DNA of 64,000 nt, from contig NZ_JAJHIZ010000002.1 in NCBI RefSeq assembly GCF_021538615.1, positions 372,001 to 436,000 of the forward strand. Reading direction: 5' to 3'. Of the stretch, positions 1 to 64,000 are shown piece by piece. The notes below the pieces were generated by a model. The model made no database searches, was not told the DNA's origin, and was given only the letters and a program-made list of their open reading frames with translations. Position 1 is the stretch's first letter. Each line of letters opens with the position of its first letter. Source of the stretch: Niabella agricola (GTDB taxonomy: Bacteria > Bacteroidota > Bacteroidia > Chitinophagales > Chitinophagaceae). The position numbers were made by a program, and so were the translations under genes.

Positions 1-742
1 TCATATTGCGGGTTCTTGGATGGGTAGAAACAATAATCGGATACTTGTATTCTTTAGCGATGGTATTGAGGGATTCAATAAGCAAGACAAAGTTTTTTTC
101 TGAATTTATATTTTCTTCGCGATGGGCAGATACAACGAAATATTGTTCCTGCTTAAGGTTTAAACGATGCAGGACGTCGGATTTTTCTATTGAGGCATGA
201 TAGTGATTTAAAACTTCGAACATCGGGGAACCAGTCTTGATGATTCGATCAGGGGACAAGCCCTCCCGCAGCAGGTATTCTCTCGCAATATCACTGTACG
301 TTAGGTTTATATCTGAAATATGATCTACAATTTTCCGGTTTGTTTCCTCGGGTACGCGCTGATCAAAGCAACGGTTGCCGGCCTCCATATGAAAGATAGG
401 GATCTGTCTTTTTTTTGCCGGGATGGCGCATAAACAACTGTTGGTGTCGCCCAGTACTAAAAATGCATCAGGTTTGAGTGATTCCAGGAGCGGGTCTATT
501 TTGATCAGGATATTGCCAACGGTTTCCGCGGCATTACTCCCCGCCGCATTTAGAAAATGATCGGGCTTACGTATACCCAGGTCATTAAAGAATATTTCAT
601 TAAGTTCATAGTCGTAATTCTGACCGGTATGGACAATGACATGGTCAATTGCGCTGGATGCATCCAGTGCAGCCAACACCCGGGAAAGCCGGATGATTTC
701 CGGCCGAGTACCCACTACGGTCATCACTTTTAATCGATTCAT
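1..742 (-). CDS. wecB: UDP-GlcNAc 2-epimerase family protein (CapG/FnlC-like), C-terminus off window
   Basis: Non-hydrolysing UDP-N-acetylglucosamine 2-epimerase fold, a cytoplasmic GT-B-like enzyme. About 247 of the usual 370-380 residues are present. Visible motifs are the N-terminal GTRPEIIRLS, then HTGQNYDYELNEIFF, HMEAGNRC and HREEN, all typical of the WecB family. The ATG at 740-742 gives the canonical N-terminus (MNRLKVMTVVGTRPE). It is the last gene in the window of a leftward operon, 39 nt after capF. Placed after capE and capF, it most likely performs the final C2 epimerisation that yields UDP-N-acetyl-L-fucosamine (CapG/WbjD/FnlC role). A plain UDP-GlcNAc to UDP-ManNAc role is the alternative and cannot be excluded from sequence alone. 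Confidence 0.9.
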   Translation of the reverse strand, partial: MNRLKVMTVVGTRPEIIRLSRVLAALDASSAIDHVIVHTGQNYDYELNEIFFNDLGIRKPDHFLNAAGSNAAETVGNILIKIDPLLESLKPDAFLVLGDTNSCLCAIPAKKRQIPIFHMEAGNRCFDQRVPEETNRKIVDHISDINLTYSDIAREYLLREGLSPDRIIKTGSPMFEVLNHYHASIEKSDVLHRLNLKQEQYFVVSAHREENINSEKNFVLLIESLNTIAKEYKYPIIVSTHPRTRNM

Positions 743-781
743 TGGGTTGCTATATTTTGAATAATTCGAGGTATTGCAAAT

Positions 782-1900
782 TTACACGTTTTCGAAAAAG
801 GTATCTGGATCTTCAGCATTATAAAATTCATTGATCCAAAAGACGGTATATAAATCATCGTTCCCGGTATTTTTTATATTATGCGCATACCAGACAGGCA
901 TATCCACATACCCCGGCTTGTCTCCCGAAAGAGTGAATTCGAGGGTTTCCTGCGTGCCGATTTTCCGGAGCCGGATCAATGCATTGCCTTTGATCACGGC
1001 AAAGCGCTCGATCTTCCGCGTGTGAAAATGATTTCCCCTTGTAACACCCGGCGCTGTAGTGGAAAATGAAATTTGTCCACCTGTGTTTAGCCGCATGAGT
1101 TCGACAAATGTTCCCCGGGGATCTGTATGAAGGGAATAGTCTACCGGAAAATGATTGCCAATGTCCATATAACAACGATACGTGTTAAATAAATTTAGCT
1201 CGAATTTGGTTTTGAGCTCAGGAATGATGCCCTTTTCCTGGTATTCGGTTTTGAAGCCTTGAACCAGCTGCAGGATTCCCGACACTTTCATTTCAGCTGT
1301 ATGTGGCAGAATGTAGTCGGGTTCAAAAGCTCCGGTTCTTATTTTTTCTATTATTGCCTCAGCCAGCTCTCCGACGTAAATCAATTTTAAATCTCCATCT
1401 ACAAGAATTTGGGGCGTTTCGCCTTTTGAAACCTGATGACAAAATGTTGCAATAACAGAATTGTAGAACGGCTTTCCAAAGGGGCCAAATACGTTGGGAA
1501 TAATCATTCCTGTAAGAGATGCGTTATTGCGCTCAGCCCATTGCGTTAATAATTGCCGCCCGTCCTTTTTTGATTGCCCGTATCGATTTTCCTTTTCTTC
1601 CTGGGAAGAAGAAGAAAATAGTACATGCGGTTTTGAACCGGTTCGTTCAAGTGCGTCAATTAATAAATCTACGAGTTTTACATTTGTTTCATAGATGTGT
1701 TCAGGATTGTCGTGTCGGTTCATAGCCGCCAAATGCACAATGGCGTCGCATTGCGAAACAAATGCATCCAGCAACATGGCATCGTCAAAATAGTTCCTGT
1801 AAAACGGGATGACTTCAAATTCTTCCTTGTAGAGGTTGAGCGTATTGTATAGGTGTTTGCCTATAAAGCCCTCCTGTCCGGTAATGCCTATTTTTTTCAT
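782..1900 (-). CDS. capF: CapF/WbjC/FnlB-type bifunctional SDR-cupin UDP-sugar reductase/epimerase
   Basis: Two-domain cytoplasmic enzyme of 372 aa, the usual size for CapF. Residues 1 to about 245 are a short extended-SDR domain with the nucleotide-binding GITGQEGFIGK at the N-terminus. Residues about 250-372 are a cupin domain with the metal-site signature GNHFHTRK. In characterised relatives the cupin epimerises C3 of the CapE product and the SDR domain reduces the 4-keto group with NADPH, giving UDP-N-acetyl-L-talosamine. The gene lies between capE (33 nt upstream) and the 2-epimerase, exactly the order of the UDP-L-FucNAc triad, which strongly supports the assignment. Confidence 0.93.
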   Translation of the reverse strand: MKKIGITGQEGFIGKHLYNTLNLYKEEFEVIPFYRNYFDDAMLLDAFVSQCDAIVHLAAMNRHDNPEHIYETNVKLVDLLIDALERTGSKPHVLFSSSSQEEKENRYGQSKKDGRQLLTQWAERNNASLTGMIIPNVFGPFGKPFYNSVIATFCHQVSKGETPQILVDGDLKLIYVGELAEAIIEKIRTGAFEPDYILPHTAEMKVSGILQLVQGFKTEYQEKGIIPELKTKFELNLFNTYRCYMDIGNHFPVDYSLHTDPRGTFVELMRLNTGGQISFSTTAPGVTRGNHFHTRKIERFAVIKGNALIRLRKIGTQETLEFTLSGDKPGYVDMPVWYAHNIKNTGNDDLYTVFWINEFYNAEDPDTFFENV

Positions 1901-1933
1901 TTAATTGATATCTGGTAGGAAAATTTACAACAT

Positions 1934-2980
1934 TTAAACGGGATAGTGAACCACATTCTGTTCGCCGAGAATGTCTTCTCTGATCACGGGAAGCTTTTTC
2001 AAAAGCTCTTTCATTCCTTCTACATCCAGTCTTCGTGTATTGTGTGAGTGATATTCTTCTATTGCGGATTCCTTGGTGTTCCCTTCCGAAAAATATTGCT
2101 CATAGTTCAGGTCCCGGGTATCAGCAGGAATGCGGTAGTAATCTCCCATATCTTCGGCTTTTAGCATGTCTTCCCGGTTTACCAGGGTCTCATACACCTT
2201 TTCTCCATGGCGGGTACCGATAACCTTTAGGTCACTGTTGGACTGGTACATTTCCAGCAGGGCTTTTGCGAGTGTTTCAATGGTTGCGCCCGGAGCCTTT
2301 TGTACAAAGAGATCGCCCTGTTTGCCATTTTCAAAAGCATAAAGCACCAGATCCACAGCGTCCTCCAGCGTCATCATAAATCGGGTCATTCCGGGATCTG
2401 TTATGGTCAACGGTTTCCCGGCCTTGATCTGGTCGATGAACAAGGGAATAACCGATCCTCTCGATGCCATCACATTGCCATACCGGGTAGCACAAAAAAT
2501 CGTTTTGTTGTCGTCCAGGTTCCGGGACCGGGCAACGGTTACTTTCTCCATCAATGCCTTGCTCATGCCCATAGCGTTAATCGGATAGGCTGCTTTGTCG
2601 GTGCTCAGTACTACCACCTTTTTTACCTGGTATTTTTCTGCTGCATTTAAAACGTTGTCTGTACCCAGTACATTGGTTTTTACAGCTTCCAGGGGAAAAA
2701 ACTCACAGGAAGGTACTTGCTTGAGGGCCGCGGCGTGGAAGATGTAATCAACACCGTTTACCACTGTTTCAACACTGGAATAGTCGCGCACATCGCCTAA
2801 GTAGAACTTGATTTTAGGATGGTTGTAACGTTTCCGCATATCATCCTGTTTTTTTTCATCGCGACTGAAAATGCGGATCTCTTTAAAGTGATCCGTATGT
2901 AAAAAGCGGTTCATTACCGCGTTGCCAAAAGAACCGGTACCGCCGGTAATCAAGAGGGTTTTGTTTTTTAATAACGACAT
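1934..2980 (-). CDS. capE: CapE/WbjB/FnlA-type UDP-GlcNAc 4,6-dehydratase / 5-epimerase
   Basis: Soluble extended SDR of 348 aa. The N-terminus carries the NAD(P)-binding GGTGSFG at residues 13-19, followed by FSRDEKKQDDMRKRY and FHAAALKQVPSCEF, which distinguish CapE/FnlA from PseB. The catalytic region reads YPINAMGMSK, with Met where classical SDRs have Tyr, as I recall for this family. It converts UDP-GlcNAc to the C5-inverted 4-keto-6-deoxy intermediate, the first step toward UDP-L-FucNAc. That same intermediate is the substrate of PseC, encoded further upstream in this operon, and no separate pseB is seen in the window, so this enzyme might feed both pathways (inference). Confidence 0.93.
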   Translation of the reverse strand: MSLLKNKTLLITGGTGSFGNAVMNRFLHTDHFKEIRIFSRDEKKQDDMRKRYNHPKIKFYLGDVRDYSSVETVVNGVDYIFHAAALKQVPSCEFFPLEAVKTNVLGTDNVLNAAEKYQVKKVVVLSTDKAAYPINAMGMSKALMEKVTVARSRNLDDNKTIFCATRYGNVMASRGSVIPLFIDQIKAGKPLTITDPGMTRFMMTLEDAVDLVLYAFENGKQGDLFVQKAPGATIETLAKALLEMYQSNSDLKVIGTRHGEKVYETLVNREDMLKAEDMGDYYRIPADTRDLNYEQYFSEGNTKESAIEEYHSHNTRRLDVEGMKELLKKLPVIREDILGEQNVVHYPV

Positions 2981-3036
2981 ATTCTATGTATTATTTATAA
3001 TGCTCCAAAACAATAGGAGCGGTTTACATTATTGTT

Positions 3037-4248
3037 TTACAAGCCGGTTAGTTTTTGATATAAGTCCAGATATTCCTTGTTTTTTTCATTTTTGTTATAG
3101 AAGGTCTCGGCGCGGTTCCGGCATACAGCGGACCTGTTGTCGGTGCTGTTTTTAATTATGTTTATTATATTTCTTAATGAACCGAGGTTGCCCTTTTCAA
3201 CTACATATCCTGTTTCTTCAGTAAGTGTTTCGGGACTTCCTCCGGTATTGTATGTAATGACCGGGGTACCGCAGGCCAATGACTCCAGATTGGTTGTAGG
3301 AAAATTGTCTTCATAGGTCAGGTTTAAGTATACATCTGCCAAACTATAAAGCCCCGAAAGCTCCTCAATGCTATCAGTTCGTGTTAATCCAACGATGTTT
3401 GAGGGAAGTTCTTTCAACTGTGTTCTGGTTAATCCTACCATAATCAGCATCTCGTTCTTTGAAAGCTGATGGCTAAGTTTAATAAAGTCACTAAGACCTT
3501 TCCTGTCGTCCCATCCCGAAGCAACACCTAACATGATAAAGACTCCGGCAGGAATCCGGTATTTGGTTTTTAGTTGCTGGATGTCCCGTTTTTTGAAGAT
3601 ATTCAGATCGATACCATTGTTGATCACCTTGGCCGGATATATGTTTAGAAAACTTTCTGCTACCTGATCTTTCAGCCATTGAGAAGGTGTGACCAGTGTA
3701 AGTGAATCTAGGGAAGTAAACAGCGCCTTTTTTTTGATATAATTTTTTTTAGAGTGGTCTGTATAGCTTTTGGGATAGGCGGAATGCAGCGGGCAGTTGA
3801 AACACTGGGTTTGCCATTTGTTGCAATTGACCGCCATGTAATGCGAACAATGACCGGTAAATGCCCAGCAATCGTGTAGGGTCCACACCACGGGGATTGC
3901 TGATGATGCAAGGAACGTGAATAATATTTCGACGTTGATATAATATCCATGAATATTATGGAGGTGGATGATGTCGGGTTGTATTTTGCGGATCTGGTCA
4001 ACCAGGGTTTTAGTGGCTTTCTTAGATGCAAAACCATGGTTGTCGAATAAACGGGTTTGCATGCCATGATATATCAGATCCCACTTTGTACCGATTTTTA
4101 TTTTGTTAGATACACTGGGTCGATCATCGCGACCGTATGCAATATAACTTTGCCAGCCATGTTCGGCGGCAAGTCCACCAATGTTTTCTGCAATTCGGCC
4201 CGTAGAGCCTGAATTGATGACAGAATTGATTTGTAACAGCTTGGGCAT
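3037..4248 (-). CDS. Glycosyltransferase family 4
   Basis: A 403-aa GT-B glycosyltransferase. The N-terminal domain begins LQINSVINSGSTGRIAENIG, and a Cys-rich stretch (WAFTGHCSHYMAVNCNKW) follows at about residues 125-150, as in WcaC/WbaZ-like GT4 enzymes. The C-terminal donor-binding domain has the GT4 E-x7-E region (TTNLESLACGTPVITYNTGG, about residues 315-335). No membrane segments, so it probably works at the cytoplasmic face on the lipid-linked repeat unit. It sits between the beta-helix protein and capE. It may transfer the L-FucNAc made by the next three genes, but donor and acceptor cannot be read from the sequence. Confidence 0.85.
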   Translation of the reverse strand: MPKLLQINSVINSGSTGRIAENIGGLAAEHGWQSYIAYGRDDRPSVSNKIKIGTKWDLIYHGMQTRLFDNHGFASKKATKTLVDQIRKIQPDIIHLHNIHGYYINVEILFTFLASSAIPVVWTLHDCWAFTGHCSHYMAVNCNKWQTQCFNCPLHSAYPKSYTDHSKKNYIKKKALFTSLDSLTLVTPSQWLKDQVAESFLNIYPAKVINNGIDLNIFKKRDIQQLKTKYRIPAGVFIMLGVASGWDDRKGLSDFIKLSHQLSKNEMLIMVGLTRTQLKELPSNIVGLTRTDSIEELSGLYSLADVYLNLTYEDNFPTTNLESLACGTPVITYNTGGSPETLTEETGYVVEKGNLGSLRNIINIIKNSTDNRSAVCRNRAETFYNKNEKNKEYLDLYQKLTGL

Positions 4249-4285
4249 GATCTACGCGTAAAATGGGATGATATTCAATGAAACA

Positions 4286-5566
4286 TTAGAACCTGATCCG
4301 GTTTAGCAGCGTCGCTTTGAGCTGGTTATATCTTGCTAGGTTCAATTGATTGGGTGTGCCATAAATACTTCTTGTTTTATCGGCATTAACCGAAAATATT
4401 CCCGATGCCTTTGTTTTATTGGTTATTGAAACGAGATTGGTTTTAATCTTCGAAACTCCATTAGATATGGTATTGTTGTATAAAATCAAGGAGTCGATTT
4501 CAGAAGCGCCATTTGTTACAATAAACAAACCGGATTTGGACTCAGGGATGCCAGATGATTTGGTGGACTTCGCCCCGTTATTCAATAGTCTGTTGGCGGA
4601 AATAATACAAAGAGTAGCATTGTCCACACTAATGCCGGAGCTGTAATTTTGTTCGCAGGTGTTGCTGTCTATCAGTACGTTGGCACAGCGGCTAATCGTT
4701 ATTCCCATATCACCTCCGTCTTTTATAGAGTTGTTTTTGATGTGTAAAAAGTTGACTCCAAAACAGGAGATTTGGTCATATGTGCCGCCCGCATGTGCTT
4801 GGGCGGCATTGCCTACAAATGAATTTCCTTCTATTATGACATAGGAGTGCCGCTTGTCTGTTACATTCTTAAAGTCAAAATGCAGAGGATATGCATTCTT
4901 CATTTCGCTAAATCTGTTATTAGCGATCTTTACAAATGAACAGCTATCCACAAAAGTGACTCCTCCGGTAGCATTGAATGTGTTGTCTGTTAATTTTAAC
5001 TCAGAGGATGCAAATATTGTAAGAATGGCTCCCATGGGGGACCGGGTATTGTTAAATCTGCAGTTTTGAATTGTTACATCCTTACAGTTTCTTAAAATAA
5101 GAGGTGTTTTAATGTTGAAGGTGCAATTTGTGAATCTGATCTTAGCTTTATAGAAGGTAGCAATGTTGCTTATTTGAACTGATTGGTCATTTTGTGTGAT
5201 TTGTAAATCATTGATTTCGGCTGCAATGTCGGGTGTGGCATTGTAGAACAGGTTGTTTTTTACCTGGTCCCCGGTTAGGATGGTGGCTCCTTCTTCTCCC
5301 TGAATTATAAAATCAAAATTAACCACTACTTGTTTATTGATGAGATAGTTTCCTCTGGGTATAAAAACCACGCTGTTCTTTATTTTGCTGGCACTGTTAA
5401 GCGCGTTCATCAGGGGAAGGTAATTGTCAAATTGGCCATCTCCTTTTGCTCCGAAATCCAGTAAGTTAATTCTGACTGTGGGTTTGTGGATTACAGGCGC
5501 AGCAAAGAAGGTGCCGGAATGTAATGCGAAGAGGAGGATGAGTATAAAGCGTAACGATTTTTTCAT
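4286..5566 (-). CDS. Secreted right-handed beta-helix protein (pectate-lyase-3-like)
   Basis: A 426-aa protein with an N-terminal signal peptide (MKKSLRFILILLFALHSG then FFAAP). The N-terminal block INLLDFGAKGDGQFDN with a downstream VVFIPRGNYLI is the opening of the pectate_lyase_3/GH28-like beta-helix fold. The rest is a run of parallel beta-helix rungs rich in Asn, such as LKITDN-, VKIANN- and LIDSNT-type turns. Such proteins act in the periplasm or at the surface as polysaccharide lyases, hydrolases, epimerases or binders. Its place inside the Wzx/Wzy operon, between polymerase and GT4, suggests processing of this glycan. No catalytic residues can be confirmed by eye. Confidence 0.75.
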   Translation of the reverse strand: MKKSLRFILILLFALHSGTFFAAPVIHKPTVRINLLDFGAKGDGQFDNYLPLMNALNSASKIKNSVVFIPRGNYLINKQVVVNFDFIIQGEEGATILTGDQVKNNLFYNATPDIAAEINDLQITQNDQSVQISNIATFYKAKIRFTNCTFNIKTPLILRNCKDVTIQNCRFNNTRSPMGAILTIFASSELKLTDNTFNATGGVTFVDSCSFVKIANNRFSEMKNAYPLHFDFKNVTDKRHSYVIIEGNSFVGNAAQAHAGGTYDQISCFGVNFLHIKNNSIKDGGDMGITISRCANVLIDSNTCEQNYSSGISVDNATLCIISANRLLNNGAKSTKSSGIPESKSGLFIVTNGASEIDSLILYNNTISNGVSKIKTNLVSITNKTKASGIFSVNADKTRSIYGTPNQLNLARYNQLKATLLNRIRF

Positions 5567-5609
5567 GACTGATATATTTTATAAAGGTGAGGATGGGTGC
5601 CGGGCTTAT

Positions 5610-6977
5610 TTACGTTTGTCGGATAATCGGGCCGCGGAATTTGTATCGTTTTCGTCTAAATGAAGCGGCCTTAAAGACTGCAAAGATAGCGAGTATAAAG
5701 CTTATTGTATAGGCAAAAGAACTTAATAAGTCACCTCTAAGTATAAAGAATAGCATGCCAATTAAAACAAAGTAACTCACCCGGGAAAAGTTATGTTTGC
5801 GGTTGGAAATATTCGACCAGTATAGTTTGTCAATGCGTGATGTGAAATAGGCAAGAATAATTGTAAATATTATTATTCCCGGTATTCCAAAATTAATATA
5901 ACCTTCTGCGAAGTAATTGGCAGATACATTATCAAATTCGAAATGATTCTTTTCAGCTAATAAAACACCTGAACCTACTGGTTTGTCTGGCCATAAACTG
6001 CGCGGAACCCAAAATAGAAAAACTCCCAATAACTGTCGTCCCCAGGTGATTAGATTCTGAGACACGATTAAAGCAAAGTTTTGATAGCTGTCAAAATTTC
6101 CCGTGGTAAACATTTCGGTGTCAAGGCCCAGTTTCGCTGAAGAATATTTTGAATAAAACCTGAAACTGTTTAGGAAGGGAAAGATCACAAGTAACCCCAT
6201 GATAAAGGTTAGGGAAAATATATTACTTCTGACAGAAAAGGCACGTATTGTTAGCAGCAGAAGGGGGATATATAATGCGGCAGCTGCAAACCTGGGCATG
6301 CCTAGAGGAGAGCAGGTCGCCAATGCTAAAATACTCAACAGAATAATTGTTAAATAATTTTTGCTTTTTGAAGTGATATAATAGAATAGACAAATAATAG
6401 ATAATGGACGACAAAATTGATATATGATCAAGCTCAGTACCGAAGAACTGGATGCATTTTCTTCCTTATAATCGCCTCCTCTTATGAGCATACTCAATAG
6501 ACTGCCGTTATTTGCATAAAGCACCAGACTGAATGATATCAGACTGATAATAACCAGTATAAACGATTGTGAAGATGTAAGCTCTCCAATTTCATATCTG
6601 TCAACCGATTTTATGGCTTTTTGACTTAAACTTTTCCTTAAAAAAGACATGTAGAAGATTTCATAGGCAATCATTATAGCAATAATTAACAGGTTTGTTG
6701 AAAAATAATCTTTTTCATTAAGGAGACGTGCTCCGAAAAAGCTTGCTCCGGAATAAAACTGAAGAATGGGTGCTACGCCGAAAAAGAAAAGACAGAATAA
6801 ATAGAAAGCTTTATTAAGTGAATAGGGTTGTTTGGTTCTGCTAAAAATTCTGACGGTTGAAAATATTTGTATGAAAACACTTGTTAAATACACTTTCTCT
6901 GAAAAGTTGAATGCATTTTCATTGTATGAGATAATACAGCATAAAAAGGATATTAGTATAATCAAAAATAACCGCAT
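5610..6977 (-). CDS. wzy: Wzy-like O-antigen/oligosaccharide repeat-unit polymerase
   Basis: A 455-aa polytopic inner-membrane protein with around a dozen hydrophobic segments and a long extracytoplasmic loop at about residues 270-350, containing LLGVFLFWVPRSLWPDKPVG. That WPxKP-type loop and overall size match oligosaccharide repeat-unit polymerases of the O-antigen/EPS type. It would link repeat units on undecaprenyl-PP in the periplasm. Neighbours are the flippase (27 nt upstream) and the beta-helix protein. Wzy proteins are poorly conserved, so the call rests on topology, the loop motif and context. The gene is AT-rich with many ATA and AAA codons, unlike the flanking sugar-nucleotide genes. 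Confidence 0.8.
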   Translation of the reverse strand: MRLFLIILISFLCCIISYNENAFNFSEKVYLTSVFIQIFSTVRIFSRTKQPYSLNKAFYLFCLFFFGVAPILQFYSGASFFGARLLNEKDYFSTNLLIIAIMIAYEIFYMSFLRKSLSQKAIKSVDRYEIGELTSSQSFILVIISLISFSLVLYANNGSLLSMLIRGGDYKEENASSSSVLSLIIYQFCRPLSIICLFYYITSKSKNYLTIILLSILALATCSPLGMPRFAAAALYIPLLLLTIRAFSVRSNIFSLTFIMGLLVIFPFLNSFRFYSKYSSAKLGLDTEMFTTGNFDSYQNFALIVSQNLITWGRQLLGVFLFWVPRSLWPDKPVGSGVLLAEKNHFEFDNVSANYFAEGYINFGIPGIIIFTIILAYFTSRIDKLYWSNISNRKHNFSRVSYFVLIGMLFFILRGDLLSSFAYTISFILAIFAVFKAASFRRKRYKFRGPIIRQT

Positions 6978-7004
6978 ATAAACTATTTCAATAGACCTGA
7001 TTTT

Positions 7005-8294
7005 TTAAATACTTATCCGGGATTTGCATACAAGCACCCCTGATTGTTTCTTTAACGATCGGGAGACAAATATGTAAATTCCCGCCCATTCAAACACTTT
7101 AATGAGACAATAATAGAATATAAAGTCTTTATAGTTGAAGCCGAGAAGCAAAATGAATACCAGTCCCCATGCAACCAGGTCGAGCAGCACTACTAACAGA
7201 AAGTAATATTGGTATTTGTCCAATATCATAAGATACGGATAGGCAATTGCATAAAATTGGTACGTAAAAAAAAGAAATACGATTACGTATAGGTGAGGTC
7301 TTATTAACTGGTCGAACTGTGGGAAATGTAAAATCAAATACGGTTTTAAAAATAGCAATATTGCTGAAATTGCCAGGAATACAAGAGATAACGCGGAATA
7401 TAAAATATGAGCCTTTTGGGAATATTTCCTTCCTGACTCAATGTTTCTGCTTAATGCTGACTTTAAACTGGGGGTATAAACCTGGTTAATTCCATTTGAG
7501 AAAAGTTGCAGAATTGTAAAGATATTCAGTATGATTCCGATCGTTACTAATTGCTTGGTATCATTAGAGTAAAATTTTACAAAATTGAGAAAGCCTAATC
7601 CTGTACTCCAGCCTAGCACTGCAATAAAGAAAGAGTATTTCGCTCTTTTGATAATCATGCCAAAATAGTACTTATTTGATTTTAGAAGGAGTTTATAGAA
7701 TTTATTGTCAAAAATAGCATATAGAAAAAATATAAAAAGGCCTATAAATCTACCCAAAAAGAATCCAAGTATTTTATCCTTCAAAAGAAGAAAAAAAATC
7801 AATGAGAATATAAAGCTGGTAAAAAAGGGAATGGACTTGTAGGTAATTGCTTTTTTATGCTCTAATTCCATTTGGTATATTATAGAAAAGAACCTTATTA
7901 TGTTAGAAGTAAAGCCATTTGCCAGGATAATGGGCATTAGCAACCACAAATCCAGTGAAAAATAGTTGTCTATATCTGATTTAAAAAGATAATAGAAAAG
8001 TAATAGAATAATATATTGAATTATTGAAACATCGAATGAAACCATCAGCCCTTTTCTGCTTTTGTTGTACTTCAAAGAGTAAACGACGTCCGAGTAATAT
8101 GAAATGTACAACATTGTGCTGAGCGCCTGAAACGAAGTAAGCAGCATTATTTTTAAATACAGATCTGTACTTAAAAGGGAGACAATCAATAACAGCAATA
8201 TTTGATTGCCACCTTTCGACAGACCTTCAAATAGGGTATAAGATATTCCTATTAATGAATTTTTATTGAGAATATAGCTGAATTTGTTGCTCAT
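7005..8294 (-). CDS. wzx: Wzx-like polysaccharide flippase (MATE/MOP superfamily)
   Basis: A 429-aa multispanning membrane protein with roughly 12 hydrophobic helices in a pattern fitting Wzx/RfbX flippases, which carry undecaprenyl-linked repeat units across the inner membrane. The N-terminus (ISYTLFEGLSKGGNQILLLL) resembles the first helix of MOP-family transporters. The start overlaps the stop of the upstream glycosyltransferase by 4 nt, implying coupled translation. Strong AT bias and Lys/Ile/Phe-rich composition agree with the neighbouring wzy and suggest the serotype-specific core of the locus was acquired as a block. Specificity is unknown. Confidence 0.8.
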   Translation of the reverse strand: MSNKFSYILNKNSLIGISYTLFEGLSKGGNQILLLLIVSLLSTDLYLKIMLLTSFQALSTMLYISYYSDVVYSLKYNKSRKGLMVSFDVSIIQYIILLLFYYLFKSDIDNYFSLDLWLLMPIILANGFTSNIIRFFSIIYQMELEHKKAITYKSIPFFTSFIFSLIFFLLLKDKILGFFLGRFIGLFIFFLYAIFDNKFYKLLLKSNKYYFGMIIKRAKYSFFIAVLGWSTGLGFLNFVKFYSNDTKQLVTIGIILNIFTILQLFSNGINQVYTPSLKSALSRNIESGRKYSQKAHILYSALSLVFLAISAILLFLKPYLILHFPQFDQLIRPHLYVIVFLFFTYQFYAIAYPYLMILDKYQYYFLLVVLLDLVAWGLVFILLLGFNYKDFIFYYCLIKVFEWAGIYIFVSRSLKKQSGVLVCKSRISI

Positions 8295-9517
8295 GATAAT
8301 ATTTCGTTAACTATCAGGTCTATAGAATTGAGTTCTTTGGTGATTTCCATTTCCTCAAGGTAATTGTCTATATTATCGATGTGCCGTTGATCTATTTTAT
8401 CACCAATTTGCTCTTCAAATTCCGCAGGCGAATTGCAGTAGTATACGACTTCAGGCGGATACTTCTTGTATAGCTTTTCCGAAAGTCCCCAGTTGGGAAC
8501 TAATGTCTTCTTATGAAACAGAAGAGCATATATGGCGGTGCTGGAATAGTGATTGATAACGAATTCAGAATTGAGTATGTAGTTTTTGAAATTTACATCC
8601 TGAAGAAAAATAATATTATTCCTCTTATTTGTATAACCTTGATGTTGTTTTATATCGATCCTTGGGTGTAGCTTTACAATTAAGTGAAGCTTGTTTTTAA
8701 GGAGTATTTCATTTATCGCGTCCAGATGATCGTACCAGTCCTCTGTTCTCCAAATTCCGCCAGCCAGCCCGTCGTCTAAGTAGGCCGCATAATTAATTTC
8801 GGGGTTTTGATTTATTGATAGAAGAAAATCTTTCTTGTCAATTGGTTTCTCATGAAAGAACTGAGCAATTTCCGGTGTTCCGATAATTTTTATTTTTTCA
8901 TCAGGAAAACCCATATTGTCGCGTAAATGCTTTTTGTCGTTTTTTGAATAGACCAGCAGTCTGTCGACATCTAATTCCTTATCGTACTTTGCAAATGTTA
9001 AATATCTGGATGGCTCCTTTATGATTCCATTCATTAATTTAAGGAAAGATATTGTTTTACTTCCTTTTTGAGAATGCAGGTAGTTGAGTAGGTATATAAA
9101 ATTTTTTTTTGAAAATATCCTTTTTCGATTGCTTTTTATTGATTTGTCGAGTTGATCCTTGTATTGAGTGTAGTTGCTGGCATCGACTAGTGCTCCATGC
9201 GAAAGATATATGATCTTTATGTTATGCCTTTTTGCAAAATTTACCACCGCACGATCGAATATGAATGATAAATTCAGAACTACTATTACATCTGGGTTTT
9301 CCTGTCTTATTACTTTACCAATAAGTTTTGTATTGTAATAGGAGATGTCTCTCATCAATAAATTGCCAATTCTTTTTTCTTTGGAATCAACAGGGTAAAA
9401 GAATGATGATGTGTGCACCAGCAGCGTTTCTATATTCCTGCTTTTTAATTCATTGTCGAAGAATAGAAAATTCCTGTATCCTTTGTCTACGGGGTCAATA
9501 TATAATACCTTATTCAT
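8291..9517 (-). CDS. Putative GT-B glycosyltransferase / surface carbohydrate biosynthesis protein
   Basis: A 408-aa soluble protein. It opens MNKVLYIDPVDKGYRNF, contains IIYLSHGALVD at about residue 125, and has a C-terminal donor-site-like motif (HYSSTAIYALLFHKKTLVP, about residues 325-345), which recalls capsule polysaccharide, polysialyl- or glycerophosphotransferase-type GT-B enzymes. The exact family is not recognised. It overlaps pseI by 8 nt upstream and the flippase by 4 nt downstream, so it is coupled to both. Position directly after the pseudaminic acid genes makes it a candidate pseudaminyltransferase (inference only). Confidence 0.65.
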   Translation of the reverse strand: MNKVLYIDPVDKGYRNFLFFDNELKSRNIETLLVHTSSFFYPVDSKEKRIGNLLMRDISYYNTKLIGKVIRQENPDVIVVLNLSFIFDRAVVNFAKRHNIKIIYLSHGALVDASNYTQYKDQLDKSIKSNRKRIFSKKNFIYLLNYLHSQKGSKTISFLKLMNGIIKEPSRYLTFAKYDKELDVDRLLVYSKNDKKHLRDNMGFPDEKIKIIGTPEIAQFFHEKPIDKKDFLLSINQNPEINYAAYLDDGLAGGIWRTEDWYDHLDAINEILLKNKLHLIVKLHPRIDIKQHQGYTNKRNNIIFLQDVNFKNYILNSEFVINHYSSTAIYALLFHKKTLVPNWGLSEKLYKKYPPEVVYYCNSPAEFEEQIGDKIDQRHIDNIDNYLEEMEITKELNSIDLIVNEILS

Positions 9518-10535
9518 TTGGAATGATATCTTTTAAAGTTACTCGGTCGCCGGTTTTTACATCCCGGGCTACTCTTTTTCCCAATATTTCGTTATAGTAC
9601 TTAGGGTGTAAACCGTACCCCGGTCTTACGGAGCGTAAATTTTTTTCCGTAAATTGTTCTCCCTTTTGAATGTCTTCAGCAATGTACAGCGACCTTGCAA
9701 AAGCTTTTCCTGATTTTTGTTTTTGGGTCAGCTCATAGGTCTCTACACCTATGGCGCTTTCCGCCTCCCGAACTGCCGTTACCATTTCTGTAAATTCTGT
9801 TTCATCAAGTGAAAAGGCTGCGTCGGGTCCGCCTATTGCTCTGTCGAGAATAAAATGTTTTTCGATAACGGAAGCTCCCAGCGCAACGGATACAACCGGA
9901 ACAGTAATTCCCAATGTGTGATCCGACAGACCTATTTTAACGCCAAAATCCCGGGCAAAGCGCTTCATCATTACCAGATTGGCTTCTTCCACAGGAGCCG
10001 GATAGGAAGATGTGCACTTTAATAATGTAATGTCATTATTGCCGGCCATTTTACAGGTGTCAACCGCTAGCTTAATGTCTTCAAACTCTGCTATCCCGGT
10101 TGAAATGATCATTGGTTTACCCTTAGACGCAGCATATTCGATCAAAGGAATATCAGTAATTTCAAACGATGCAATCTTATAAATCGGGCAGTTTAAATTT
10201 TCAAGAAAATCCACAGCCTTTTTGTCAAAGGGGGAGGAGAAGCAGATTAATCCTATTTCTTTGGCCAGCTTAAAAATGGGCTCATGCCACTCCCACGGTA
10301 AATACGCCTCCGCGTAAAGGTCATAAAGCCTTTTTTTGTCCCAGAGTGTTCCCCCCTTGATAATAAAATCATCAGTACTGACATCCAATGTAATGGAGTC
10401 TGCAGTATAGGTCTGCAGCTTTATAGCGTCTGCCCCTGTACGTTTTGCAGCCCGAACTGTTTCGAGTGCTGTTTCCAGCAGACCGCCGTGATTAGCCGAT
10501 AACTCAGCTATAATAAATGTATTATTCTTTTTCAT
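9510..10535 (-). CDS. pseI: Pseudaminic acid synthase PseI (NeuB family)
   Basis: A 341-aa NeuB-family enzyme that condenses phosphoenolpyruvate with 2,4-diacetamido-2,4,6-trideoxy-L-altrose to form pseudaminic acid. The N-terminal TIM barrel starts FIIAELSANHGG. The PseI-specific stretch LWDKKRLYDLYAEAYLPWEW separates it from sialic (NeuB) and legionaminic (LegI) synthases. ISTGIAEFED and IGLSDHTLG follow, and residues about 285-338 form a C-terminal SAF antifreeze-like domain (SLYIAEDIQKGEQFTEKNL). It overlaps the acetyltransferase gene upstream by 14 nt and the next glycosyltransferase by 8 nt. High confidence in the specificity. Confidence 0.93.
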   Translation of the reverse strand: MKKNNTFIIAELSANHGGLLETALETVRAAKRTGADAIKLQTYTADSITLDVSTDDFIIKGGTLWDKKRLYDLYAEAYLPWEWHEPIFKLAKEIGLICFSSPFDKKAVDFLENLNCPIYKIASFEITDIPLIEYAASKGKPMIISTGIAEFEDIKLAVDTCKMAGNNDITLLKCTSSYPAPVEEANLVMMKRFARDFGVKIGLSDHTLGITVPVVSVALGASVIEKHFILDRAIGGPDAAFSLDETEFTEMVTAVREAESAIGVETYELTQKQKSGKAFARSLYIAEDIQKGEQFTEKNLRSVRPGYGLHPKYYNEILGKRVARDVKTGDRVTLKDIIPNE

Positions 10536-11544
10536 AAAGATATTCTAAAGCATATGAACCATTCAGGATTACTTCTTTTTGAAAGGTGAAACCCGCACGT
10601 TCAAATGATTTAACAGATGCGATATTTTCTTTTTTTATATAAGCGTATATCACATTGTTTCCGGTTTCACTCAGGTACATCTTGCAGCTGCTTGTTAAAA
10701 TCTTAGAGGCCAGGTTACGACCTCTGAAATGTTGATCGATCGTAATGCCGATAATAATATCAGTGCCGTTTTTATCAAACCTTACAAGTCCCGCAGGTTT
10801 ATTATCTATTTTGCAGATATAATAAATGCAATTTTTATCACTTAACTTTTTGTCGAACCAGGTGGAGTGTGTTTCAAAAGCTATAGGCTCGGAATTGAAG
10901 GAATTTGCACGAGCCACTGTATCATTTGCCCAGTCAAAAGTGATTTGTTTGTCTTCAGGAGTGATCCTGGTGATTGTAAGCCCTGTGTTCAATTTAGAAT
11001 GTATAATCACGCTAAGGTATCTGTTATGATACAAACAATGCTCTTTCAATTCAGCTTCTTTTATAAATCCCGTTGCCTCTATTGCTGCATACAGGTGTGG
11101 GCGGAGATCAAAGGCATAGGTGTAAATTTTGTGCAGGTTTAATTCCTGGAAAGCAACCCGTTCCAACAGTCCAAGATAAACCGCCCAGTGTTTATGAAAT
11201 TCGGTTGCTTCAAGTTCCGTTTGCATAATAAAAGATATTTCTGCATTCTGATCGTGCCAGTTAATGTGCACAAGTCCTCCGTAACCGATGCATTGCCCGT
11301 CTTTAAGATATGAAAACAATATTTGTTCGGGTTGATCCTGGTTGAAAAGGTTTGCGACGATATTCTGAAAATAGTGCTCCTGATCTTCTCCTGTTAGGGG
11401 GCGTTTTTGTCTCAGATGATAGATTTGTTCGTTCCGCCAACGCATGATTAATTCCCTGTCCTCATAGCGGATCGGTACGATGGCATATGCTCCTGCGGAG
11501 AACCTGTTTTTGCTTAAGCAAATATATTTTTCAGGAAAGGTCAT
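10522..11544 (-). CDS. Tandem GNAT acetyltransferase of the pseudaminic acid pathway (PseH-like C-terminal half)
   Basis: A 340-aa protein made of two GNAT domains. Residues about 18-165 are a RimJ/RimL-like domain (YEDRELIMRWRNEQIYHLRQ, then CIGYGGLVHINW). Residues about 168-338 form a second GNAT domain starting ITPEDKQITFDWANDTVAR and SFNSEPIAFETHSTWF, with the acetyl-CoA loop FRGRNLASKIL. The second half resembles the PseH-type domain often found with PseG. PseH N-acetylates the C4 amino group made by PseC. The first domain may add a second acyl group elsewhere (inference). Overlaps of 14 nt with both pseF and pseI show tight coupling. No PseG hydrolase domain is fused or adjacent. Confidence 0.8.
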   Translation of the reverse strand: MTFPEKYICLSKNRFSAGAYAIVPIRYEDRELIMRWRNEQIYHLRQKRPLTGEDQEHYFQNIVANLFNQDQPEQILFSYLKDGQCIGYGGLVHINWHDQNAEISFIMQTELEATEFHKHWAVYLGLLERVAFQELNLHKIYTYAFDLRPHLYAAIEATGFIKEAELKEHCLYHNRYLSVIIHSKLNTGLTITRITPEDKQITFDWANDTVARANSFNSEPIAFETHSTWFDKKLSDKNCIYYICKIDNKPAGLVRFDKNGTDIIIGITIDQHFRGRNLASKILTSSCKMYLSETGNNVIYAYIKKENIASVKSFERAGFTFQKEVILNGSYALEYLYEKE

Positions 11545-12223
11545 GCAATAATTTGTACTTTAGTTCGGCTAATTTCCAGTCTGTTTCGTTATCTATATCC
11601 TGAGCTTCAAGCTCTGATACCTTTATCGCACCGCTGTTTCCGGTGATCATCGTACTCATTGACTTCAGCATTTGTATGTTAAGCCAGTAAAACTGCCCGG
11701 CGTCGTAGTAAGACGGTTCCAGGTCCTGTGTCCGGCTATTTGCGAAGGATTCCTGAAAATATGTCACATGGTTGTCTTCAACTTTTAATGCCCTTTGAAT
11801 TGGATGACCAAAGGCTATTGTTGGAAAAACCGTGTCAAATTTTCCGGTAGTCATTAGTTGAAATCCTTCTTTCAACCTGCTTTTTTTAATAAGTGGCGTG
11901 CAGGGATAAATGCAGCACACATAATGAAATGTTATACCGGATTTCTGATATTGATCTACTACTTCTTGAATAACACTTAAGGTTGTTGCAAAATCATTTG
12001 CGTTCTGCGAGCTTCTAAGAAACGGAATAGCAGCCCCATATTTTTTTGAGATTTCAGCAATCTCAATGTCGTCAGTAGAAACCATTACCTCATCGAAAAG
12101 CGCTGATTCAACAGCCAATTCTATAGCGTACGCGATTATCGGCTTTTCGAAAAATGGTTTTATGTTCTTCCTTGGAATGCGTTTACTGCCGCCACGGGCA
12201 GGTATGATGCAAAGCTTACGCAT
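11531..12223 (-). CDS. pseF: Pseudaminic acid cytidylyltransferase PseF
   Basis: A 230-aa CMP-sugar synthetase (NeuA/KdsB-like nucleotidyltransferase). The N-terminal nucleotide-binding motif is IIPARGGSKRIPRKN, followed by FEKPIIAYAIELA and VMVSTDDIEIAEISKKYGA. The internal YPCTPLI and the C-terminal AGQFYWLNIQM match PseF rather than CMP-sialic acid synthetase. It activates pseudaminic acid with CTP so that a glycosyltransferase can use it. It overlaps pseC by 8 nt and the acetyltransferase by 14 nt in the same operon. Confidence 0.92.
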   Translation of the reverse strand: MRKLCIIPARGGSKRIPRKNIKPFFEKPIIAYAIELAVESALFDEVMVSTDDIEIAEISKKYGAAIPFLRSSQNANDFATTLSVIQEVVDQYQKSGITFHYVCCIYPCTPLIKKSRLKEGFQLMTTGKFDTVFPTIAFGHPIQRALKVEDNHVTYFQESFANSRTQDLEPSYYDAGQFYWLNIQMLKSMSTMITGNSGAIKVSELEAQDIDNETDWKLAELKYKLLHDLS

Positions 12224-13415
12224 GGTAGAACTTATTTATAGTGTCAATTACGAATTCCTGTTCCAGGTCTGTCAATGTTGGGTACATTGGCAGGCTTATA
12301 CAATGCCTGTAATAAGCTTCTGCGTTCGGCAGGTCGCCTTCGTTCCAGCCCTGCTGCCGGTAATAGGGCATAAGATGACAGGGGATGTAATGAATCTGGG
12401 CATAGATATTATGCTGACGCAGGTAGTTATATAGCCCCAACCTGTTCTCTACTTCAAGGATATATAAATGATAGGCGTGTCCCTCCACGACTCCAGACTG
12501 ATTCAACACGAATGGCTTTTCGTTGAATGCGTTGAAATAATTAGCGGCAATAGCTCTTCTTCTTTCCAGCCCCTGGTCGGCTCTCGTTAATTGGCTGATA
12601 CCCAGTGCCGCCTGTATGTCGGTGAGGCGATAATTGTAACCCAGTTGCTGCATTTCCATATACCATCCCGGAAAATCCGCTGCATTGGCAATGCCGGCTG
12701 CGAAATCTTTAGAGTTAATGTACTGGTCATCACCTTTTGTTATACCATGTGATCGTAACCTGTTAAGTTGTTTGAAAAGTTCTAAATTGTTGGTGGTTAC
12801 CATACCGCCTTCACCGCAGGCTATATGCTTCACTGGATGAAATGAAAATATGGAGAGGTCTGCGAATTTACCATTGCCGCATAGTTGTTTATTGCCCTTA
12901 CTATCTATAAAATATCCTCCTGGAGCATGGCAGGCGTCCTCAATGATCCAAAGATTGTATTTGGTCGCCAATTGTTTAAAAGCTTCCAGGTTTACTGCTC
13001 TGCCGGCAAAATCTACTGGAATAATCCCTGCATATGTTCCGGGGGAAGCTGCTTCCAATAGTTTCTCTACGGAAGATATATCAAGCAGATATGTTTGAGG
13101 ATCGATATCTGCAAAAACAACCTCGCCGCCGCAATAACGCACACAATTGGCTGATGCAGCGAAAGTAATAGGTGTTGTAATTACTTTTTGCCCGTTTTTT
13201 ACATTCAGGGCCATTGTGCATAAATGGAGCGAGGCGGTGCCATTAGATGTTGCAACAGCATAGGCGGCCCCTATATATGCAGCGAATTTTTCTTCAAATT
13301 CCTGTATTTTAGGCCCTTGTGTCAGATGGGTGGAACGTAAAACCTCTTGAACTGCGTTTAGATCATCTTCGCTGATATACTGTTTTCCGTAGGGGATGGG
13401 GCTTGTTATTTTCAT
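12216..13415 (-). CDS. pseC: PseC, UDP-4-amino-4,6-dideoxy-N-acetyl-L-altrosamine transaminase
   Basis: A 399-aa PLP-dependent DegT/DnrJ/EryC1 aminotransferase. The PseC signature PYGKQYISEDDLNAV is at residues 8-22, LTQGPKIQEFEEKFAAY follows, and the PLP lysine lies in SIFSFHPVKHIACGEGG (about residues 190-206). It aminates C4 of the 5-inverted 4-keto sugar, with glutamate as amino donor. It is the first enzyme gene after wzc (132 nt gap) and overlaps pseF by 8 nt. In textbook clusters pseB precedes pseC. Here no pseB is present, which leaves CapE as a possible substrate source. Confidence 0.92.
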   Translation of the reverse strand: MKITSPIPYGKQYISEDDLNAVQEVLRSTHLTQGPKIQEFEEKFAAYIGAAYAVATSNGTASLHLCTMALNVKNGQKVITTPITFAASANCVRYCGGEVVFADIDPQTYLLDISSVEKLLEAASPGTYAGIIPVDFAGRAVNLEAFKQLATKYNLWIIEDACHAPGGYFIDSKGNKQLCGNGKFADLSIFSFHPVKHIACGEGGMVTTNNLELFKQLNRLRSHGITKGDDQYINSKDFAAGIANAADFPGWYMEMQQLGYNYRLTDIQAALGISQLTRADQGLERRRAIAANYFNAFNEKPFVLNQSGVVEGHAYHLYILEVENRLGLYNYLRQHNIYAQIHYIPCHLMPYYRQQGWNEGDLPNAEAYYRHCISLPMYPTLTDLEQEFVIDTINKFYHA

Positions 13416-13547
13416 ATTATTTTTTTAATACTTGTTGTACGCTCATCATAAAACGGATGTCGCTTTATGATGAGCGGAAATGGTATTCGCCCGGGCTATT
13501 ACTTATTGCAACTTTCCGGTGGTCATGTCTTTACGAGGTTTGTAAAT

Positions 13548-15935
13548 TTATCGCCGGAACGCTTTTCGGATCCGGTTCCTGATGCTGCCAGCAGACTTGC
13601 GGTCTTCATTTCCATACCCGTATCCATACCCATACCCATATCCGTATCCATAGGAGTTTTTGGGTTTTGCATCATTGAGGACGATCATCAGGTTGTTCAG
13701 CTTTTTATTCGTATAAATATCTTGAACGATATTCAACTGCTCTTTAAAGGTATAATTATAACGCACCACATAAGAGCTGATATTCGCATAAGCCCCCAGG
13801 GAGAAGGCATCCGATACTTGCCCTACCGGTGGGCAGTCAATAATAATATGATCGTACTTTTCTTTTAATCCATGAATTAATTCCGCAATTCGTTCGCTGA
13901 GTAATAATTCAGAGGGATTAGGCGGTATGGGGCCAGAGCCAATAACATCTAGCCCTTTAAAACCTGGGACAGGAATGATGAGGTCTTTTATCTGAAGCTG
14001 GGTATCAATAACAAAATTGGAAATTCCTTTTGCAGTTGTTAGCCCCAGGCCTTTTAACAATTTGGGTTTACGTAAGTCGAACTCCAGCAACACTACCTTT
14101 TTACCACTAAGCACCAGGCTGGCGCCAAGGTTGGTGCAGAAAAATGTTTTGCCTTCGCCAGACATGGATGAAGTAGTAATGATAACCTTATCTTCCCGTC
14201 CGGAACACGCGAATTTGAGATTACTGCGGATCAGACGGAACATCTCGGAGATCGGGCTTCTGGTGTTTTCTTTTACTACCAGTTCTTCATCGGATTGGGC
14301 ATGCATGATTTCGCCCAGGATCGGGATATTGGTGCGGGAGAGAATATCTTTTTGGAGACGTACTTTGTCATTCAGAAGATCTGATATGTACATTGTAGCG
14401 AAAGGAATGAGCAGGCCTATCAGAAACGCTCCCAGGTATACCAGATTCTTTTTGGGCGACACGGGAATCTTTCCCGCGGCGGTGTTGTCTATTATACGGG
14501 AATTAGAAACAGTAGCCGCCAGTGTAATCAGCGACTCTTCTCTTTTTTGCAGCAAGTACTGGTAGATGCTCTGTTTAATACCTTGTTCCCGCTGAATTTC
14601 CAATAGCTGGCGTTCTACGGCAGGAACAGTTTTTATCTTTGACTGAAACTGGCCATAATCCTGACTTACCTGGTTTTGGGCAATGGAAACACCCTTTTGT
14701 AAGGTGCGAATATTTTCAGAAATACTTTTTCTTACGTCGTTGATATTTTTTTCCAGGTTTTTTATAATCACACTCTCTGGCTCTACGGTGGACAGGGTTT
14801 GTTGACGCTTCAGTTGTAATTCATTAAAAGTTTGAATGAGTCCGTTAAGCGTAGGATCCTGTATGCCCAAGGAAGAGGGGACGAGACTGTGTTCATTGCC
14901 AGGTTTCCCAATGTAAGATTGAATAGAGTTTAGCATATTGGATTGAAGCTTTGACTCTTCTAATTTCTGGTAAAGCCCTTGTGTTTGGTTAAAATACTGG
15001 GTTATATCAGAGCTTACATCAGTGATTGCATTTTTTTCTTTAAAATCAGACACCCTTTTCTCCACCCCTGATAATTCACCAACCAGGGTCCGCAGGCGCT
15101 CGTCAATAAACCGGATTGTGTTCTGCGAAGTGATATTTTTGTCGTTGACTGCATCCTGATTATAAACTTCTATCAGCTTATTGATTATATCTTCGGCCCG
15201 CGCAGGTACAGCATCTGTTACTGAGATTAAAATCGTACTGGTTTGCTTGCCACTGACATCAATATTCATCCTTTTTGCATAGGAGTCTGCGTAACGAACG
15301 GGGTGATTAAACTTTAATATAATATTTGCGTTGTACAGGTTGCCATAAACAGGATTGGGGAATATTGTAAAACGCCCAAATGAAGTAGTTATTTTGTCGC
15401 CGAAATGATATGATTGCTTCCAGCTGCCATTCTTTAACGTAAATTCCTTTTTGTCTTTCTCTAAACTGAACCGTAGCTGACCGGATCCGGCTTTCAGCAA
15501 AGAATCGTCAGACAGAGTGTCAATTTTAATAATTAGGGGGGCTTTTTCTCCATAGGTCTCTGATGTGCGAATATTGCCTTCCACCAGTTGAGTTGGCTGG
15601 AGCGCGGGTAATTGCCGAAAAGCACGCTGCAGCAGGCTCTTGCTTTTCAAAACCCGGATTTCATTATCAACGTTTTTCGTACTATTAAAAATATCTAAAT
15701 CCTGAAAGGTTTGCATCGCATCGGCCGCTGTTCCGCCCTTTTTGTCATCTTTCACCAGTAACTCAGCGCTGGCCTGGTACACCGGCGTAGTATAACGCAA
15801 GTATAAAAATGCGGCAAGTAAACAAATGATAACACCTAATGCAAACCAATACCAATTGCGGGTATATCTGGTAATCTCGGCTTTTAAATTAATTTCCTTG
15901 GGTTGTTCAACGGATATAATGGATTCTTCGTTCAT
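13548..15935 (-). CDS. wzc: Wzc-like polysaccharide co-polymerase / bacterial tyrosine autokinase
   Basis: A 795-aa inner-membrane protein. Residues about 15-110 hold a Wzz domain with a first membrane helix (YWFALGVIICLLAAFLYL). A long periplasmic coiled-coil and GNVR region follows, and a second helix at about 500 (LVYLGAFLIGLLIPFATMYI). The C-terminal BY-kinase has Walker A SGEGKTFF near residue 590, Walker A' VVLLEFDLRKPK and Walker B HIIIDCPPVG near 700. It ends in a tyrosine cluster of seven consecutive Tyr-Gly dipeptides before a basic tail. Autophosphorylation there controls chain length and export. It is paired with the Wza-like gene 65 nt upstream. Confidence 0.93.
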   Translation of the reverse strand: MNEESIISVEQPKEINLKAEITRYTRNWYWFALGVIICLLAAFLYLRYTTPVYQASAELLVKDDKKGGTAADAMQTFQDLDIFNSTKNVDNEIRVLKSKSLLQRAFRQLPALQPTQLVEGNIRTSETYGEKAPLIIKIDTLSDDSLLKAGSGQLRFSLEKDKKEFTLKNGSWKQSYHFGDKITTSFGRFTIFPNPVYGNLYNANIILKFNHPVRYADSYAKRMNIDVSGKQTSTILISVTDAVPARAEDIINKLIEVYNQDAVNDKNITSQNTIRFIDERLRTLVGELSGVEKRVSDFKEKNAITDVSSDITQYFNQTQGLYQKLEESKLQSNMLNSIQSYIGKPGNEHSLVPSSLGIQDPTLNGLIQTFNELQLKRQQTLSTVEPESVIIKNLEKNINDVRKSISENIRTLQKGVSIAQNQVSQDYGQFQSKIKTVPAVERQLLEIQREQGIKQSIYQYLLQKREESLITLAATVSNSRIIDNTAAGKIPVSPKKNLVYLGAFLIGLLIPFATMYISDLLNDKVRLQKDILSRTNIPILGEIMHAQSDEELVVKENTRSPISEMFRLIRSNLKFACSGREDKVIITTSSMSGEGKTFFCTNLGASLVLSGKKVVLLEFDLRKPKLLKGLGLTTAKGISNFVIDTQLQIKDLIIPVPGFKGLDVIGSGPIPPNPSELLLSERIAELIHGLKEKYDHIIIDCPPVGQVSDAFSLGAYANISSYVVRYNYTFKEQLNIVQDIYTNKKLNNLMIVLNDAKPKNSYGYGYGYGYGYGYGNEDRKSAGSIRNRIRKAFRR
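13611..13653 (-). repeat. Hexanucleotide-like repeat encoding the (Tyr-Gly)7 tail of Wzc
   Basis: On the plus strand the unit is about CCATAC/CCGTAT/CCATAT, repeated seven times in near-perfect 6-bp period. Read on the minus strand it encodes alternating Tyr and Gly. The third bases vary, so selection on the peptide seems at least as likely as pure slippage, but length variation of the phosphorylation tail by slippage is possible. Confidence 0.85.
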
Positions 15936-16000
15936 CGAGAGGGAGTAAATGGTTAATCATCAAAATTTTAGATATACGGCATCTATGTGTACAGGCATTG

Positions 16001-16855
16001 CTAACGCAGCAATGTGGCCAGAATCACTGCTATTGCCGAAATTCCCGCAGTAGCAATAGGAATCCAACGATAATTGCTGCCATCGGCCTGTTTGGCCTTT
16101 AAATTATTTTCGGGCTGTACATATACGACATCATTCTGTTGCAAATAGAAGTAGGGCGAATTGAAGACATTCTTATCGGCGAGATTGATCCGCTGCATGG
16201 TTCGGGTACCATTTTTTTCGCGGATGACCAGTATGTTTTCGCGAATAGCGTAGGGGGTAAGGTCGCCAGCCATGCCCAGTGCTTCCAATACATTTACCCG
16301 TTCATCGGGAACGTTAAATGAGCCCGGGCGGGTCACTTCCCCGATTACAGTGACTTTATAATTCAGAAAGCGGATATTTACAATCGGTGTTTTAGCGGTT
16401 TTGGCCACTTCTACAGTGATCTTATCCTGCGCTTCCTGGCGGGTTAGTCCCAATACATCTACCTTGCCCAGAACCGGAAGGTTTACCTGGCCGTTTTCAT
16501 CTACCAAGTACCCGTTCCGCATCGGTTCGGTGCTGCTAGTACTGGTTCCTGCGGCGGGTGCCGCTGTTGGAACCGTTGCAGTGGCCACCGGTACCTGAGG
16601 CACAGCTCCGGTACTGAAAAGTTGGTTGTATTCCGGGCTAAGCGTCATAATGGAAATGCCAAGGACATCACCCTTTTCAATCTTTGCGCTCATTTTATTG
16701 ACAATCTGAGCAGTATCTCCCCCCGGGGGCAGGTTATTGAAATACACAAGATTCCTGTTCGTACTGCAGGACGATGCCACAAATACGCTGAGGAAGATGA
16801 GTAATCCACATACTCCTTCCCTGGATTTAAAGGGGGCGTTTTCGAGTATTTTCAT
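16001..16855 (-). CDS. wza: Wza-like polysaccharide export outer-membrane lipoprotein
   Basis: A 284-aa protein from the start chosen here. The signal peptide is followed by a lipobox (FVASSC) near residue 30, and NRNLVYFNNLPPG opens the mature region. A poly_export domain follows at about residues 50-175, then an SLBB domain (VIGEVTRPGSFNVPDERVNV), and a C-terminal hydrophobic helix (IPIATAGISAIAVILATLL), as in Bacteroidota homologues. An in-frame ATG at 16903 would add 16 residues, but a -7 promoter element lies between the two ATGs, so the start at 16855 is preferred. First gene of the polysaccharide operon. Confidence 0.9.
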   Translation of the reverse strand: MKILENAPFKSREGVCGLLIFLSVFVASSCSTNRNLVYFNNLPPGGDTAQIVNKMSAKIEKGDVLGISIMTLSPEYNQLFSTGAVPQVPVATATVPTAAPAAGTSTSSTEPMRNGYLVDENGQVNLPVLGKVDVLGLTRQEAQDKITVEVAKTAKTPIVNIRFLNYKVTVIGEVTRPGSFNVPDERVNVLEALGMAGDLTPYAIRENILVIREKNGTRTMQRINLADKNVFNSPYFYLQQNDVVYVQPENNLKAKQADGSNYRWIPIATAGISAIAVILATLLR

Positions 16856-16886
16856 AAATATCGAGGGTTTCGAGCATTGAATGCTG

Positions 16887-16894
16887 CAAAGATA
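16887..16894 (-). promoter_or_regulatory. Predicted -7 element (TATCTTTG) for the polysaccharide operon
   Basis: Exact match to the Bacteroidota TAnnTTTG -7 consensus on the minus strand, followed by C, about 32 nt upstream of the wza ATG at 16855. No clear TTG is seen at the expected -33 position. It supports the downstream wza start. Confidence 0.5.
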
Positions 16895-17071
16895 ATGTTG
16901 CAACTTTTAAGTACCGCTTTTTTTAGAAATGTTTTGTTTTTATCTTGTTATACATACATTTTAACGAAATGTCTGAGAGGGCTGGAAAAATAGCATTGAA
17001 TGTTTTTAGCTAAAATTTCAGGTTATCCTTCAGAAATTCTTAATTTCGACGCGTATCAAGAAGAAAAAATT

Positions 17072-18046
17072 ATGCCACAAGATCAGGTTAGACAATTTTT
17101 GGATTTTGAAAAGCCGATTAAGGACCTTTTGGAAGAAATTGAATTAACAAAAGAGCGCACCGAGAAGACAAAGATCGATCTTTCTGATCAGGTGGCTCAG
17201 CTGGAGCAAAAAGTGGCTGAAACGCGGAAAAGCATTACGCGGAATCTGACTGACTGGCAACGTGTTCAGCTGAGTCGCCATCCAGACCGGCCCTATACAC
17301 ATAAATATATCGAGCTGATGACCGATAATTATGTGGAATTGTATGGAGATCGCAATATCAAAGACGATAAGGCGATGGTGGGGGGATTTGCTACGCTTGA
17401 TGATCAGACGGTTATGATCATCGGGCAACAAAAAGGCTCGAATACCAAAAAGCGGCAGCTGCGTAATTTCGGAATGGCCAACCCTGAGGGATATCGCAAG
17501 GCATTGCGGCTGATGAAGCTTGCTGAAAAATTTAACAAACCGGTCATCACCCTGATCGATACGCCTGGTGCTTTTCCGGGTCTGGAAGCGGAAGAACGGG
17601 GGCAGGGGGAGGCGATCGCCCGTAATATTTATGAAATGATGCGCCTGAAAGTGCCGGTGATCTGCGTGATTATTGGGGAAGGGGCCAGCGGTGGTGCGCT
17701 GGGTATTGGTGTAGGTGATCGTGTGTTTATGATGGAGAATACCTGGTATACTGTTATTTCCCCGGAGAACTGTTCTACTATATTATGGCGTAGCTGGGAT
17801 TTTAAAATGAAAGCTGCAGAGCAGCTGAAGCTGACTTCTGCTAAAATGCAGGAGTTTGGCCTTATCGACGGCATCATACCGGAGCCGGATGGTGGCGCAC
17901 ATTGGGACTATTCCATTGCAGCGCAGCATCTCAAAAAACAGCTGATTGCTTCGCTAAAGGAATTAAAGCCGATGGATCCTCAACAGCGCATCAACGAACG
18001 GATCGAAAAGTTTTCAAAGATGGGCTTTTGGGAAGAATATAAATAG
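17072..18046 (+). CDS. accA: Acetyl-CoA carboxylase carboxyltransferase subunit alpha
   Basis: A 324-aa protein, the usual AccA length from the ATG at 17072 ([20 protein letters not shown]). An in-frame ATG at 17000 would add 24 unusual residues. It forms the carboxyltransferase with AccD, moving CO2 from carboxybiotin to acetyl-CoA to give malonyl-CoA for fatty-acid synthesis. Visible are the N-terminal coiled-coil (about 15-55), [20 protein letters not shown] and the oxyanion-type [15 protein letters not shown]. accD is not in the window. It is transcribed divergently from the polysaccharide operon and is followed 102 nt later by dapA. Confidence 0.95.
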
Positions 18047-18080
18047 ATTTCAGGTGTATGGTTTGCTGCCATGCCCGCTG

Positions 18081-18140
18081 AAATTCCAAATTCTAAATCT
18101 CGAATCTCGAATCTCAAGTCTAAATCTCAACTCATATCTC
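18081..18140. repeat. Short degenerate AATCTC-type tandem repeat between accA and dapA
   Basis: The 60-bp stretch is built from repeated variants of AAATCTC/GAATCTC/CAAGTCT, roughly 7-9 bp in period, and ends 9 bp before the dapA ATG. It is pyrimidine-rich and lacks coding potential. It may act as a leader or be a slippage-prone satellite; no function can be read. Confidence 0.6.
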
Positions 18141-18148
18141 TTACATAA

Positions 18149-19042
18149 ATGTCATTACAACAAAAATTTACAGGAACGGGCATTGCAATTGTTACGCCGT
18201 TTAATGAAGACCGCTCTATCGATTGGGCAAGTTTTGAAAAACTAATCCATTACTGGATTGAAAATAAGGTAGAGTATCTGGTTGCCATGGGTACAACCGG
18301 GGAAAGCGCTACACAAACCCGGGAAGAAGAACAGGAAGTATTTGATTTTGTAAAGCAGGTCAATTCCGGGCGGGTGCCACTTGTAGCCGGTGTAGGAGGT
18401 AATGATACCCGGGAGGTATTGGAGGCATTTGGAAATATGAAGCTGGATGGTTATGATGCCATTCTTTCGGTATCTCCCTATTATAATAAACCCCGGCAGG
18501 AAGGTATTTATCAGCACTATAAAGCATTAAATGATGCAGCTCCCTTGCCGATTATTATGTACAATGTTCCAGGCCGTACCGGTATGAGTGTTTCGGTAGA
18601 AACTACCTTACGTATTGCTCATGATTGCAAAAACATCTTTGCAACAAAAGAAGCCTCCGGCAGCTTTGAACAGGTAAACCAGATCATGAAGGGCAAGCCT
18701 GCTGATTTTATGCTGATCAGCGGTGATGATGCTATTACGCTTCCGATGATTGCCTGCGGCGCAAAAGGACTGATTTCAGTGATCGCCAATGCCTATCCAA
18801 AAGACTATTCTGATATGGTGCGGCTTTGTCTGGCGGGTAAATTTGCAGAGGCACTGCCGTTGCATTTGAAATACCTGGATTTGGTGGATGCGATGTTTAA
18901 AGAGGGAAGTCCTTCCGGTGTAAAATATGTGCTGAGTAAGATGGAACGCTGTAATAATATCATGCGGTTGCCGGTAGTGCCGATCAGCCAAACTCATGAG
19001 GCGTATATTGATCAGCTGATGGCTGCTGTGGCCGTTTCCTGA
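18149..19042 (+). CDS. dapA: 4-hydroxy-tetrahydrodipicolinate synthase
   Basis: A 297-aa TIM-barrel lyase/aldolase that condenses pyruvate with L-aspartate-4-semialdehyde, committing aspartate to the diaminopimelate/lysine pathway. Visible family motifs are GTTGESATQTREEE (about residues 48-61), the YNVPGRTGMSV loop with the catalytic Tyr, and the Schiff-base lysine in FATKEASGSF near residue 165. Length is normal. It is followed by a good intrinsic terminator, so it ends its transcription unit. Confidence 0.96.
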   Translation: MSLQQKFTGTGIAIVTPFNEDRSIDWASFEKLIHYWIENKVEYLVAMGTTGESATQTREEEQEVFDFVKQVNSGRVPLVAGVGGNDTREVLEAFGNMKLDGYDAILSVSPYYNKPRQEGIYQHYKALNDAAPLPIIMYNVPGRTGMSVSVETTLRIAHDCKNIFATKEASGSFEQVNQIMKGKPADFMLISGDDAITLPMIACGAKGLISVIANAYPKDYSDMVRLCLAGKFAEALPLHLKYLDLVDAMFKEGSPSGVKYVLSKMERCNNIMRLPVVPISQTHEAYIDQLMAAVAVS

Positions 19043-19066
19043 CAAAGTAATTGATATCGTTTATAT

Positions 19067-19092
19067 AAAGGTCTCCCCTGGGAGGCCTTTTT
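19067..19092 (+). terminator. Intrinsic terminator downstream of dapA
   Basis: A 10-bp stem (AAAGGTCTCC / GGAGGCCTTT, one T-G wobble) with a 4-nt loop, followed by a T run. It lies 24 nt after the dapA stop and before the convergent saccharopine dehydrogenase gene, so it may serve both strands. Confidence 0.8.
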
Positions 19093-19108
19093 GTTGGGGA
19101 TAAGGCGC

Positions 19109-20452
19109 TTATACTATTTCATCTTCTTCCGTAAACCGGATCCCGTTTTGTTGCAGCTCTGCGAGGATGGGCTCGTAAAGTTCTTTTGAAGTGGGGATTT
19201 GTAAGCCGGTTGTCCGGACCGTTCCGTTTAAGATCAGCTTTGTGGCAATACCCAGCGGAAGTCCCACTGTTTTGGCCATTGCGGTACGCATTGCATCATC
19301 TCCTTTTACCACCAGCGAACTAGTTATCTGCCGCTGTTGTTCCTGTACCTGGTAGGTTATCTCATGAACCATGATGATCATATCACGGTCGCCGGCCGCC
19401 AGCGGAAGTCTTGTTTCCAGCAGGTATTGAAGAATATCTGCAGAAACAGTTGCCTGCGGAGGGATGGGAACCAGGTCCAGTAACCCCAGATAACGGAACA
19501 TCGTAGCAACGAGCTGCTGTTTCGTTGCCGGAACATAGCGGCTCAGGAAGTCATCAAAGGTGTTGGAGCGGGTATAGAAATTTAAACATGCGGTAAACCA
19601 TTCCGCAACGGATTTATGGCGGTAACTGTTGATGAGTTCTGTATCGGTAAGGGCAGACAGCCCTGCTTTTACAATGAAACTCCAGGCCGTACAAAAATCA
19701 GGATGCCGGAGGGTTGTCCGGATAACGGTAGCTGCAGTCTCCAACCCGTACACCGGTATATAGGCTAAGGAGTTCCGGTTGGGATAGCAGGCCCAGGTTC
19801 CCAAAGAAGGGACTTCGAGTGTTGGACAGTTTTCAAAAATCAAATTATAAGGGAGCTCTTTGAGGACCCCGTTCTCTTTGTAAACGGCGCCGGCATATCC
19901 GGCCAATGCAATGTTGCGCGGATTCCAGCTGATTTTATAATGCCAGGGATTATTATCATTTTCAGGAGCGATCAGTCCTCCGCAATGAGATTTGAATCCC
20001 GTTATATGGCCTCCCTTATTCCGGATGCGGTTCAGGAGTTGCATAGCGCTCATATGATCAATGCCGGGATCTAACCCGGTTTCGCAAAGAAATAAAAGAC
20101 CGCGGGTTTCAATGGATGCTTTTAACGAAAGCAACGCTTCATCAATATAAGATGCGGTGAGCAGGTTTCTTCCGATATCCAGGCAATCCAGGGCTACCAG
20201 AATGTGCAGTGCCGGAGGCAGCATTGAAATAACGATATCGGCTTCAGTGATCAGCGCTCTTCTCCGCACCCCATCTTCTGTATGCAATGCAACGGCCTTA
20301 CCGCTGGTATGGTTATTGAGTTTGCTTTGTGCCAGCTGCAGGTTGGCTTCGGCAATGGTCAATTGCCAGTGTTCCGCTGCCGCGTGATCCAGCAGGTAGC
20401 GGATCAGCACTGTGGCCGATTTACCGGCTCCGAACAGAAGGATCTTTTTCAT
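19109..20452 (-). CDS. Saccharopine dehydrogenase family protein
   Basis: A 447-aa soluble oxidoreductase. The N-terminal Rossmann fold opens LFGAGKSATVLIRYLLDH. SMLPPALHILVA and then CETGLDPGIDHMSAM at about residues 125-140 are typical of saccharopine reductase/dehydrogenase (L-glutamate-forming), and the long C-terminal domain follows. Members work in lysine metabolism or reduce related imines. Convergent with dapA, a lysine-pathway gene, but not in its operon. The exact substrate in Bacteroidota is uncertain. Confidence 0.85.
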   Translation of the reverse strand: MKKILLFGAGKSATVLIRYLLDHAAAEHWQLTIAEANLQLAQSKLNNHTSGKAVALHTEDGVRRRALITEADIVISMLPPALHILVALDCLDIGRNLLTASYIDEALLSLKASIETRGLLFLCETGLDPGIDHMSAMQLLNRIRNKGGHITGFKSHCGGLIAPENDNNPWHYKISWNPRNIALAGYAGAVYKENGVLKELPYNLIFENCPTLEVPSLGTWACYPNRNSLAYIPVYGLETAATVIRTTLRHPDFCTAWSFIVKAGLSALTDTELINSYRHKSVAEWFTACLNFYTRSNTFDDFLSRYVPATKQQLVATMFRYLGLLDLVPIPPQATVSADILQYLLETRLPLAAGDRDMIIMVHEITYQVQEQQRQITSSLVVKGDDAMRTAMAKTVGLPLGIATKLILNGTVRTTGLQIPTSKELYEPILAELQQNGIRFTEEDEIV

Positions 20453-20768
20453 GTCCTACAAGTTAATCAATTCCTGTGAATCCCATTTCTTTTAACCGAT
20501 AAAGGGCAATAGGTAGCGCATTCATGAATGCATAAAGATGGCGCTGATTCAGATCTGTTGCATACGCATTGTACCTGCATCTTGTTGTTCATGTTCCTAC
20601 CGCAGCATGGAGCATACAGGACCGACAGGGATAGTACTTCCAAAAAATGTGGTCAAAAATGACCGAAGCTTCAAACATCCGTATAATAGTTTTTATACGA
20701 CATTATTCCCAACCAAAAGAGGCGGCTCCAAACCGGAGACCGCCTCTTTAAAACAGAAAAACTGTTCG
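20453..20768. other. Intergenic region between saccharopine dehydrogenase and SOD genes
   Basis: 316 bp without a supported gene. It contains the 5' leader of the leftward dehydrogenase gene and, at its right end, the terminator of the SOD gene. The open frame on the opposite strand of the SOD gene that starts here is a shadow. Confidence 0.6.
20716..20749 (-). terminator. Intrinsic terminator downstream of the SOD-like gene
   Basis: Stem GAGGCGG-CTCC / GGAG-A-CCGCCTC with one bulged A and a short loop, flanked by A and T runs on both sides. It lies 20 nt downstream of the leftward SOD gene. Confidence 0.8.
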
Positions 20769-21386
20769 TTAAAGCTTTGTAATGACTCCGCATCCTACAC
20801 GGGGGCCGCTGTTGCCGGTGGGCTGAGTTTTATAATCGTCGGTACCGCCATGAACAATGATTGCACGTCCGATAATTTCCTTATCACCCGGCTCAATGCT
20901 CCACAGATCAGTGGTTACACTTTTTGTTGCATGGCCGGTTGCGTCCAGTTTGATATTGCCGATATCACCAGCGTGGAAGGCTGCAGAGCCCCATTCTCCA
21001 TGATTCGATTTGGTCGGATTCCAGTGGCCATGCGAGTTTTCGCCCTTCATACCACAATCTCCGTGTTCATGAAAATGCACGGCTACATTGCTGTCGGCCC
21101 GTTCCTTCATATTGATCTCCAGGTCCAGCCGGATCTTTCCGTCGGCGAGCTTGTAAAATTTTGCAGTACCAATGTTCCGGGTGCTGTCGCTGGTCAGCTG
21201 CAAATTAGCTGCGGCTACAGGCGTTCCTTCGGGGGCTGTGGCTTGAGGGGCTGCAGGTGCACTTGTGTCTGCCTGGGTAGTTGCAGTGGAGTCGGATCCG
21301 CTTTTTTCGGAAGCACTGTTTCCGCAGGATCCCAATACAAGCAGGGCGGCAACACCTGCGGAGAAGAAAACTTTTTTCATAATCAT
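20769..21386 (-). CDS. sodC: Cu/Zn superoxide dismutase family lipoprotein
   Basis: A 205-aa exported protein. A signal peptide ends in a lipobox (LLVLGSC), followed by a low-complexity Ser/Thr/Ala/Pro linker to about residue 55. The SOD_Cu domain follows with the copper ligands HFHEHGDC, then NSHGHWNP, SNHGEWGSAAFHAGDIGNI and the C-terminal GNSGPRVGCGVI. It dismutates superoxide in the periplasm or on the outer membrane. Monocistronic: own -7 element upstream and terminator downstream. One of several copper-related proteins in the window, but far from the copper cluster. Confidence 0.92.
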   Translation of the reverse strand: MIMKKVFFSAGVAALLVLGSCGNSASEKSGSDSTATTQADTSAPAAPQATAPEGTPVAAANLQLTSDSTRNIGTAKFYKLADGKIRLDLEINMKERADSNVAVHFHEHGDCGMKGENSHGHWNPTKSNHGEWGSAAFHAGDIGNIKLDATGHATKSVTTDLWSIEPGDKEIIGRAIIVHGGTDDYKTQPTGNSGPRVGCGVITKL

Positions 21387-21423
21387 TATTTTTTAAAGTG
21401 TTAAGTAGTTCACTATTAATACG

Positions 21424-21431
21424 CAAAACTA
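21424..21431 (-). promoter_or_regulatory. Predicted -7 element (TAGTTTTG) for the SOD gene
   Basis: Exact TAnnTTTG match on the minus strand, followed by C, 37 nt upstream of the ATG. No clear -33 TTG. Confidence 0.4.
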
Positions 21432-21580
21432 ACTGAATTATTGTTATAAAGGAGGTGGTGGTGTACAGATTTGTCAAAGGATAGCATCAACGGGAATGAC
21501 CGGATTTTTATTTTTGAATGGATTCAGACTGCTCACTGAGATAATAATCATTAATTTTAGTCTTCAAAAAATGCAAAGAG

Positions 21581-22138
21581 ATGGCTATGGCAAATCCATG
21601 GAAGGTATTGGGAAAGCAGGAAGTATATGATAATCCCTGGATCCGGGTAACGGAGTTTGATGTGATCAATCCTGGAGGAGGAAAGGGGATCTATGGTAAA
21701 GTACATTTTAAAAATATTGCTATCGGGGTTCTGGTATTGGATGAAGCACAGTATACCTGGCTGATCGGGCAATACCGTTTCGCTATTGACGCCTATACCT
21801 GGGAGATTCCCGAAGGCGGATGTCCTGAAGGCAGTGATCCGCTGGAAAGCGCGCGGAGGGAATTGCTGGAAGAGGCGGGTTTGGAGGCCCGGCACTGGAA
21901 GGAATTGCTGCGGATGCATTTATCCAATTCTGTATCAGATGAGCTGGCGATCGTGTACCTGGCTACGGGCCTGGTTCAAAAAACGCCGGAGCCGGAAGAA
22001 ACGGAACAGCTCACCATCCGGAAGCTACCACTGAATGAAGCCCTTGAAATGGTGGAAACCGGATTGATTACAGATGCAATCTCTGTTGCTGCTTTTCAAA
22101 AGGCGGCGTTGCTGCAGCAAAAGGGCGTTCTGGTATAG
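21581..22138 (+). CDS. NUDIX hydrolase (ADP-ribose-pyrophosphatase-like)
   Basis: A 185-aa cytoplasmic hydrolase. The Nudix box spans residues 79-101 (GGCPEGSDPLESARRELLEE then AGL), embedded in the WEIPEGG context typical of ADP-ribose/NDP-sugar pyrophosphatases. The first glutamate of the box (G-x5-E) is Ser here, while REL-x-EE-x-GL is intact, so metal binding is probably kept. It would cleave nucleoside diphosphates linked to another moiety. First of a run of small rightward genes. A start at the second Met, two codons on, is equally possible. Confidence 0.88.
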   Translation: MAMANPWKVLGKQEVYDNPWIRVTEFDVINPGGGKGIYGKVHFKNIAIGVLVLDEAQYTWLIGQYRFAIDAYTWEIPEGGCPEGSDPLESARRELLEEAGLEARHWKELLRMHLSNSVSDELAIVYLATGLVQKTPEPEETEQLTIRKLPLNEALEMVETGLITDAISVAAFQKAALLQQKGVLV

Positions 22139-22170
22139 GAACTCCATATTAACCGATATACTTATAAAGC

Positions 22171-22695
22171 ATGGCAACACATCAAAACCGGTCACCGGCA
22201 CCTTCTGCATCATCTGCAGCCACCGACCCTCGTTTAAAAACGGTGCGAACGATCAGTAAGCTGATGGACGAACAGTTTTCGGTTGGGGGCTTTAAATTCG
22301 GACTGGATCCTTTGTTGAATTTGATACCGGTATTAGGCGATGTAAGCGGCTACCTGTTGTCGATCGGGTTAATCATCACCATGGCGCAGCATGGAGCGTC
22401 GGGCAGGCTGGTAGCAAAAATGGTGGTAAATGCAACCCTTGATGCTTTTGTAGGCGCTATTCCTGTACTGGGCTGGGTCTTCGATTTTGTTTATAAAGCC
22501 AATACCCGGAATCTCAGATTGCTTACCGAGCACTATACGGAGGGAAAGCATAAGGGTAGTGCCGGACCGGTTATTCTTACGGTTTTGCTGGTAGCCGGAG
22601 CCATTCTGGTGCTGCTGGTAATCCTGGCTGTAAAGCTCCTGCAATGGATTCTGGAGTGGGATCAAAAAACGGCTGAGTTAAAAATCAATTTTTAA
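22171..22695 (+). CDS. DUF4112 domain-containing membrane protein
   Basis: A 174-aa protein of unknown function. DUF4112 covers residues about 20-130, with the characteristic FKFGLDPLLNLIPVLGDVSG and DAFVGAIPVLGWVFDFVYKA (two amphipathic or re-entrant segments). A C-terminal transmembrane helix (VILTVLLVAGAILVLLVILA) follows. It starts 32 nt after the NUDIX gene and ends 21 nt before the rRNA methyltransferase, so the three probably share a transcript. No function is known. Confidence 0.85.
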   Translation: MATHQNRSPAPSASSAATDPRLKTVRTISKLMDEQFSVGGFKFGLDPLLNLIPVLGDVSGYLLSIGLIITMAQHGASGRLVAKMVVNATLDAFVGAIPVLGWVFDFVYKANTRNLRLLTEHYTEGKHKGSAGPVILTVLLVAGAILVLLVILAVKLLQWILEWDQKTAELKINF

Positions 22696-22716
22696 AAAGG
22701 GTTTTCTTTTCTTTGC

Positions 22717-23490
22717 GTGGTGAAAGATTTCAGAAAAAAACAACAAAGGCCCAAAAAATCCAGCCTGGTGTATGGCCGGGAAGCCGTATTGCAGGCGCTG
22801 GAGCGGGGCGATGCATTGGATCGTATTTATCTTGATCAGCAATTAAAGGACCCGGTAGCGGGTGCGATCCGCCGGCTGGCTGCCGACCGGCAGGTACCGG
22901 TAAACTATGTGCCGCCCGCCCGCCTGGCGCATTTTAATGTAGAAGGCCATGAAGGCGTGGTGGCTCAAAAATCAAAGATTATTTACCAGAACCTGCAGGA
23001 CGTCATTTCTTTTGTAATTGAGAGCGGCCAGGTGCCGTTATTTTTAATACTGGATGGCATTACGGATGTACGGAATATCGGCGGAATTGCACGTACTGCC
23101 TGGTGCTGCGGGGTGCAGGCCATCATTATACCCGACAAGGGCGTGGGCGCACTGAATGATGATGCGATCCTTACTTCTGCGGGTGCCCTGGAAAAAATTC
23201 CGGTATGCCGGGTAAACAGTTTAATGAAGGCAGTAGATGAGCTGCATCTGAATGGCATTACCGTATTTGCCAGTGCGATGGATGCCACCATCCCAGTAGC
23301 TGCAGCCGATTTCAATGTGCCATCCGCTATCGTAATGGGAAGTGAAGAAAAGGGTATCTATCCGGCCCTGCTGAAAATATGCGATACCACGATCTCTATT
23401 CCTATGCAGCATCATTTTGAAAGTTTGAATGTATCGGTTGCTACCGGCATCATCCTGTACGAGGCCATGAAGCAACGGATGCATGCATGA
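22717..23490 (+). CDS. rlmB: 23S rRNA (guanosine-2'-O-)-methyltransferase RlmB / TrmH-family SPOUT enzyme
   Basis: A 257-aa SPOUT methyltransferase using a GTG start (a second GTG follows at once). An N-terminal substrate-binding domain (VYGREAVLQALERGDALDRI, about residues 18-90) precedes the SPOUT domain, which shows the three SAM-knot motifs ITDVRNIGGIARTA, IVMGSEEKGI and SIPMQHHFESLNVSVATGII. It 2'-O-methylates a guanosine, in RlmB position 2251 of 23S rRNA; other TrmH-family targets are possible. The short basic N-terminal tail (KKQQRPKKS) fits RNA binding. Confidence 0.9.
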   Translation: MVKDFRKKQQRPKKSSLVYGREAVLQALERGDALDRIYLDQQLKDPVAGAIRRLAADRQVPVNYVPPARLAHFNVEGHEGVVAQKSKIIYQNLQDVISFVIESGQVPLFLILDGITDVRNIGGIARTAWCCGVQAIIIPDKGVGALNDDAILTSAGALEKIPVCRVNSLMKAVDELHLNGITVFASAMDATIPVAAADFNVPSAIVMGSEEKGIYPALLKICDTTISIPMQHHFESLNVSVATGIILYEAMKQRMHA

Positions 23491-23542
23491 CCCATTCCCT
23501 TAAACCTGTTCGCATTTATATCTACATGATCAAAACATTGTT

Positions 23543-24232
23543 ATGAGCATTTGTACAAAAAGTAACGGATGGCTTTTTCTGATCGGTCTTGCTATATGGG
23601 GGTGTACACCCAAAGCGGCTCCTTCAGCCGGCGCCGCTGAAAATGTGTTGTCCCGCAAAGAGCAAAAGGAGGGCTTTGTATCGTTGTTCGACGGGCACTC
23701 ATTAAGCAACTGGATCGATGGAAATAACCAGTACGAGGTTTGTGAAAACGCCATTGTTAAAAAGACAAAGGGGTATGGTAATTTATACAGCCGGAAAGAA
23801 TACCGTGATTGCATCCTCCGCTTTGAATTCCTGTTGACACCGGCGGCAAACAATGGCCTGGGCTTTCATCATAAACTGGTGGAAGGTACAAAAGGGTATG
23901 ACGGAATCGAATTGCAGATCCTGGATAATGATGCCGCCGTTTATAAAGCACTTAAACCCTATCAGTACCATGGATCGCTTTATGGATATGTGCCCGCAAT
24001 GCGGAAAGGATTGAAACCGGCAGGAGCCTGGAATGTTCAGGAAGTGACGGTACAGGGTTCTAAAATAAAGGTAGTGCTGAACGGGGCAACCATCCTGGAC
24101 ACCGATACCCGGGCATTGCCGGCAGCCGCACTGGCTAAGAATCCCCGGTTGTTGTATGAAAAAGGACATATCGCATTTCTGGGGCACGATTCAGAAATCC
24201 GGATCCGCAATATCCGCGTCCGGGAGTTGTAA
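23543..24232 (+). CDS. DUF1080 (3-keto-disaccharide hydrolase-like) lipoprotein
   Basis: A 229-aa exported lipoprotein. A signal peptide with lipobox (LAIWGC) is followed by the DUF1080 concanavalin-like domain from about residue 48 (EGFVSLFDGHSLSNW) through NNGLGFHHKL, GIELQILDN and ending IRIRNIRVREL. Family members bind or hydrolyse (keto-)disaccharides in the periplasm or outer membrane of Bacteroidota and Planctomycetes. It stands alone 52 nt after the methyltransferase. Substrate unknown. Confidence 0.88.
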   Translation: MSICTKSNGWLFLIGLAIWGCTPKAAPSAGAAENVLSRKEQKEGFVSLFDGHSLSNWIDGNNQYEVCENAIVKKTKGYGNLYSRKEYRDCILRFEFLLTPAANNGLGFHHKLVEGTKGYDGIELQILDNDAAVYKALKPYQYHGSLYGYVPAMRKGLKPAGAWNVQEVTVQGSKIKVVLNGATILDTDTRALPAAALAKNPRLLYEKGHIAFLGHDSEIRIRNIRVREL

Positions 24233-24669
24233 ACCGACGCGCTTTGAATAAGCGGTAATGGGGCTGTTGAAACGTGGCTGCGCAACCTACCGGAGTGTTT
24301 TCATAATACAGAAAGAACCATTGTAAGATAACCATTTCATCAATGGCAGCGCCAATGTGGTTTTTCAATGATGGAATGGGCATGGCTGTACGCATTGACT
24401 GAAGCGGAGGGTATCTATAGTAAGGCAATGATACCGGACCTGTTTTGCGCGCAGATACGGCTGGTATTTGTCCGGATTTGAGCCGGTAAGTTGAACGGCA
24501 GGTGGGGACCGGCAAAAATCATGTTTTCCGGAGGCGCATGAAATGAGGTAATAAAAAAGTATACAAAAGAAGGGAAACTTAAATACATTTGATGTCCAAA
24601 TACTAAACACCGGATCCCGGCCAACGGGGAGCGGATTACCTCTATTCATCAAACCTTAAAAAATGCGTT
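24233..24669. other. Intergenic region upstream of the NHL-repeat protein
   Basis: 437 bp without a supported gene; open frames on the minus strand here lack coding character. A TACATTTG box (24584-24591) matches the Bacteroidota -7 consensus and lies 79 nt before the next ATG, but no -33 TTG accompanies it. Confidence 0.5.
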
Positions 24670-26409
24670 ATGAACTCTAAATTGGCTCGCCTGGCCCTTT
24701 TTGTCTTTTTACTGATGCCACTCTGCCTTACAGCCCAGGTGGTAACAACAATTGAACAGGGGGCATTTTACACAGCTCTTGCAATGGACAGGTCCGGAAA
24801 TGTTTATGTTACACGTCACAACCTGGCAGTTGACCGGTATGAAGTGGTAAAATATATAAAAGGTACGGGAATTCCCCAGGTGCTCTATAGCGGATTGCAG
24901 TATAATAGTGTCGATTATCCATGGGGGTTAGCCATAGCCGGGAACGGGGATGTATATATTGCTGCTTCAAATATCGAAAACAAGATCATTAAATTACCGT
25001 ATAACAGCAGTAATAACACGTATGGCATGGCAACAACCTTTGTAAGCGGTCATTATTATTCGGCGCTGGCTATGGATCAGAACGATAACCTCTATACGCT
25101 CGAATATGCTGCGGGGACTGCCGATTACGCTATTGTTAAATATCCCGCCGGCAGCAGTGCCGGTATCCAGTTGTATCATGGGTTGTTGTCTGGTCCCGGC
25201 TTCCAATATCCCACCGGGTTGGCCGTAGCACCCAACGGAGATGTATTTACCACGGAAAGTTTTGATGACGGTACAATATCCAGAGGAGCTGTTTACCGGT
25301 TTACAGCGTCCTCGGGTTATGCCACCAGGATCAATATCTCTTCTAATAAATATTCCACCGCTTTGGCACTGGATCCGCAGGGCACTTTATATGTATCCGA
25401 ATATAATGGCAGCACCTATGTGCTGAACCGGTATATCAATGCAGCCGGCGGGCCGGTTAAAGTACAGGACCTGGAAATGAGTAACGGTTTTTATCCCTGG
25501 GGCATTGTGGCGCTTAACAGCCGCAACCTTTGGTTTGCTACCGGCAGTAGCAGCGGCAGTAGCCGGGGAGGAGCGCTAAAATATCTTATAGGTACCCCGG
25601 AAATGCAGGCAAGCAATATTACCTCAGACAATGTCGGCAGTTCCTCCATGACACTGAACTGGACCAATGGCAGCGGAGTGGTGAGGACCGTATTTATGGC
25701 AAAGGCGTCCTCCGGAACACCAGCACCGGTAAGCGGTGCCGTTTATCCGGCTGGTTCTGTATTCGGATCGGGGACGCAGATCGGCTCCAGCGGATGGTAC
25801 AGTGTATACCGCGGAACCGGAAATACCGTTACGGTTAACGGCCTGGATGCTTTCACGACCTACCGGGCAATGGTTATTGAAGACAACGGGAATAATTACT
25901 ACCAGACAATGACCTTCATAAATAACCCGGTCAATATAACAACCGCGGCAGCGCTGCCGGTTTCGTTTGGTGCGGTCAGTGCTTTGGTCAGCGAGGATAA
26001 ATTAAATGTGAACTGGAGCACGGAATCGGAAACTCGAAACGACCATTTTGAAATACAGGCCTCCGTTGACGGTAAAAATTTTAGAAGCATCGGCACGGTT
26101 GCCTCACAGGCTGTCGGTGGCAACAGCAACACCCGCCTGGATTATCAATTTGAAAAAGCCCGTAATATGGTTGGCCTGGCCCTGTTCCCGTTTATAATCG
26201 GTCTGCTGGGTTTTGCCGGTAAACGCCGCCGGAGATATGCGCTGGCCGGTGTAGTAATGCTTGCGGTTGCAGTGAGCGTTATTTCCTGCACAAAACGGGA
26301 AACAACGGACACCGGGGAAATTGAAAAATTATTTATCCGCATTGCTCAGGTGGACAAGGACGGAATAAGAACGTATTCGAAAGTAGTGGCGGCGGTTCAA
26401 AAAAATTAA
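24670..26409 (+). CDS. Secreted NHL-type beta-propeller / Fn3 protein with unusual double-hydrophobic C-terminus
   Basis: A 579-aa protein with a signal peptide (LALFVFLLMPLCLTAQ). Six related repeats of the type ALAMDRSGNVYV / GLAIAGNGDVYI / ALALDPQGTLYV span about residues 30-300 and fit a six-bladed NHL/SMP-30-like propeller. A fibronectin-III-like domain follows (about 315-420), then the LPVSFGAVSALVSEDKLNVN module common before T9SS tails in this phylum. The C-terminus departs from T9SS. It has a hydrophobic helix ending GLLGFAGKRRRR, a second helix ending AVSVISCTKR, then a hydrophilic tail. Probably a surface or periplasmic binding protein. Role unknown. Confidence 0.75.
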   Translation: MNSKLARLALFVFLLMPLCLTAQVVTTIEQGAFYTALAMDRSGNVYVTRHNLAVDRYEVVKYIKGTGIPQVLYSGLQYNSVDYPWGLAIAGNGDVYIAASNIENKIIKLPYNSSNNTYGMATTFVSGHYYSALAMDQNDNLYTLEYAAGTADYAIVKYPAGSSAGIQLYHGLLSGPGFQYPTGLAVAPNGDVFTTESFDDGTISRGAVYRFTASSGYATRINISSNKYSTALALDPQGTLYVSEYNGSTYVLNRYINAAGGPVKVQDLEMSNGFYPWGIVALNSRNLWFATGSSSGSSRGGALKYLIGTPEMQASNITSDNVGSSSMTLNWTNGSGVVRTVFMAKASSGTPAPVSGAVYPAGSVFGSGTQIGSSGWYSVYRGTGNTVTVNGLDAFTTYRAMVIEDNGNNYYQTMTFINNPVNITTAAALPVSFGAVSALVSEDKLNVNWSTESETRNDHFEIQASVDGKNFRSIGTVASQAVGGNSNTRLDYQFEKARNMVGLALFPFIIGLLGFAGKRRRRYALAGVVMLAVAVSVISCTKRETTDTGEIEKLFIRIAQVDKDGIRTYSKVVAAVQKN

Positions 26410-26496
26410 TGTAGACTGGTTGGTCCGTAAGAACGACAACGGCAGGAAGGTATGGATCGTATATTTGCAACAGGCAAATTATTTCGGGTTCCGGAT

Positions 26497-26536
26497 AAAA
26501 AACTGATAAAAAACTGATAAAAAACTGATAAAAAAT
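26497..26536. repeat. Three phased 11-bp repeats (AAAAAACTGAT) upstream of the tRNA-Asp promoter
   Basis: ACTGATAAAAA-type units recur with an exact 11-bp period (C at 26503, 26514 and 26525). The A5-A6 tracts are in phase with about one helical turn, which is expected to bend DNA. They end next to the -33 TTG of the tRNA promoter. Confidence 0.85.
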
Positions 26537-26537
26537 T

Positions 26538-26567
26538 TTGACAGCAAAAAATCTACTCCTATATTTG
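26538..26567 (+). promoter_or_regulatory. Bacteroidota-type promoter of tRNA-Asp (TTG-N19-TATATTTG)
   Basis: -33 TTG at 26538-26540 and -7 TATATTTG at 26560-26567, 19 bp apart, matching the phylum consensus. The tRNA begins 23 bp downstream. A second identical TATATTTGCA lies exactly 100 bp upstream at 26460, without a -33 partner. Confidence 0.85.
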
Positions 26568-26590
26568 CACTCCCAACGGAAATAACACAA

Positions 26591-26664
26591 GGATCGGTAG
26601 TTCAGTTGGTTAGAATGCCGCCCTGTCACGGCGGAGGTCGCGGGTTCGAGTCCCGTCCGGTCCG
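26591..26664 (+). tRNA. tRNA-Asp (GTC)
   Basis: Full cloverleaf of 74 nt. The acceptor stem GGATCGG pairs with CCGGTCC (one T-G), with discriminator G at 26664 and CCA not encoded. The anticodon GTC is at 26625-26627 in CTGTCAC, and the T-loop is GGTTCGAGTCC. Its 3' end is followed by a terminator and an integrase gene, the usual arrangement when a tRNA serves as an attachment site. Confidence 0.97.
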
Positions 26665-26665
26665 C

Positions 26666-26698
26666 AAAAAAGGATTATCAGCAATGATGATCCTTTTT
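26666..26698 (+). terminator. Intrinsic terminator of tRNA-Asp
   Basis: Perfect 9-bp arms AAAAAGGAT / ATCCTTTTT, then a further ATCA/TGAT after one mismatch, loop GCAA, with a T run. It starts one base after the tRNA 3' end. Confidence 0.85.
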
Positions 26699-26799
26699 GC
26701 TTTTTACCCCACTTTACTTTTAAGGGGCTGACTTTCAGTTTATAATAACAGAAGCCTCTAAAAATCCTTACTACCTTTAAAACAGCTTAACAATTTAAA

Positions 26800-26821
26800 A
26801 AAGTAGACTAAAAGTAGACTA
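26800..26821. repeat. Two perfect 11-bp direct repeats (AAAGTAGACTA) before the integrase gene
   Basis: Immediately tandem copies at 26800-26810 and 26811-26821. Position between the tRNA 3' end and the integrase ATG would suit arm-type integrase binding sites, but this is inference. Confidence 0.6.
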
Positions 26822-26860
26822 AAATTTAGGCTACCGGAGTCGATTAAAATTGTTCAGGCT

Positions 26861-28234
26861 ATGGCACTCCCAATTAAGCTAATTTGTCGTAAAAACCAGG
26901 TTCATGCTGACGGAACCTGCTCCATTTTTGTTCAGTACTGTTGCAATGAAAATCAGAAACCTTTATTTGGAACGGATGTCAAAATTCCACCCATCTATTG
27001 GGATAACGGAAGCCGCTGCATTAGTGACCGGCTACCTGCAACGCATGGTGATTACAACGAGCTCAATAATGAGCTAAAAAGACTGAAAAAAATCGTAGAA
27101 GACATAGTTACCTATGCCGGATTAAAGAAAATTCCAATTGAGGCCCGCGCTGAGTTTACAAAGAAACATTTTTCGCCGACCTTTGACTTTGATGATATTG
27201 AAGCAAAAGAAAAAGAAGCCGCTGACCAACAGGAAACCGAAAAGAAAAACAAGCTCAGTGTCTATTATCAATTTGATGAGTTTATAAAATCCAAGAAACG
27301 GAAGGTAAGTAACGCCACCCTCACAGTTTATGGCAATGTAAAGTCCCATTTACTCGCATTTGAAGCATTCCGGGATCAGGAGATCTCCTTTGATAGCTTC
27401 GATTTTAGCTTCTATGAAGATTTTGTGGACTACCTGACTTTTGAGCATGTACATATGCGCAGAAAAACGTTGCTAACCGGTCTTAAATTAAATACCATTG
27501 GGAAAACGATCAAGCATCTCCGGGGTTTCATTAAAGACCGGATTAAAAGAAAAATTATTAAGCCCATCGACCTGTCCGATTTCAGAATACCGGAGGAAGA
27601 AAGCGACGCCATATACCTCACCTATGAGGAGATCGCCAAAATCTATCAAACCGATCTGTCAGAACATCTCTATCTTAGAGAGTACAGGGATTTATTTGTC
27701 CTGGCTTGTTTAACCGGGCTGCGGTTTTCAGACTTTTCAACTCTTCGACCAGAGGATCTCCAAAGGGATATGCTCTATAAAAAGCAGGAAAAATCCGACC
27801 ATTGGGTGATTATTCCTTTACGGCACGAAGCAAAACTGATCTTTACCCGTCAGTTCCGCGATCGCATACCGGAGTTGACAAATCCTGAATTTAATAGACA
27901 TATTAAGACCATTGGGAAACTTGCGGGAATTACCCAAATAGTAAAATTCTCCTACAAAAAAGGCAACCAAACAATAACGGTGACCAAGCCAAAATATGAG
28001 TGGATCACATCTCATACTGCACGCCGTTCTTTCTGTACTAACGAGTTTCTAGCAGGTACGCCGGTTGAACTCATTATGAAGATCAGCGGTCATAAAAGAA
28101 CAAAGGACTTCTACAGGTATATCCGCATTACTCCAGAGGAAGCTGCAAGGAAGGTTAAAGAATTATGGTTGGCTCGGAATGATATGAAATTGATAAAAGA
28201 AACGGTAGCTGAAATAGAATTGCAATATAATTAG
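26861..28234 (+). CDS. Tyrosine recombinase / phage-type integrase
   Basis: A 457-aa integrase of the Bacteroidota mobile-element type. An N-terminal arm-binding domain (ICRKNQVHADGTCSIFVQY) precedes a SAM-like core-binding domain at about residues 120-230 (SVYYQFDEFIKSKKRKVSN). The catalytic domain shows Arg in LTGLRFSDFSTL (about 288), HTARRSF (about 385) and GHKRTKDFYRYI with the nucleophilic Tyr (about 416). All catalytic residues look present, so it may be active. It lies about 200 bp downstream of tRNA-Asp and reads away from it, as in tRNA-integrated islands and ICEs. No conjugation genes are seen in the window. Confidence 0.93.
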   Translation: MALPIKLICRKNQVHADGTCSIFVQYCCNENQKPLFGTDVKIPPIYWDNGSRCISDRLPATHGDYNELNNELKRLKKIVEDIVTYAGLKKIPIEARAEFTKKHFSPTFDFDDIEAKEKEAADQQETEKKNKLSVYYQFDEFIKSKKRKVSNATLTVYGNVKSHLLAFEAFRDQEISFDSFDFSFYEDFVDYLTFEHVHMRRKTLLTGLKLNTIGKTIKHLRGFIKDRIKRKIIKPIDLSDFRIPEEESDAIYLTYEEIAKIYQTDLSEHLYLREYRDLFVLACLTGLRFSDFSTLRPEDLQRDMLYKKQEKSDHWVIIPLRHEAKLIFTRQFRDRIPELTNPEFNRHIKTIGKLAGITQIVKFSYKKGNQTITVTKPKYEWITSHTARRSFCTNEFLAGTPVELIMKISGHKRTKDFYRYIRITPEEAARKVKELWLARNDMKLIKETVAEIELQYN

Positions 28235-28822
28235 AAATAAATATTGTTCGTTTTGAATTAATAAATTTTGGCAGAGCGGTTTCATTGAAAATCGTGTATT
28301 TAAATCCTGGGCAATTTACCAGAATTTATTCAACTAATTTAAATTACGGTACTTAATATGTGTTACGCTTGTTTTGTGCTTAAAAACGACACAAAATAAA
28401 AAAATGGATTAGTAGTATAGTAGCGCTGTGTTGGAAACGGTTTTAGAGCAAGGGAGTTCAACAATCTTTAAAAAACCACAATTTTCAATCCATAAATAAG
28501 TTTTTGTGCAAAAATCTTCTATAGTGTTTCAAGTATATGCCTGTCAATAAGTGAATTTAAACGATGGCCTGTTCTATGCATATTAATAATGATTCTGCGG
28601 AGAATACTTTTGTTCATGTAAAAAGAAAGTAAAGACAGTGATTTTATAAAAAGAAGATGACTGTTAACGACTCATTTGCAGGAACCGGATATAGCTGATA
28701 AATGCACAAAACCTGTGATATATGTAAGTCTGGCATATAAATATGTAAAGCAAATAACGATCAATTATAGACCTTTAGAGACTTTGACCCCGGGGCATCT
28801 GAATTTAAGGCAGTCTCAATTT
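28235..28822. other. AT-rich non-coding stretch after the integrase
   Basis: About 590 bp, strongly AT-rich, with no convincing gene, RNA or repeat found by eye. An open frame beginning at 28676 is probably only coding, if at all, from the Met at 28823. Confidence 0.5.
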
Positions 28823-29041
28823 ATGAACATAAAGGCAACTAAAAGCAATCGCTTTTTTGAACCGGCAACAGACGGAAAAGGAAATCTGAAACAGGTAGAA
28901 AAGGAAACCATCGGGTTGAAAAAGCCCTGGTCCATGCTTGAAATGAAAAAAACAAAGAAGAAATCATCACAGGGGGTACTAGCTAACTATTCAAAGATGC
29001 GTGAGCGGATTCTAAAATTTGTAAGAAGCATACAGCTGTAG
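28823..29041 (+). CDS. Hypothetical small basic protein
   Basis: A 72-aa Lys-rich polypeptide (MNIKATKSNRFFEPATDG at the start). No recognised family, signal peptide or membrane segment. The frame is open from 28676, but the upstream 49 codons look non-coding, so the ATG at 28823 was preferred. It may be a short accessory protein of the integrated element or a chance frame. Confidence 0.3.
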   Translation: MNIKATKSNRFFEPATDGKGNLKQVEKETIGLKKPWSMLEMKKTKKKSSQGVLANYSKMRERILKFVRSIQL

Positions 29042-29491
29042 CAAATTTATTGAACAGGTGAAGATCTGTTATTAAATAAAAACAAATGTGAACCATAACC
29101 CTTTTCCTATATAAAGGTTGCATTATGCAAAAAATGCCTTTATTTAATACAAAAGATAAACTGAGTACGGTGTATAAAATAATGGCTGTAAATTTTATAC
29201 GTATCGAAAAAGTGGCTCAATTTATAATAGAAGCGCCGGATGATTTTGTTTTTGAAGATGTTTGAAATGAGATACTACATCAAATGTGTAATAATGCAAA
29301 GCAAAGGATCAACCATCATTTTATAGCCGTTAAGACGACGTCCTTTAGCAGGTGCTACAAATTCATTCAAAAGAGGGCCTTTACATAAGGCCGGTTGTTA
29401 ACATACTGTTCACCTGAGGATGTAAAAAAGACGTTTAAAGTCAGCGTCTGAATACATTTTCAAAAAAGTTAAGGGTTTAATAAAAGGAAAT
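29042..29491. other. Mostly non-coding stretch with one possible small ORF
   Basis: 450 bp. Apart from the 46-codon frame at 29125-29265 it holds a small GGCCTT/AAGGCC hairpin at about 29374-29390 with no T run. Nothing else could be supported. Confidence 0.5.
29125..29265 (+). CDS. Possible small ORF (46 aa), unknown
   Basis: ATG to TGA frame encoding a polypeptide with ordinary protein composition (KIMAVNFIRIEKVAQFI then EAPDDFVFEDV). No family is recognised. It is too short to judge by composition alone, and conservation would decide. Confidence 0.3.
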   Translation: MQKMPLFNTKDKLSTVYKIMAVNFIRIEKVAQFIIEAPDDFVFEDV

Positions 29492-29716
29492 ATGCATATT
29501 CCTGTTCAATTTGAATTTGAAGGAAGAAAAATCTTTGGTGAGCTGAGAAGAAGCAGGAAGATGAATTCCAGACATTACCGGTTATATATTAACAATCGGG
29601 AAGTGGGGGATTTTTTTAAAACAGAGCGTTCCGGATGGCAATATACAACCCAACAGGGGTACTTCCCGGTTATAGCCATGCAGCTATTGCCATATGTGGA
29701 TGAAAGAAAAGACTGA
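29492..29716 (+). CDS. Hypothetical small protein
   Basis: A 74-aa soluble basic protein (IPVQFEFEGRKIFGELRRSR then SRHYRLYINNREVGDFF). It has a predicted beta-rich pattern with no signal peptide. A purine-rich stretch (AAAAGGAAAT) lies just before the ATG. Family not recognised; sequence character suggests a real gene. Confidence 0.5.
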   Translation: MHIPVQFEFEGRKIFGELRRSRKMNSRHYRLYINNREVGDFFKTERSGWQYTTQQGYFPVIAMQLLPYVDERKD

Positions 29717-29751
29717 TAAAAATTGCTGCAGTTATTTTGGGTATCTGAGTT

Positions 29752-30027
29752 CTACAGAGTGGGGAAAGCGCTGCGCCTGATCCAGTTAAAAGCGGAAACC
29801 TCACTTTTCGCAGCATCCGGCAGATCCCGCGTAATGGCCTGCTCAATGATCCTGCCTTCTTGGAGGCTTGCTCGCCCGGCCAATGATGCGTAAAAGTTGA
29901 TCAGGTAAAGCACCTGATCGCCATTATTTTTATCAAATCTTCTGCGGCTGGGCTGGCCACTAAAAGCAGGCTGTTCGTTGTTCCAGGTATAGTGGGTGCC
30001 CGACAGATCTTGTTTTTGGAAATGCAT
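29752..30027 (-). CDS. Conserved-looking hypothetical protein of Bacteroidota
   Basis: A 91-aa soluble protein from the Met at 30027 (MHFQKQDLSGTHYTWNNE); an earlier Met at 30051 would add 8 residues. The core FDKNNGDQVLYLINFYASL and the C-terminal EVSAFNWIRRS look like a small family I associate with Bacteroidota genomes, without known function. Leftward, ending beside the convergent small ORF at 29716. The next upstream gene on the strand (RRM protein) has its own terminator, so this gene needs its own promoter. Confidence 0.6.
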   Translation of the reverse strand: MHFQKQDLSGTHYTWNNEQPAFSGQPSRRRFDKNNGDQVLYLINFYASLAGRASLQEGRIIEQAITRDLPDAAKSEVSAFNWIRRSAFPTL

Positions 30028-30079
30028 GGTACATGTTTTAAAATGAAGCACACTGAATACTCACAACAGTTATACTATT

Positions 30080-30109
30080 AAAAAAGAAGGGGCCGGACGG
30101 CCCCTTCGA
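30080..30109 (-). terminator. Intrinsic terminator of the RRM gene
   Basis: GAAGGGGCC / GGCCCCTTC hairpin followed on the minus strand by a run of T. It lies 8 nt downstream of the leftward RRM gene stop. Confidence 0.9.
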
Positions 30110-30116
30110 ACATTCA

Positions 30117-30383
30117 TTACCATTTTCTATTAGACCGCTCTTCCCGTTCTTTTGCAGCCGAAACAGCAATTCTCCTGCCATCGACATCCTTACCGTCCAG
30201 CTCTTTCATTGCGAGTGTGGCATCTGAAACTGAGCCCATTTCTACGAAACCAAAGCCCCGGCTCTTCCCGGTGGTTCTATCCATAATTACTTTGGCAGAA
30301 GACACTTGTCCGAAGCTGCTAAAAAGTTCGCGCAAATCATCGTCAGAGGCATGAAACCCCAGGTTTGAAACATACATGTTCAT
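30117..30383 (-). CDS. RNA-recognition-motif (RRM) RNA-binding protein
   Basis: An 88-aa single-RRM protein. RNP2 is MYVSNLGF (residues 3-10) and RNP1 is KSRGFGFVEM (about 40-49). The fold continues to GRRIAVSAAKE, with a short basic tail. Bacterial RRM proteins of this type, known from cyanobacteria and Bacteroidota, bind single-stranded RNA and are often cold-induced. It probably acts as an RNA chaperone. Monocistronic with a strong terminator. A DEAD-box helicase and two desaturases a few kb away would fit the same stress response (inference). Met1 and Met3 are both possible starts. Confidence 0.92.
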   Translation of the reverse strand: MNMYVSNLGFHASDDDLRELFSSFGQVSSAKVIMDRTTGKSRGFGFVEMGSVSDATLAMKELDGKDVDGRRIAVSAAKEREERSNRKW

Positions 30384-30606
30384 TGTAAATAAATTTTTCT
30401 TTTAAAAAATAGAGGCTAAATGCGGCAGCAAAAAAAGAAGAAGGAGAAAAATAAATGCTATTGGTGCGTAGTAGATATGTAACTGATCCTGACTTGAAGT
30501 GATGGAGTATTTATGCCTATCCTTGTAAAGATAAGGCTTTTTAGGCAAATGTGATTTTTTATTTCTAAGGGATTAAGAGAATTAAAGCAGGGATGCCATT
30601 TGCATC

Positions 30607-30894
30607 CTATATCCACCAAATGCCCTGTGCCACAAGGTTGCAGGATTTTATAAACAAATGACTGACATCGCCCGGAAATGGAAACATACCACGCGCGTTG
30701 CCTGGTGTGATAAGTTCTATCATATCATTTTTGAGATTTATAGAGCAGATCTCAAATATATCCGTATCCTTTTTACGTTCTTCATCAAATTGTTCTTTAG
30801 GAGCTCCGCTGGAGGGAAATCTTTTTATAATATCTCCTTTCCGTAATAACGGCACCTGTGCTGCTGAGATCTTTTTGCTGGTCATATCAAACAA
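30607..30894 (-). CDS. Hypothetical protein
   Basis: A 95-aa soluble protein; the Met at residue 4 (MTSKKISAAQVPLL) may be the true start. It contains RKGDIIKRFPSSGAPKEQFD and the hydrophobic FEICSINLKNDMIEL, giving a small alpha/beta pattern. No family recognised. Confidence 0.45.
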   Translation of the reverse strand: MFDMTSKKISAAQVPLLRKGDIIKRFPSSGAPKEQFDEERKKDTDIFEICSINLKNDMIELITPGNARGMFPFPGDVSHLFIKSCNLVAQGIWWI

Positions 30895-31135
30895 TTTATC
30901 AAGTAAAAATTTTAATGATGATGGTAGCAGGCACTGGAAAGGAAGTAGTCAAAAGAAAAGGGACCTCGACTGGAAGCAATCTGCAGAAAAGGATACCGTA
31001 GTATAAATACAAAGGAATTTTTCTTTTGAGCAACCAATCACAATGCATTTCATTGCTAAGGCGAATAAAACTTTTTGTAATAATTCGTGAATCTCCTGGG
31101 TATCTGAATATTCTTTAAAGCCAGGAATAACCGAT

Positions 31136-31366
31136 TTAAACCGAAATAGCTGCGTTTTTAATATCGGTAACAATGTAGTAGAGCGATCCGCTTCTTAATT
31201 CATTATAGCCATCCCAATCGTCTAAATGTATCGTAGTGCCGGTTGCCGCATAATTGTTTAACAATGCAATAGCGTTTCCGGTAAAACAGACATTCGTCGA
31301 TATGTTTTCTTTATCCCCGCCCAGGATGTTAAGTTTGTTGCCTGCATGAAATTGATTTTTAGACAT
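31136..31366 (-). CDS. Hypothetical small protein
   Basis: A 76-aa soluble, acidic-to-neutral protein (MSKNQFHAGNKLNILGGDKE at the start, then a Gly/Asn-rich middle and YYIVTDIKNAAISV). Two Gly/Asn turns and alternating hydrophobics suggest a small beta fold. Family not recognised. It lies 52 nt downstream of nothing on its own strand other than the desaturase's upstream neighbour region, so operon status is unclear. Confidence 0.45.
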   Translation of the reverse strand: MSKNQFHAGNKLNILGGDKENISTNVCFTGNAIALLNNYAATGTTIHLDDWDGYNELRSGSLYYIVTDIKNAAISV

Positions 31367-31418
31367 AAAAGTTGTTTTTAAATTATAGTAAATAAAGCGG
31401 GTAGAAAAATACGTTTCC

Positions 31419-32159
31419 TTAAGCCATTACCGGTTTTTTGGCAAAGCGTATAATGCGTAGCCATTTTAATAACAGGATAACCGGGTACACCGGATCTACC
31501 TCGTGCCAGCGGTTACCAAAATTTACAGAAGACTGATGTTTATGATGATTGTTATGATACGATTCTCCCAGCATCAACACATCTACCACCAGTAAATTGC
31601 GTGATGTATTTCTTAGTCTGAAGTTTATATATCCGTATTTATGTGCAAACCAATTTACCAAAGCTCCATGAAAAGCGCCCATTGTAATAACAACAGGTAA
31701 CAACAGCCACCACCAGAACGAAGAAGCAAAAATCAAAAAAAATGAAATATAGATCGCTACCCAAAGTATACGTGACAGCGGGGAGTTTGCCCAGCGATCA
31801 AAACCGTGCCAGTGGGGCAGGTTCTTTTCAAATCGTTTTTCTATAGGATATCGCTGGTGTACGATCGCTGAATAGATTTTTTTAGTACGCCACATCATGC
31901 TAAACATATTGGAAGAAAAATTAGGTGAGTGTGGGTCTTTTTCCGTATCTGTATATGCATGATGCATCCGGTGCATGATTGCATAAGCCCGCGCACTCAT
32001 GTAAGAAGATCCCTGGGTTAGGTAGGAAAACACGAAAAAGAAGCGCTCCCAGAACCTGCTCATCGTAAAGGAGCCATGCGCCGCATACCGGTGCTGAAAA
32101 AAAGTCTGACTGAATAGCGAAAGATACCACAACGCCACAAAAAAAATTAAAATCGTCAT
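31419..32159 (-). CDS. Acyl-CoA/acyl-lipid delta-9-type fatty acid desaturase
   Basis: A 246-aa membrane di-iron desaturase. The three histidine boxes are visible: HRYAAH (about residues 23-28), HRMHHAY (about 62-68) and YHNNHHKHQ (about 200-208). Hydrophobic pairs lie between them. It introduces a double bond into a saturated acyl chain at the inner membrane. At 246 aa it is of the short Bacteroidota form. An AraC regulator and a second desaturase lie upstream, suggesting common control of membrane fluidity. Confidence 0.92.
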   Translation of the reverse strand: MTILIFFVALWYLSLFSQTFFQHRYAAHGSFTMSRFWERFFFVFSYLTQGSSYMSARAYAIMHRMHHAYTDTEKDPHSPNFSSNMFSMMWRTKKIYSAIVHQRYPIEKRFEKNLPHWHGFDRWANSPLSRILWVAIYISFFLIFASSFWWWLLLPVVITMGAFHGALVNWFAHKYGYINFRLRNTSRNLLVVDVLMLGESYHNNHHKHQSSVNFGNRWHEVDPVYPVILLLKWLRIIRFAKKPVMA

Positions 32160-32373
32160 AATACTATGATGCGTAAAACAGGAATGCAGAAAACGGTATA
32201 AAAAGGAGCCGCTTTTGAATGAGAAGAAGAAGGGGAGCGGGAACCCGTGGATGTTTCGCTGTATCTGTAACCAGCTAAAGATACAACCTTTTGATCATAT
32301 GGTCAAATAGAATGCAATAGCTGTAGCGATGAGCGATGGATCGTTTCGCCTTTTTAATGGCTATAATGCAACA

Positions 32374-32403
32374 ACAAAAAAAGGCAGAATATTTCTTTCT
32401 GCC
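32374..32403 (-). terminator. Intrinsic terminator of the CsbD-like gene
   Basis: GGCAGAA / TTCTGCC stem followed on the minus strand by seven T. It lies 54 nt downstream of the leftward 73-aa gene. Confidence 0.75.
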
Positions 32404-32456
32404 CCACGTTTTCAATAAGATGGATTTCTTTACTGGTATATAAAACAGATGAAGGG

Positions 32457-32678
32457 TTAGGCGCTGGGTTGTACTTTCCTGAGAATATTAATTACCTCAT
32501 CTCTTTTTTTGTTAAGCCGGGTTCCTACCCTGGCGAGTAAGTCATTTTCTTTTCCTTTTTCAAATTTCAAATCGGCATCTACTAAAATCGGATATTTTTC
32601 TTTAAGCGTCTTTGACTGACTGGTCCAATCTCCTATCATTTTAAAATTCTCATTGCTTGTGATTTTACCTGTGTACAT
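32457..32678 (-). CDS. CsbD-like small stress protein
   Basis: A 73-aa soluble protein with the helical hairpin pattern of CsbD/YjbJ proteins: W..Q.K.LKEKYP, VDADLKFEKGKENDLLARVG, then NKKRDEVINIL. It aligns by eye with the clearer CsbD gene at 57906. Function is unknown beyond association with general stress. Monocistronic with its own terminator. Confidence 0.65.
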   Translation of the reverse strand: MYTGKITSNENFKMIGDWTSQSKTLKEKYPILVDADLKFEKGKENDLLARVGTRLNKKRDEVINILRKVQPSA

Positions 32679-32775
32679 GACATTTTATTTAATTTGTAAC
32701 GGAGTTGTTACGTAACAAAGGTCAGGTGTTTTTGGAGCGCTATTACTACACATGTGTTCATTAAACTTACAAATA

Positions 32776-33315
32776 TCACAGGTTTTCTAGGTTTTGCTTA
32801 CGTTTTAGCTTCAATTGCTTATAAAAAGAAGGAGTTAGTCCTGTGATCTTTTTAAACTGGTTAGATAAATGCGCTGCACTACTATAATTAAGTCTGTAAG
32901 AAATTTCTGTCAGGTTCAATTCATCATATAACAGCAATTCCTTTACTTTTTCAATTTTATGCATAATGATAAATTGCTGCAGGTTGATGCCCTTTACCTC
33001 TGAAAAGGTGTTGGAAAGATAAGTATAGCTGTATCCTAACTGTTTACTGATATAATCAGAATAGTTTACTTTAGGTAATTCGTCCGCATGGTGGATCATT
33101 TCCGTTACAACGTTTTTTATTTTCTCAATCAGGATACTCTTTTTGTCGTCCAGTAATTCCAGGCCATACCTAAGCAGGTTTATTCCAAGCAGATGGCGCT
33201 GGCCTTCGGTAATTGTTTCCTGAAGATCAACCACGCCAAGATCTACAGAACCGTGCTGAATGCCCAGTTTTTTCAATTCCTCTTGTACTACCATTTTGCA
33301 TCGGAGGCTTACCAT
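32776..33315 (-). CDS. AraC-family transcriptional regulator
   Basis: A 179-aa regulator from the Met at 33315 (MVSLRCKMVVQEELKKLG); a Met at 33336 would add seven residues not typical of the family. The N-terminal part is a small sensor-like alpha/beta region including GINLLRYGLELLDDKKSILI. The C-terminal AraC HTH pair lies at about residues 80-170 (YISKQLGYSYTYLSNTFSEV then LTEISYRLNYSSAAHLSNQF). It stands between the desaturase genes and the CsbD-like gene and may control them, but no operator was identified. Confidence 0.88.
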   Translation of the reverse strand: MVSLRCKMVVQEELKKLGIQHGSVDLGVVDLQETITEGQRHLLGINLLRYGLELLDDKKSILIEKIKNVVTEMIHHADELPKVNYSDYISKQLGYSYTYLSNTFSEVKGINLQQFIIMHKIEKVKELLLYDELNLTEISYRLNYSSAAHLSNQFKKITGLTPSFYKQLKLKRKQNLENL

Positions 33316-33473
33316 GTATTTTATATATATCCTCATTGCTACGCTTTACCTGGCTAAGATTCCTCCCCGGCCGGTTTCATCATGTACTCACACTTTATAG
33401 AGTTGTTATCCGGGCCTGATTGTGAGGCATGTTATCAAAAGACTCATTTTGAGGAAAAGATCGATGGCATGAA

Positions 33474-34526
33474 TCAGGATTTACCCGGGATCCTTTGTGT
33501 GCGTTCCCTCATCAGGCAAATAGCCTGTTCCCTGGTTTCAAATGTATTATTGATGTTAACCAGATTACTGGCCAGTTTATTATATTGCCGGGTCATTAAA
33601 TAATAAAAAACATGAAGATAATGGATGCCATCAAATACAATGGCTTTCTGCCGTGCAAACTCATCCTGTCGCTTTAAAAACTCCTGCGGCATGTCTGTAT
33701 AATGCATACCCGGCCGCAAGTGATGTATGATATGGTACCCATCATTCCAGCAGGTGTGATTATAGGGCGTATTAATACAGTTAATTGAATTTGTATAGAT
33801 GTTTTCAGGATTGCTGCCGTCTATAAACGAATGTTGTGCCCAGTTCCCCAGCATCATTACAAACCGGGCAAACAGCAACGGAAAAACACATACCATTAAT
33901 GTGGCCTTCAAATTGACAAAGCAGAGCACAATACAAAAAATGATGTATGACCATTCTCCAACGGTTAACCGGGTGTACAATTTTTTCCTTTTATGGCTAT
34001 ATAAATACTGAAAGGTTTGCATCACTCCCAAAAACAGAAAGTTAAAAAAATAGGATAAGAAGCTTTTGAAACTATCCCTTTGGTAGTGCATCGTACTGCT
34101 GGAGTCTTCTTCGTTATTGTTTTCAACATGATGCATTCCCATGTGGTGGCTGAAATAACTTTCGGGAGTATGTCCAAACAGCGGGCAAATAATCCAGCTG
34201 ATGTATCCATGAATTTTTTGCTGATGACCGGGCTTGAACATTTTCCTGTGGCACAGGCAATGGAACATTAAACCGAAGCGGCCCTTAAAATAAAACTGAG
34301 AAAAGTAAAAATAGATAAGCGCCACCAGCCACCATGCCCATCCTTTTAACAGGGGGGTAAAAAGCAGCAGTGCAACCGGCAATATGAAAATATGGATCCG
34401 GGTAAGCAGATACATAAAGGGAAGATCTCGTTTGTCATTCATAAAGCGGAGCCAGAAATTTTCGTAACGGCTAAAATGGGCTTTAGTTGTATAAACGGGA
34501 TCCGTTAAGGCGGATAAAATTTTCAT
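33474..34526 (-). CDS. Fatty acid desaturase (acyl-lipid, front-end-like family)
   Basis: A 350-aa membrane di-iron desaturase from the Met at 34526 (MKILSALTDPVYTTKAHFSR); the upstream in-frame Met at 34595 adds 23 residues of poor coding character. Histidine boxes are HCLCHRK, SHHMGMHH and HIIHHLRPGMH, with four to five hydrophobic helices around them. It differs from the shorter delta-9-type enzyme nearby and probably desaturates phospholipid acyl chains at another position. Together the two give the cell a set of fluidity-adjusting enzymes. Confidence 0.88.
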   Translation of the reverse strand: MKILSALTDPVYTTKAHFSRYENFWLRFMNDKRDLPFMYLLTRIHIFILPVALLLFTPLLKGWAWWLVALIYFYFSQFYFKGRFGLMFHCLCHRKMFKPGHQQKIHGYISWIICPLFGHTPESYFSHHMGMHHVENNNEEDSSSTMHYQRDSFKSFLSYFFNFLFLGVMQTFQYLYSHKRKKLYTRLTVGEWSYIIFCIVLCFVNLKATLMVCVFPLLFARFVMMLGNWAQHSFIDGSNPENIYTNSINCINTPYNHTCWNDGYHIIHHLRPGMHYTDMPQEFLKRQDEFARQKAIVFDGIHYLHVFYYLMTRQYNKLASNLVNINNTFETREQAICLMRERTQRIPGKS

Positions 34527-35227
34527 TCGTAAATTTTTATTGTTTTTAGACGCCCGATGTATTGGAGTAACCTTTGATTTGAAAAGCTCTCTCACATCGG
34601 ATTTATCCGTATATTCTATTATTGTTCGCCGTTGGTGGAAGACTTTAGCAGCTGGTTTGAATTTCGCACATTGTGTTGTGTGGAGAATAATAATTGTGCT
34701 CCGTTTCAGGCAGACATTTTAAATATGTAGTTAAATATTTTCGTAAGATACTTATTTAAACCGGCATTATTAATATTTACTGGCTTTGCCGGTGTTAAAG
34801 AATCGCCATTATCGGGATTGTAATTGTTCTGATTATTTGCAATAGGTCAATAAGGTAACTTATTTATTACCCTGTTTGCTGCGGCCGGTATTCGATAATT
34901 GGCTGACCTCTAATGGCTGAGATGGATGCAGGCCTTTTTTTAAAATGAAATTTTCATTAAGCACCTGACTTTGATTTGCTTTTATAGACTACCAGGGTTT
35001 ATATAAAACATTGATTATAAACAAAGCCAAGACCCACCTGTAATCAATGATTTCTATTTTTCAGAAAAAGCACAAAACGTCATCGCTGTGAAAATATAAT
35101 GATCAATACCGGTTAAATGAACTACCTTCGGTTCTTTGTATGTTATCCTACACTGGATTTGTCTTCCTTCCCCCATTCAAATATAGTGATTGCTTAACGT
35201 AAGACAGGCATCGCCTTCGCACTGTTT
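34527..35227. other. Long divergent intergenic region before the DEAD-box gene
   Basis: About 700 bp, AT-rich, between the leftward desaturase and the rightward helicase. It contains an inverted repeat (35009-35049) and no supported gene. A long leader of the helicase mRNA is possible, as in cold-induced helicases, but cannot be shown. Confidence 0.5.
35009..35049. repeat. Perfect 9-bp inverted repeat CATTGATTA-N23-TAATCAATG
   Basis: Arms at 35009-35017 and 35041-35049, perfect, in the region upstream of the DEAD-box helicase gene. It could be an operator or an mRNA leader hairpin; no T run. Confidence 0.5.
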
Positions 35228-36508
35228 GTGAATAGCATTGCCCTATTTTATCATTTTTTAATTTACTTAATTTTGTCATTTAACAATTTACAGCTCATTG
35301 CCCCTTTGCTAAAGGCGCTGAGCGACACATGCTATACTACACCCACTCCTGTACAGGAACAATCCATCCCGGTAATTTTGCAAAACAGAGATGTGCTTGC
35401 CTGTGCTCAAACCGGCACCGGCAAAACGGCCTCTTTTGCCCTTCCGCTGTTGCAACTGTTGCACCTGCAGGGAGCAACAAAGCAAAATAATTGCCGGGCT
35501 TTAATTTTAGTACCTACGCGGGAGCTGGCGCTACAGGTGGCGGAAAGTTTTGGTGTTTACGGAAAGTACCTTTCGTTAAAACACCTGGCAGTTTTTGGAG
35601 GCGTATCTCAATATAATCAGGTGAAAGCATTGCGGCAAAAGGCTGATGTTCTTATTGCAACTCCCGGCCGTTTGCTGGATTTACTTAACCAGGGCTGCCT
35701 TTCTTTAAGCAATATTCAATACCTGGTACTGGATGAGGCTGACCGTATGCTGGATATGGGCTTTGTGAATGATGTGCGAAAGATCCTGTCCAGATTACCT
35801 TTGCAAAGACAAACAATCCTGTTTTCTGCAACCATGCCTACGGAAATTCAACAATTAGCCGGTACGCTGTTGAGCCAGCCGGTAAAAATAACAGTAACGC
35901 CACCGGCAACAACAGTTGACCGTATACAACAATCGTTGTATTACACAGAAAAGCGGTTTAAGCCTTCGTTGTTGTTGCAGTTACTGAAAGATGAGCGCAT
36001 TCAGACAGTGCTGGTATTTGCGAGGACAAAACATGGAGCCGATAAGATTACCCAAAATCTTACTGGTGCGGGTATAAAAGCTGCTGCCATACACGGAAAC
36101 AAATCGCAATCTGCAAGGCAAACGGCGCTCCTGAATTTTAAAAAAGGGGCAATAAAGGTGTTAGTGGCCACGGATATTGCAGCCAGAGGGATTGATGTAG
36201 ACCACATGGGACATGTGATCAACTATGAGCTGCCAAATGAACCGGAAACCTATGTACATCGTATCGGGCGTACGGGAAGAGCAGGCGCAGAAGGCATTGC
36301 TATTTCTTTTTGCGATTATGAGGAGAAATTGTATTTACGCGATATTCAAAAACTGATCCGTAAAACCATACCGGTTATAAAGGGGCATGCTTTTGATGTA
36401 CCCTTGATGCACGGAGATGATTTTAAAGCAGCGGATTCGTTGCAGATACCGCGCCGAACAAACCGTCCGGCTAAAAGAAAGGGCCGGTCGCTTATGCAGC
36501 ATATTTAA
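35228..36508 (+). CDS. DEAD-box RNA helicase (RhlE-like)
   Basis: An ATP-dependent RNA helicase of up to 426 aa. Motifs in order are Q motif (TPTPVQEQSIP), I AQTGTGKTA, Ia PTRELALQ, Ib TPGRLLDLL, II DEADRMLDMGF, III SAT, IV VFARTKHGAD, V ATDIAARGIDV and VI HRIGRTGRAG. A short basic C-terminal tail follows (PAKRKGRSL). No ATG fits the start. GTG at 35228 gives 15 extra hydrophobic residues, whereas TTG at 35273 gives the family-like MSFNNLQLIAPLLKAL and is the better biological start. It unwinds structured RNA, with typical roles in ribosome assembly and cold growth. Confidence 0.93.
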   Translation: MNSIALFYHFLIYLILSFNNLQLIAPLLKALSDTCYTTPTPVQEQSIPVILQNRDVLACAQTGTGKTASFALPLLQLLHLQGATKQNNCRALILVPTRELALQVAESFGVYGKYLSLKHLAVFGGVSQYNQVKALRQKADVLIATPGRLLDLLNQGCLSLSNIQYLVLDEADRMLDMGFVNDVRKILSRLPLQRQTILFSATMPTEIQQLAGTLLSQPVKITVTPPATTVDRIQQSLYYTEKRFKPSLLLQLLKDERIQTVLVFARTKHGADKITQNLTGAGIKAAAIHGNKSQSARQTALLNFKKGAIKVLVATDIAARGIDVDHMGHVINYELPNEPETYVHRIGRTGRAGAEGIAISFCDYEEKLYLRDIQKLIRKTIPVIKGHAFDVPLMHGDDFKAADSLQIPRRTNRPAKRKGRSLMQHI

Positions 36509-36614
36509 TCAACAATGCAGTAGTGCCAGAGCTCCTAGCCATATTTTTATTTTAGGTGAAAGCTTTCCGGAAATAAGCCTGCATCATAAAATACAGTGGC
36601 ATAAAAATGTATTA

Positions 36615-36779
36615 ATGGAAAATATAAAAATCGGAGACACAGTTACACTGCAGTCTCCGTTCGATTCTAAAAGACAATATACCGTGTTAGAAATAAATGG
36701 TAATTATGTTACCCTGCACCTGGCTGGGCAGCGCAAAAACCTGGTTATTTATATCAAGTGTATAAAAGGCAAACAATAG
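36615..36779 (+). CDS. Hypothetical 54-aa protein
   Basis: A small soluble protein from the ATG at 36615 (MENIKIGDTVTLQSPFD). The beta-rich pattern TVTLQSP...YTVLEINGNYVTLHL resembles a small SH3-like barrel. The frame is open further upstream into the helicase 3' end, but that part is a shadow. 106 nt after the helicase, so probably on the same transcript. Family not recognised. Confidence 0.5.
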   Translation: MENIKIGDTVTLQSPFDSKRQYTVLEINGNYVTLHLAGQRKNLVIYIKCIKGKQ

Positions 36780-37181
36780 ATTTAAGGAATAGGGACGATT
36801 TTTTTTATGAATTGTATGGCCCCGGGTCATAAAACAGGTTGTTTGGCCAAATTAGTTAACAATTTTGGGGCCGCTCTTTGAGAACTGTTCGTATAAAGAG
36901 TAAACACGCTAAAAAGCTCAGCAATATATTAACGAGTTTGCCCTAAAAAAGCGGTATATTCAGGAACTGTAAATTACTCCCATGACCTGTTCTACTTTTT
37001 TAGGGATTCGGGTATCATTACAGGAAAAGCCAAGGGATTAGCTCGGCAGCTTTTTTCCCGGGATACGGGACTGAATAACAGGCTTAAAATCTCCAACAAG
37101 GCACAGTCCATTTTGGTGCCGGTAAGCGTTGGTATGGATATCAGTTTGCTATTATGTTTATTAACCGCAGAACGAAACAAC
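36780..37181. other. Intergenic stretch, possibly a gene remnant
   Basis: About 400 bp. The frame of the following gene stays open upstream to about 36936 without a usable start, with fairly protein-like sequence (GLARQLFSRDTGLNN and NKAQSILVPVSVG). This may be a longer gene whose start was lost, or chance. Confidence 0.4.
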
Positions 37182-37481
37182 ATGGAACAAGATCCTGTTT
37201 TAATAATAACCAGCTTCCGGAAAACTGCGTTTCGATTGTTTGAAGAGCTTTACCACGATTTTAAAGAGCAGGCTGGGAAATTAGACCGTCAAACAGACGA
37301 AAATGTATTTCAACAGTTGTGCGGAAGATACGAGCGCCGGCTGCAATACCAATTGGGCCTGGAGGCCAAAGATTTGATACGCACTTATAAACGAAACGAC
37401 ATATTACAGTTACAGCAATCGCTTACTGAGCATATTACGTATTGCCTGTTGGAGTTTAAAAGAAAAGCCGGTAGCCTTTAG
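37182..37481 (+). CDS. Hypothetical protein
   Basis: A 99-aa soluble, mostly helical protein from the ATG at 37182 (MEQDPVLIITSFRKTAFRLF). Helices of the type QLCGRYERRLQYQLGLEA and ILQLQQSLTEHITYCL suggest a small helical bundle. A longer reading from a TTG at 37113 is possible. Family not recognised. Convergent with the next small gene, whose stop is only 10 nt away. Confidence 0.5.
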   Translation: MEQDPVLIITSFRKTAFRLFEELYHDFKEQAGKLDRQTDENVFQQLCGRYERRLQYQLGLEAKDLIRTYKRNDILQLQQSLTEHITYCLLEFKRKAGSL

Positions 37482-37490
37482 AAGGCGCCA

Positions 37491-37739
37491 TTAGCCGGTA
37501 ATCTCCAGCTTTGTAAATCCATCTCCATAAAAAACGCGGGCCAGATCTTTATTTCGGGTCTTGTCATATTCAGCAATCCTGCTTTCATCTACAATCCGCC
37601 AAAAATTTTTCAGCTTTAATTCATTATAGTCTGTTGTTTGTATAAATAGCCCTTTAATTGAAGAACGACTTTTAAACCAGATCTCGAATACGGGTCGGTT
37701 TTGTTTTTGTATGGCGCTGCCTATTTGTTCGGATGTCAT
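37491..37739 (-). CDS. Hypothetical small protein
   Basis: An 82-aa soluble alpha/beta protein (VFEIWFKSRSSIKGLFIQTT then KNFWRIVDESRIAEYD and ARVFYGDGFTKLEI). It looks like a genuine short-protein family of Bacteroidota, but I do not recognise a named domain. Convergent with the preceding gene. Confidence 0.55.
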   Translation of the reverse strand: MTSEQIGSAIQKQNRPVFEIWFKSRSSIKGLFIQTTDYNELKLKNFWRIVDESRIAEYDKTRNKDLARVFYGDGFTKLEITG

Positions 37740-38091
37740 ATAAGTAAATATATTTATCGGGGAGGTTTGTTTATAATGATCAATGGTCTATAAGTGCATA
37801 ATTATTGTTCAACGATTATGCCTGATAATATGGGCTTCATTCATCCAGCTAAACTGCATGTGAGGCCAGTGCTGCCTTTTAAAAATACATGGTATCAAAT
37901 TCAAATAGTGATCAAAACACTTGGAGGACTGAAGAAATACCCAACTCCCCCAATTCTGTTATCAGGCTTCCCTATTGAAACCCAACCGTTATTTATGATT
38001 GATTTTGGTTAAACTGCGTGAATGAAAGCGGAAAGAGACAGGAATACAAAAAGTCAGAGAAATAAGAACCGTAGAAAATTTAAATTACTTT
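37740..38091. other. Intergenic stretch without supported gene
   Basis: About 350 bp between a leftward small gene and a doubtful rightward frame. A 72-codon frame at 37794-38012 has poor coding character (Pro/Thr/Ile runs, no start context) and was not accepted. Confidence 0.5.
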
Positions 38092-38286
38092 ATGTGCTAT
38101 TGCGTTGCTGAAGATACGCTATTAATAACATACTACAACAAAAAAAATATATTGCCGGATTACCTGGACTCAAAAAAGGAAATCAGGTATAAAGTTGGAA
38201 GATATCAGGTGGAGTTGCTTCAATATGGTTCCCTTTACAAAAAGAAGATTAAATACCTGCATCAGGAGATTGTTTTTCCTTTTTGA
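38092..38286 (+). CDS. Doubtful hypothetical protein
   Basis: A 64-aa frame with plausible composition (YNKKNILPDYLDSKKEIRYK then VGRYQVELLQYGSLYKKK). It overlaps the 3' end of the convergent DedA gene by 38 nt. No family recognised; could be a chance frame. Confidence 0.3.
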   Translation: MCYCVAEDTLLITYYNKKNILPDYLDSKKEIRYKVGRYQVELLQYGSLYKKKIKYLHQEIVFPF

Positions 38287-38866
38287 ATCTTCGTATAATT
38301 TTAATTACAACAGGCACCGTAACCAGCACAATAATTGCCATCACTACATAATTAAGGCAAGGGCGTAAAAAGGGCATGGTTCCTATTACATAACCGGCAA
38401 TTGAAAAACAAAGTATCCATCCTACAGAACCAATAAAGGCAAATAACAAAAAACGGCTGAATTTTTGTTGAATGATGCCCGCAACAATGGGAGTGAAAGT
38501 GCGAATCAAAGGAAGAAATGCACCAACAATCAATGCCATGCCGCCATATTTTTTATAAAAGTTTTCGGCTTTTGTTAAGTACTGTTTTTTAAAAAATCCT
38601 GAATCTTCTCTGCGATATAAAACAGTCCCTGTCTTATAACCGACAATATAACCCGTAATATTTCCCATTAGCGAAGCTAAAATTCCTAAGCTGCACAGCG
38701 TAAAAAAGCTATGGTTCAGCACATTGGTAGCAATCAATACGCCTGCCATAAAAAGAAGCCCTCCACTTGGAAGAAAGAAACAGAAAAAAAGGCCTACCTG
38801 CCCATAAATTGCCAGGCAAACAAGTAGTAACCCGCCATATTGAATTAGTGCCTCGGGATTAAACAT
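38249..38866 (-). CDS. DedA-family membrane protein
   Basis: A 205-aa inner-membrane protein of the DedA/VTT superfamily with four to five hydrophobic segments. The conserved FFLPSGGLLFMAGVLIATNV, GYKTGTVLYRREDSGFFKKQ and GAFLPLIRTFTPIVAG (the family's F-x-P-x-x-R-x-x-x-P-x-x-x-G box) are all present. DedA proteins support membrane homeostasis and some act as undecaprenyl-phosphate or phospholipid translocases. No operon partner. Next to a membrane-lipid gene group. Confidence 0.92.
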   Translation of the reverse strand: MFNPEALIQYGGLLLVCLAIYGQVGLFFCFFLPSGGLLFMAGVLIATNVLNHSFFTLCSLGILASLMGNITGYIVGYKTGTVLYRREDSGFFKKQYLTKAENFYKKYGGMALIVGAFLPLIRTFTPIVAGIIQQKFSRFLLFAFIGSVGWILCFSIAGYVIGTMPFLRPCLNYVVMAIIVLVTVPVVIKIIRRFKKEKQSPDAGI

Positions 38867-39002
38867 TTGAATTTAGTTAAACAAACTGCTTTGAAAAGCT
38901 ACTTAAAATTCTCTTTTGGAGAAAACAAATTTTTGTTTACGGCAAAATTTGACTGTAACAGCACGATATAAAGGCGCAATAATCGTAAAATCAAAATCCA
39001 TT

Positions 39003-39887
39003 TTAAACTATATTTAGCCGCGGAAAGCGACCTGCCTCTTTAAATATAAGAGAGCTAATCTCTTTTAATTCCTGTATCGCCCGACTCACTTTCTGCCTCA
39101 CGATTTCCAGCTGTGCATATCCAACCTCAAAATCTGCATCATACCTTGCCGAGCAATAGGACTTTTGAAGCAGCCTGAAAGCTTCCTGTTCTTTTTGTGT
39201 TGCACCCCAAAAATCGGCTGCAATGCCTGGAGCTAAAAAGCTGAGGTATTGATTAAGATGGTTGATGTTATGAATGTGCAGCTCCAGACCGGTTTGGGAT
39301 TTTATAAAGGCCGTTAATAACAATTCTGTAGCCAAGTGATACATAAAAAGCGCCAACCGGTACTGTTTCCTTACGGTAAAAAGTTCTGCACCGGCAAGGT
39401 ATTCATTACAGAGATCAAAACACTTTTGAAATGCTTTTTTATCCGTGGCCGGAATAATTCCTACCACGGTTTCTTTTTTCCATTCTTCCAGTTCGGGGTT
39501 AGTATTACAAATAAATGGGGCGTTTGATAAAACGGTTAAAGCAAAAGAATCCTTTTCATTGAACCAACGTACAAAAGTGCTTGTTTGCATTACAATACAA
39601 CTTACCTCAGTGGACGAGTTACATTTTTGTTCAATTTCGTCCTGGTACATTTTGTGCCGCTTATCGTCGCCGGTAATCAATGTCAGCAGCCAAAATGCTG
39701 ATGTGCGTGCGCCAGTACCGCATTCCGGCATAAATATGTTCTGAGCTGTATTTACTTTTTTGCCTAAAACAAAGATGGTGTCCACCTGCACAATTTTGGT
39801 AATGGAGGCCACCACCTTTGTGGCAATGGCTTTATCTACATCAGTCAGATAAAGCGCTTTATGGTTAGCAACGGTTTCTTCGTTCAT
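39003..39887 (-). CDS. HEPN-domain protein with N-terminal nucleotidyltransferase-like region
   Basis: A 294-aa soluble protein. Residues about 15-140 resemble a divergent minimal nucleotidyltransferase (IVQVDTIFVLGKKVNT then FWLLTLITGDDKRHKMY). Residues about 160-285 are a HEPN-type helical domain (CNEYLAGAELFTVRKQYRLA, LFMYHLATELLLTAFI, INHLNQYLSFL, YCSARYDADFEVG). MNT/HEPN pairs form toxin-antitoxin or RNase systems, and here both halves are in one chain. I could not confirm the catalytic R-x4-6-H of HEPN RNases. The stop of the upstream 148-aa gene lies 2 nt before this start, so the two are co-translated. Confidence 0.7.
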   Translation of the reverse strand: MNEETVANHKALYLTDVDKAIATKVVASITKIVQVDTIFVLGKKVNTAQNIFMPECGTGARTSAFWLLTLITGDDKRHKMYQDEIEQKCNSSTEVSCIVMQTSTFVRWFNEKDSFALTVLSNAPFICNTNPELEEWKKETVVGIIPATDKKAFQKCFDLCNEYLAGAELFTVRKQYRLALFMYHLATELLLTAFIKSQTGLELHIHNINHLNQYLSFLAPGIAADFWGATQKEQEAFRLLQKSYCSARYDADFEVGYAQLEIVRQKVSRAIQELKEISSLIFKEAGRFPRLNIV

Positions 39888-39889
39888 GG

Positions 39890-40336
39890 TTAGCTGTTTT
39901 TAGTATGCCGGGGTTTACGAAACCATTTTTTAAACCACCAGGTTTGGTGTTTATCCCGCCATTTGGCGTACCGGTCTACCATTTTACCATTACTTTCCCG
40001 TGGAAACAGCAGACCAACGGCATCCATTTCTTTAAAAATTTGGCGGATGTCGGCTTCTGAATAATATTCTTGTCCGTAGCCGTGTGCAATAAAGTAATTG
40101 ATGAGGTGTTCTTTGGCGGCGTCACGACCCTCACGTTTCCAACTGCCGCAGGACAGGTCATCCATAAAATCAGTTAGGACCTCCTGTGGCGTTACCCCCA
40201 TCAGGCGGCAGAGCAGCAGGAATTGATACGGTAGAATGAAATTAAAATCAGCAAAACGCTCATAGGCCCCGGTTTGCCACTTTAGTTCCGGCATTGGCTT
40301 GCGCTGTTTTTGTTTGGGAGTGGGTTTCTTTTTCAT
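39890..40336 (-). CDS. Conserved-type hypothetical protein co-transcribed with the HEPN gene
   Basis: A 148-aa basic protein. A Lys/Pro/Gln-rich start (KKKPTPKQKQRKP) is followed by FADFNFILPYQFLLLCRLMG, VTPQEVLTDFMDDLSCGSW and a C-terminal basic Trp-rich tail (HQTWWFKKWFRKPRH). Such proteins occur in Bacteroidota mobile elements. The function is unknown and no domain can be named. It is the first gene of the leftward pair with the HEPN gene and is divergent from the XRE regulator 147 bp away. Confidence 0.6.
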   Translation of the reverse strand: MKKKPTPKQKQRKPMPELKWQTGAYERFADFNFILPYQFLLLCRLMGVTPQEVLTDFMDDLSCGSWKREGRDAAKEHLINYFIAHGYGQEYYSEADIRQIFKEMDAVGLLFPRESNGKMVDRYAKWRDKHQTWWFKKWFRKPRHTKNS

Positions 40337-40442
40337 AGTTTTTGCATTTGTGCCCTAAATCTCCACCTGCTGCGGCCGCTATCCTAACTTAAAAGGCGAT
40401 AATTTATTGGGAAAATGAGGTATTTTAGCAGGGCGATTTATT

Positions 40443-40450
40443 TATCTTTG
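40443..40450 (+). promoter_or_regulatory. Predicted -7 element (TATCTTTG) for the XRE gene
   Basis: Exact TAnnTTTG match 33 nt upstream of the XRE ATG. The nearest TTG upstream (40407-40409) is too far for a canonical -33. Confidence 0.4.
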
Positions 40451-40483
40451 AAAAACGCCACAAAGGCATAAAAATCAAATCTT

Positions 40484-40888
40484 ATGGAGAAAACAATACA
40501 TCAGGGTAGAAATGTGAAGCGGTTCCGGGAAATGCTTGGCATAAAGCAGGAAGCGTTGGCTGCTGATTTGGGTGATGACTGGAACCAGCGCAAAATATCG
40601 CTGTTGGAGCAAAAGGAAGAAATTGAAGAATCGTTATTGAAACAAATTTCAGATGTATTGAAAGTGCCAGTGGAGGCGATTAAGAATTTTGATGAGGATG
40701 CCGCCATTTCTTACATAAATACCTTTAACGATAATAGTAAAGGTGACTTTAATTATAAATGCACTTTTAATCCCATAGATAAATGGGCTGAAGAAATTGC
40801 TGAAAACCGGAAGCTGTATGAGCGCCTGTTGCAGGCGGAGAAGGAGAAAATGGAATTGTTGCAGAAGTTGCTGGAAAAGGTGAAGTAG
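40484..40888 (+). CDS. XRE-family helix-turn-helix regulator with C-terminal coiled coil
   Basis: A 134-aa protein. Residues about 8-66 form an XRE HTH (VKRFREMLGIKQEALAADLG then KISLLEQKEEIEESLLKQIS). The C-terminal 45 residues are a Glu/Lys-rich coiled coil (ENRKLYERLLQAEKEKMELL), probably for oligomerisation. Divergent from the HEPN pair and 36 nt upstream of a truncated ORF, it may repress either. This regulator type is common in Bacteroidota mobile elements. Confidence 0.88.
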   Translation: MEKTIHQGRNVKRFREMLGIKQEALAADLGDDWNQRKISLLEQKEEIEESLLKQISDVLKVPVEAIKNFDEDAAISYINTFNDNSKGDFNYKCTFNPIDKWAEEIAENRKLYERLLQAEKEKMELLQKLLEKVK

Positions 40889-40924
40889 TGTTGCTTCTTT
40901 TTCAAATATTTACATTATTTCACA

Positions 40925-41044
40925 GTGATTAACTTCTTAGAACGCGATAATAGACTTCTATTTTTCTATCAGCCTGAAGACAAGGAATATAACTGGATTA
41001 GCGAACGTTTAAATGTAAGTATCCCTAAAAACCAGACAGTTTAA
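40925..41044 (+). pseudogene. 5' fragment of a gene truncated by the IS3 element
   Basis: A GTG-initiated frame encodes about 30 protein-like residues (INFLERDNRLLFFYQPEDKE then YNWISERLN). It enters the left end of the IS at 41014 and stops at 41042-41044 after ten IS-encoded codons. It begins 36 nt after the XRE stop, so it was probably the second gene of that operon. The rest of the gene is not found on the other side of the IS. Original function unknown. Confidence 0.6.
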
Positions 41045-41079
41045 AATTAGAGAGATTTACTAAATTTAAACTGTAAAAA

Positions 41080-41370
41080 ATGAAAAAGACAAGATTCACA
41101 GAGACACAGATTGTTTCAGCCTTAAAGCGCCAGGAAGGCGGTATACCGACCAAAGAACTCTGTCGTGAGCTGGGCATATCCGAAGCCACTTTCTACAATT
41201 GGAAGAGTAAGTATGGCGGCATGGAAGCCTCAGATGTGAAGCGCATGAAAGAGTTGGAAGAAGAGAATGCCCGATTAAAACGCATGTATGCGAACCTGGC
41301 AATGGATAACGAGATATTAAGGGATTTGTTCTCAAAAAAAGGCTGGGCCCTGCCACCAAAAGGCAATTAA
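41080..41370 (+). CDS. IS3 family transposase OrfA (HTH_Tnp_1)
   Basis: A 96-aa DNA-binding subunit: RFTETQIVSALKRQEGGIPT, then the HTH (ELCRELGISEATFYNWKSKY), then a leucine-zipper coiled coil (MKELEEENARLKRMYANLAM). It binds the IS ends. A run of seven A (41334-41340) near its 3' end lies in the A-AAA-AAA register needed for -1 frameshifting into OrfB, which would make the OrfAB transposase. Confidence 0.95.
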   Translation: MKKTRFTETQIVSALKRQEGGIPTKELCRELGISEATFYNWKSKYGGMEASDVKRMKELEEENARLKRMYANLAMDNEILRDLFSKKGWALPPKGN

Positions 41371-42188
41371 GCAAGGAGCTTGTAAAGGAGCGAAAGATAC
41401 CGGTGAGCCGGGCCTGTAAGATAATCTCATTACCACGATCCCAATATTATTATTCGTCAGTCAAGGACGACTCAGCAGTAATAGAAGCCTTGCAGGAGTT
41501 GGCATTTGCCCATCCATCGTATGGCTTCAGAAAGCTCTTTGCATATTTACGGCGCTCAGGAAAAAACTGGAACCATAAAAAGGTTTATCGTGTGTATAAG
41601 CAGTTAAAACTTAACAAAAAACGCAAGGGTAAAAGAAGGCTCCCGGCACGTATAAAACATCCCCTGCAACAACCCGAAACGGTAAATAAAGTATGGAGTA
41701 TGGATTTTATGAGCGATAGCAAGACAGGTAACCGGAAGTTCAGAACCTTCAATGTAATCGATGATTGCAGCCGGGAGGCATTGGCTATTGAAGTGGATAC
41801 CTCAATATCTTCAAGGCGGGTGATCAGGACACTCAACAGGGTTATCGAAAGCAATGGTAAGCCCATGGCCATAAGAGTGGATAATGGTCCGGAGTTTACC
41901 TCAAAGGATTTTGAGCTGTGGGCGAAGGAACAAGGGATTAGTATCCTGTATATCCAACCCGGAAGGCCTATGCAAAACGGCTATATTGAACGATTTAACC
42001 GACTTTACAGGGAAGCTGTATTGGATGCATATTTGTTTTTTGACCTCTACCAGGTAAGGGTACTAACACAGGAATGGATGGAAGAATACAATCACAAAAG
42101 ACCACACGAGTCACTGGACAACCTGACACCGCTTGAATACAAAAAGTTGGCTGGTGAAAAGAAAAATATTCAACTTATAGCTGTCTGA
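41340..42188 (+). CDS. IS3 family transposase OrfB (DDE integrase domain)
   Basis: Catalytic part of the transposase, in the -1 frame to OrfA. An independent start could be the GTG at 41403; the frame is open from the A7 slippery site, so OrfAB is the likely active product. Residues include the HTH_21 region (YGFRKLFAYLRRSGKNWNHK) and the rve DDE core: W-S-M-D-F in KVWSMDFMSD, RVDNGPEF, and the E in QNGYIERFNRLYREAVLD. HKRPHESLDNLTPLEY ends the domain. The stop lies 17 nt before the right IS end. Confidence 0.93.
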   Translation, partial: RLGPATKRQLSKELVKERKIPVSRACKIISLPRSQYYYSSVKDDSAVIEALQELAFAHPSYGFRKLFAYLRRSGKNWNHKKVYRVYKQLKLNKKRKGKRRLPARIKHPLQQPETVNKVWSMDFMSDSKTGNRKFRTFNVIDDCSREALAIEVDTSISSRRVIRTLNRVIESNGKPMAIRVDNGPEFTSKDFELWAKEQGISILYIQPGRPMQNGYIERFNRLYREAVLDAYLFFDLYQVRVLTQEWMEEYNHKRPHESLDNLTPLEYKKLAGEKKNIQLIAV

Positions 42189-43363
42189 AAAAGGGGGTAC
42201 TTACAACGATACTTTTCAATACTGTCAAGCTTTATTTTTAGTTCTTTCAGCTGATCGTTCATCTTAGTAAACTCATCTAAAGCACTTTTACTATTCAAAT
42301 ATTCAAGTCTGGCATCTTTCAGCTTGCCCAATCGCTTAGATTTCGCAACTATTTCAGAAAGTTTTTTCTCGAAACCCAACTTTTCTTTCAATAAACGTTG
42401 GGATCTATTGTCCAGTATTTTTTTATTAAACTCCTCAACATCGGCCAACTGTTTTATAACAGCGTCTGGCAGGCTGACCATTGCCTCCTTATACAACTGT
42501 TCGATACGCTTCTTGGGAATATCGGGGGTAATATTTAAACTTTTTTCAATATTGGAAAGTGCTATTTTAATGGTTGCTGCTTTATTATCGAGTGCTTTAA
42601 TTTGCAATTTTAATTCATCTGCCTCTCTCACTACTTCATGATAATCTTCTGCTACTTCAAATTTTGATAGACCTTGTTCAAGCTTTTGAATTTTCACCTT
42701 TAAATCGACAACATCAATTTCAAAGTCATCATCTTCATTCTGTTCAAAAAAAGACTTTATAATTGTATCTTTTTCAAATGCCTTCCGCATATCCTCAATC
42801 TTATCAAACTCATCTTTTAAGTTAAACTTCTTCAAAACAAGTGAAACATCAAGTCCTAAAAGAAAGGCATTGTTAATAATCTTTTGAAATTCTTGCTCTT
42901 CAGGGATAAAATTGTCGAAGGAGTTATAGCTGGCTTTTCGGGGACGAATAAACCGTGGTAGCAATGAACGAAAAGTTACGTACTTTGTATTCTCTGGAAT
43001 TTCGAAAACCCTTGAAGAAAGAAAGTCTGTATATTCTTTGAGCGTTTTCTCTTCATTATTTAAATAAATTACTCCTTGATTATTACACTTGCGTGTAGCA
43101 GTAAATAAAATATCGCTAAGTTCGAACTGCAATGAAAACTCCCAGTCATTCAGTTTTGCTTCAAACTCAGGGTTCTTTTGCGAGCCCAAGCAAAAATTAA
43201 TTAAGGCAATAGATAATGATTTCCCAACGCTATTGTAAGTGTCCTTTTTATTTTTTGTATAGTCATTGTTATGCCTTTTCCCCACAATAAGAGAAAGGCC
43301 TATCCTGTTAAATTCAATTGTTTTGAACCCAGGATTATTTGCTGATAGTTTTATTAACCGCAT
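42170..43363 (-). pseudogene. ABC-three-component system ATPase, C-terminal half removed by IS3
   Basis: A 397-aa frame. About 386 residues are native and the last 11 come from the IS end. The N-terminus opens RLIKLSANNPGFKTIEFNRI, and a Walker A of SMC/RecN type lies at residues 43-49 (YNSVGKS). A long coiled coil follows at about 200-385. ATPases of this type continue with the returning coiled coil, an ABC signature and Walker B, all missing here, so ATP hydrolysis should be lost. It overlaps the 88-aa middle component by 29 nt. The N-terminal half matches what I know of DUF2326-type ABC-3C ATPases. Confidence 0.75.
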
Positions 43364-43601
43364 TATAAATTAGTCCTTCAGAATTAATATCAATAGCTCC
43401 AATAATAAATAAATAATTTAAAGCTAAAACAACATTATCAAAACCATGATACGAAAAAGCCTTTTTTGTATCATTTTGCTTGCCAACTTTAAACCAAAGC
43501 TGATCAACCGATTTTGGCCCATCATTTAGGTATTTCAAAAGATATGCTCCCAGCCCAATTAAAGATTCTGATATTCTAATATGCTTTGATGGTAGAATCA
43601 T
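43335..43601 (-). CDS. ABC-three-component system middle component
   Basis: An 88-aa soluble protein (MILPSKHIRISESLIGLGAY then VVLALNYLFIIGAIDINSEG). The pattern is that of a small winged-helix protein of the middle-component type encoded between the effector and ATPase genes in ABC-3C loci. It overlaps the effector by 4 nt and the ATPase by 29 nt, so the three are translationally coupled. The identification rests on size, order and the characteristic SLIGLG and N-Y-L-x-x-x-G-A-I patterns. Confidence 0.7.
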   Translation of the reverse strand: MILPSKHIRISESLIGLGAYLLKYLNDGPKSVDQLWFKVGKQNDTKKAFSYHGFDNVVLALNYLFIIGAIDINSEGLIYNAVNKTISK

Positions 43602-44557
43602 TGAAACAAAGTTTGTTGTTGTTTTAGAGGGGGCTCTTCAAAAATATCACAATAGCTGAAAAAGTAGGCCATTAGAACAAATACAGCATCCTGATAAACC
43701 TTCCCTTGTTTAGGATAAGCCTTTTTTGCAATATCAAAAAAGACTAAATCATTTTTACTATCTGAATCTGGGATTTCCTGTATAGCGTCTTTATATAATT
43801 TCGAAAACGTATTCTTGAGATCATCCTTAGCAAAGGTGCTGTTTATTTTAAAAAAATCTTTAAGAGCTCCATCTTGATAAGAACCATAACGCAAAAATGT
43901 TGCTGCCGGTGAGCTGAGGGAATTAAATACTATTTTTTCTTCGAAGTCAGGATTTACTGGAAAATTCTCGGGTGATGCGCCGTCTTTTAAACTTATTAAA
44001 TACTCGATAACTTCATTAAGATTTGACACATTTAAGCTTATATTTTCTGCTGTGGGGATTTTGCCAAGTACATCTTCAATATTACTGTGCGGTAATTTTA
44101 GAAAGATATCTTCCAAATGTTGGCTTAAAAATGGCTTACATTTTACCCCGGCATGATTTTCTTCTATTTTTGTTAATTCCGGATGTAAGGAGGGATATGT
44201 GCCTTGATACTTATCATTTAATACAAAATTAAATTCTAAAATTGGCGTTACTTTGGTATTCCAATATGCGTATAGGCCATTGAAATCGGTCACAAGCTTT
44301 TCAATCGTGTCCTTTTCTTTGTGTGAAAGATTTTCCGGAGCATATACTTGATAATACTGCCCCGTTGATTTGATAAATCCATCATTTTTTCTATCACCAA
44401 ATTGCCCCTGTGGCTTAATCTGAATGAAATCAATATTATGCAGCCTCATTATTTTTGAGAAGAAGTCTTCATAATTTTGCCCATTTCTTTTGTAAATCTC
44501 CAATTGAAATAGCTTTCGAGCAATATATAGATCATCAGCAGTTAAGGTTACAAACAT
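43598..44557 (-). CDS. ABC-three-component system CTD-containing protein with restriction-endonuclease-like N-terminus
   Basis: A 319-aa protein. Residues about 25-75 (FFSKIMRLHNIDFIQIKPQG, GDRKNDGF, YYQVYAPE) resemble an Mrr-like restriction-endonuclease fold, in which G-D-x-x-x-D and the Q-x-K strand are partly kept. The usual Lys is replaced by Tyr (QVY), so nuclease activity is doubtful. The remaining helical part would be the ABC-3C C-terminal domain that links the effector to the ATPase. First of the three ABC-3C genes, 26 nt after higA. Likely role: a sensor or effector in anti-invader defence (inference). Confidence 0.7.
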   Translation of the reverse strand: MFVTLTADDLYIARKLFQLEIYKRNGQNYEDFFSKIMRLHNIDFIQIKPQGQFGDRKNDGFIKSTGQYYQVYAPENLSHKEKDTIEKLVTDFNGLYAYWNTKVTPILEFNFVLNDKYQGTYPSLHPELTKIEENHAGVKCKPFLSQHLEDIFLKLPHSNIEDVLGKIPTAENISLNVSNLNEVIEYLISLKDGASPENFPVNPDFEEKIVFNSLSSPAATFLRYGSYQDGALKDFFKINSTFAKDDLKNTFSKLYKDAIQEIPDSDSKNDLVFFDIAKKAYPKQGKVYQDAVFVLMAYFFSYCDIFEEPPLKQQQTLFQ

Positions 44558-44583
44558 TGCAGTTAATTTAGAACATATAAAAT

Positions 44584-45030
44584 TTAAACATACGCCAATT
44601 CTTTCCTAGTGTTCATTACACTTGCATTTCTTAAATGTGCATTTTCAGGTACCGTTAATTTATAGGGACGGTTAAGCGCCTCCTGCGAAATTTTAAAACG
44701 GGCGGCCAGCTTACGGATCACTTCTTTTGAAAGCCCTTTTTTATAGTTCAAAATATCAGAAATATATCCTTTGCTTATATTTAAAACGGGCACCAGGTCT
44801 TTGGCCTTAAGATCATGTTCTTTCATAAGAGATTGCAAAAGTTGTATAGGGTTTAACTCTTCAAAAGTATTATGCACCTCATCCCATTTTTCAATAAGCA
44901 GGGTAAGCAATGCAATTTCATCTTTTGTATCCCGGTCTTTATTGCCGGAAAACAACAATTGCTCCAATGCGTTACAATAGTCCCGGTACTGGGTTTTACT
45001 GGTAATTACCTTATATTTTAATGCTGCCAT
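44584..45030 (-). CDS. higA: HigA-type antitoxin (XRE HTH)
   Basis: A 148-aa antitoxin. A helical N-terminal region (TKDEIALLTLLIEKWDEVHN) is followed by an XRE HTH at about residues 68-122 (LMKEHDLKAKDLVPVLNISK then GYISDILNYKKGLSKEVIRK). It neutralises the HigB-type toxin encoded 12 nt upstream and probably represses the operon through the perfect inverted repeat upstream of higB. The gene order toxin-antitoxin is the HigBA order. Only 26 nt separate it from the ABC-3C genes on the same strand. Confidence 0.9.
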   Translation of the reverse strand: MAALKYKVITSKTQYRDYCNALEQLLFSGNKDRDTKDEIALLTLLIEKWDEVHNTFEELNPIQLLQSLMKEHDLKAKDLVPVLNISKGYISDILNYKKGLSKEVIRKLAARFKISQEALNRPYKLTVPENAHLRNASVMNTRKELAYV

Positions 45031-45042
45031 AATTGCTTTTCT

Positions 45043-45375
45043 TTAATAGTCGCTTCTGGTGTATTGTTCATCATTTGCACATAACTTATCATACTGTGCA
45101 TGCGTGCCAATCCAGCAAATGAATAAATGCATTTGTTTATCTCCAAAAGCATATTTGCCAATCATCCTGTATTTATTACCGCCAATATCAAATACCACTC
45201 TGTTGCTGCCATTGCCCAGCAAATCAGCACTGGGAAATGTGGCTAAAATATCCGCCGGATTGTCCCAATCTCCATACTTTACTTTTATAAGCCATTCTGC
45301 AAATGAGGTCCTGCTTTGAGCATTATGTCTTACAAAATCTTCTATGGTTTCTTTTCTTATCAGGTGAACTTTCAT
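45043..45375 (-). CDS. higB: HigB-type mRNA interferase toxin
   Basis: A 110-aa RelE/ParE-fold toxin of the HigB family (COG4680 type): KETIEDFVRHNAQSRTSFAE, then FPSADLLGNGSNRVVFDIGG, NKYRMIGKYAFGDKQMHLF and a C-terminal IGTHAQYDKL. Such toxins cleave mRNA at the ribosome. It is the first gene of a leftward operon with higA and, by spacing, the ABC-3C genes. An 11-bp perfect inverted repeat lies 20 nt upstream of the ATG. Confidence 0.92.
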   Translation of the reverse strand: MKVHLIRKETIEDFVRHNAQSRTSFAEWLIKVKYGDWDNPADILATFPSADLLGNGSNRVVFDIGGNKYRMIGKYAFGDKQMHLFICWIGTHAQYDKLCANDEQYTRSDY

Positions 45376-45395
45376 AGCAAAATTACGTTTTTTTA

Positions 45396-45426
45396 TTTAA
45401 AAGTTCACATTTAGAGAACTTTTAAA
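45396..45426. promoter_or_regulatory. Predicted HigA operator: perfect inverted repeat TTTAAAAGTTC-N9-GAACTTTTAAA
   Basis: Arms at 45396-45406 and 45416-45426 are perfect 11-bp complements with a 9-bp spacer, beginning 20 bp upstream of the higB ATG. Centre-to-centre spacing of 20 bp (about two helical turns) fits a dimeric HTH repressor. A TAATTTTG (-7-like) box lies at 45378-45385 between it and the ATG. Confidence 0.75.
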
Positions 45427-45554
45427 TACTGCAAGCTAACCAATTAAAAACAATAGCACTGCTAAAATACTTAGTTTTATTAAAAGCAGATAAGTAAGTT
45501 ATACACAGGCCGTTAAAACTTGTTATTCCACCACTTGAACAAAAAACGGTTCTT

Positions 45555-46682
45555 TTAAAACAAAGCATCATTTAACAGGTAGCTGGTGCTTCTGCCACCC
45601 GCAGGCTCTTTCACCAACAGTTGCCGGTTTATCAGGTCCTGGATATCCCGTATAGCTGTGTCTTGGGAGGTTTTGGCAATTTTTGCCCATTTGGAGGAGG
45701 TGAGCTTACCGGTAAATCCATCCAGCAATTTATTCAGCATCAGCTTTTGCCGGTCGTTTAAAGTATGCGTGGCCGGCTGTTTCCAAAAGGTTGCCTTCTT
45801 CATTACCCCGGCTAGCGTAGCGCCTGCTGCCTCTATGGATCGTTCCAAACAGCCCAGGAACCAATGGATCCATGGGGTTATATCCATCCGGCCTTTTTGG
45901 GTTGCCTCCAGTATATCATAATAGGCCTTACGTTCAGCACGGATCTGGGTAGACATGCTGTAAAACCGCTGCCGCGTTTCATCTGCACGGGCCAGCTGCA
46001 TATCCGTTATAGCCCGGGCAATACGGCCATTACCATCATCAAACGGGTGTATCGTTACAAACCATAAATGGGCAATAGCTGCTCTTAATACCGGGTCTGT
46101 TTTATCCGGAGCATTAAACCAATCCAGGAATGCTTTCATTTCAGCCGGAACCTGGTCTGCATCCGGTGCCTGGAAATGCACGGTCTCTCGCTCCATAGGG
46201 CCGGATACAACCTGCATAGGATCATCAGGCAGGTTATCCCGCCATTGGCCGGTTACGATCCGGTGCATACCACTGCGCCCTGCTGGGAACAAAGAGGCCT
46301 GCCAGCCAAAAAGACGGTCTTCAGTAAGTAACTCCTGATATTGCTGGGTAGCATCCAGCATCATTTCTACAACGCCCTCCACATTACGATCGGCAGGAAC
46401 TAAACCGGCTATATCCATTCCCAAACGCCGGGCTACAGAAGAGCGCACCTGTTGAGCATCTAATAGCTCACCCTCTATTTCACTGGATTTGAGCACATCT
46501 AATGTAAGGGTTTGCAAGGTAGCTTCCTCCCGCAGGGTAAACCCCAGGTTTTCCATCCGCCCTAATAGCCGGCCCTGTTGATGGCGTACGCCTGCCAGCA
46601 CGGAAGCTATTTCTCCCGTGTTCCATTGAAAATGAGGCCATTGGGTCAATTGATAGATATAAATTCTACGCATTTTATGCAA
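45555..46682 (-). CDS. Fic family protein (AMPylator-type, class II, with N-terminal inhibitory helix)
   Basis: A 375-aa protein. The DUF4172-like N-terminus (IYIYQLTQWPHFQWNTGEIA) is followed by the inhibitory motif SSEIEG at residues 66-71, which fits S/T-x-x-x-E-G/N of class II Fic proteins. The Fic active site HPFDDGNGRIAR is intact at 212-223. The C-terminal winged helix is at about 305-370 (LNDRQKLMLNKLLDGF then SQDTAIRDIQDLINRQLLVK). It transfers AMP from ATP to a target hydroxyl and can be self-inhibited. Start at Met1 or at Met4. Part of the conflict-gene block, upstream of higBA. Confidence 0.93.
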   Translation of the reverse strand: MHKMRRIYIYQLTQWPHFQWNTGEIASVLAGVRHQQGRLLGRMENLGFTLREEATLQTLTLDVLKSSEIEGELLDAQQVRSSVARRLGMDIAGLVPADRNVEGVVEMMLDATQQYQELLTEDRLFGWQASLFPAGRSGMHRIVTGQWRDNLPDDPMQVVSGPMERETVHFQAPDADQVPAEMKAFLDWFNAPDKTDPVLRAAIAHLWFVTIHPFDDGNGRIARAITDMQLARADETRQRFYSMSTQIRAERKAYYDILEATQKGRMDITPWIHWFLGCLERSIEAAGATLAGVMKKATFWKQPATHTLNDRQKLMLNKLLDGFTGKLTSSKWAKIAKTSQDTAIRDIQDLINRQLLVKEPAGGRSTSYLLNDALF

Positions 46683-46731
46683 CGAATATATTAAATATTC
46701 TCCGCATTAGCAATTTTTATACGCAAAAAAC

Positions 46732-46758
46732 GCGAAGAATAGCGCTGTTGTTCTTCGC
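46732..46758. repeat. Perfect 8-bp inverted repeat GCGAAGAA-N11-TTCTTCGC upstream of fic
   Basis: Arms at 46732-46739 and 46751-46758, starting 50 bp upstream of the fic start. It may be an operator for the Fic winged helix or a hairpin terminating transcription from upstream; there is no clean T run. Confidence 0.5.
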
Positions 46759-46918
46759 ACACACTCTGAGTATAATATGAATTTTCATCAATGGCTCGTT
46801 GCTTTCTGTAATTTCCTGGCTTTAGATTGAAGCCCCTTGGGCTTGTTTTATAATGCAATAGGCCTATAGCCCGTAGCCTCCTTTTTTCTTTTTCTAATGT
46901 TCCGGTAGTATTCCCGCT

Positions 46919-47191
46919 CTATTTGTGATGTAGCATAGTCCTCTTGTAAATGAGCTTTTCTTTAACCCCTTCAACGGAACGAAGAGGAAATAAGATTTTA
47001 TAAAATTCTGATTGTTTAAAACTCATAGGGATCGAGAGCACCGGGCATTCAATCTTCATAATAATTCCATAGGACGTCGATTCTTTAAAATACCGCTTAA
47101 CACCATTCTGCACACCAATTAATAAAAGGTCTGTTTTATTTTCGATGCAGTACTTATATATAAAAACAAACCGCATCACCAACACGAGCAA
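46919..47191 (-). pseudogene. Remnant of a universal stress protein (UspA C-terminal part)
   Basis: A 90-aa frame whose middle reads YKYCIENKTDLLLIGVQNGV, then KRYFKESTSYGIIMKIECPV and LSIP. This resembles the C-terminal half of Usp domains (nucleotide loop G-x2-G-x9-G(S/T), then a CPVL strand), but the glycine loop is degraded. The N-terminal half of a Usp domain is absent. Most likely a decayed fragment at the edge of the accessory block. Confidence 0.55.
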
Positions 47192-47203
47192 AACCCTTCT
47201 CTT

Positions 47204-47452
47204 CTATAAAACATAAGGACACCCTGCACCAGCACATTCATATTGTGGCCAGCCGGATTGGCTATTAGCGGCAAGGTGATTTAGCTGCCCGGTAAAATCT
47301 AAAACTTCTTTGGGCAATGTTTTCTGCCGGCTGGCGATATGGCTGTTAAAAGCTGCTTCAGTTATTTCCAGTTCCAGTGCGGAGCAAGCCACCCGAAAAC
47401 GGTAGCTGCGTTTAACTGGTTTGTTTGGCCTGTCGCCTTTGTTTTTTTTCAT
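47204..47452 (-). CDS. Small hypothetical basic protein, possibly a MobC-like remnant
   Basis: An 82-aa protein with a basic N-terminus (KKNKGDRPNKPVKRSYRF) and the segment LPKEVLDFTGQLNHLAAN, which recalls the end of MobC/relaxosome accessory proteins where a G-x-N-L-N-Q motif is expected. The motif is not completed here and the tail is unusual. Either a truncated mobilisation protein or an unknown small protein. Next to the Usp remnant. Confidence 0.35.
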   Translation of the reverse strand: MKKNKGDRPNKPVKRSYRFRVACSALELEITEAAFNSHIASRQKTLPKEVLDFTGQLNHLAANSQSGWPQYECAGAGCPYVL

Positions 47453-47604
47453 TTGGTGTATTCAAAGCAGGAGCCAGTGCATATTGGAAACTGGCTAAAT
47501 AGTTTTATGCTGTATACTATTTCTTAGGCAGGAAGTTCTGATTGCTGAAGGGAGAGGAGAAGGATGGTAAATTTGTAATTAAGAAAGAGGTTATTTGATT
47601 AAAG

Positions 47605-49005
47605 CTACATGCGGCTACGGTGCTTATGTTTCATATGCCCCAATTTCATTAAAGCCGGGGATATCCGTAAATATACCTGCAGCGCCATGGGCGTTCTCCC
47701 ATAAAATTCGTTCAATGTTGCAGGCGCTTTATAAATGCTCCATTGCCCGCCCACCGCAAACCGGGTATCCCGGCATTCAAACAGGTCATAATTCAATCCG
47801 GTGGAAAAAGCATGAATGCCCCATATTGCATGCGCGTTAAAATCAGGAGTCAATACCAATTCTTCAGCTGACTTTTCTGTAAACTCATAGCGTGTATAGA
47901 TTGCAGCTTTTCTCTTTGTTAAGGAGCCCTCAACCATAAATGCATGCTGGCCGCTGTGATCCTTTTGCTTATTCATGCCCCAAAGCGCTGTGGCGTTTAA
48001 AAGGCTGCCGTTGTTTAGTTGAGTACTGAAGATGGCCGAGGCACTGCTTTTATATACATTTTCCTGCGGGTGCAAGGCCTCTGGGCTTTTTAAATATCCC
48101 TGGGAAATCTGCAGCGCCCAATGCGAAGAGGGATTGAAGGACAGGCGCCCGCTCCAGGAGTTAAACCTGGGCCTGTCAAATCCGTATCGTTCCTCATCGG
48201 GTTCGCTGCCTGTGAACGATGATCCCTCCAGTTTGAATTTCCCGATCCGCACACCTGCGGTAACCACGCCAAAGGTAATATGGGTGGCATCCACCCAATG
48301 GTGCGATATGGGAGAGTTGGGATTATCAAGCGCGGAAGGGCGATGCATAAAAGTAACGGGGCCTAATGCCGGCTCCCCCGGGTAGGCCGCATAAATAAAG
48401 GCATCAACATTTTTTGTAAAGGAATGGGCATAGCTAACGGATAATTCGGAAAACAGGTCGTGCGGGTGCTGCCGGTCAACCAATGGCTGCCCTTTATAGC
48501 TTTCTCCTGTTTGAAACAACAGGGGATATCCACGGCCGCCCTGTATGAGCGGATCTAATGAGAACATGGAGCTAAAATGAAGCAGCCCCTTATTGCCTGC
48601 CTTCCGCTGTCCCATTAACATAAACCAGGTGGGTGCATCAAACCGGTCTCCACCTCTTTTTTCGCTGTTATTTACATTTTGACTGTTGGAGCGCATAAAT
48701 ATATTCCCGTGTACCATATACATCCACTTTTTTGAATGGATCATATAACCATATATAGGAGCAGCATCCGGCAGCCATCCCGTACCGGAACCGTTCCTGC
48801 TCATAGGAAGGTTAAGGGAAAACGCATGTGTCATGGGAACATCGGTCTGTGGGTGAGGCATTTGTATCTTGTCTCCGGGTATGCTATCCGTTTTCATCCC
48901 GCTGGTATCAGCGGTGTTCTTTTCCCGGGGCTTTGAATGCTCATGCTGAGCGTATCCCAACGTTGCAATACTGCATATGATCACCATTAAGAAAACCCGG
49001 TTCAT
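47605..49005 (-). CDS. Exported outer-membrane-type protein of the copper cluster
   Basis: A 466-aa protein with a signal peptide (MNRVFLMVIICSIATLGYAQ), a His/Met-rich mature N-terminus (HEHSKPREKN, MKTDSIPGDKIQMPHPQT) and many alternating aromatic strands ending in basic MKHKHRSRM. It looks like an outer-membrane beta-barrel of about 16 strands. The family is known to me only as a hypothetical protein seen in Bacteroidota copper loci. His/Met residues at both ends suggest metal contact. Divergent from the copper operon, it may share its control region. Confidence 0.7.
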   Translation of the reverse strand: MNRVFLMVIICSIATLGYAQHEHSKPREKNTADTSGMKTDSIPGDKIQMPHPQTDVPMTHAFSLNLPMSRNGSGTGWLPDAAPIYGYMIHSKKWMYMVHGNIFMRSNSQNVNNSEKRGGDRFDAPTWFMLMGQRKAGNKGLLHFSSMFSLDPLIQGGRGYPLLFQTGESYKGQPLVDRQHPHDLFSELSVSYAHSFTKNVDAFIYAAYPGEPALGPVTFMHRPSALDNPNSPISHHWVDATHITFGVVTAGVRIGKFKLEGSSFTGSEPDEERYGFDRPRFNSWSGRLSFNPSSHWALQISQGYLKSPEALHPQENVYKSSASAIFSTQLNNGSLLNATALWGMNKQKDHSGQHAFMVEGSLTKRKAAIYTRYEFTEKSAEELVLTPDFNAHAIWGIHAFSTGLNYDLFECRDTRFAVGGQWSIYKAPATLNEFYGRTPMALQVYLRISPALMKLGHMKHKHRSRM

Positions 49006-49313
49006 GATGCGGATATTTTATCCGGGAATACAACTACGCCCGGAGCTTGTTTATTGCACGTTGCTTCTATACCTGAATTCCAAGGGTTAAAGCACAAACA
49101 CCCTGCCAATACGCTGGCCAGGTACAGCACCGGTTGCCGGCGGGTTTAAAGCCGTCCGATAACAGGGAAGCCTTCGGTAATGACGCTTCCGGGGAGCAGG
49201 GAAAATGGCTCTCAAAAGCCCGCATTGGCAGTTGGTAAAAAGCTACGGTTGTGGGAATGATATAAAAGGAACAATAAAATGTGTAAAATTTTTCCGTTTT
49301 TATTAATAGCTTT
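49006..49313. other. Divergent control region of the copper cluster
   Basis: 308 bp between the leftward outer-membrane gene and the rightward Cys-rich gene. A TAGCTTTG box at 49307-49314 matches the -7 consensus on the plus strand. If used, the next gene would be nearly leaderless and start at the TTG at 49320. No clear CopY/CueR-type palindrome was found by eye. Confidence 0.45.
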
Positions 49314-49715
49314 GTGGTGTTGAAATATTTAAGGCTCCATATTAGTCTGTTCGTGTTGTTTGGGTTGGGATTGTTTTTGGTTCCCAATTCAGGTTCTGCC
49401 TGTGCAACAAAAGCAACAAAGGCAGTGCATGCAGCCAGTGTAACCGAAAAATCGCACAAGCCAGAAAAGAAAAACTGTTGCAAAACAAAAACCTGTAAGA
49501 ACGACAAAAGTCGTAAGCAGCATAATTGTAACGGTAATTGCAATCATAATTCCTGCCATTGCAGCTCTTCTGTTACGTCGCTGAGCTTACCTTTTCCCAT
49601 TGAATTAAGTACAAAAGACCTTCTTACCCAATCGGATAAGAAAAAAAACGGGTTTAAGCAAGCCCGTTATTCTTCGGGCTTTCTCTCCATTTGGCTACCA
49701 CCTAAAATAAGCTAA
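49314..49715 (+). CDS. Small secreted Cys/His/Lys-rich protein, possible metal binder
   Basis: A 133-aa protein without an ATG start. GTG at 49314, GTG at 49317 or TTG at 49320 give almost the same product. A signal peptide (LHISLFVLFGLGLFLVPNSG) ends before ACATKATK. The central part packs Cys and His (KKNCCKTKTCKND, then NCNGNCNHNSCHCSSS), a good soft-metal site. Position at the head of the copper operon suggests copper binding or sensing in the periplasm. No named family recognised. Confidence 0.65.
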   Translation: MVLKYLRLHISLFVLFGLGLFLVPNSGSACATKATKAVHAASVTEKSHKPEKKNCCKTKTCKNDKSRKQHNCNGNCNHNSCHCSSSVTSLSLPFPIELSTKDLLTQSDKKKNGFKQARYSSGFLSIWLPPKIS

Positions 49716-49809
49716 ACCGGTGGCTTTACAGCCATCCGTATGTCTTGCCGGGAGCCGTATACCGCTTCGGGAAATGTTTATTTTCAACCACTCTTTAAAA
49801 GAAATCAAA

Positions 49810-50688
49810 ATGAAATCAATATCAAAAATGTTGATGATGATCCTTGTATCATTATCGGCGCTAAACGGTTTTGCACAAATCAGGAATACGAAAACGGAAA
49901 ACGTAAAGATTTATGGTAATTGCGATATGTGTAAAGCCACCATTGAAAAAGCCGGGAATCTAAAAAAAACGGTTAATGTAGTCTGGAACAAAGATACAAA
50001 AATGGCTACCCTTACTTATGACAGCGACAAAACAAACCCGGACGAAATTTTGAAACGTATTGCCTTAGCCGGCTACGATAGTGAAAAATTCCTGGCGCCG
50101 GATGATGTGTATGCAAAGCTGCCGGGCTGCTGCCGGTATGACCGTGCGGAAAAGCCCGTTGCCAGGAGCAAGGCGGCGGGAATGGATATGAAAGAAACAC
50201 AGGGCAATCATAACCATGCTGAAATGACGCCATCAGCAACTGCGGCTCCTCAAACTGCATCGCAATTAAAAGCCGTATTTGACAGCTACTTTTTGTTAAA
50301 GGATGCTCTTGTAAAAACAGATGCAACTGCTGCCGCCACGAATGCCGCTGCATTGGCTGCATCCGTTAAAGCAGTAGAAATGAACAAGCTTTCCGCAAAA
50401 GAGCATACGGCCTGGATGAACGTATTTAATAACCTCGCGGCTCATGCAGGCAGTATCTCAAAATCAAAAGATATGGCTAAACAAAGGGAGGTCTTTGCTG
50501 CACTTTCCACAAATATTTATGAGCTGGCCAAAGCCTCAAAGCAGGACGTGCCTGTTTATTATCAACACTGCCCCATGTATAATAACGGCAAGGGCGCAAA
50601 CTGGCTAAGTAAGGAAAATACGGTAAAAAATCCCTACTACGGTTCGCAGATGTTAACCTGTGGCAGTACAGTGGAAACCCTGAATTAG
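49810..50688 (+). CDS. Exported HMA-domain / DUF3347 protein
   Basis: A 292-aa periplasmic protein. The ATG at 49810 gives a signal peptide (ISKMLMMILVSLSALNGFAQ); an in-frame ATG at 49720 lies too far upstream. An HMA-like domain follows with the CDMC metal site (VKIYGNCDMCKATIEKAGNL), then a His/Met-rich linker. DUF3347 occupies about residues 150-292 (VFDSYFLLKDALVKTDATAA then YYQHCPMYNNGKGANWLS and NPYYGSQMLTCG). It probably passes copper to the ATPase or oxidase. The same DUF3347 ending recurs in the gene after copB. Confidence 0.85.
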   Translation: MKSISKMLMMILVSLSALNGFAQIRNTKTENVKIYGNCDMCKATIEKAGNLKKTVNVVWNKDTKMATLTYDSDKTNPDEILKRIALAGYDSEKFLAPDDVYAKLPGCCRYDRAEKPVARSKAAGMDMKETQGNHNHAEMTPSATAAPQTASQLKAVFDSYFLLKDALVKTDATAAATNAAALAASVKAVEMNKLSAKEHTAWMNVFNNLAAHAGSISKSKDMAKQREVFAALSTNIYELAKASKQDVPVYYQHCPMYNNGKGANWLSKENTVKNPYYGSQMLTCGSTVETLN

Positions 50689-50721
50689 GATGCCCGTTTC
50701 TAGTAAAAAATAGTTTCGATT

Positions 50722-52845
50722 ATGACAAAATATACCTGCCCCATGCACCCCCAGGTACTGAAAGACGAACCGGGCAGATGCCCGCTTTGCGGCATGGCAT
50801 TGATTCCTGTGGGTAATGCGTCCGTTGCTCATGGACATAAGACCGAACAGGAACATCCCGGGCACGCGCACCGCCATCCGGAGAAAAGAAGCTTTAACAA
50901 ACATGAGGGGCATCACTCGGGCGATTTCCTGAAGCGTTTTTGGATAAGCCTGGTGCTTACCATTCCCATCCTGCTGCTTTCGCATATGATACAACAGTGG
51001 CTGGGGTTTAATATTTCCTTTGTCGGTGATTCATATGTGTTGCTGGTATTGGGAACGGTGATCTATATCTATGGAGGCTTACCCTTCCTAAGGGGAATGA
51101 TTGGGGAGGTCAGGGCTAAAGCCATCGGAATGATGACGCTCGTTGCCATTGCTATATCGGTGGCCTATGTTTATTCTGTTGCCGTTATTTTTGGCTTACC
51201 GGGAATGGACTTTTTTTGGGAACTGGCAACCCTTATTGATATAATGCTTTTAGGGCATTGGCTGGAAATGCGTTCCCAAATGGCCGCATCAAAAGCCTTG
51301 CAATCACTGGTTGCTTTACTGCCAAATGAAGTTACCGTAGAACGGGATGGAACGGCCGTTAAAATAAAACTCGAAGACCTGCATAACGGAGAAACGGTGA
51401 TCATAAAACCCGGCGAAAAAATTCCAGCTGATGGCTTGGTAACGGAGGGGCTTTCCTACATAAATGAAAGCATGCTTACAGGGGAAAGCGTTCCGGTAAA
51501 AAGGGGAACAGGCAGTAAGGTGATTGCAGGGGCTATTAATGGAGATGGAGCATTGAGAATAAAAGTAACGGCCGTTGGAAAGGATAGTTACCTGAATAGG
51601 GTGATCAATCTTGTACAGGAAGCGCAGGCTGCCAAATCAAATACGCAGAATCTTGCGGACAGCGTAGCCAAATGGCTCACCTTTATTGCCATTGCCGTGG
51701 GTGCGGCCACCTTTATTTTCTGGTTTGTCAGCAAGGGCGATATGGCTTTTGCACTGGAACGGATGGTTACGGTAATGGTAACGGCCTGCCCGCATGCGTT
51801 GGGTGTGGCGATCCCTTTGGTGGTGGCCATTTCTACAACGCTTTCGGCAACCAATGGGCTGCTCATCCGCAACCGTACCGCATTTGAAACCACAAGAAAA
51901 TTATCTACCATTATTTTTGATAAAACCGGAACGCTCACTAAGGGCTCTCATGCGGTTGAAAAAGTGATTCCGTTAACGGATGCCTATAATGCCGATGAAG
52001 TGATCCGCTATGCTGCCGCCGTACAACAACATTCCGAGCACCATATTGCAAAAGGTATCATGACCACGTTAAAGGAAAAAAAACTTGCCTTGTGGAGGTC
52101 GGACCATTTTAACTATATGCAGGGTATGGGCGTACTGGGCGTGGTGAATGGAAGAACGGTCGTAGCTGCAGGGCCAAATTATTTCAGTAAAAATCATTTG
52201 TCCTTACCGGAAATTCCTAGAGAAATTAACCAGGAAACGGAAACGGTGGTTTTTATCTTAATAGATCAGCAGGTGGTAGGTATCATTGCGTTGGCAGACA
52301 CCATCCGGGAGGGTGCGCAGCAGGCAATTAATGAACTGAGGAAAATGAACATCAGATCCTTTCTCCTTACCGGGGACAACGGTAAAATAGCGGGCGCAGT
52401 GGCTGAAAAACTGGGAATGGACGGCTACCTGGCCAATGTGCTTCCTCATAATAAGCAGGAGCAGGTGAAAGCATTCCAGGAAAAAGGAGAAGTTGTTGCG
52501 ATGACGGGTGACGGTGTAAACGATGCGCCGGCATTGGCACAGGCGGATGTAGGTATTGCCGTAGGCTCCGGCACCGATGTGGCTGCCGAAACTGCTGACA
52601 TCATTCTGGTGGACAGCGATCCCAGGGATGTGGTAAAGCTGATCGGTTTTGGTAAACGTACCTATAAAAAAATGATTCAAAATCTTATCTGGGCGGTTGG
52701 CTATAACGTGGTGGCCATCCCTCTTGCGGCAGGGGTGCTTTACCCCAAATTTCTTTTAAGCCCTGCAATGGGCGCTGTACTGATGAGTGTAAGCACCATT
52801 GTAGTAGCTATCAATGCAAGTCTTTTAAAAATCAACAAACAATAA
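50722..52845 (+). CDS. copB: CopB-type copper-translocating P1B ATPase (CPH motif)
   Basis: A 707-aa heavy-metal ATPase. An N-terminal heavy-metal-binding domain (YTCPMHPQVL then GRCPLCGMALIPV) is followed by a His-rich stretch. Eight membrane helices follow, with the CPH triad at residues 356-358 (VTACPHALGV). TGES precedes the phosphorylated Asp400 in FDKTGTLTKG, and GDGVNDAPALAQADVGIAVG is at about 590-610. CPH rather than CPC marks the P1B-3 (CopB) class, linked to Cu2+/Cu+/Ag+ export. It starts 33 nt after the HMA-DUF3347 gene, and its TAA is one base from the ATG of the next gene. Confidence 0.94.
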   Translation: MTKYTCPMHPQVLKDEPGRCPLCGMALIPVGNASVAHGHKTEQEHPGHAHRHPEKRSFNKHEGHHSGDFLKRFWISLVLTIPILLLSHMIQQWLGFNISFVGDSYVLLVLGTVIYIYGGLPFLRGMIGEVRAKAIGMMTLVAIAISVAYVYSVAVIFGLPGMDFFWELATLIDIMLLGHWLEMRSQMAASKALQSLVALLPNEVTVERDGTAVKIKLEDLHNGETVIIKPGEKIPADGLVTEGLSYINESMLTGESVPVKRGTGSKVIAGAINGDGALRIKVTAVGKDSYLNRVINLVQEAQAAKSNTQNLADSVAKWLTFIAIAVGAATFIFWFVSKGDMAFALERMVTVMVTACPHALGVAIPLVVAISTTLSATNGLLIRNRTAFETTRKLSTIIFDKTGTLTKGSHAVEKVIPLTDAYNADEVIRYAAAVQQHSEHHIAKGIMTTLKEKKLALWRSDHFNYMQGMGVLGVVNGRTVVAAGPNYFSKNHLSLPEIPREINQETETVVFILIDQQVVGIIALADTIREGAQQAINELRKMNIRSFLLTGDNGKIAGAVAEKLGMDGYLANVLPHNKQEQVKAFQEKGEVVAMTGDGVNDAPALAQADVGIAVGSGTDVAAETADIILVDSDPRDVVKLIGFGKRTYKKMIQNLIWAVGYNVVAIPLAAGVLYPKFLLSPAMGAVLMSVSTIVVAINASLLKINKQ

Positions 52846-52846
52846 A

Positions 52847-53518
52847 ATGAAAAATAGAATCGTATCAATTGTTGCTGTAACCATGGTATTTGCAGTAATC
52901 TCCTGTAATCAGGCCTCCAATAAAAATAATGACCAACCCGCAAATAATACAGCCGGGCTTTCTGATGTATCGGCTGCTGCTCCGTCAACAACAACGGATT
53001 CAACGGCACCGGCTGCTGGCAATACACCCGGCAGCGGGGACGCAAAAACAACAACGCAGGAAACAAAACGCTTTTCGGTTGCACCCATCGTAACCGCGTA
53101 TCTGGCGTTAAAAAATGCATTGGTTGAAGATAATGGTAGTGCGGCGGCAGACGCCGGTAAAAAATTATTGGCAACCTTCAAAGGCGTAGATATGAAGGGC
53201 ATCCCCGCAGATCAACATAAAGGCTATATGGATATTGCGGATGATGCCATGGAAAATTCGGAGCATATCGGTGATAACGCAGGGAAGATCGAACACCAGA
53301 GAGAACACCTGGCATCCCTGAGCAAGGATATGAATGATCTGATTGCCCTGTTTGGAGCCCCTCAAAAATTATATCAGGATAAGTGTCCCATGTTCAATGA
53401 GGGCAAAGGGGCCATTTGGATCAGCGAGACCAGGGAAATAAAAAACCCTTACTACGGCAGCAAAATGATCAGCTGCGGTTCTGTAAAAAAAGAATATCAG
53501 GATGCAAAAAAAGATTAA
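52847..53518 (+). CDS. DUF3347 lipoprotein
   Basis: A 223-aa exported lipoprotein. A signal peptide with lipobox (VFAVISC, around residue 24) is followed by a long Thr/Ala/Pro/Asn linker. DUF3347 spans about residues 75-215 (VTAYLALKNALVEDNGSAAA then LYQDKCPMFNEGKGAIWISE and NPYYGSKMISCGS). Its C-terminus closely parallels the upstream HMA-DUF3347 protein, with conserved C-P-M-x-N and N-P-Y-Y-G-S-x-M-x-x-C-G that could bind copper. Overlaps the next gene by 17 nt. Confidence 0.88.
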   Translation: MKNRIVSIVAVTMVFAVISCNQASNKNNDQPANNTAGLSDVSAAAPSTTTDSTAPAAGNTPGSGDAKTTTQETKRFSVAPIVTAYLALKNALVEDNGSAAADAGKKLLATFKGVDMKGIPADQHKGYMDIADDAMENSEHIGDNAGKIEHQREHLASLSKDMNDLIALFGAPQKLYQDKCPMFNEGKGAIWISETREIKNPYYGSKMISCGSVKKEYQDAKKD

Positions 53519-53963
53519 AGCCATAACGTTGGTTTTACTGATTCTTTTTATTGCCATTCAATGCTACCAGCCCGCCGGCAATGTTCATAAAGGCAAGGTT
53601 GCGGCTACGGATATTTCCAGATCTTATAATATACCTGCTGACGTAAAGGTTATATTGCAGAGTTCCTGCTATGACTGTCATAGTAATCATACTAATTATG
53701 TATGGTACGACTATATCCAGCCGGCGCGAATGGTGGTTGAAAGCCACATTAAAAAGGGGAAGAAAGAACTGAATTTTAATGAATGGGGCACTTATTCCGA
53801 CAGGAAAAAGGAGCGGCTGTTAACTGCGATCAAAAAGCAAATAGAAACCAATGAGATGCCGCTCCCTTCTTATACATTGTTGCATAGGAATGCAAGGCTC
53901 GGTAAAAAGGAATTACAAACAGTGATTTCCTGGTTCAATCAACAAATCAACAATAATGATTAA
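53502..53963 (+). CDS. Exported haem-binding-domain protein (CxxCH)
   Basis: A 153-aa protein with an N-terminal membrane or signal segment (ITLVLLILFIAIQCYQPAGN). The haem-binding domain shows SSCYDCHSNHTNYVWYDYIQ (CxxCH for covalent haem c), then GTYSDRKKERLLTAIKKQIE and MPLPSYTLLHRNARL. Members sit in the periplasm and probably pass electrons. In this cluster it could accept electrons released by the multicopper oxidase or feed it. Overlaps the DUF3347 gene by 17 nt and ends 12 nt before the oxidase. Confidence 0.85.
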   Translation: MQKKIKAITLVLLILFIAIQCYQPAGNVHKGKVAATDISRSYNIPADVKVILQSSCYDCHSNHTNYVWYDYIQPARMVVESHIKKGKKELNFNEWGTYSDRKKERLLTAIKKQIETNEMPLPSYTLLHRNARLGKKELQTVISWFNQQINNND

Positions 53964-53975
53964 AAGAATGCTGAA

Positions 53976-56246
53976 ATGGATATACAAAACATTTTTTCAA
54001 AAAAACTGCTGCCGGTAGTGGCAGGTATGATGGTGTCGTCAGGCATTATGGCACAAAAGGTGGTCCGTTATGATTTATATGTGAAGGACAGTATGGTAAA
54101 CTATGCCGGGAAAGTCAAAAGGGCGATTGCTGTAAACGGACAGATACCCATGCCGACTCTTACGTTTACCGAAGGTGATACCGCAGAGATCGTGGTACAT
54201 AACCAATTAAAAGAAGGCACATCCCTGCATTGGCACGGCGTATTCCTGCCCAATAAAGAAGATGGTGTACCGTTCCTTACTCAAAAGCCTATAAAGCCCG
54301 GGGCTACCTATACGTACCGGTTCCCAATCATTCAAAATGGTACCCATTGGTATCATTCACATTCCGGCCTGCAGGAGCAGATCGGCATGTATGGCAGTTT
54401 TATAATGAAAAAACGTGGTGCGGATAAGACCTTCAGACAGGGGATTGACGATTTGCCCGCGGTGCCCGTTATTTTGAGCGAGTGGACCAACCTTAACCCG
54501 GATAACATACACCGGATGTTGCATAATGCAAATGATTGGGCAGCCATTAAGAAAAATGCTACCCAATCCTATGCCGAGGCTATAAAGGAGGGACAATTAA
54601 AAACCAAGCTTACCAATGAATGGAAACGGATGCTGGCAATGGATGTTAGCGACGTGTATTATGATAAAATCCTGATTAACGGAAATCAAGCTTCGGATCT
54701 CAGATCGGTTGACGGCAGAACTTTAAAAGCAGGGGATAAAGTGCGGCTTCGTATCTCCAACGGCGGGGCTTCCTCGTACTTCTGGCTGCGGTATGCCGGC
54801 GGTAAAATGACGGTTGTAGCGAACGATGGCAATGATGTGGAACCGGTAGAAGTAGACCGGTTGATCATTGCAGTTTCCGAAACCTATGATGTGGTCGTTA
54901 CCATTCCCAATGATGGGGTGGCGTATGAATTTTTGGCAACCACGGAAGACCGGACCCAGTCTGCGAGCTATTTTGTGGGCAACGGCATAAAGCAATTGAT
55001 CTCCCCGCTTCCCCGCTTAAAGTATTTTGAGGGAATGAAGATGATGAACGACATGATGAAGATGAACGGCGACCTGGACGATATGGGAATGAAAATGAGC
55101 CTGAATCAGATGGACATGAACGTGGTGATGTACCCGGAAATAACAGGCGAAGCGCACAAGAAAAAGGGCCACTCGCAACATAACCTGAACAAGGACGATG
55201 ATCCCAATCGTTACAATGCAAATGCCCTGGCGGATATTACCACGCTGAACTACGCAATGCTGCAATCGCCTCAAATAACCACGCTTCCAAACGATGCTCC
55301 GGTTAAAGAATTAAAATTTACGCTTACGGGAAACATGAATCGCTATGTATGGAGCATGGACAATAAGATTCTTTCGGAGACGGATAAAATACCTGTAAAA
55401 AAAGGAGAGGTGCTGCGCATCACCATCTATAATAATTCGATGATGCGTCATCCGATGCATCTGCATGGTTTTGATTTCAGGGTCATCAATGGCAAAGGCG
55501 AAAGATCGCCACTTAAGAATGTATTGGATATTATGCCGATGGAAACAGATACTATAGAGTTTCTGGCGAACGAGGAAGGTGACTGGTTTTTTCATTGTCA
55601 TATTCTTTATCATATGATGTCTGGTATGAACCGGGTATTTGCGGTAGGTGACTACAAAAATCCTTATCTGCCGGACAAAAAGCAGGCATATAAAGCCTTA
55701 CAAAGAGAAAGCAACATGGCACATTTTATGGTACAGAATGATTTTGCTACCAATGGCAATGATGGCGGCGCTATGTTGCAAAATGCCCGCTGGTCTTTAG
55801 GTACGGAATGGCGTTTGGGCTACAATAGCATGCACGGTTATGAAGTGGAGACGCATTTGGGAAGATATATAGGCAGGATGCAATGGTTCATGCCGTTTAT
55901 TGGTTTTGACTGGCGGCACCGTAAGATGGGGATGGACGAACATGAAAAGAATTTGTTTGGACAAAAAAACGAAAAAGATACCCGGAAGCAATTCAGCGTA
56001 GGTTTTATGTATACACTGCCGATGCTCGTCAATTTCCAGGCCGAAGTTTATCACGATGGTATCGTTCGGTTGCAACTGATGCGGGAAGATATTCCCGTTT
56101 CAAAAAGATTAAGAGCAGGTTTTATGGTCAATACCGACCTGGAGTATATGGCTGATCTGCAATACATCATTACAAGAAATATAGGGGTTCGCGCCCACTA
56201 TGACAGTGATATGGGATTTGGGGCAGGGATTTCGGTTAGCTACTAG
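53976..56246 (+). CDS. Multicopper oxidase (CopA/PcoA-like) with C-terminal CopB-like barrel extension
   Basis: A 756-aa exported protein. A signal peptide precedes three cupredoxin domains. Copper ligands are HWHG (85-88), HSHSG (127-131), HPMHLHGFDF (about 490-500) and HCHILYHMMSGM (about 540), covering T1, T2 and T3 sites. A Met-rich loop (MKMMNDMMKMNGDLDDMGMK, about residues 352-372) resembles PcoA/CueO Cu(I)-oxidation loops. Residues about 580-756 are unlike a cupredoxin and form alternating strands (YEVETHLGRYIGRMQWFMPF, VRAHYDSDMGFGAGISVSY) resembling the CopB/PcoB outer-membrane domain. It likely oxidises Cu(I) to Cu(II). A hairpin terminator follows. Confidence 0.92.
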   Translation: MDIQNIFSKKLLPVVAGMMVSSGIMAQKVVRYDLYVKDSMVNYAGKVKRAIAVNGQIPMPTLTFTEGDTAEIVVHNQLKEGTSLHWHGVFLPNKEDGVPFLTQKPIKPGATYTYRFPIIQNGTHWYHSHSGLQEQIGMYGSFIMKKRGADKTFRQGIDDLPAVPVILSEWTNLNPDNIHRMLHNANDWAAIKKNATQSYAEAIKEGQLKTKLTNEWKRMLAMDVSDVYYDKILINGNQASDLRSVDGRTLKAGDKVRLRISNGGASSYFWLRYAGGKMTVVANDGNDVEPVEVDRLIIAVSETYDVVVTIPNDGVAYEFLATTEDRTQSASYFVGNGIKQLISPLPRLKYFEGMKMMNDMMKMNGDLDDMGMKMSLNQMDMNVVMYPEITGEAHKKKGHSQHNLNKDDDPNRYNANALADITTLNYAMLQSPQITTLPNDAPVKELKFTLTGNMNRYVWSMDNKILSETDKIPVKKGEVLRITIYNNSMMRHPMHLHGFDFRVINGKGERSPLKNVLDIMPMETDTIEFLANEEGDWFFHCHILYHMMSGMNRVFAVGDYKNPYLPDKKQAYKALQRESNMAHFMVQNDFATNGNDGGAMLQNARWSLGTEWRLGYNSMHGYEVETHLGRYIGRMQWFMPFIGFDWRHRKMGMDEHEKNLFGQKNEKDTRKQFSVGFMYTLPMLVNFQAEVYHDGIVRLQLMREDIPVSKRLRAGFMVNTDLEYMADLQYIITRNIGVRAHYDSDMGFGAGISVSY

Positions 56247-56857
56247 TGTCGTTCTACGGGCGGATGTACCTAAAGGGATTGGTCGGTTTTATATAAAACC
56301 GATCAATCTCCTCATTAAAAAGCCACAGGCTATGGGCGATTTGATGGAGTTTTAAAAACGGCTCGACCGGTGGTGTCTTCCATTTTTTAAATCGCCTTTT
56401 ACACGCTCTGCGGAAGTGTTTTTCCGGAAGCCGGTACAGCTAAATTCAAAGAATGAACATACAAGTAATAGTATTTGAACATTAGACGCCAGGGACTAAA
56501 ACCATTGCTGGTTTCGGGGTTTGACATGACTAAACTGGTGGAGCAGCGGCAAAACCTCGCGGATCCGCCCAAAAGCCAGCGTGAACTATCGAAATTCTAT
56601 TATCTTATGCGCAACAAGATCTGAAACAAAATTGTCGGCATTATCATACCTGATGTTGATTTTATCAAATAGATGTTTCCGTTCCGAATACGCCTTCATA
56701 AACTTATGAACAGGTTCGATTGCAGTTATATCATAATCATTCTTTGTCATCCATTTTAAATTCCAATGTAAACGGACCGGCACGAAGGGTGATCGTGAAC
56801 ACCGGTTTAAGGTGACGGTGCATCCATCAGCTTCGGATACAGGGTGCTGGTAAGGTC
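56247..56857. other. Intergenic region after the copper operon
   Basis: About 610 bp. It holds the operon terminator near its left end. A 54-codon minus-strand frame at 56586-56750 (MTKNDYDITAIEPVHKFMKA) recalls the start of a methyltransferase but has no supporting context and may be a relic. Nothing else is supported. Confidence 0.45.
56277..56308 (+). terminator. Hairpin terminator after the multicopper oxidase
   Basis: 14-bp stem GATTGGTCGGTTTT / AAAACCGATCAATC with one G-T pair and a 4-nt loop, 31 nt after the oxidase stop. The following sequence (CTCCTC) lacks a long T run, so efficiency is uncertain. Confidence 0.65.
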
Positions 56858-57247
56858 TCAGGCTTCCGTGGGCTGTTCGTTTAGATCTGTTTCTGTATGC
56901 AGGGCACATACCCAGTTACCGTTTTCCTTTACCCAGGTAGATGCGCACACACACCTGAATGAAGACCGGTCATCCCCGGTGACATATTCAAACCCGACCT
57001 GGTAAGCGATGATAGCCGTGTCTTCATTGATCATTTGCGATTCGGCACCGGAAATATCCCCGAGCTTTAATTGCCGGCCAGCGCCGGATTCAAACATTTG
57101 TTGAAATGTGGCGGCATCCATTGTTCTTGCGCCGGTACGGCCGGCTACAATGCACGGAAACCGGGTAAGGCTTTCCACAGTTTTGAAATCATGGTCTTCC
57201 ATGGCCTTCCAGTATTTTTTTTCCAGTTCGAGGAGCTGTTTTTCCAT
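56858..57247 (-). CDS. DUF4440/SnoaL-like (NTF2-fold) protein
   Basis: A 129-aa soluble cone-shaped alpha+beta protein of the NTF2 superfamily. It begins QLLELEKKYWKAMEDHDFKT, with GARTMDAATFQQMFESGAG and the closing strand ASTWVKENGNWVCALHTET. DUF4440 proteins bind small ligands or serve as dimer modules; no catalytic residues can be assigned. Monocistronic and divergent from the histone-like gene. Confidence 0.82.
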   Translation of the reverse strand: MEKQLLELEKKYWKAMEDHDFKTVESLTRFPCIVAGRTGARTMDAATFQQMFESGAGRQLKLGDISGAESQMINEDTAIIAYQVGFEYVTGDDRSSFRCVCASTWVKENGNWVCALHTETDLNEQPTEA

Positions 57248-57423
57248 AATGAGTCCATTTTTATGTGTTACAGGATGTGCTTATTTCATTACAAAGATTG
57301 CTCCAGATCTGCCGGTTTCAGACGCTTTCGGATATGGCAACGCATGGGTCACTGCCTGCAAGGTGAAAAAATGGCAGTGTTTTTGAGCGCATCTTTCATT
57401 ATGAACCCTTTAAATCTTTTGCT

Positions 57424-57777
57424 ATGGCAAAATATTCAAAAAAGGCCGGGAGTAAAGTAGAAAGAGCCATGCATGAAATGAAGCATGGTGCATTAAAAAG
57501 CGGCAGAAGCGGTAAAAAGGTGACCAGCAGAAGACAGGCCATCGCCATCGGGTTGTCTGAAGCCCGGGAAGAAGGGGCAAAAGTGCCTAAGAAAGCAGCA
57601 TCCAAGGAAGCTGCGCCTAAAAAAACGGCTTCAAAAAAGACCGCATCGAAAAAAGCAGCACCTAAAAAGGCTGCAGTCAAAAAAGCGGCACCCCGTAAAG
57701 CAGCAGCCAGGAAAAAGACCGCCCGGAAAACAGCGGCGAAGAAGACAGTCGCTAAAAAAAGAACATCAAAAAAATAA
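57424..57777 (+). CDS. DUF6496-type protein with histone-H1-like Lys/Ala tail
   Basis: A 117-aa very basic protein. Residues 1-55 (YSKKAGSKVERAMHEMKHGA then SRRQAIAIGLSEAREEGAKV) match the DUF6496 module. The rest is a run of about a dozen A-S/A-P-K-K-type repeats, like the C-terminal domain of eukaryotic H1 and bacterial Hc1 proteins. It probably binds DNA non-specifically. The tail is built of 9-12-bp degenerate codon repeats, prone to length change. Followed by another stress-type gene, csbD. Confidence 0.85.
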   Translation: MAKYSKKAGSKVERAMHEMKHGALKSGRSGKKVTSRRQAIAIGLSEAREEGAKVPKKAASKEAAPKKTASKKTASKKAAPKKAAVKKAAPRKAAARKKTARKTAAKKTVAKKRTSKK

Positions 57778-57905
57778 ACCGCTACCGGAATATCCGCATG
57801 CTGGTGCGCCGGAAATGATGGAACATACCGTTACTCACAGGTACCTGTGGTTCGCTGCTGCAGGAAGTGGTGCAATGCATATTATTAACCTTAAAAGAAA
57901 AAATC

Positions 57906-58106
57906 ATGAGCACATTACAGGACAAACTAAAAGGGAACTGGAATATCGTTAAGGGACACCTTAAACATAAATGGGCGGAGCTCACAGACGATGAATTACT
58001 TTATGAAGAGGGAAAAGAAGAAGAGCTGATCGGCCGCATTCAAAAGAAAACCGGCGAAACCAAGGAAGCGATCAATGCATACATTGAAAAAATGAAATTT
58101 GATTGA
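57906..58106 (+). CDS. CsbD family stress protein
   Basis: A 66-aa protein from the ATG at 57906 (MSTLQDKLKGNWNIVKGHLK then HKWAELTDDELLYEEGKEEE and LIGRIQKKTGETKEAI), a clear CsbD domain of normal length. A longer frame from 57867 has no support. CsbD proteins are induced by general stress (sigma-B in Bacillus); their function is unknown. A second, more divergent copy lies at 32457. Confidence 0.92.
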   Translation: MSTLQDKLKGNWNIVKGHLKHKWAELTDDELLYEEGKEEELIGRIQKKTGETKEAINAYIEKMKFD

Positions 58107-58460
58107 GCGGAAAATTATTAGTGACAATGCCTGGCTGATAAAGCACCTCAATAAATGAGCAGCCAGTGTTTGACAGTAGGCTGTCTCTCCCTGAAGTCAA
58201 TTCGTAAAAGAACGTTAATGGTTTAGGGTTGAGGAGGGGAGCCTGCCAGGTACTGGTTGCTCATTTTCTGATATCCGTTGCGCGCAAATCTAAAATATCG
58301 AATCTTAATTCAATGCCGTTTATGTAAGCGTTTTTTTTGATAATTGCCACAGATACGCTGATGGCGCCTACGGCGCTCCCGCTATGCTATTTTTGAGTAC
58401 GATTAAAGCCTGTACCAAATCTGCACATCTGCGGCCTTAACGGCAGGCCGGATGTGTATT
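58107..58460. other. Intergenic region with dispersed-repeat-like element
   Basis: About 350 bp between convergent genes (csbD and the antiporter). It contains the imperfect inverted repeat at 58346-58435. No gene or RNA is supported; a short open frame at 58403-58597 is antisense to the antiporter end. Confidence 0.5.
58346..58435. repeat. Imperfect inverted repeat of the GCCACAGAT...ATCTGCGGC type
   Basis: Left arm GCCACAGATACGCTGAT (58346-58362) and right arm AAATCTGCACATCTGCGGC (58417-58435) are imperfect reverse complements. They resemble short intergenic repeats common in Bacteroidota genomes (CCACAGAT/ATCTGTGG). Whether it is repeated elsewhere needs the full genome. Confidence 0.5.
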
Positions 58461-60041
58461 TTAACTCCGGATCCGTTCTTCCTCCAGGTCAACCTGGTGA
58501 ATGAGCCGGTTAATAATGTCGCTATGGATCTCCGGATCCTCATGGTGAAGGGTTGCCAGGAACCGGCGTTGCAGATCCAGTAATTCCAGGTAGGCATTTT
58601 TTGATGTTTCGGTTATCCTGAATTTCTCAGGTTCCTTGAGTTTGCGCTCCCATTGCTCCACCATATGCGACAGGTGCGGATCGTTCAGTCCTTCCTGCTC
58701 TTTTTCTTTCAGAATTCGCAGGGTTTCTTTTAACAGCAGGGTTTTGGCTTTATGTGTACCCTCTTCTTCGTTTAGCGTTCCGGAGAACTGTACGAATCCT
58801 ACCCGTTTTATAAAATAAGGAAGCGTTAATCCCTGTAATAATAATGTGAGCAGGATAACGATGAAGGTAATAAACAAAATAAGATTGCGCTGTGGAAACG
58901 GCGAACCGTTTAATATGACAGGAATGGCCAGTGCTGCGGCAAGCGAAACCACCCCGCGCATACCCGTCCAGCCCATCAGCAATGGCAGGTGCAGGATGCT
59001 TCGCCAGCTGCGTTGAGGCGCCACCGGTATCACACTGCGCCGGAACAAAAATGTAGCCATCATGGCGGCATAAGAACTGATGATCCTTGCGCCGATCAGG
59101 ATGCCGGTAACCAGGGCCCCATAACCAAAGGCTGTGCGTATTGAAATGCCGTCGGCACGCAGCCCGGCCACGACTTCCGGAAGCTCTAACCCAATCAGCA
59201 TAAACACGATCCCGTTTAAAATAAAGATCAATGCCTCCCAGAAACTGCCCCCCTTAATACGACTGGCGCCGCTCAGGATCGTAAACCTTTTGGTGGAAAG
59301 GAATAATCCCCCGGAAACAACAGCCAGCACGCCGGAGCTGTGCATGTGTTCCGCGATCCAGTATAAAAAATAGGGCTCAATAAGGGTGAATACAATATCG
59401 GAAGGTGCATCGGTCGGCAGCCGCTTATGGGCCTGCATAAACAACCAGCCAAACAGGAGCCCGATGCCAACCCCACCGATGACCATCCATGAAAAATCGG
59501 TGATTGCATCCCGGAAAATAAATTGTCCGGTACCCACCGCTACCAGTGCAAACTTGAAAATGATCAGTGAGGATGCATCATTAAGGAGGCTTTCACCCTC
59601 CAGAACGGCCGAGGTTGACTTAGGGATTGCTACAAATTTTGTAATGGCAGCTGTGCTTACGGCATCGGGCGGAGATACAATACCGCCCAGGAGGAAACCC
59701 AGTGCAATCGTAAAGCCAGGGATGAAATGGTTGGCTGCAATGGCCACCGCAAATGCAGAAAAAAGGACTACGAGGAATGCGAAGCTGCCGATGATGCGCC
59801 ACCATTTTTTCATTTCCTTAAAAGAGATCGACCAGGATGCTTCAAACAAAAGCGGCGGCAGGAAAATGAAGAAGATCATATCGGGATCGATTACCACCCG
59901 GGGTAACCCCGGAACAAAACTGATCAGCAAACCAGCAACCACCAGCAGCACGGGGTAAGCAACGCGCCATTTTTTTGCCAGCATTTCAATCAGTACAATT
60001 GCAGCTACCAGCGCCAACATGAAAGGAAGTTGTTCATGCAT
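58461..60041 (-). CDS. Na+/H+ antiporter (CPA1 family)
   Basis: A 526-aa inner-membrane antiporter with about 12 hydrophobic helices in the first 400 residues. Conserved CPA1 elements are FIFLPPLLFEASWSISFKEM, FLLGGIVSPPDAVSTAAITK, VLEGESLLNDASSLIIFKFA (ND of the ion site) and GWTGMRGVVSLAAALAIPVI. A hydrophilic helical tail of about 100 residues with LKETLRILKEKEQEGLNDPH follows. It exchanges Na+ for H+ for pH and salt homeostasis. Convergent with csbD, another stress gene, and divergent from the ars operon. Confidence 0.93.
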   Translation of the reverse strand: MHEQLPFMLALVAAIVLIEMLAKKWRVAYPVLLVVAGLLISFVPGLPRVVIDPDMIFFIFLPPLLFEASWSISFKEMKKWWRIIGSFAFLVVLFSAFAVAIAANHFIPGFTIALGFLLGGIVSPPDAVSTAAITKFVAIPKSTSAVLEGESLLNDASSLIIFKFALVAVGTGQFIFRDAITDFSWMVIGGVGIGLLFGWLFMQAHKRLPTDAPSDIVFTLIEPYFLYWIAEHMHSSGVLAVVSGGLFLSTKRFTILSGASRIKGGSFWEALIFILNGIVFMLIGLELPEVVAGLRADGISIRTAFGYGALVTGILIGARIISSYAAMMATFLFRRSVIPVAPQRSWRSILHLPLLMGWTGMRGVVSLAAALAIPVILNGSPFPQRNLILFITFIVILLTLLLQGLTLPYFIKRVGFVQFSGTLNEEEGTHKAKTLLLKETLRILKEKEQEGLNDPHLSHMVEQWERKLKEPEKFRITETSKNAYLELLDLQRRFLATLHHEDPEIHSDIINRLIHQVDLEEERIRS

Positions 60042-60238
60042 ATCTGAATATCCGTTTTATGCAAACAAAAATAGGGCATATTGGAACTCGTTTCTTCCCG
60101 GGTTTTCCGGAAGGGATCCCGCAAAGTATCAGGTACAGTACATTATCTGCGGAACCACAGATCCCACAGGGGTGTTTATAGCGCTGGATGAGGTTTGCAT
60201 GGTTACGAACGTTCTATTTTTTTTGTTCTCATAAATAT

Positions 60239-60254
60239 ATCGTAATATTGCAAT
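60239..60254. promoter_or_regulatory. Predicted ArsR operator 1 (ATCGTA-ATAT-TGCAAT)
   Basis: 16-bp imperfect palindrome, 12 bp before the arsR ATG, with the same architecture as the perfect site at 60615. It probably mediates autorepression. A GAACGTTC palindrome lies further upstream at 60208-60215. Confidence 0.65.
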
Positions 60255-60266
60255 AATAGATGGACG

Positions 60267-60596
60267 ATGGGAATTACGAAATCCGAAATATTTAATAAGC
60301 AACAGAACCGGTTGGCCACGATCCTGAAGGCCTTGGCACACCCGGCACGTATCGCCATCCTGCAGCATATTATTAAATCTCAGGCCTGTATTTGTAACGA
60401 CCTGGTGGAAGAATTGGGCCTGGCCCAGGCCACCATTTCCCAACACCTGCGGGAATTAAAAAATACCGGCATTATTAAAGGAAGTATTGAAGGTGCCAGT
60501 ATCTGCTATTGTATTGATGAAAAAGTTTGGGCACAGATTGGCAAAGAACTTTCCGGATTTTTTACCTCGTTTACTCCTGCAAAGGGCTGCTGTTAA
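60267..60596 (+). CDS. arsR: ArsR-family metalloregulator
   Basis: A 109-aa winged-helix repressor. HTH: LKALAHPARIAILQHIIKSQ then CICNDLVEELGLAQATISQH LRELKNTGII, with a beta wing through GASICYCID. Metal-site cysteines are C46 (ACICND, in the recognition-helix region) and the C-terminal CC (AKGCC), a spacing consistent with As(III)/Sb(III) sensing. It heads an operon with DUF6428 and arsC. Matching palindromes precede this gene and the next. Confidence 0.92.
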   Translation: MGITKSEIFNKQQNRLATILKALAHPARIAILQHIIKSQACICNDLVEELGLAQATISQHLRELKNTGIIKGSIEGASICYCIDEKVWAQIGKELSGFFTSFTPAKGCC

Positions 60597-60614
60597 AATT
60601 TTTTAAGGTTATTC

Positions 60615-60630
60615 ATCGTAATAATACGAT
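60615..60630. promoter_or_regulatory. Predicted ArsR operator 2 (ATCGTA-ATAA-TACGAT)
   Basis: Perfect 6-bp arms around a 4-bp centre between arsR and the DUF6428 gene, 25 bp before its ATG. Same half-site ATCGTA as operator 1, implying a second internal promoter or cooperative control. Confidence 0.75.
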
Positions 60631-60654
60631 ATTTTAAACAATAAAAAAAGAAGT

Positions 60655-61131
60655 ATGAAACTGTCTGAAATTAAAAATGTATTGGCCGGCCTGGACAATG
60701 TTGCGTTTGTATTGCCGGATGGCACCAAGGTGCCGGAACATTTTCATGTGACGGAAGTTGGGGTGGTAAATAAACACTTTATTGATTGTGGCGGAACGTC
60801 CCGTTACGAATCCAAAGTTAATTTCCAGCTATGGAATGCACATGACTATGATCACCGGTTAACGCCTGGCAAATTGCTCAACATTATTCATCTCTGTGAG
60901 CAAAAGCTTTCCATTAATGACAACCTGGAAGTGGAAGTAGAATACCAGGGCAGTACCATTGGTAGATATGCCCTGGATTTTGACGGCGCATCATTCGTGC
61001 TGGTTTCCACGGTTACCGATTGTCTTGCTAAAGATGGTTGCGGAGTGCCTGCAGCAAAACAAAAGGCATCTTTACAGGAACTATCCGTTAACCAGGAATC
61101 CTGTTGTACTCCCGGAGGCGGATGTTGCTAA
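60655..61131 (+). CDS. DUF6428 family protein of the ars operon
   Basis: A 158-aa soluble protein. The DUF6428 fold spans residues about 5-125 (FVLPDGTKVPEHFHVTEVGV then FIDCGGTSRYESKVNFQLWN and DYDHRLTPGKLLNIIHLCEQ). A Cys-rich tail (NQESCCTPGGGCC) could bind As(III). Frequently found between arsR and arsC in Bacteroidota; exact function unknown, perhaps an arsenic chaperone. Starts 58 nt after arsR. Confidence 0.88.
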   Translation: MKLSEIKNVLAGLDNVAFVLPDGTKVPEHFHVTEVGVVNKHFIDCGGTSRYESKVNFQLWNAHDYDHRLTPGKLLNIIHLCEQKLSINDNLEVEVEYQGSTIGRYALDFDGASFVLVSTVTDCLAKDGCGVPAAKQKASLQELSVNQESCCTPGGGCC

Positions 61132-61185
61132 ACGAAATCCGCGGAACTAATCATATTTAAAATCGTTCAACAGGATAAAGAACAA

Positions 61186-61599
61186 ATGAAAAAAGTATTG
61201 GTCCTTTGTACAGGGAATAGTTGCCGGAGCCAGATGGCCGAGGGTTATTTAAGGTGTTTTGCCGGGAATAAGGCAGCGGTTTATAGTGCTGGTGTGGAAA
61301 CGCATGGTGTCAATCCAAAAGCGATAGCGACCATGAAAGCAGATGGAATTGATATTTCGGGTCATACATCCAATAATGTTACAGAGTATCGCCACATAGA
61401 TTTCGACTATGTCATTACAGTATGCGATCATGCGCGGGAAAAATGCCCTTTCTTTCCTGCAAAAACGCAAGCCGTTCATCATAATTTTCCTGACCCTGCA
61501 AAATTTCACGGTACGGAGGCGGCAACGATAAAGGAATTTGCGCGCGTTAGGGATCTTATAAAAGCCTATGCCCGGGAGTTTGTGCAAGCCTACCTGTAA
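61186..61599 (+). CDS. arsC: Arsenate reductase ArsC (LMW-phosphatase type)
   Basis: A 137-aa enzyme with the P-loop CTGNSCRSQMAEGY (Cys8-x5-Arg14-Ser). The redox cysteine in VCDHAREKCPFF is at residues about 79-88, and the HNFPDPAKFHG loop follows. It reduces As(V) to As(III) with thioredoxin or a similar donor. It ends the short ars operon. No ArsB or ACR3 efflux gene follows in the window, so As(III) export must be encoded elsewhere. Confidence 0.93.
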   Translation: MKKVLVLCTGNSCRSQMAEGYLRCFAGNKAAVYSAGVETHGVNPKAIATMKADGIDISGHTSNNVTEYRHIDFDYVITVCDHAREKCPFFPAKTQAVHHNFPDPAKFHGTEAATIKEFARVRDLIKAYAREFVQAYL

Positions 61600-62476
61600 G
61601 CTTCTCAACAATGGCCGCCTGCTTCTCAAAAAATTCCTTTAGATAAGCTTTTTCCCGGGCACTGACCCGGGAAAAATAAGTATACGATTGTTTCCTGATG
61701 CCCGCCTGTAACCACTGTTTTATAAACCTGGTTGTTATTTCATGTACTTCTTTCCCTGCCCGGTATATGGCCTTCTATTTCAGACTTTTGGCTTCATAGA
61801 CCGGGTGGTGAATTTTTTATGGCGCCCCGAGCCCCTGGTGACGGCGTTGAAATCGACCGTGGCGGCTAATTTCAGGTATTCCTCAAGTCTTCTTTTTATG
61901 GCCATCGAAGGGTCTTCGGGACTGGGTGTTATTGGGAGTGGGATCACTGTTTTATATAATGAGCTGTTTTTTTGCAGCGCAAGGCCTTGTTCCATTTGCT
62001 GAATAACCGTGGCCGGTAGTTTTTGCGCCTTCATTTTTGCCAGCCCGCTTTCCACTTCCTTTAATGAGGCTTTTAAACCTGCTACATCGATTGGTGCCGG
62101 TCTGGAAACAGGTCTGGCTGCCTCCCGGGCCTGCCTGTAAGCTTTAGCAAAATCGGCGCTGTTTAAGTAGTTCGCTATATACATGCAAAGCGCTTTTGCT
62201 GCGATACGTTGTCGCCGCTGTTGATCTGCGGCAGGAAGGAGGCTGCCGGAAGCCGGAAGGCCAGACGCTGTGCGTCGATAGAATGCACCGCATTACTTGC
62301 GTCTTCTTTTATTGATACATCGACAGGCTCGTGCCGGAAATCGCCGGTGATATTGTCCAGGATATGTTCCCGCGCCGCCTGTACCGATAAGCCGAGTTGT
62401 TCGATAATGCTGTCTGTTGTTTTAAACGCAAGAACACTTAGTGAAAAGCAAATAGTGCTGTTTTGTGCTTGTACAT
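61556..62476 (-). pseudogene. Frameshifted pseudogene of a secreted hypothetical protein
   Basis: A single protein can be followed through three frames on the minus strand. ATG at 62476 starts a signal peptide (MYKHKTALFAF). A missing T in the run at 62444-62447 shifts to a frame reading LSVLAFKTTDSIIEQLGLSV and on to QINSGDNVS, which stops at 62174. A lost base near 62195 leads to the frame 62184-61780 (MYIANYLNSADFAKAYRQAR then RLEEYLKLAATVDFNA). A third shift near 61825 leads to HHPVYEAKSLK, a TAG where Trp would be expected, then ITTRFIKQWLQAGI. The family is not named. Probably a recently inactivated secreted protein. The last frame runs into arsC antisense to a TAA at 61556. Confidence 0.7.
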
Positions 62477-62521
62477 ATTTTGTGTTTTAAGTCCGGATGC
62501 GTCAGCAATAATCTTCTTTGT

Positions 62522-63028
62522 TTATTGTTTATAGAAATTAAATTCCCCGGTAGTAGTGCCTGGGGCGTAAGCCGGAGGGGCATCCGGAGCCGGGTCACGG
62601 GTTTCTGTAAAGGTGCCGCTGATGAGCCCGGTATTCCGGTCATATGTACCCCGAAGCTGATGGGTATAGGGCGGATAACGGAACCGGATGGTAATGGCAT
62701 TGCTCTGTATTACATAGGTGCCCGGCAGCCGGGTTACATATTCCCAGCCCTGCTTCACCCACTCAACAGTGCCGTTGGCATAAAAGTTTATGGAGCGCAC
62801 GGAATCTACCCATGCTGCCGTAGGCGTATACCACACCCGTGCGCCGCGCCAGGTAACTGTGGTAATGTATTGTGCAAGGGGCGGTGTTTTGAAGGCTTTT
62901 AATGTTGCTGAAATTTGTTGCTGTGCGGCCGGGCGGGTGGAGGTCATGTCCGTAATCGCCGCATCTTTTTTGATACAGGAGCACAGTAATACCGGAATAA
63001 GAAGGATCGATGAAATAACCGTTTTCAT
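62522..63028 (-). CDS. Hypothetical lipoprotein
   Basis: A 168-aa exported protein from the Met at 63028 (MKTVISSILLIPVLLCSC, lipobox LLCSC); the longer frame from 63094 adds an unsupported 22 residues. The mature part is beta-rich (NFYANGTVEWVKQGWEYVTR then TYVIQSNAITIRFRYPPYTH and NTGLISGTFTE), similar to small lipocalin-like lipoproteins of Bacteroidota. No named family. It follows the partial gene at the right edge by 35 nt on the same strand, so the two may be an operon. Confidence 0.7.
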   Translation of the reverse strand: MKTVISSILLIPVLLCSCIKKDAAITDMTSTRPAAQQQISATLKAFKTPPLAQYITTVTWRGARVWYTPTAAWVDSVRSINFYANGTVEWVKQGWEYVTRLPGTYVIQSNAITIRFRYPPYTHQLRGTYDRNTGLISGTFTETRDPAPDAPPAYAPGTTTGEFNFYKQ

Positions 63029-63063
63029 GATTGATGGCTTTAAGTTTAAAATAAAAACATGTG

Positions 63064-64000
63064 TTATTGTGGCTTCTCTTCGCATATTTCCCATTTTTTG
63101 ATGCTCACATCGGAGCTGGCGGTTGCGCCGGCAATGGGCAGGGTTCTTGCGGCTGAATAACAGCTAAAGCCGTATCTGATGTTTAAAAGGAAGCGCTTTT
63201 CCACCAACTCCTCACTGCTCAGTTGCCGGTTTGCTGTGTAGTTAACATACCAGATCACGGGGGCTACTACTTTTACAAAATGATCCCATTCCCACCAACG
63301 GGATGCATATGCTGTTTCGCTTACAGAAAGCCAGCCACCGGATATGGCCATTGCGCCTCCCAGCCAGTCAAATTCCTTTTTAATGCGCACGAGGTTGTCG
63401 TCTTGGGGGAAAGTGCCCGGTATGGTAACGTCGGTTCCTGCATCATTCCTGCCGAAAGATCCACCACCCGGGGGAAAGCTAGCGGCAGTAGTGAACAAAA
63501 AACGGCCCTGGTCCAGCATGGCGGCAGCCGTGGCGGCCAATCCCTTGTCGGTTTTCGGGATGTCGAAAATGGTGGCCCGTGCATCCACACATTTTAAGGA
63601 AGGGGCCGGGGGAGCCGGCTCCGGCTCCGGTTTTCGTGTATGGCCCTTCATGGTAAATCCCAGGAATTCGGGCTCAAACTCAATGTCTTCCCGGAGGCTA
63701 TCCGGCAGCGCGTTGAGAATTTTTACCTGGTATTCTTTTTCATCAATGGCGGCTTTTTCCCAGGCTTCTTTTATAAAAGCGTAGTATTTTTCTTTAATCA
63801 GGCTCAGTGCTTTAGACCACTCTTCAATGGATCTGCGTTCGCTGATTTTTTGAATGTCTACAAGATAAGCCTTATAGGTGCCGGTTTCATCCTCGTTTAA
63901 AACGGCTCTCAAAGCCTCCTGGGCGGGCTTTACAATTTCGGCAACCCGCTCTTCGAAGTCTTTTGGAAATGGATAAGCTTTGTCCGGAAATGCTCCGGTA
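63064..64000 (-). CDS. Partial hypothetical protein, N-terminus beyond the window
   Basis: Open frame of at least 312 codons reaching the right edge (TGAFPDKAYPFPKDFEERVA near the edge), so the true start is outside. An N-terminal helical region (SIEEWSKALSLIKEKYYAFI) is followed by a Pro/Glu linker (RKPEPEPAPPAPSLK). The C-terminal domain contains FTTAASFPPGGGSFGRND, WWEWDHFVKVVAPVIWYVN and LNIRYGFSCYSAARTL. No signal peptide can be judged and no family is recognised. 35 nt upstream of the lipoprotein gene. Confidence 0.65.
   Translation of the reverse strand, partial: TGAFPDKAYPFPKDFEERVAEIVKPAQEALRAVLNEDETGTYKAYLVDIQKISERRSIEEWSKALSLIKEKYYAFIKEAWEKAAIDEKEYQVKILNALPDSLREDIEFEPEFLGFTMKGHTRKPEPEPAPPAPSLKCVDARATIFDIPKTDKGLAATAAAMLDQGRFLFTTAASFPPGGGSFGRNDAGTDVTIPGTFPQDDNLVRIKKEFDWLGGAMAISGGWLSVSETAYASRWWEWDHFVKVVAPVIWYVNYTANRQLSSEELVEKRFLLNIRYGFSCYSAARTLPIAGATASSDVSIKKWEICEEKPQ

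Follow-up and report, generated by a model that had tools for sequence, protein, structure and literature searches.

ABC-three-component (ABC-3C) operons are an already known kind of defence system. The relevant passage of PMC10586767 places them in the Lamassu superfamily, with an SMC-like sensor, a small middle protein and an effector in which a variable N-terminal enzyme is followed by a docking C-terminus, and an excerpt of PMC12409362 states that DdmABC fits the ABC-3C layout. The three-part plan is common to ABC-3C and Lamassu type II/DdmABC (LmuA-LmuC-LmuB). The subtype closest to the locus described here is PDC-M68 in PADLOC, i.e., a CTD10 effector, an MC6 middle component (MC) and an ATPase with DUF2326. 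A literature search over titles and abstract openings returned nothing on this CTD10/MC6 subtype; the phrase 'middle component 6' occurs in PMC10868621.

The window, i.e., the whole stretch of 64,000 nucleotides of Niabella agricola DNA analysed here, contains the remnant of an ABC-3C member rather than a working member. Gene order, overlaps, CTD10, MC6 and the N-terminal half of the ATPase are shared with PDC-M68, while the window copy differs by a deleted C-terminal half of the ATPase. An earlier note on this DNA, made from the letters alone, had given coordinates, strand, protein lengths (319, 88 and 397 aa), the YNSVGKS motif, a stop 11 codons into an insertion sequence (IS), and gene overlaps of 4 nt (43598-43601) and 29 nt (43335-43363). 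All were re-derived and are correct. The features of the locus are as follows.

40484..40888, + strand: HTH-like gene, left border of the apparently variable site (HTH_3 19.6 bits, below the cut-off of 23)
40925..41013, + strand: start of a Shedu sduA-like gene, 29 codons, truncated at the opposite end of the IS
41014..42205, + strand: IS3-family element of 1192 bp with TG...CA ends (orfA 41080-41370, orfB 41403-42188)
42170..42205, - strand: 11 codons from the IS and a stop codon, appended to the ATPase fragment
42206..43363, - strand: SMC-like ABC ATPase, N-terminal 386 codons (PDC-M68B)
43217..43237, - strand: Walker A YNSVGKS, ATPase aa 43-49, from the sequence
43335..43601, - strand: middle component MC6, 88 aa, intact (PF20293, E 2.1e-17)
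43598..44557, - strand: effector/CTD component, 319 aa, intact (CTD10 PF20275, E 1.8e-12; PDC-M68A, E 1.2e-9)
43637..44026, - strand: CTD10, effector aa 178-307 (Pfam match)
44063..44557, - strand: effector N-terminal domain of predicted restriction-endonuclease (REase) fold, aa 1-165
44381-44383, 44348-44350, 44342-44344 and 44297-44299, - strand: effector residues D59, Q70, Y72 and K87
44584..45375, - strand: HTH antitoxin-like gene and HigB toxin gene, right border of the apparently variable site (HigB_toxin PF09907, E 3.1e-24; HTH_3 23.4 bits, cut-off 23)
45555..46682, - strand: Fic-family gene beside HigBA, within the conserved right border (Fic PF02661, 65.6 bits, cut-off 24)

Profile searches bear out the ABC-3C identity and gene order proposed in the earlier note. 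The effector reaches 48.4 bits against CTD10 (Pfam cut-off 28.1), the middle component 63.3 bits against MC6 (cut-off 27.2; MC7, at 26.5, falls just below its cut-off of 27) and the ATPase 207.9 bits against PDC-M68B (PADLOC, E 6.4e-62, profile positions 2-399 of 581). These scores rule out a chance match. Had the 88-aa and 319-aa proteins fallen into unrelated families, the proposal would have failed; in Pfam both belong to ABC-3C families. The locus thus has an effector with a CTD, a small MC between effector and ATPase, and an ATPase N-terminal half with Walker A; what the window copy lacks is the ATPase C-terminal half with DUF2326 and the signature/Walker B. In NCBIfam, no family matched the effector or the MC, and the two that matched the ATPase are both far below their cut-offs. 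Weak effector matches to VMAP-M1 (19.2 bits, cut-off 25) and to CTD11 were seen in Pfam. RefSeq gives the names 'ABC-three component system protein' or 'middle component 6' to homologous trios on Enterobacter, Hymenobacter, Yoonia, Streptomyces and Cupriavidus plasmids, with the third gene of the Cupriavidus trio called hypothetical.

The CTD10 Pfam model also matches the coiled coils of some ATPases, and the PDC-M68A profiles, whose match is confined to the effector C-terminus (aa 175-309), are for this reason taken as second support for the effector CTD. Among 10 ATPases scanned beyond the window, the CTD10 match lies in the coiled coil of five distinct ones (L046, L048, L049, L050 and L023/L035) and is absent in L008, L009, L021, L039 and L044. 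A docking domain duplicated in the ATPase was considered and rejected, because no relation to the effector CTD was seen in a profile-profile comparison; the Pfam model is more probably a mixed one. Menshen was also rejected, as its plan is described with DUF262 and OLD parts and no Menshen profile in PADLOC matched. The Lamassu profiles (LmuA, LmuB and LmuC) gave no match for the window proteins at E <= 1, while LmuA and LmuB match relatives.

From an alignment of eight ATPases, in which the Walker A N, G and K are invariant, it is clear that the window protein consists of 386 family residues followed by 11 IS codons; family similarity ends after residue 386. Three intact orthologous operons with the same gene order were found, two in G015 (same genus) and one in Pinibacter aurantiacus (Chitinophagaceae). 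Their ATPases are 581 aa each with DUF2326 at 432-573, and Pfam finds no DUF2326 in the window ATPase. This agrees with the earlier note, which described an ATPase without its signature/Walker B half, and goes against the possibility it raised that homologous ATPases naturally end near residue 390. PDC-M68B matched in 13 of 196 related genomes, the window genome (G000) included, and effector relatives at E <= 0.001 were confined to G000 and G015; the effector is 98% and 96% identical to its two G015 orthologues. The other 13 ATPase matches in these genomes have open frames of at least 573 aa barring four exceptions: G059, G043 and G056, which lie at or close to the ends of contigs, and G004, with 178 aa and a marginal E of 6.9e-4. 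For close ATPase relatives in viral contigs, 26 stretches fit a pattern and none was confirmed. Compared with the two G015 copies, the three window genes have dN/dS values of 0.024-0.10, those for MC being based on 4-11 changes. Such low values are consistent with constraint up to a recent break and give no date for it.

The IS has an orfB matching NF033516 (224.3 bits, cut-off 160), and HTH_Tnp_1 and rve are also matched; it is therefore assigned to the IS3 family by its IS3-type DDE transposase orfB and HTH orfA. Six copies with 98-100% identity are present in the 6.26-Mb genome. The 4-bp flanks of the window copy differ (TAAA left, ACGA right), i.e., there is no target duplication; two other copies (L003, L004) likewise lack one, and three (L005-L007) have perfect 4-bp duplications. 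The ATPase C-terminal half is neither across the IS nor anywhere else in the G000 assembly, and with the Pinibacter half as query both G015 copies were found, as a positive control, and nothing in G000. The unequal flanking 4-mers and the missing 3' half of the ATPase rule out a simple IS insertion. An ATPase remnant left of the IS was also sought; the DNA there is instead sduA. The 127 bp left of the IS (40887-41013) are 100% identical to G011:C1:2264000-2264126, and matches exist in two of 17 genomes of the genus, G000 itself and G011, with none in G015. In G011 this region contains the start of a 419-aa ORF (Pfam SduA_C E 7.6e-39, PADLOC SduA E 1.5e-149) with the SduA_C nuclease domain, which is absent from the window, where 29 codons are left. 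The remainder of sduA was not found in G000; the same query recovers G011 and, at 54%, a relative in G015.

A single IS3 copy thus links the first 29 sduA codons to a 386-codon remnant of the ABC-3C ATPase gene, and one IS-linked deletion truncated two defence genes; the second, SduA-like, belongs to Shedu, a system separate from ABC-3C. The earlier description of an ATPase cut by an IS3 element stands as far as the stop inside the IS is concerned, but the junction is a deletion and not mere interruption, and it also truncates the Shedu gene. IS3 copies in both sduA and the ATPase gene could have recombined, with loss of the intervening DNA; alternatively, a single IS3 copy could have made an adjacent deletion. 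Both routes would give the junction.

The surrounding region looks like a variable defence site running from the HTH gene to HigBA/Fic, as judged from the four genomes compared there. The window and G015 are colinear over 42206-46947 (95%) and 39100-40886 (92%), and between these blocks G015 carries 5086 bp missing from the window. With G011, colinearity covers 39100-41013 (91%) and also 44595-46040. Between the same borders, G015 has ABC-3C and five larger ORFs, and G011 has sduA and others; its intact sduA occupies the corresponding position, flanked by the same HTH gene on one side and HigBA on the other. In G014, genes for a HEPN_LA2681 protein and others are flanked by the HTH gene and the Fic gene, the latter being the one that follows HigBA in the window. 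Of the other G015 cargo genes, one of five scanned matched Pfam (MUG113/T5orf172) and none of four scanned matched PADLOC. The HTH border gene is also found at other places.

The effector N-terminal domain is predicted to have an REase-like fold with a PD-(D/E)XK core, in line with the earlier suggestion of a restriction-endonuclease-like protein. Foldseek gave no match at E <= 0.001 for either model, and a PDB sequence search gave no meaningful matches. Motifs were assigned from the predicted strands. A first alignment of 24 hand-picked rows, window included, left out the near-duplicates L009, L021, L024, L036-L038, L053, L055 and P0001, and P0005; it has Q in 23/24, Y/F in 24/24, the motif II Asp D59 in 24/24 and K87 in 24/24. 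Because these rows were hand-picked, a wider set was made by searching a domain HMM against the ORFs of 86 loci: 41 matched, 40 were aligned and 27, window included, were kept at <90% identity. Here, D55, D59 and Y/F at the motif III lysine position are found in all 27 sequences, K87 and D91 in 26 and Q70 in 25; position 30 (motif I) has E in 13 sequences and Q in the other 14. Thus the motif II Asp and the motif III acidic/Gln residue are in place, the motif III lysine is not, and K87 sits in the next helix (81-102). Q70 is replaced by A in Streptomyces (L050) and in L016, the most remote sequence (E 2.1e-9), which has N at the K87 column and a lysine one column on.

Several PD-(D/E)XK families are described in an excerpt of PMC1913061 as having their motif III lysine moved into the helix that follows the third core strand; DUF506, DUF790 and DUF1626 are named there as having the displaced lysine or arginine, a basic residue in this helix. 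By that description, K87 is alike in place, while motif III of the effector domain is Q-x-Y/F. The earlier note had taken QVY in place of Q-x-K to suggest a sensor. We do not favour this, since Q-x-Y/F is the family norm and K87 is kept in 26/27; conserved D59, Q70 and K87 fit a displaced catalytic lysine better than decay, as predicted from sequence.

The domain is not confined to ABC-3C. It was found at 16 viral-contig loci (two pairs alike): ten have MC and ATPase matches (those of L061 on the opposite strand), L051 meets the contig edge directly after the effector, and L060, L062, L063, L065 and L066 have no MC or ATPase matches. The L065 and L066 proteins are 1267 and 1281 aa long and contain a PIN-TPR-GreABC domain. 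In a Klebsiella phage (Peduoviridae), the domain is encoded between virion morphogenesis and baseplate genes, and in a stretch of Salmonella plasmid that also has AlpA and integrase genes it is joined to a weak HEPN_Apea match (21.4 bits, cut-off 24.4). Klebsiella accounts for 91 of 122 matching plasmid records, of which one region was read. Relatives of the domain match the LmuA profile PDLC03852 at E 2e-6, 1.6e-6 and 0.0027, and two proteins with the domain outside ABC-3C match a PADLOC LmuA profile. In PIN- or HEPN-linked proteins, another domain could be the killer. Among the matches listed, the effectors adjacent to L010-L013, L015 and L022 start with different domains, so not every system of the group carries the REase-fold module.

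The main competitor to a nuclease is a dead REase-fold domain serving as DNA or protein sensor/adaptor, with the killing done by something else. We regard this as possible, on the doubtful side. It would explain the absent motif III lysine and the joining to other candidate effectors (the weak HEPN match in Salmonella, PIN in L065/L066), and inactive enzyme domains or effectors are, according to a passage of PMC7159879, a feature of several related conflict systems. However, a domain that only binds need not keep D59, K87 and Q70, and these persist from Bacteroidota to Proteobacteria, D59 and K87 also in Streptomyces. Further, in the trios read the remaining two genes are MC and ATPase, which leaves the REase-fold domain as effector candidate. 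It is about an even call, in our judgement, that the N-terminal domain is instead a PD-(D/E)XK nuclease family lacking its own Pfam model in the copy searched, with the catalytic lysine placed in the helix that follows the third strand (D59, Q70, K87). It would then be a tradeable killing module common to ABC-3C operons, P2-like phage cargo, a P4-like island (a putative label), Klebsiella plasmids and PIN-TPR-GreABC proteins.

Two other readings concern the truncation itself. The junction could be an assembly artefact at a repeated IS, given six near-identical copies of which only L005-L007 have matching 4-bp flanks. A misjoin should, however, leave the lost halves elsewhere in the assembly, and neither the ATPase half nor the rest of sduA is found in one that is rated 99.98% complete in 3 contigs, so we consider an artefact very improbable. 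It is still harder to believe that the truncated ATPase acts as a shortened regulator together with effector and MC. Both of these genes are intact with low dN/dS, and Walker A and most of the coiled coil survive in the fragment. A DUF2326 match is likewise missing from the Cupriavidus ATPase L044 (642 aa), whose end is unrelated sequence, so loss of the C-terminal half is not unique to the window. Against this, the window ATPase ends at the IS junction, its three closest orthologues are full-length, and no other match in the 196 genomes is near 397 aa.

For the intact system, the most likely mechanism rests on likeness to Lamassu/ABC-3C. Two ATPase subunits would close on ATP, the Walker A half of one against the DUF2326 half of the other, and the ATPase would sense an abnormal DNA structure of the invader. 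By the same analogy, MC would then release or assemble the effector through its CTD. The REase-fold domain could then cut DNA: D59 and Q70 would lie at the metal site, and K87 in the helix would stand in for the motif III lysine that is missing. With the DUF2326 half gone, the ATP sandwich could not close and the window copy would be unable to signal.

The window operon is thus very probably dead, with intact copies in related bacteria; the earlier note had called it probably dead, and the anatomy, i.e., the lost ATPase half, supports this. The intact state of effector and MC suggests an effector that does no harm in the absence of the ATPase, or one that is not expressed. Taken together, we are confident, short of certainty, that a dead CTD10-MC6-DUF2326 ATPase operon of ABC-3C in a variable defence site, with IS-linked loss and a Lamassu-like working of the intact form, is the best explanation.

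The broken operon is in itself ordinary. The case shows that one IS-linked deletion can silence two defence systems together, and intact versions of each sit at the same site in sister genomes. If the proposal on the effector is true, ABC-3C effectors passed over as 'Q-x-Y, inactive' would be active, and the 'dead nuclease' reading of a widespread effector domain would be replaced by a testable prediction on one conserved lysine.

The REase-fold domain of the effector is also found in other settings, two of which are given here together with the ATPase of a Cupriavidus plasmid.

L045:4992-5819, Salmonella plasmid, REase-fold domain and a weak Apea-HEPN match in one protein
L043:4977-6020, Klebsiella phage (Peduoviridae), REase-fold domain protein
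L044:6273-8198, Cupriavidus plasmid, ATPase matching PDC-M68B, the PADLOC profile of this family

The part of the Salmonella plasmid around this gene carries AlpA and integrase genes. In the phage the gene is cargo flanked by virion morphogenesis and baseplate genes; locus L062 encodes the same protein as the phage. The gene arrangement also varies, as in locus L061 (4977-7977) the MC and ATPase genes are convergent with the effector gene and do not form one operon with it.

The profile match of the Cupriavidus ATPase stops at position 460, DUF2326 has no match in this protein, and in the alignment its C-terminal end is unrelated to the other ATPases. It is possibly a further damaged copy.

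Pfam CTD10 matches the effector C-termini and likewise the coiled coil (approximately residues 273–408) of the ATPases in loci L046, L048, L049, L050 and L023/L035, with E-values down to 4e-30. An hhalign comparison of the coiled-coil region with the effector C-terminus found no relation between them, and the Pfam model may be a mixture of two regions.

On its left side, the variable site in the window is bordered by conserved DNA that includes the following gene.

39003-39887, protein of 294 aa, HEPN domain at the C-terminus

In the related genome G001 the HTH gene has a further copy, close to which a 733-aa protein is encoded (L081:10496-12694) that matches PADLOC PDC-S46 (E-value 1.5e-252). 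Elsewhere in the window, 47204-47464 is degraded, matches genome G014 (L080, approximately 4918-5166) piecewise and adjoins a putative relaxase-like gene, recognised by the look of its sequence. This neighbourhood may be the remnant of a mobilisable element.

Two more copies of the window IS3 element, L003 and L004, likewise lack matching target duplications, hinting at additional IS-linked rearrangements in the N. agricola genome.
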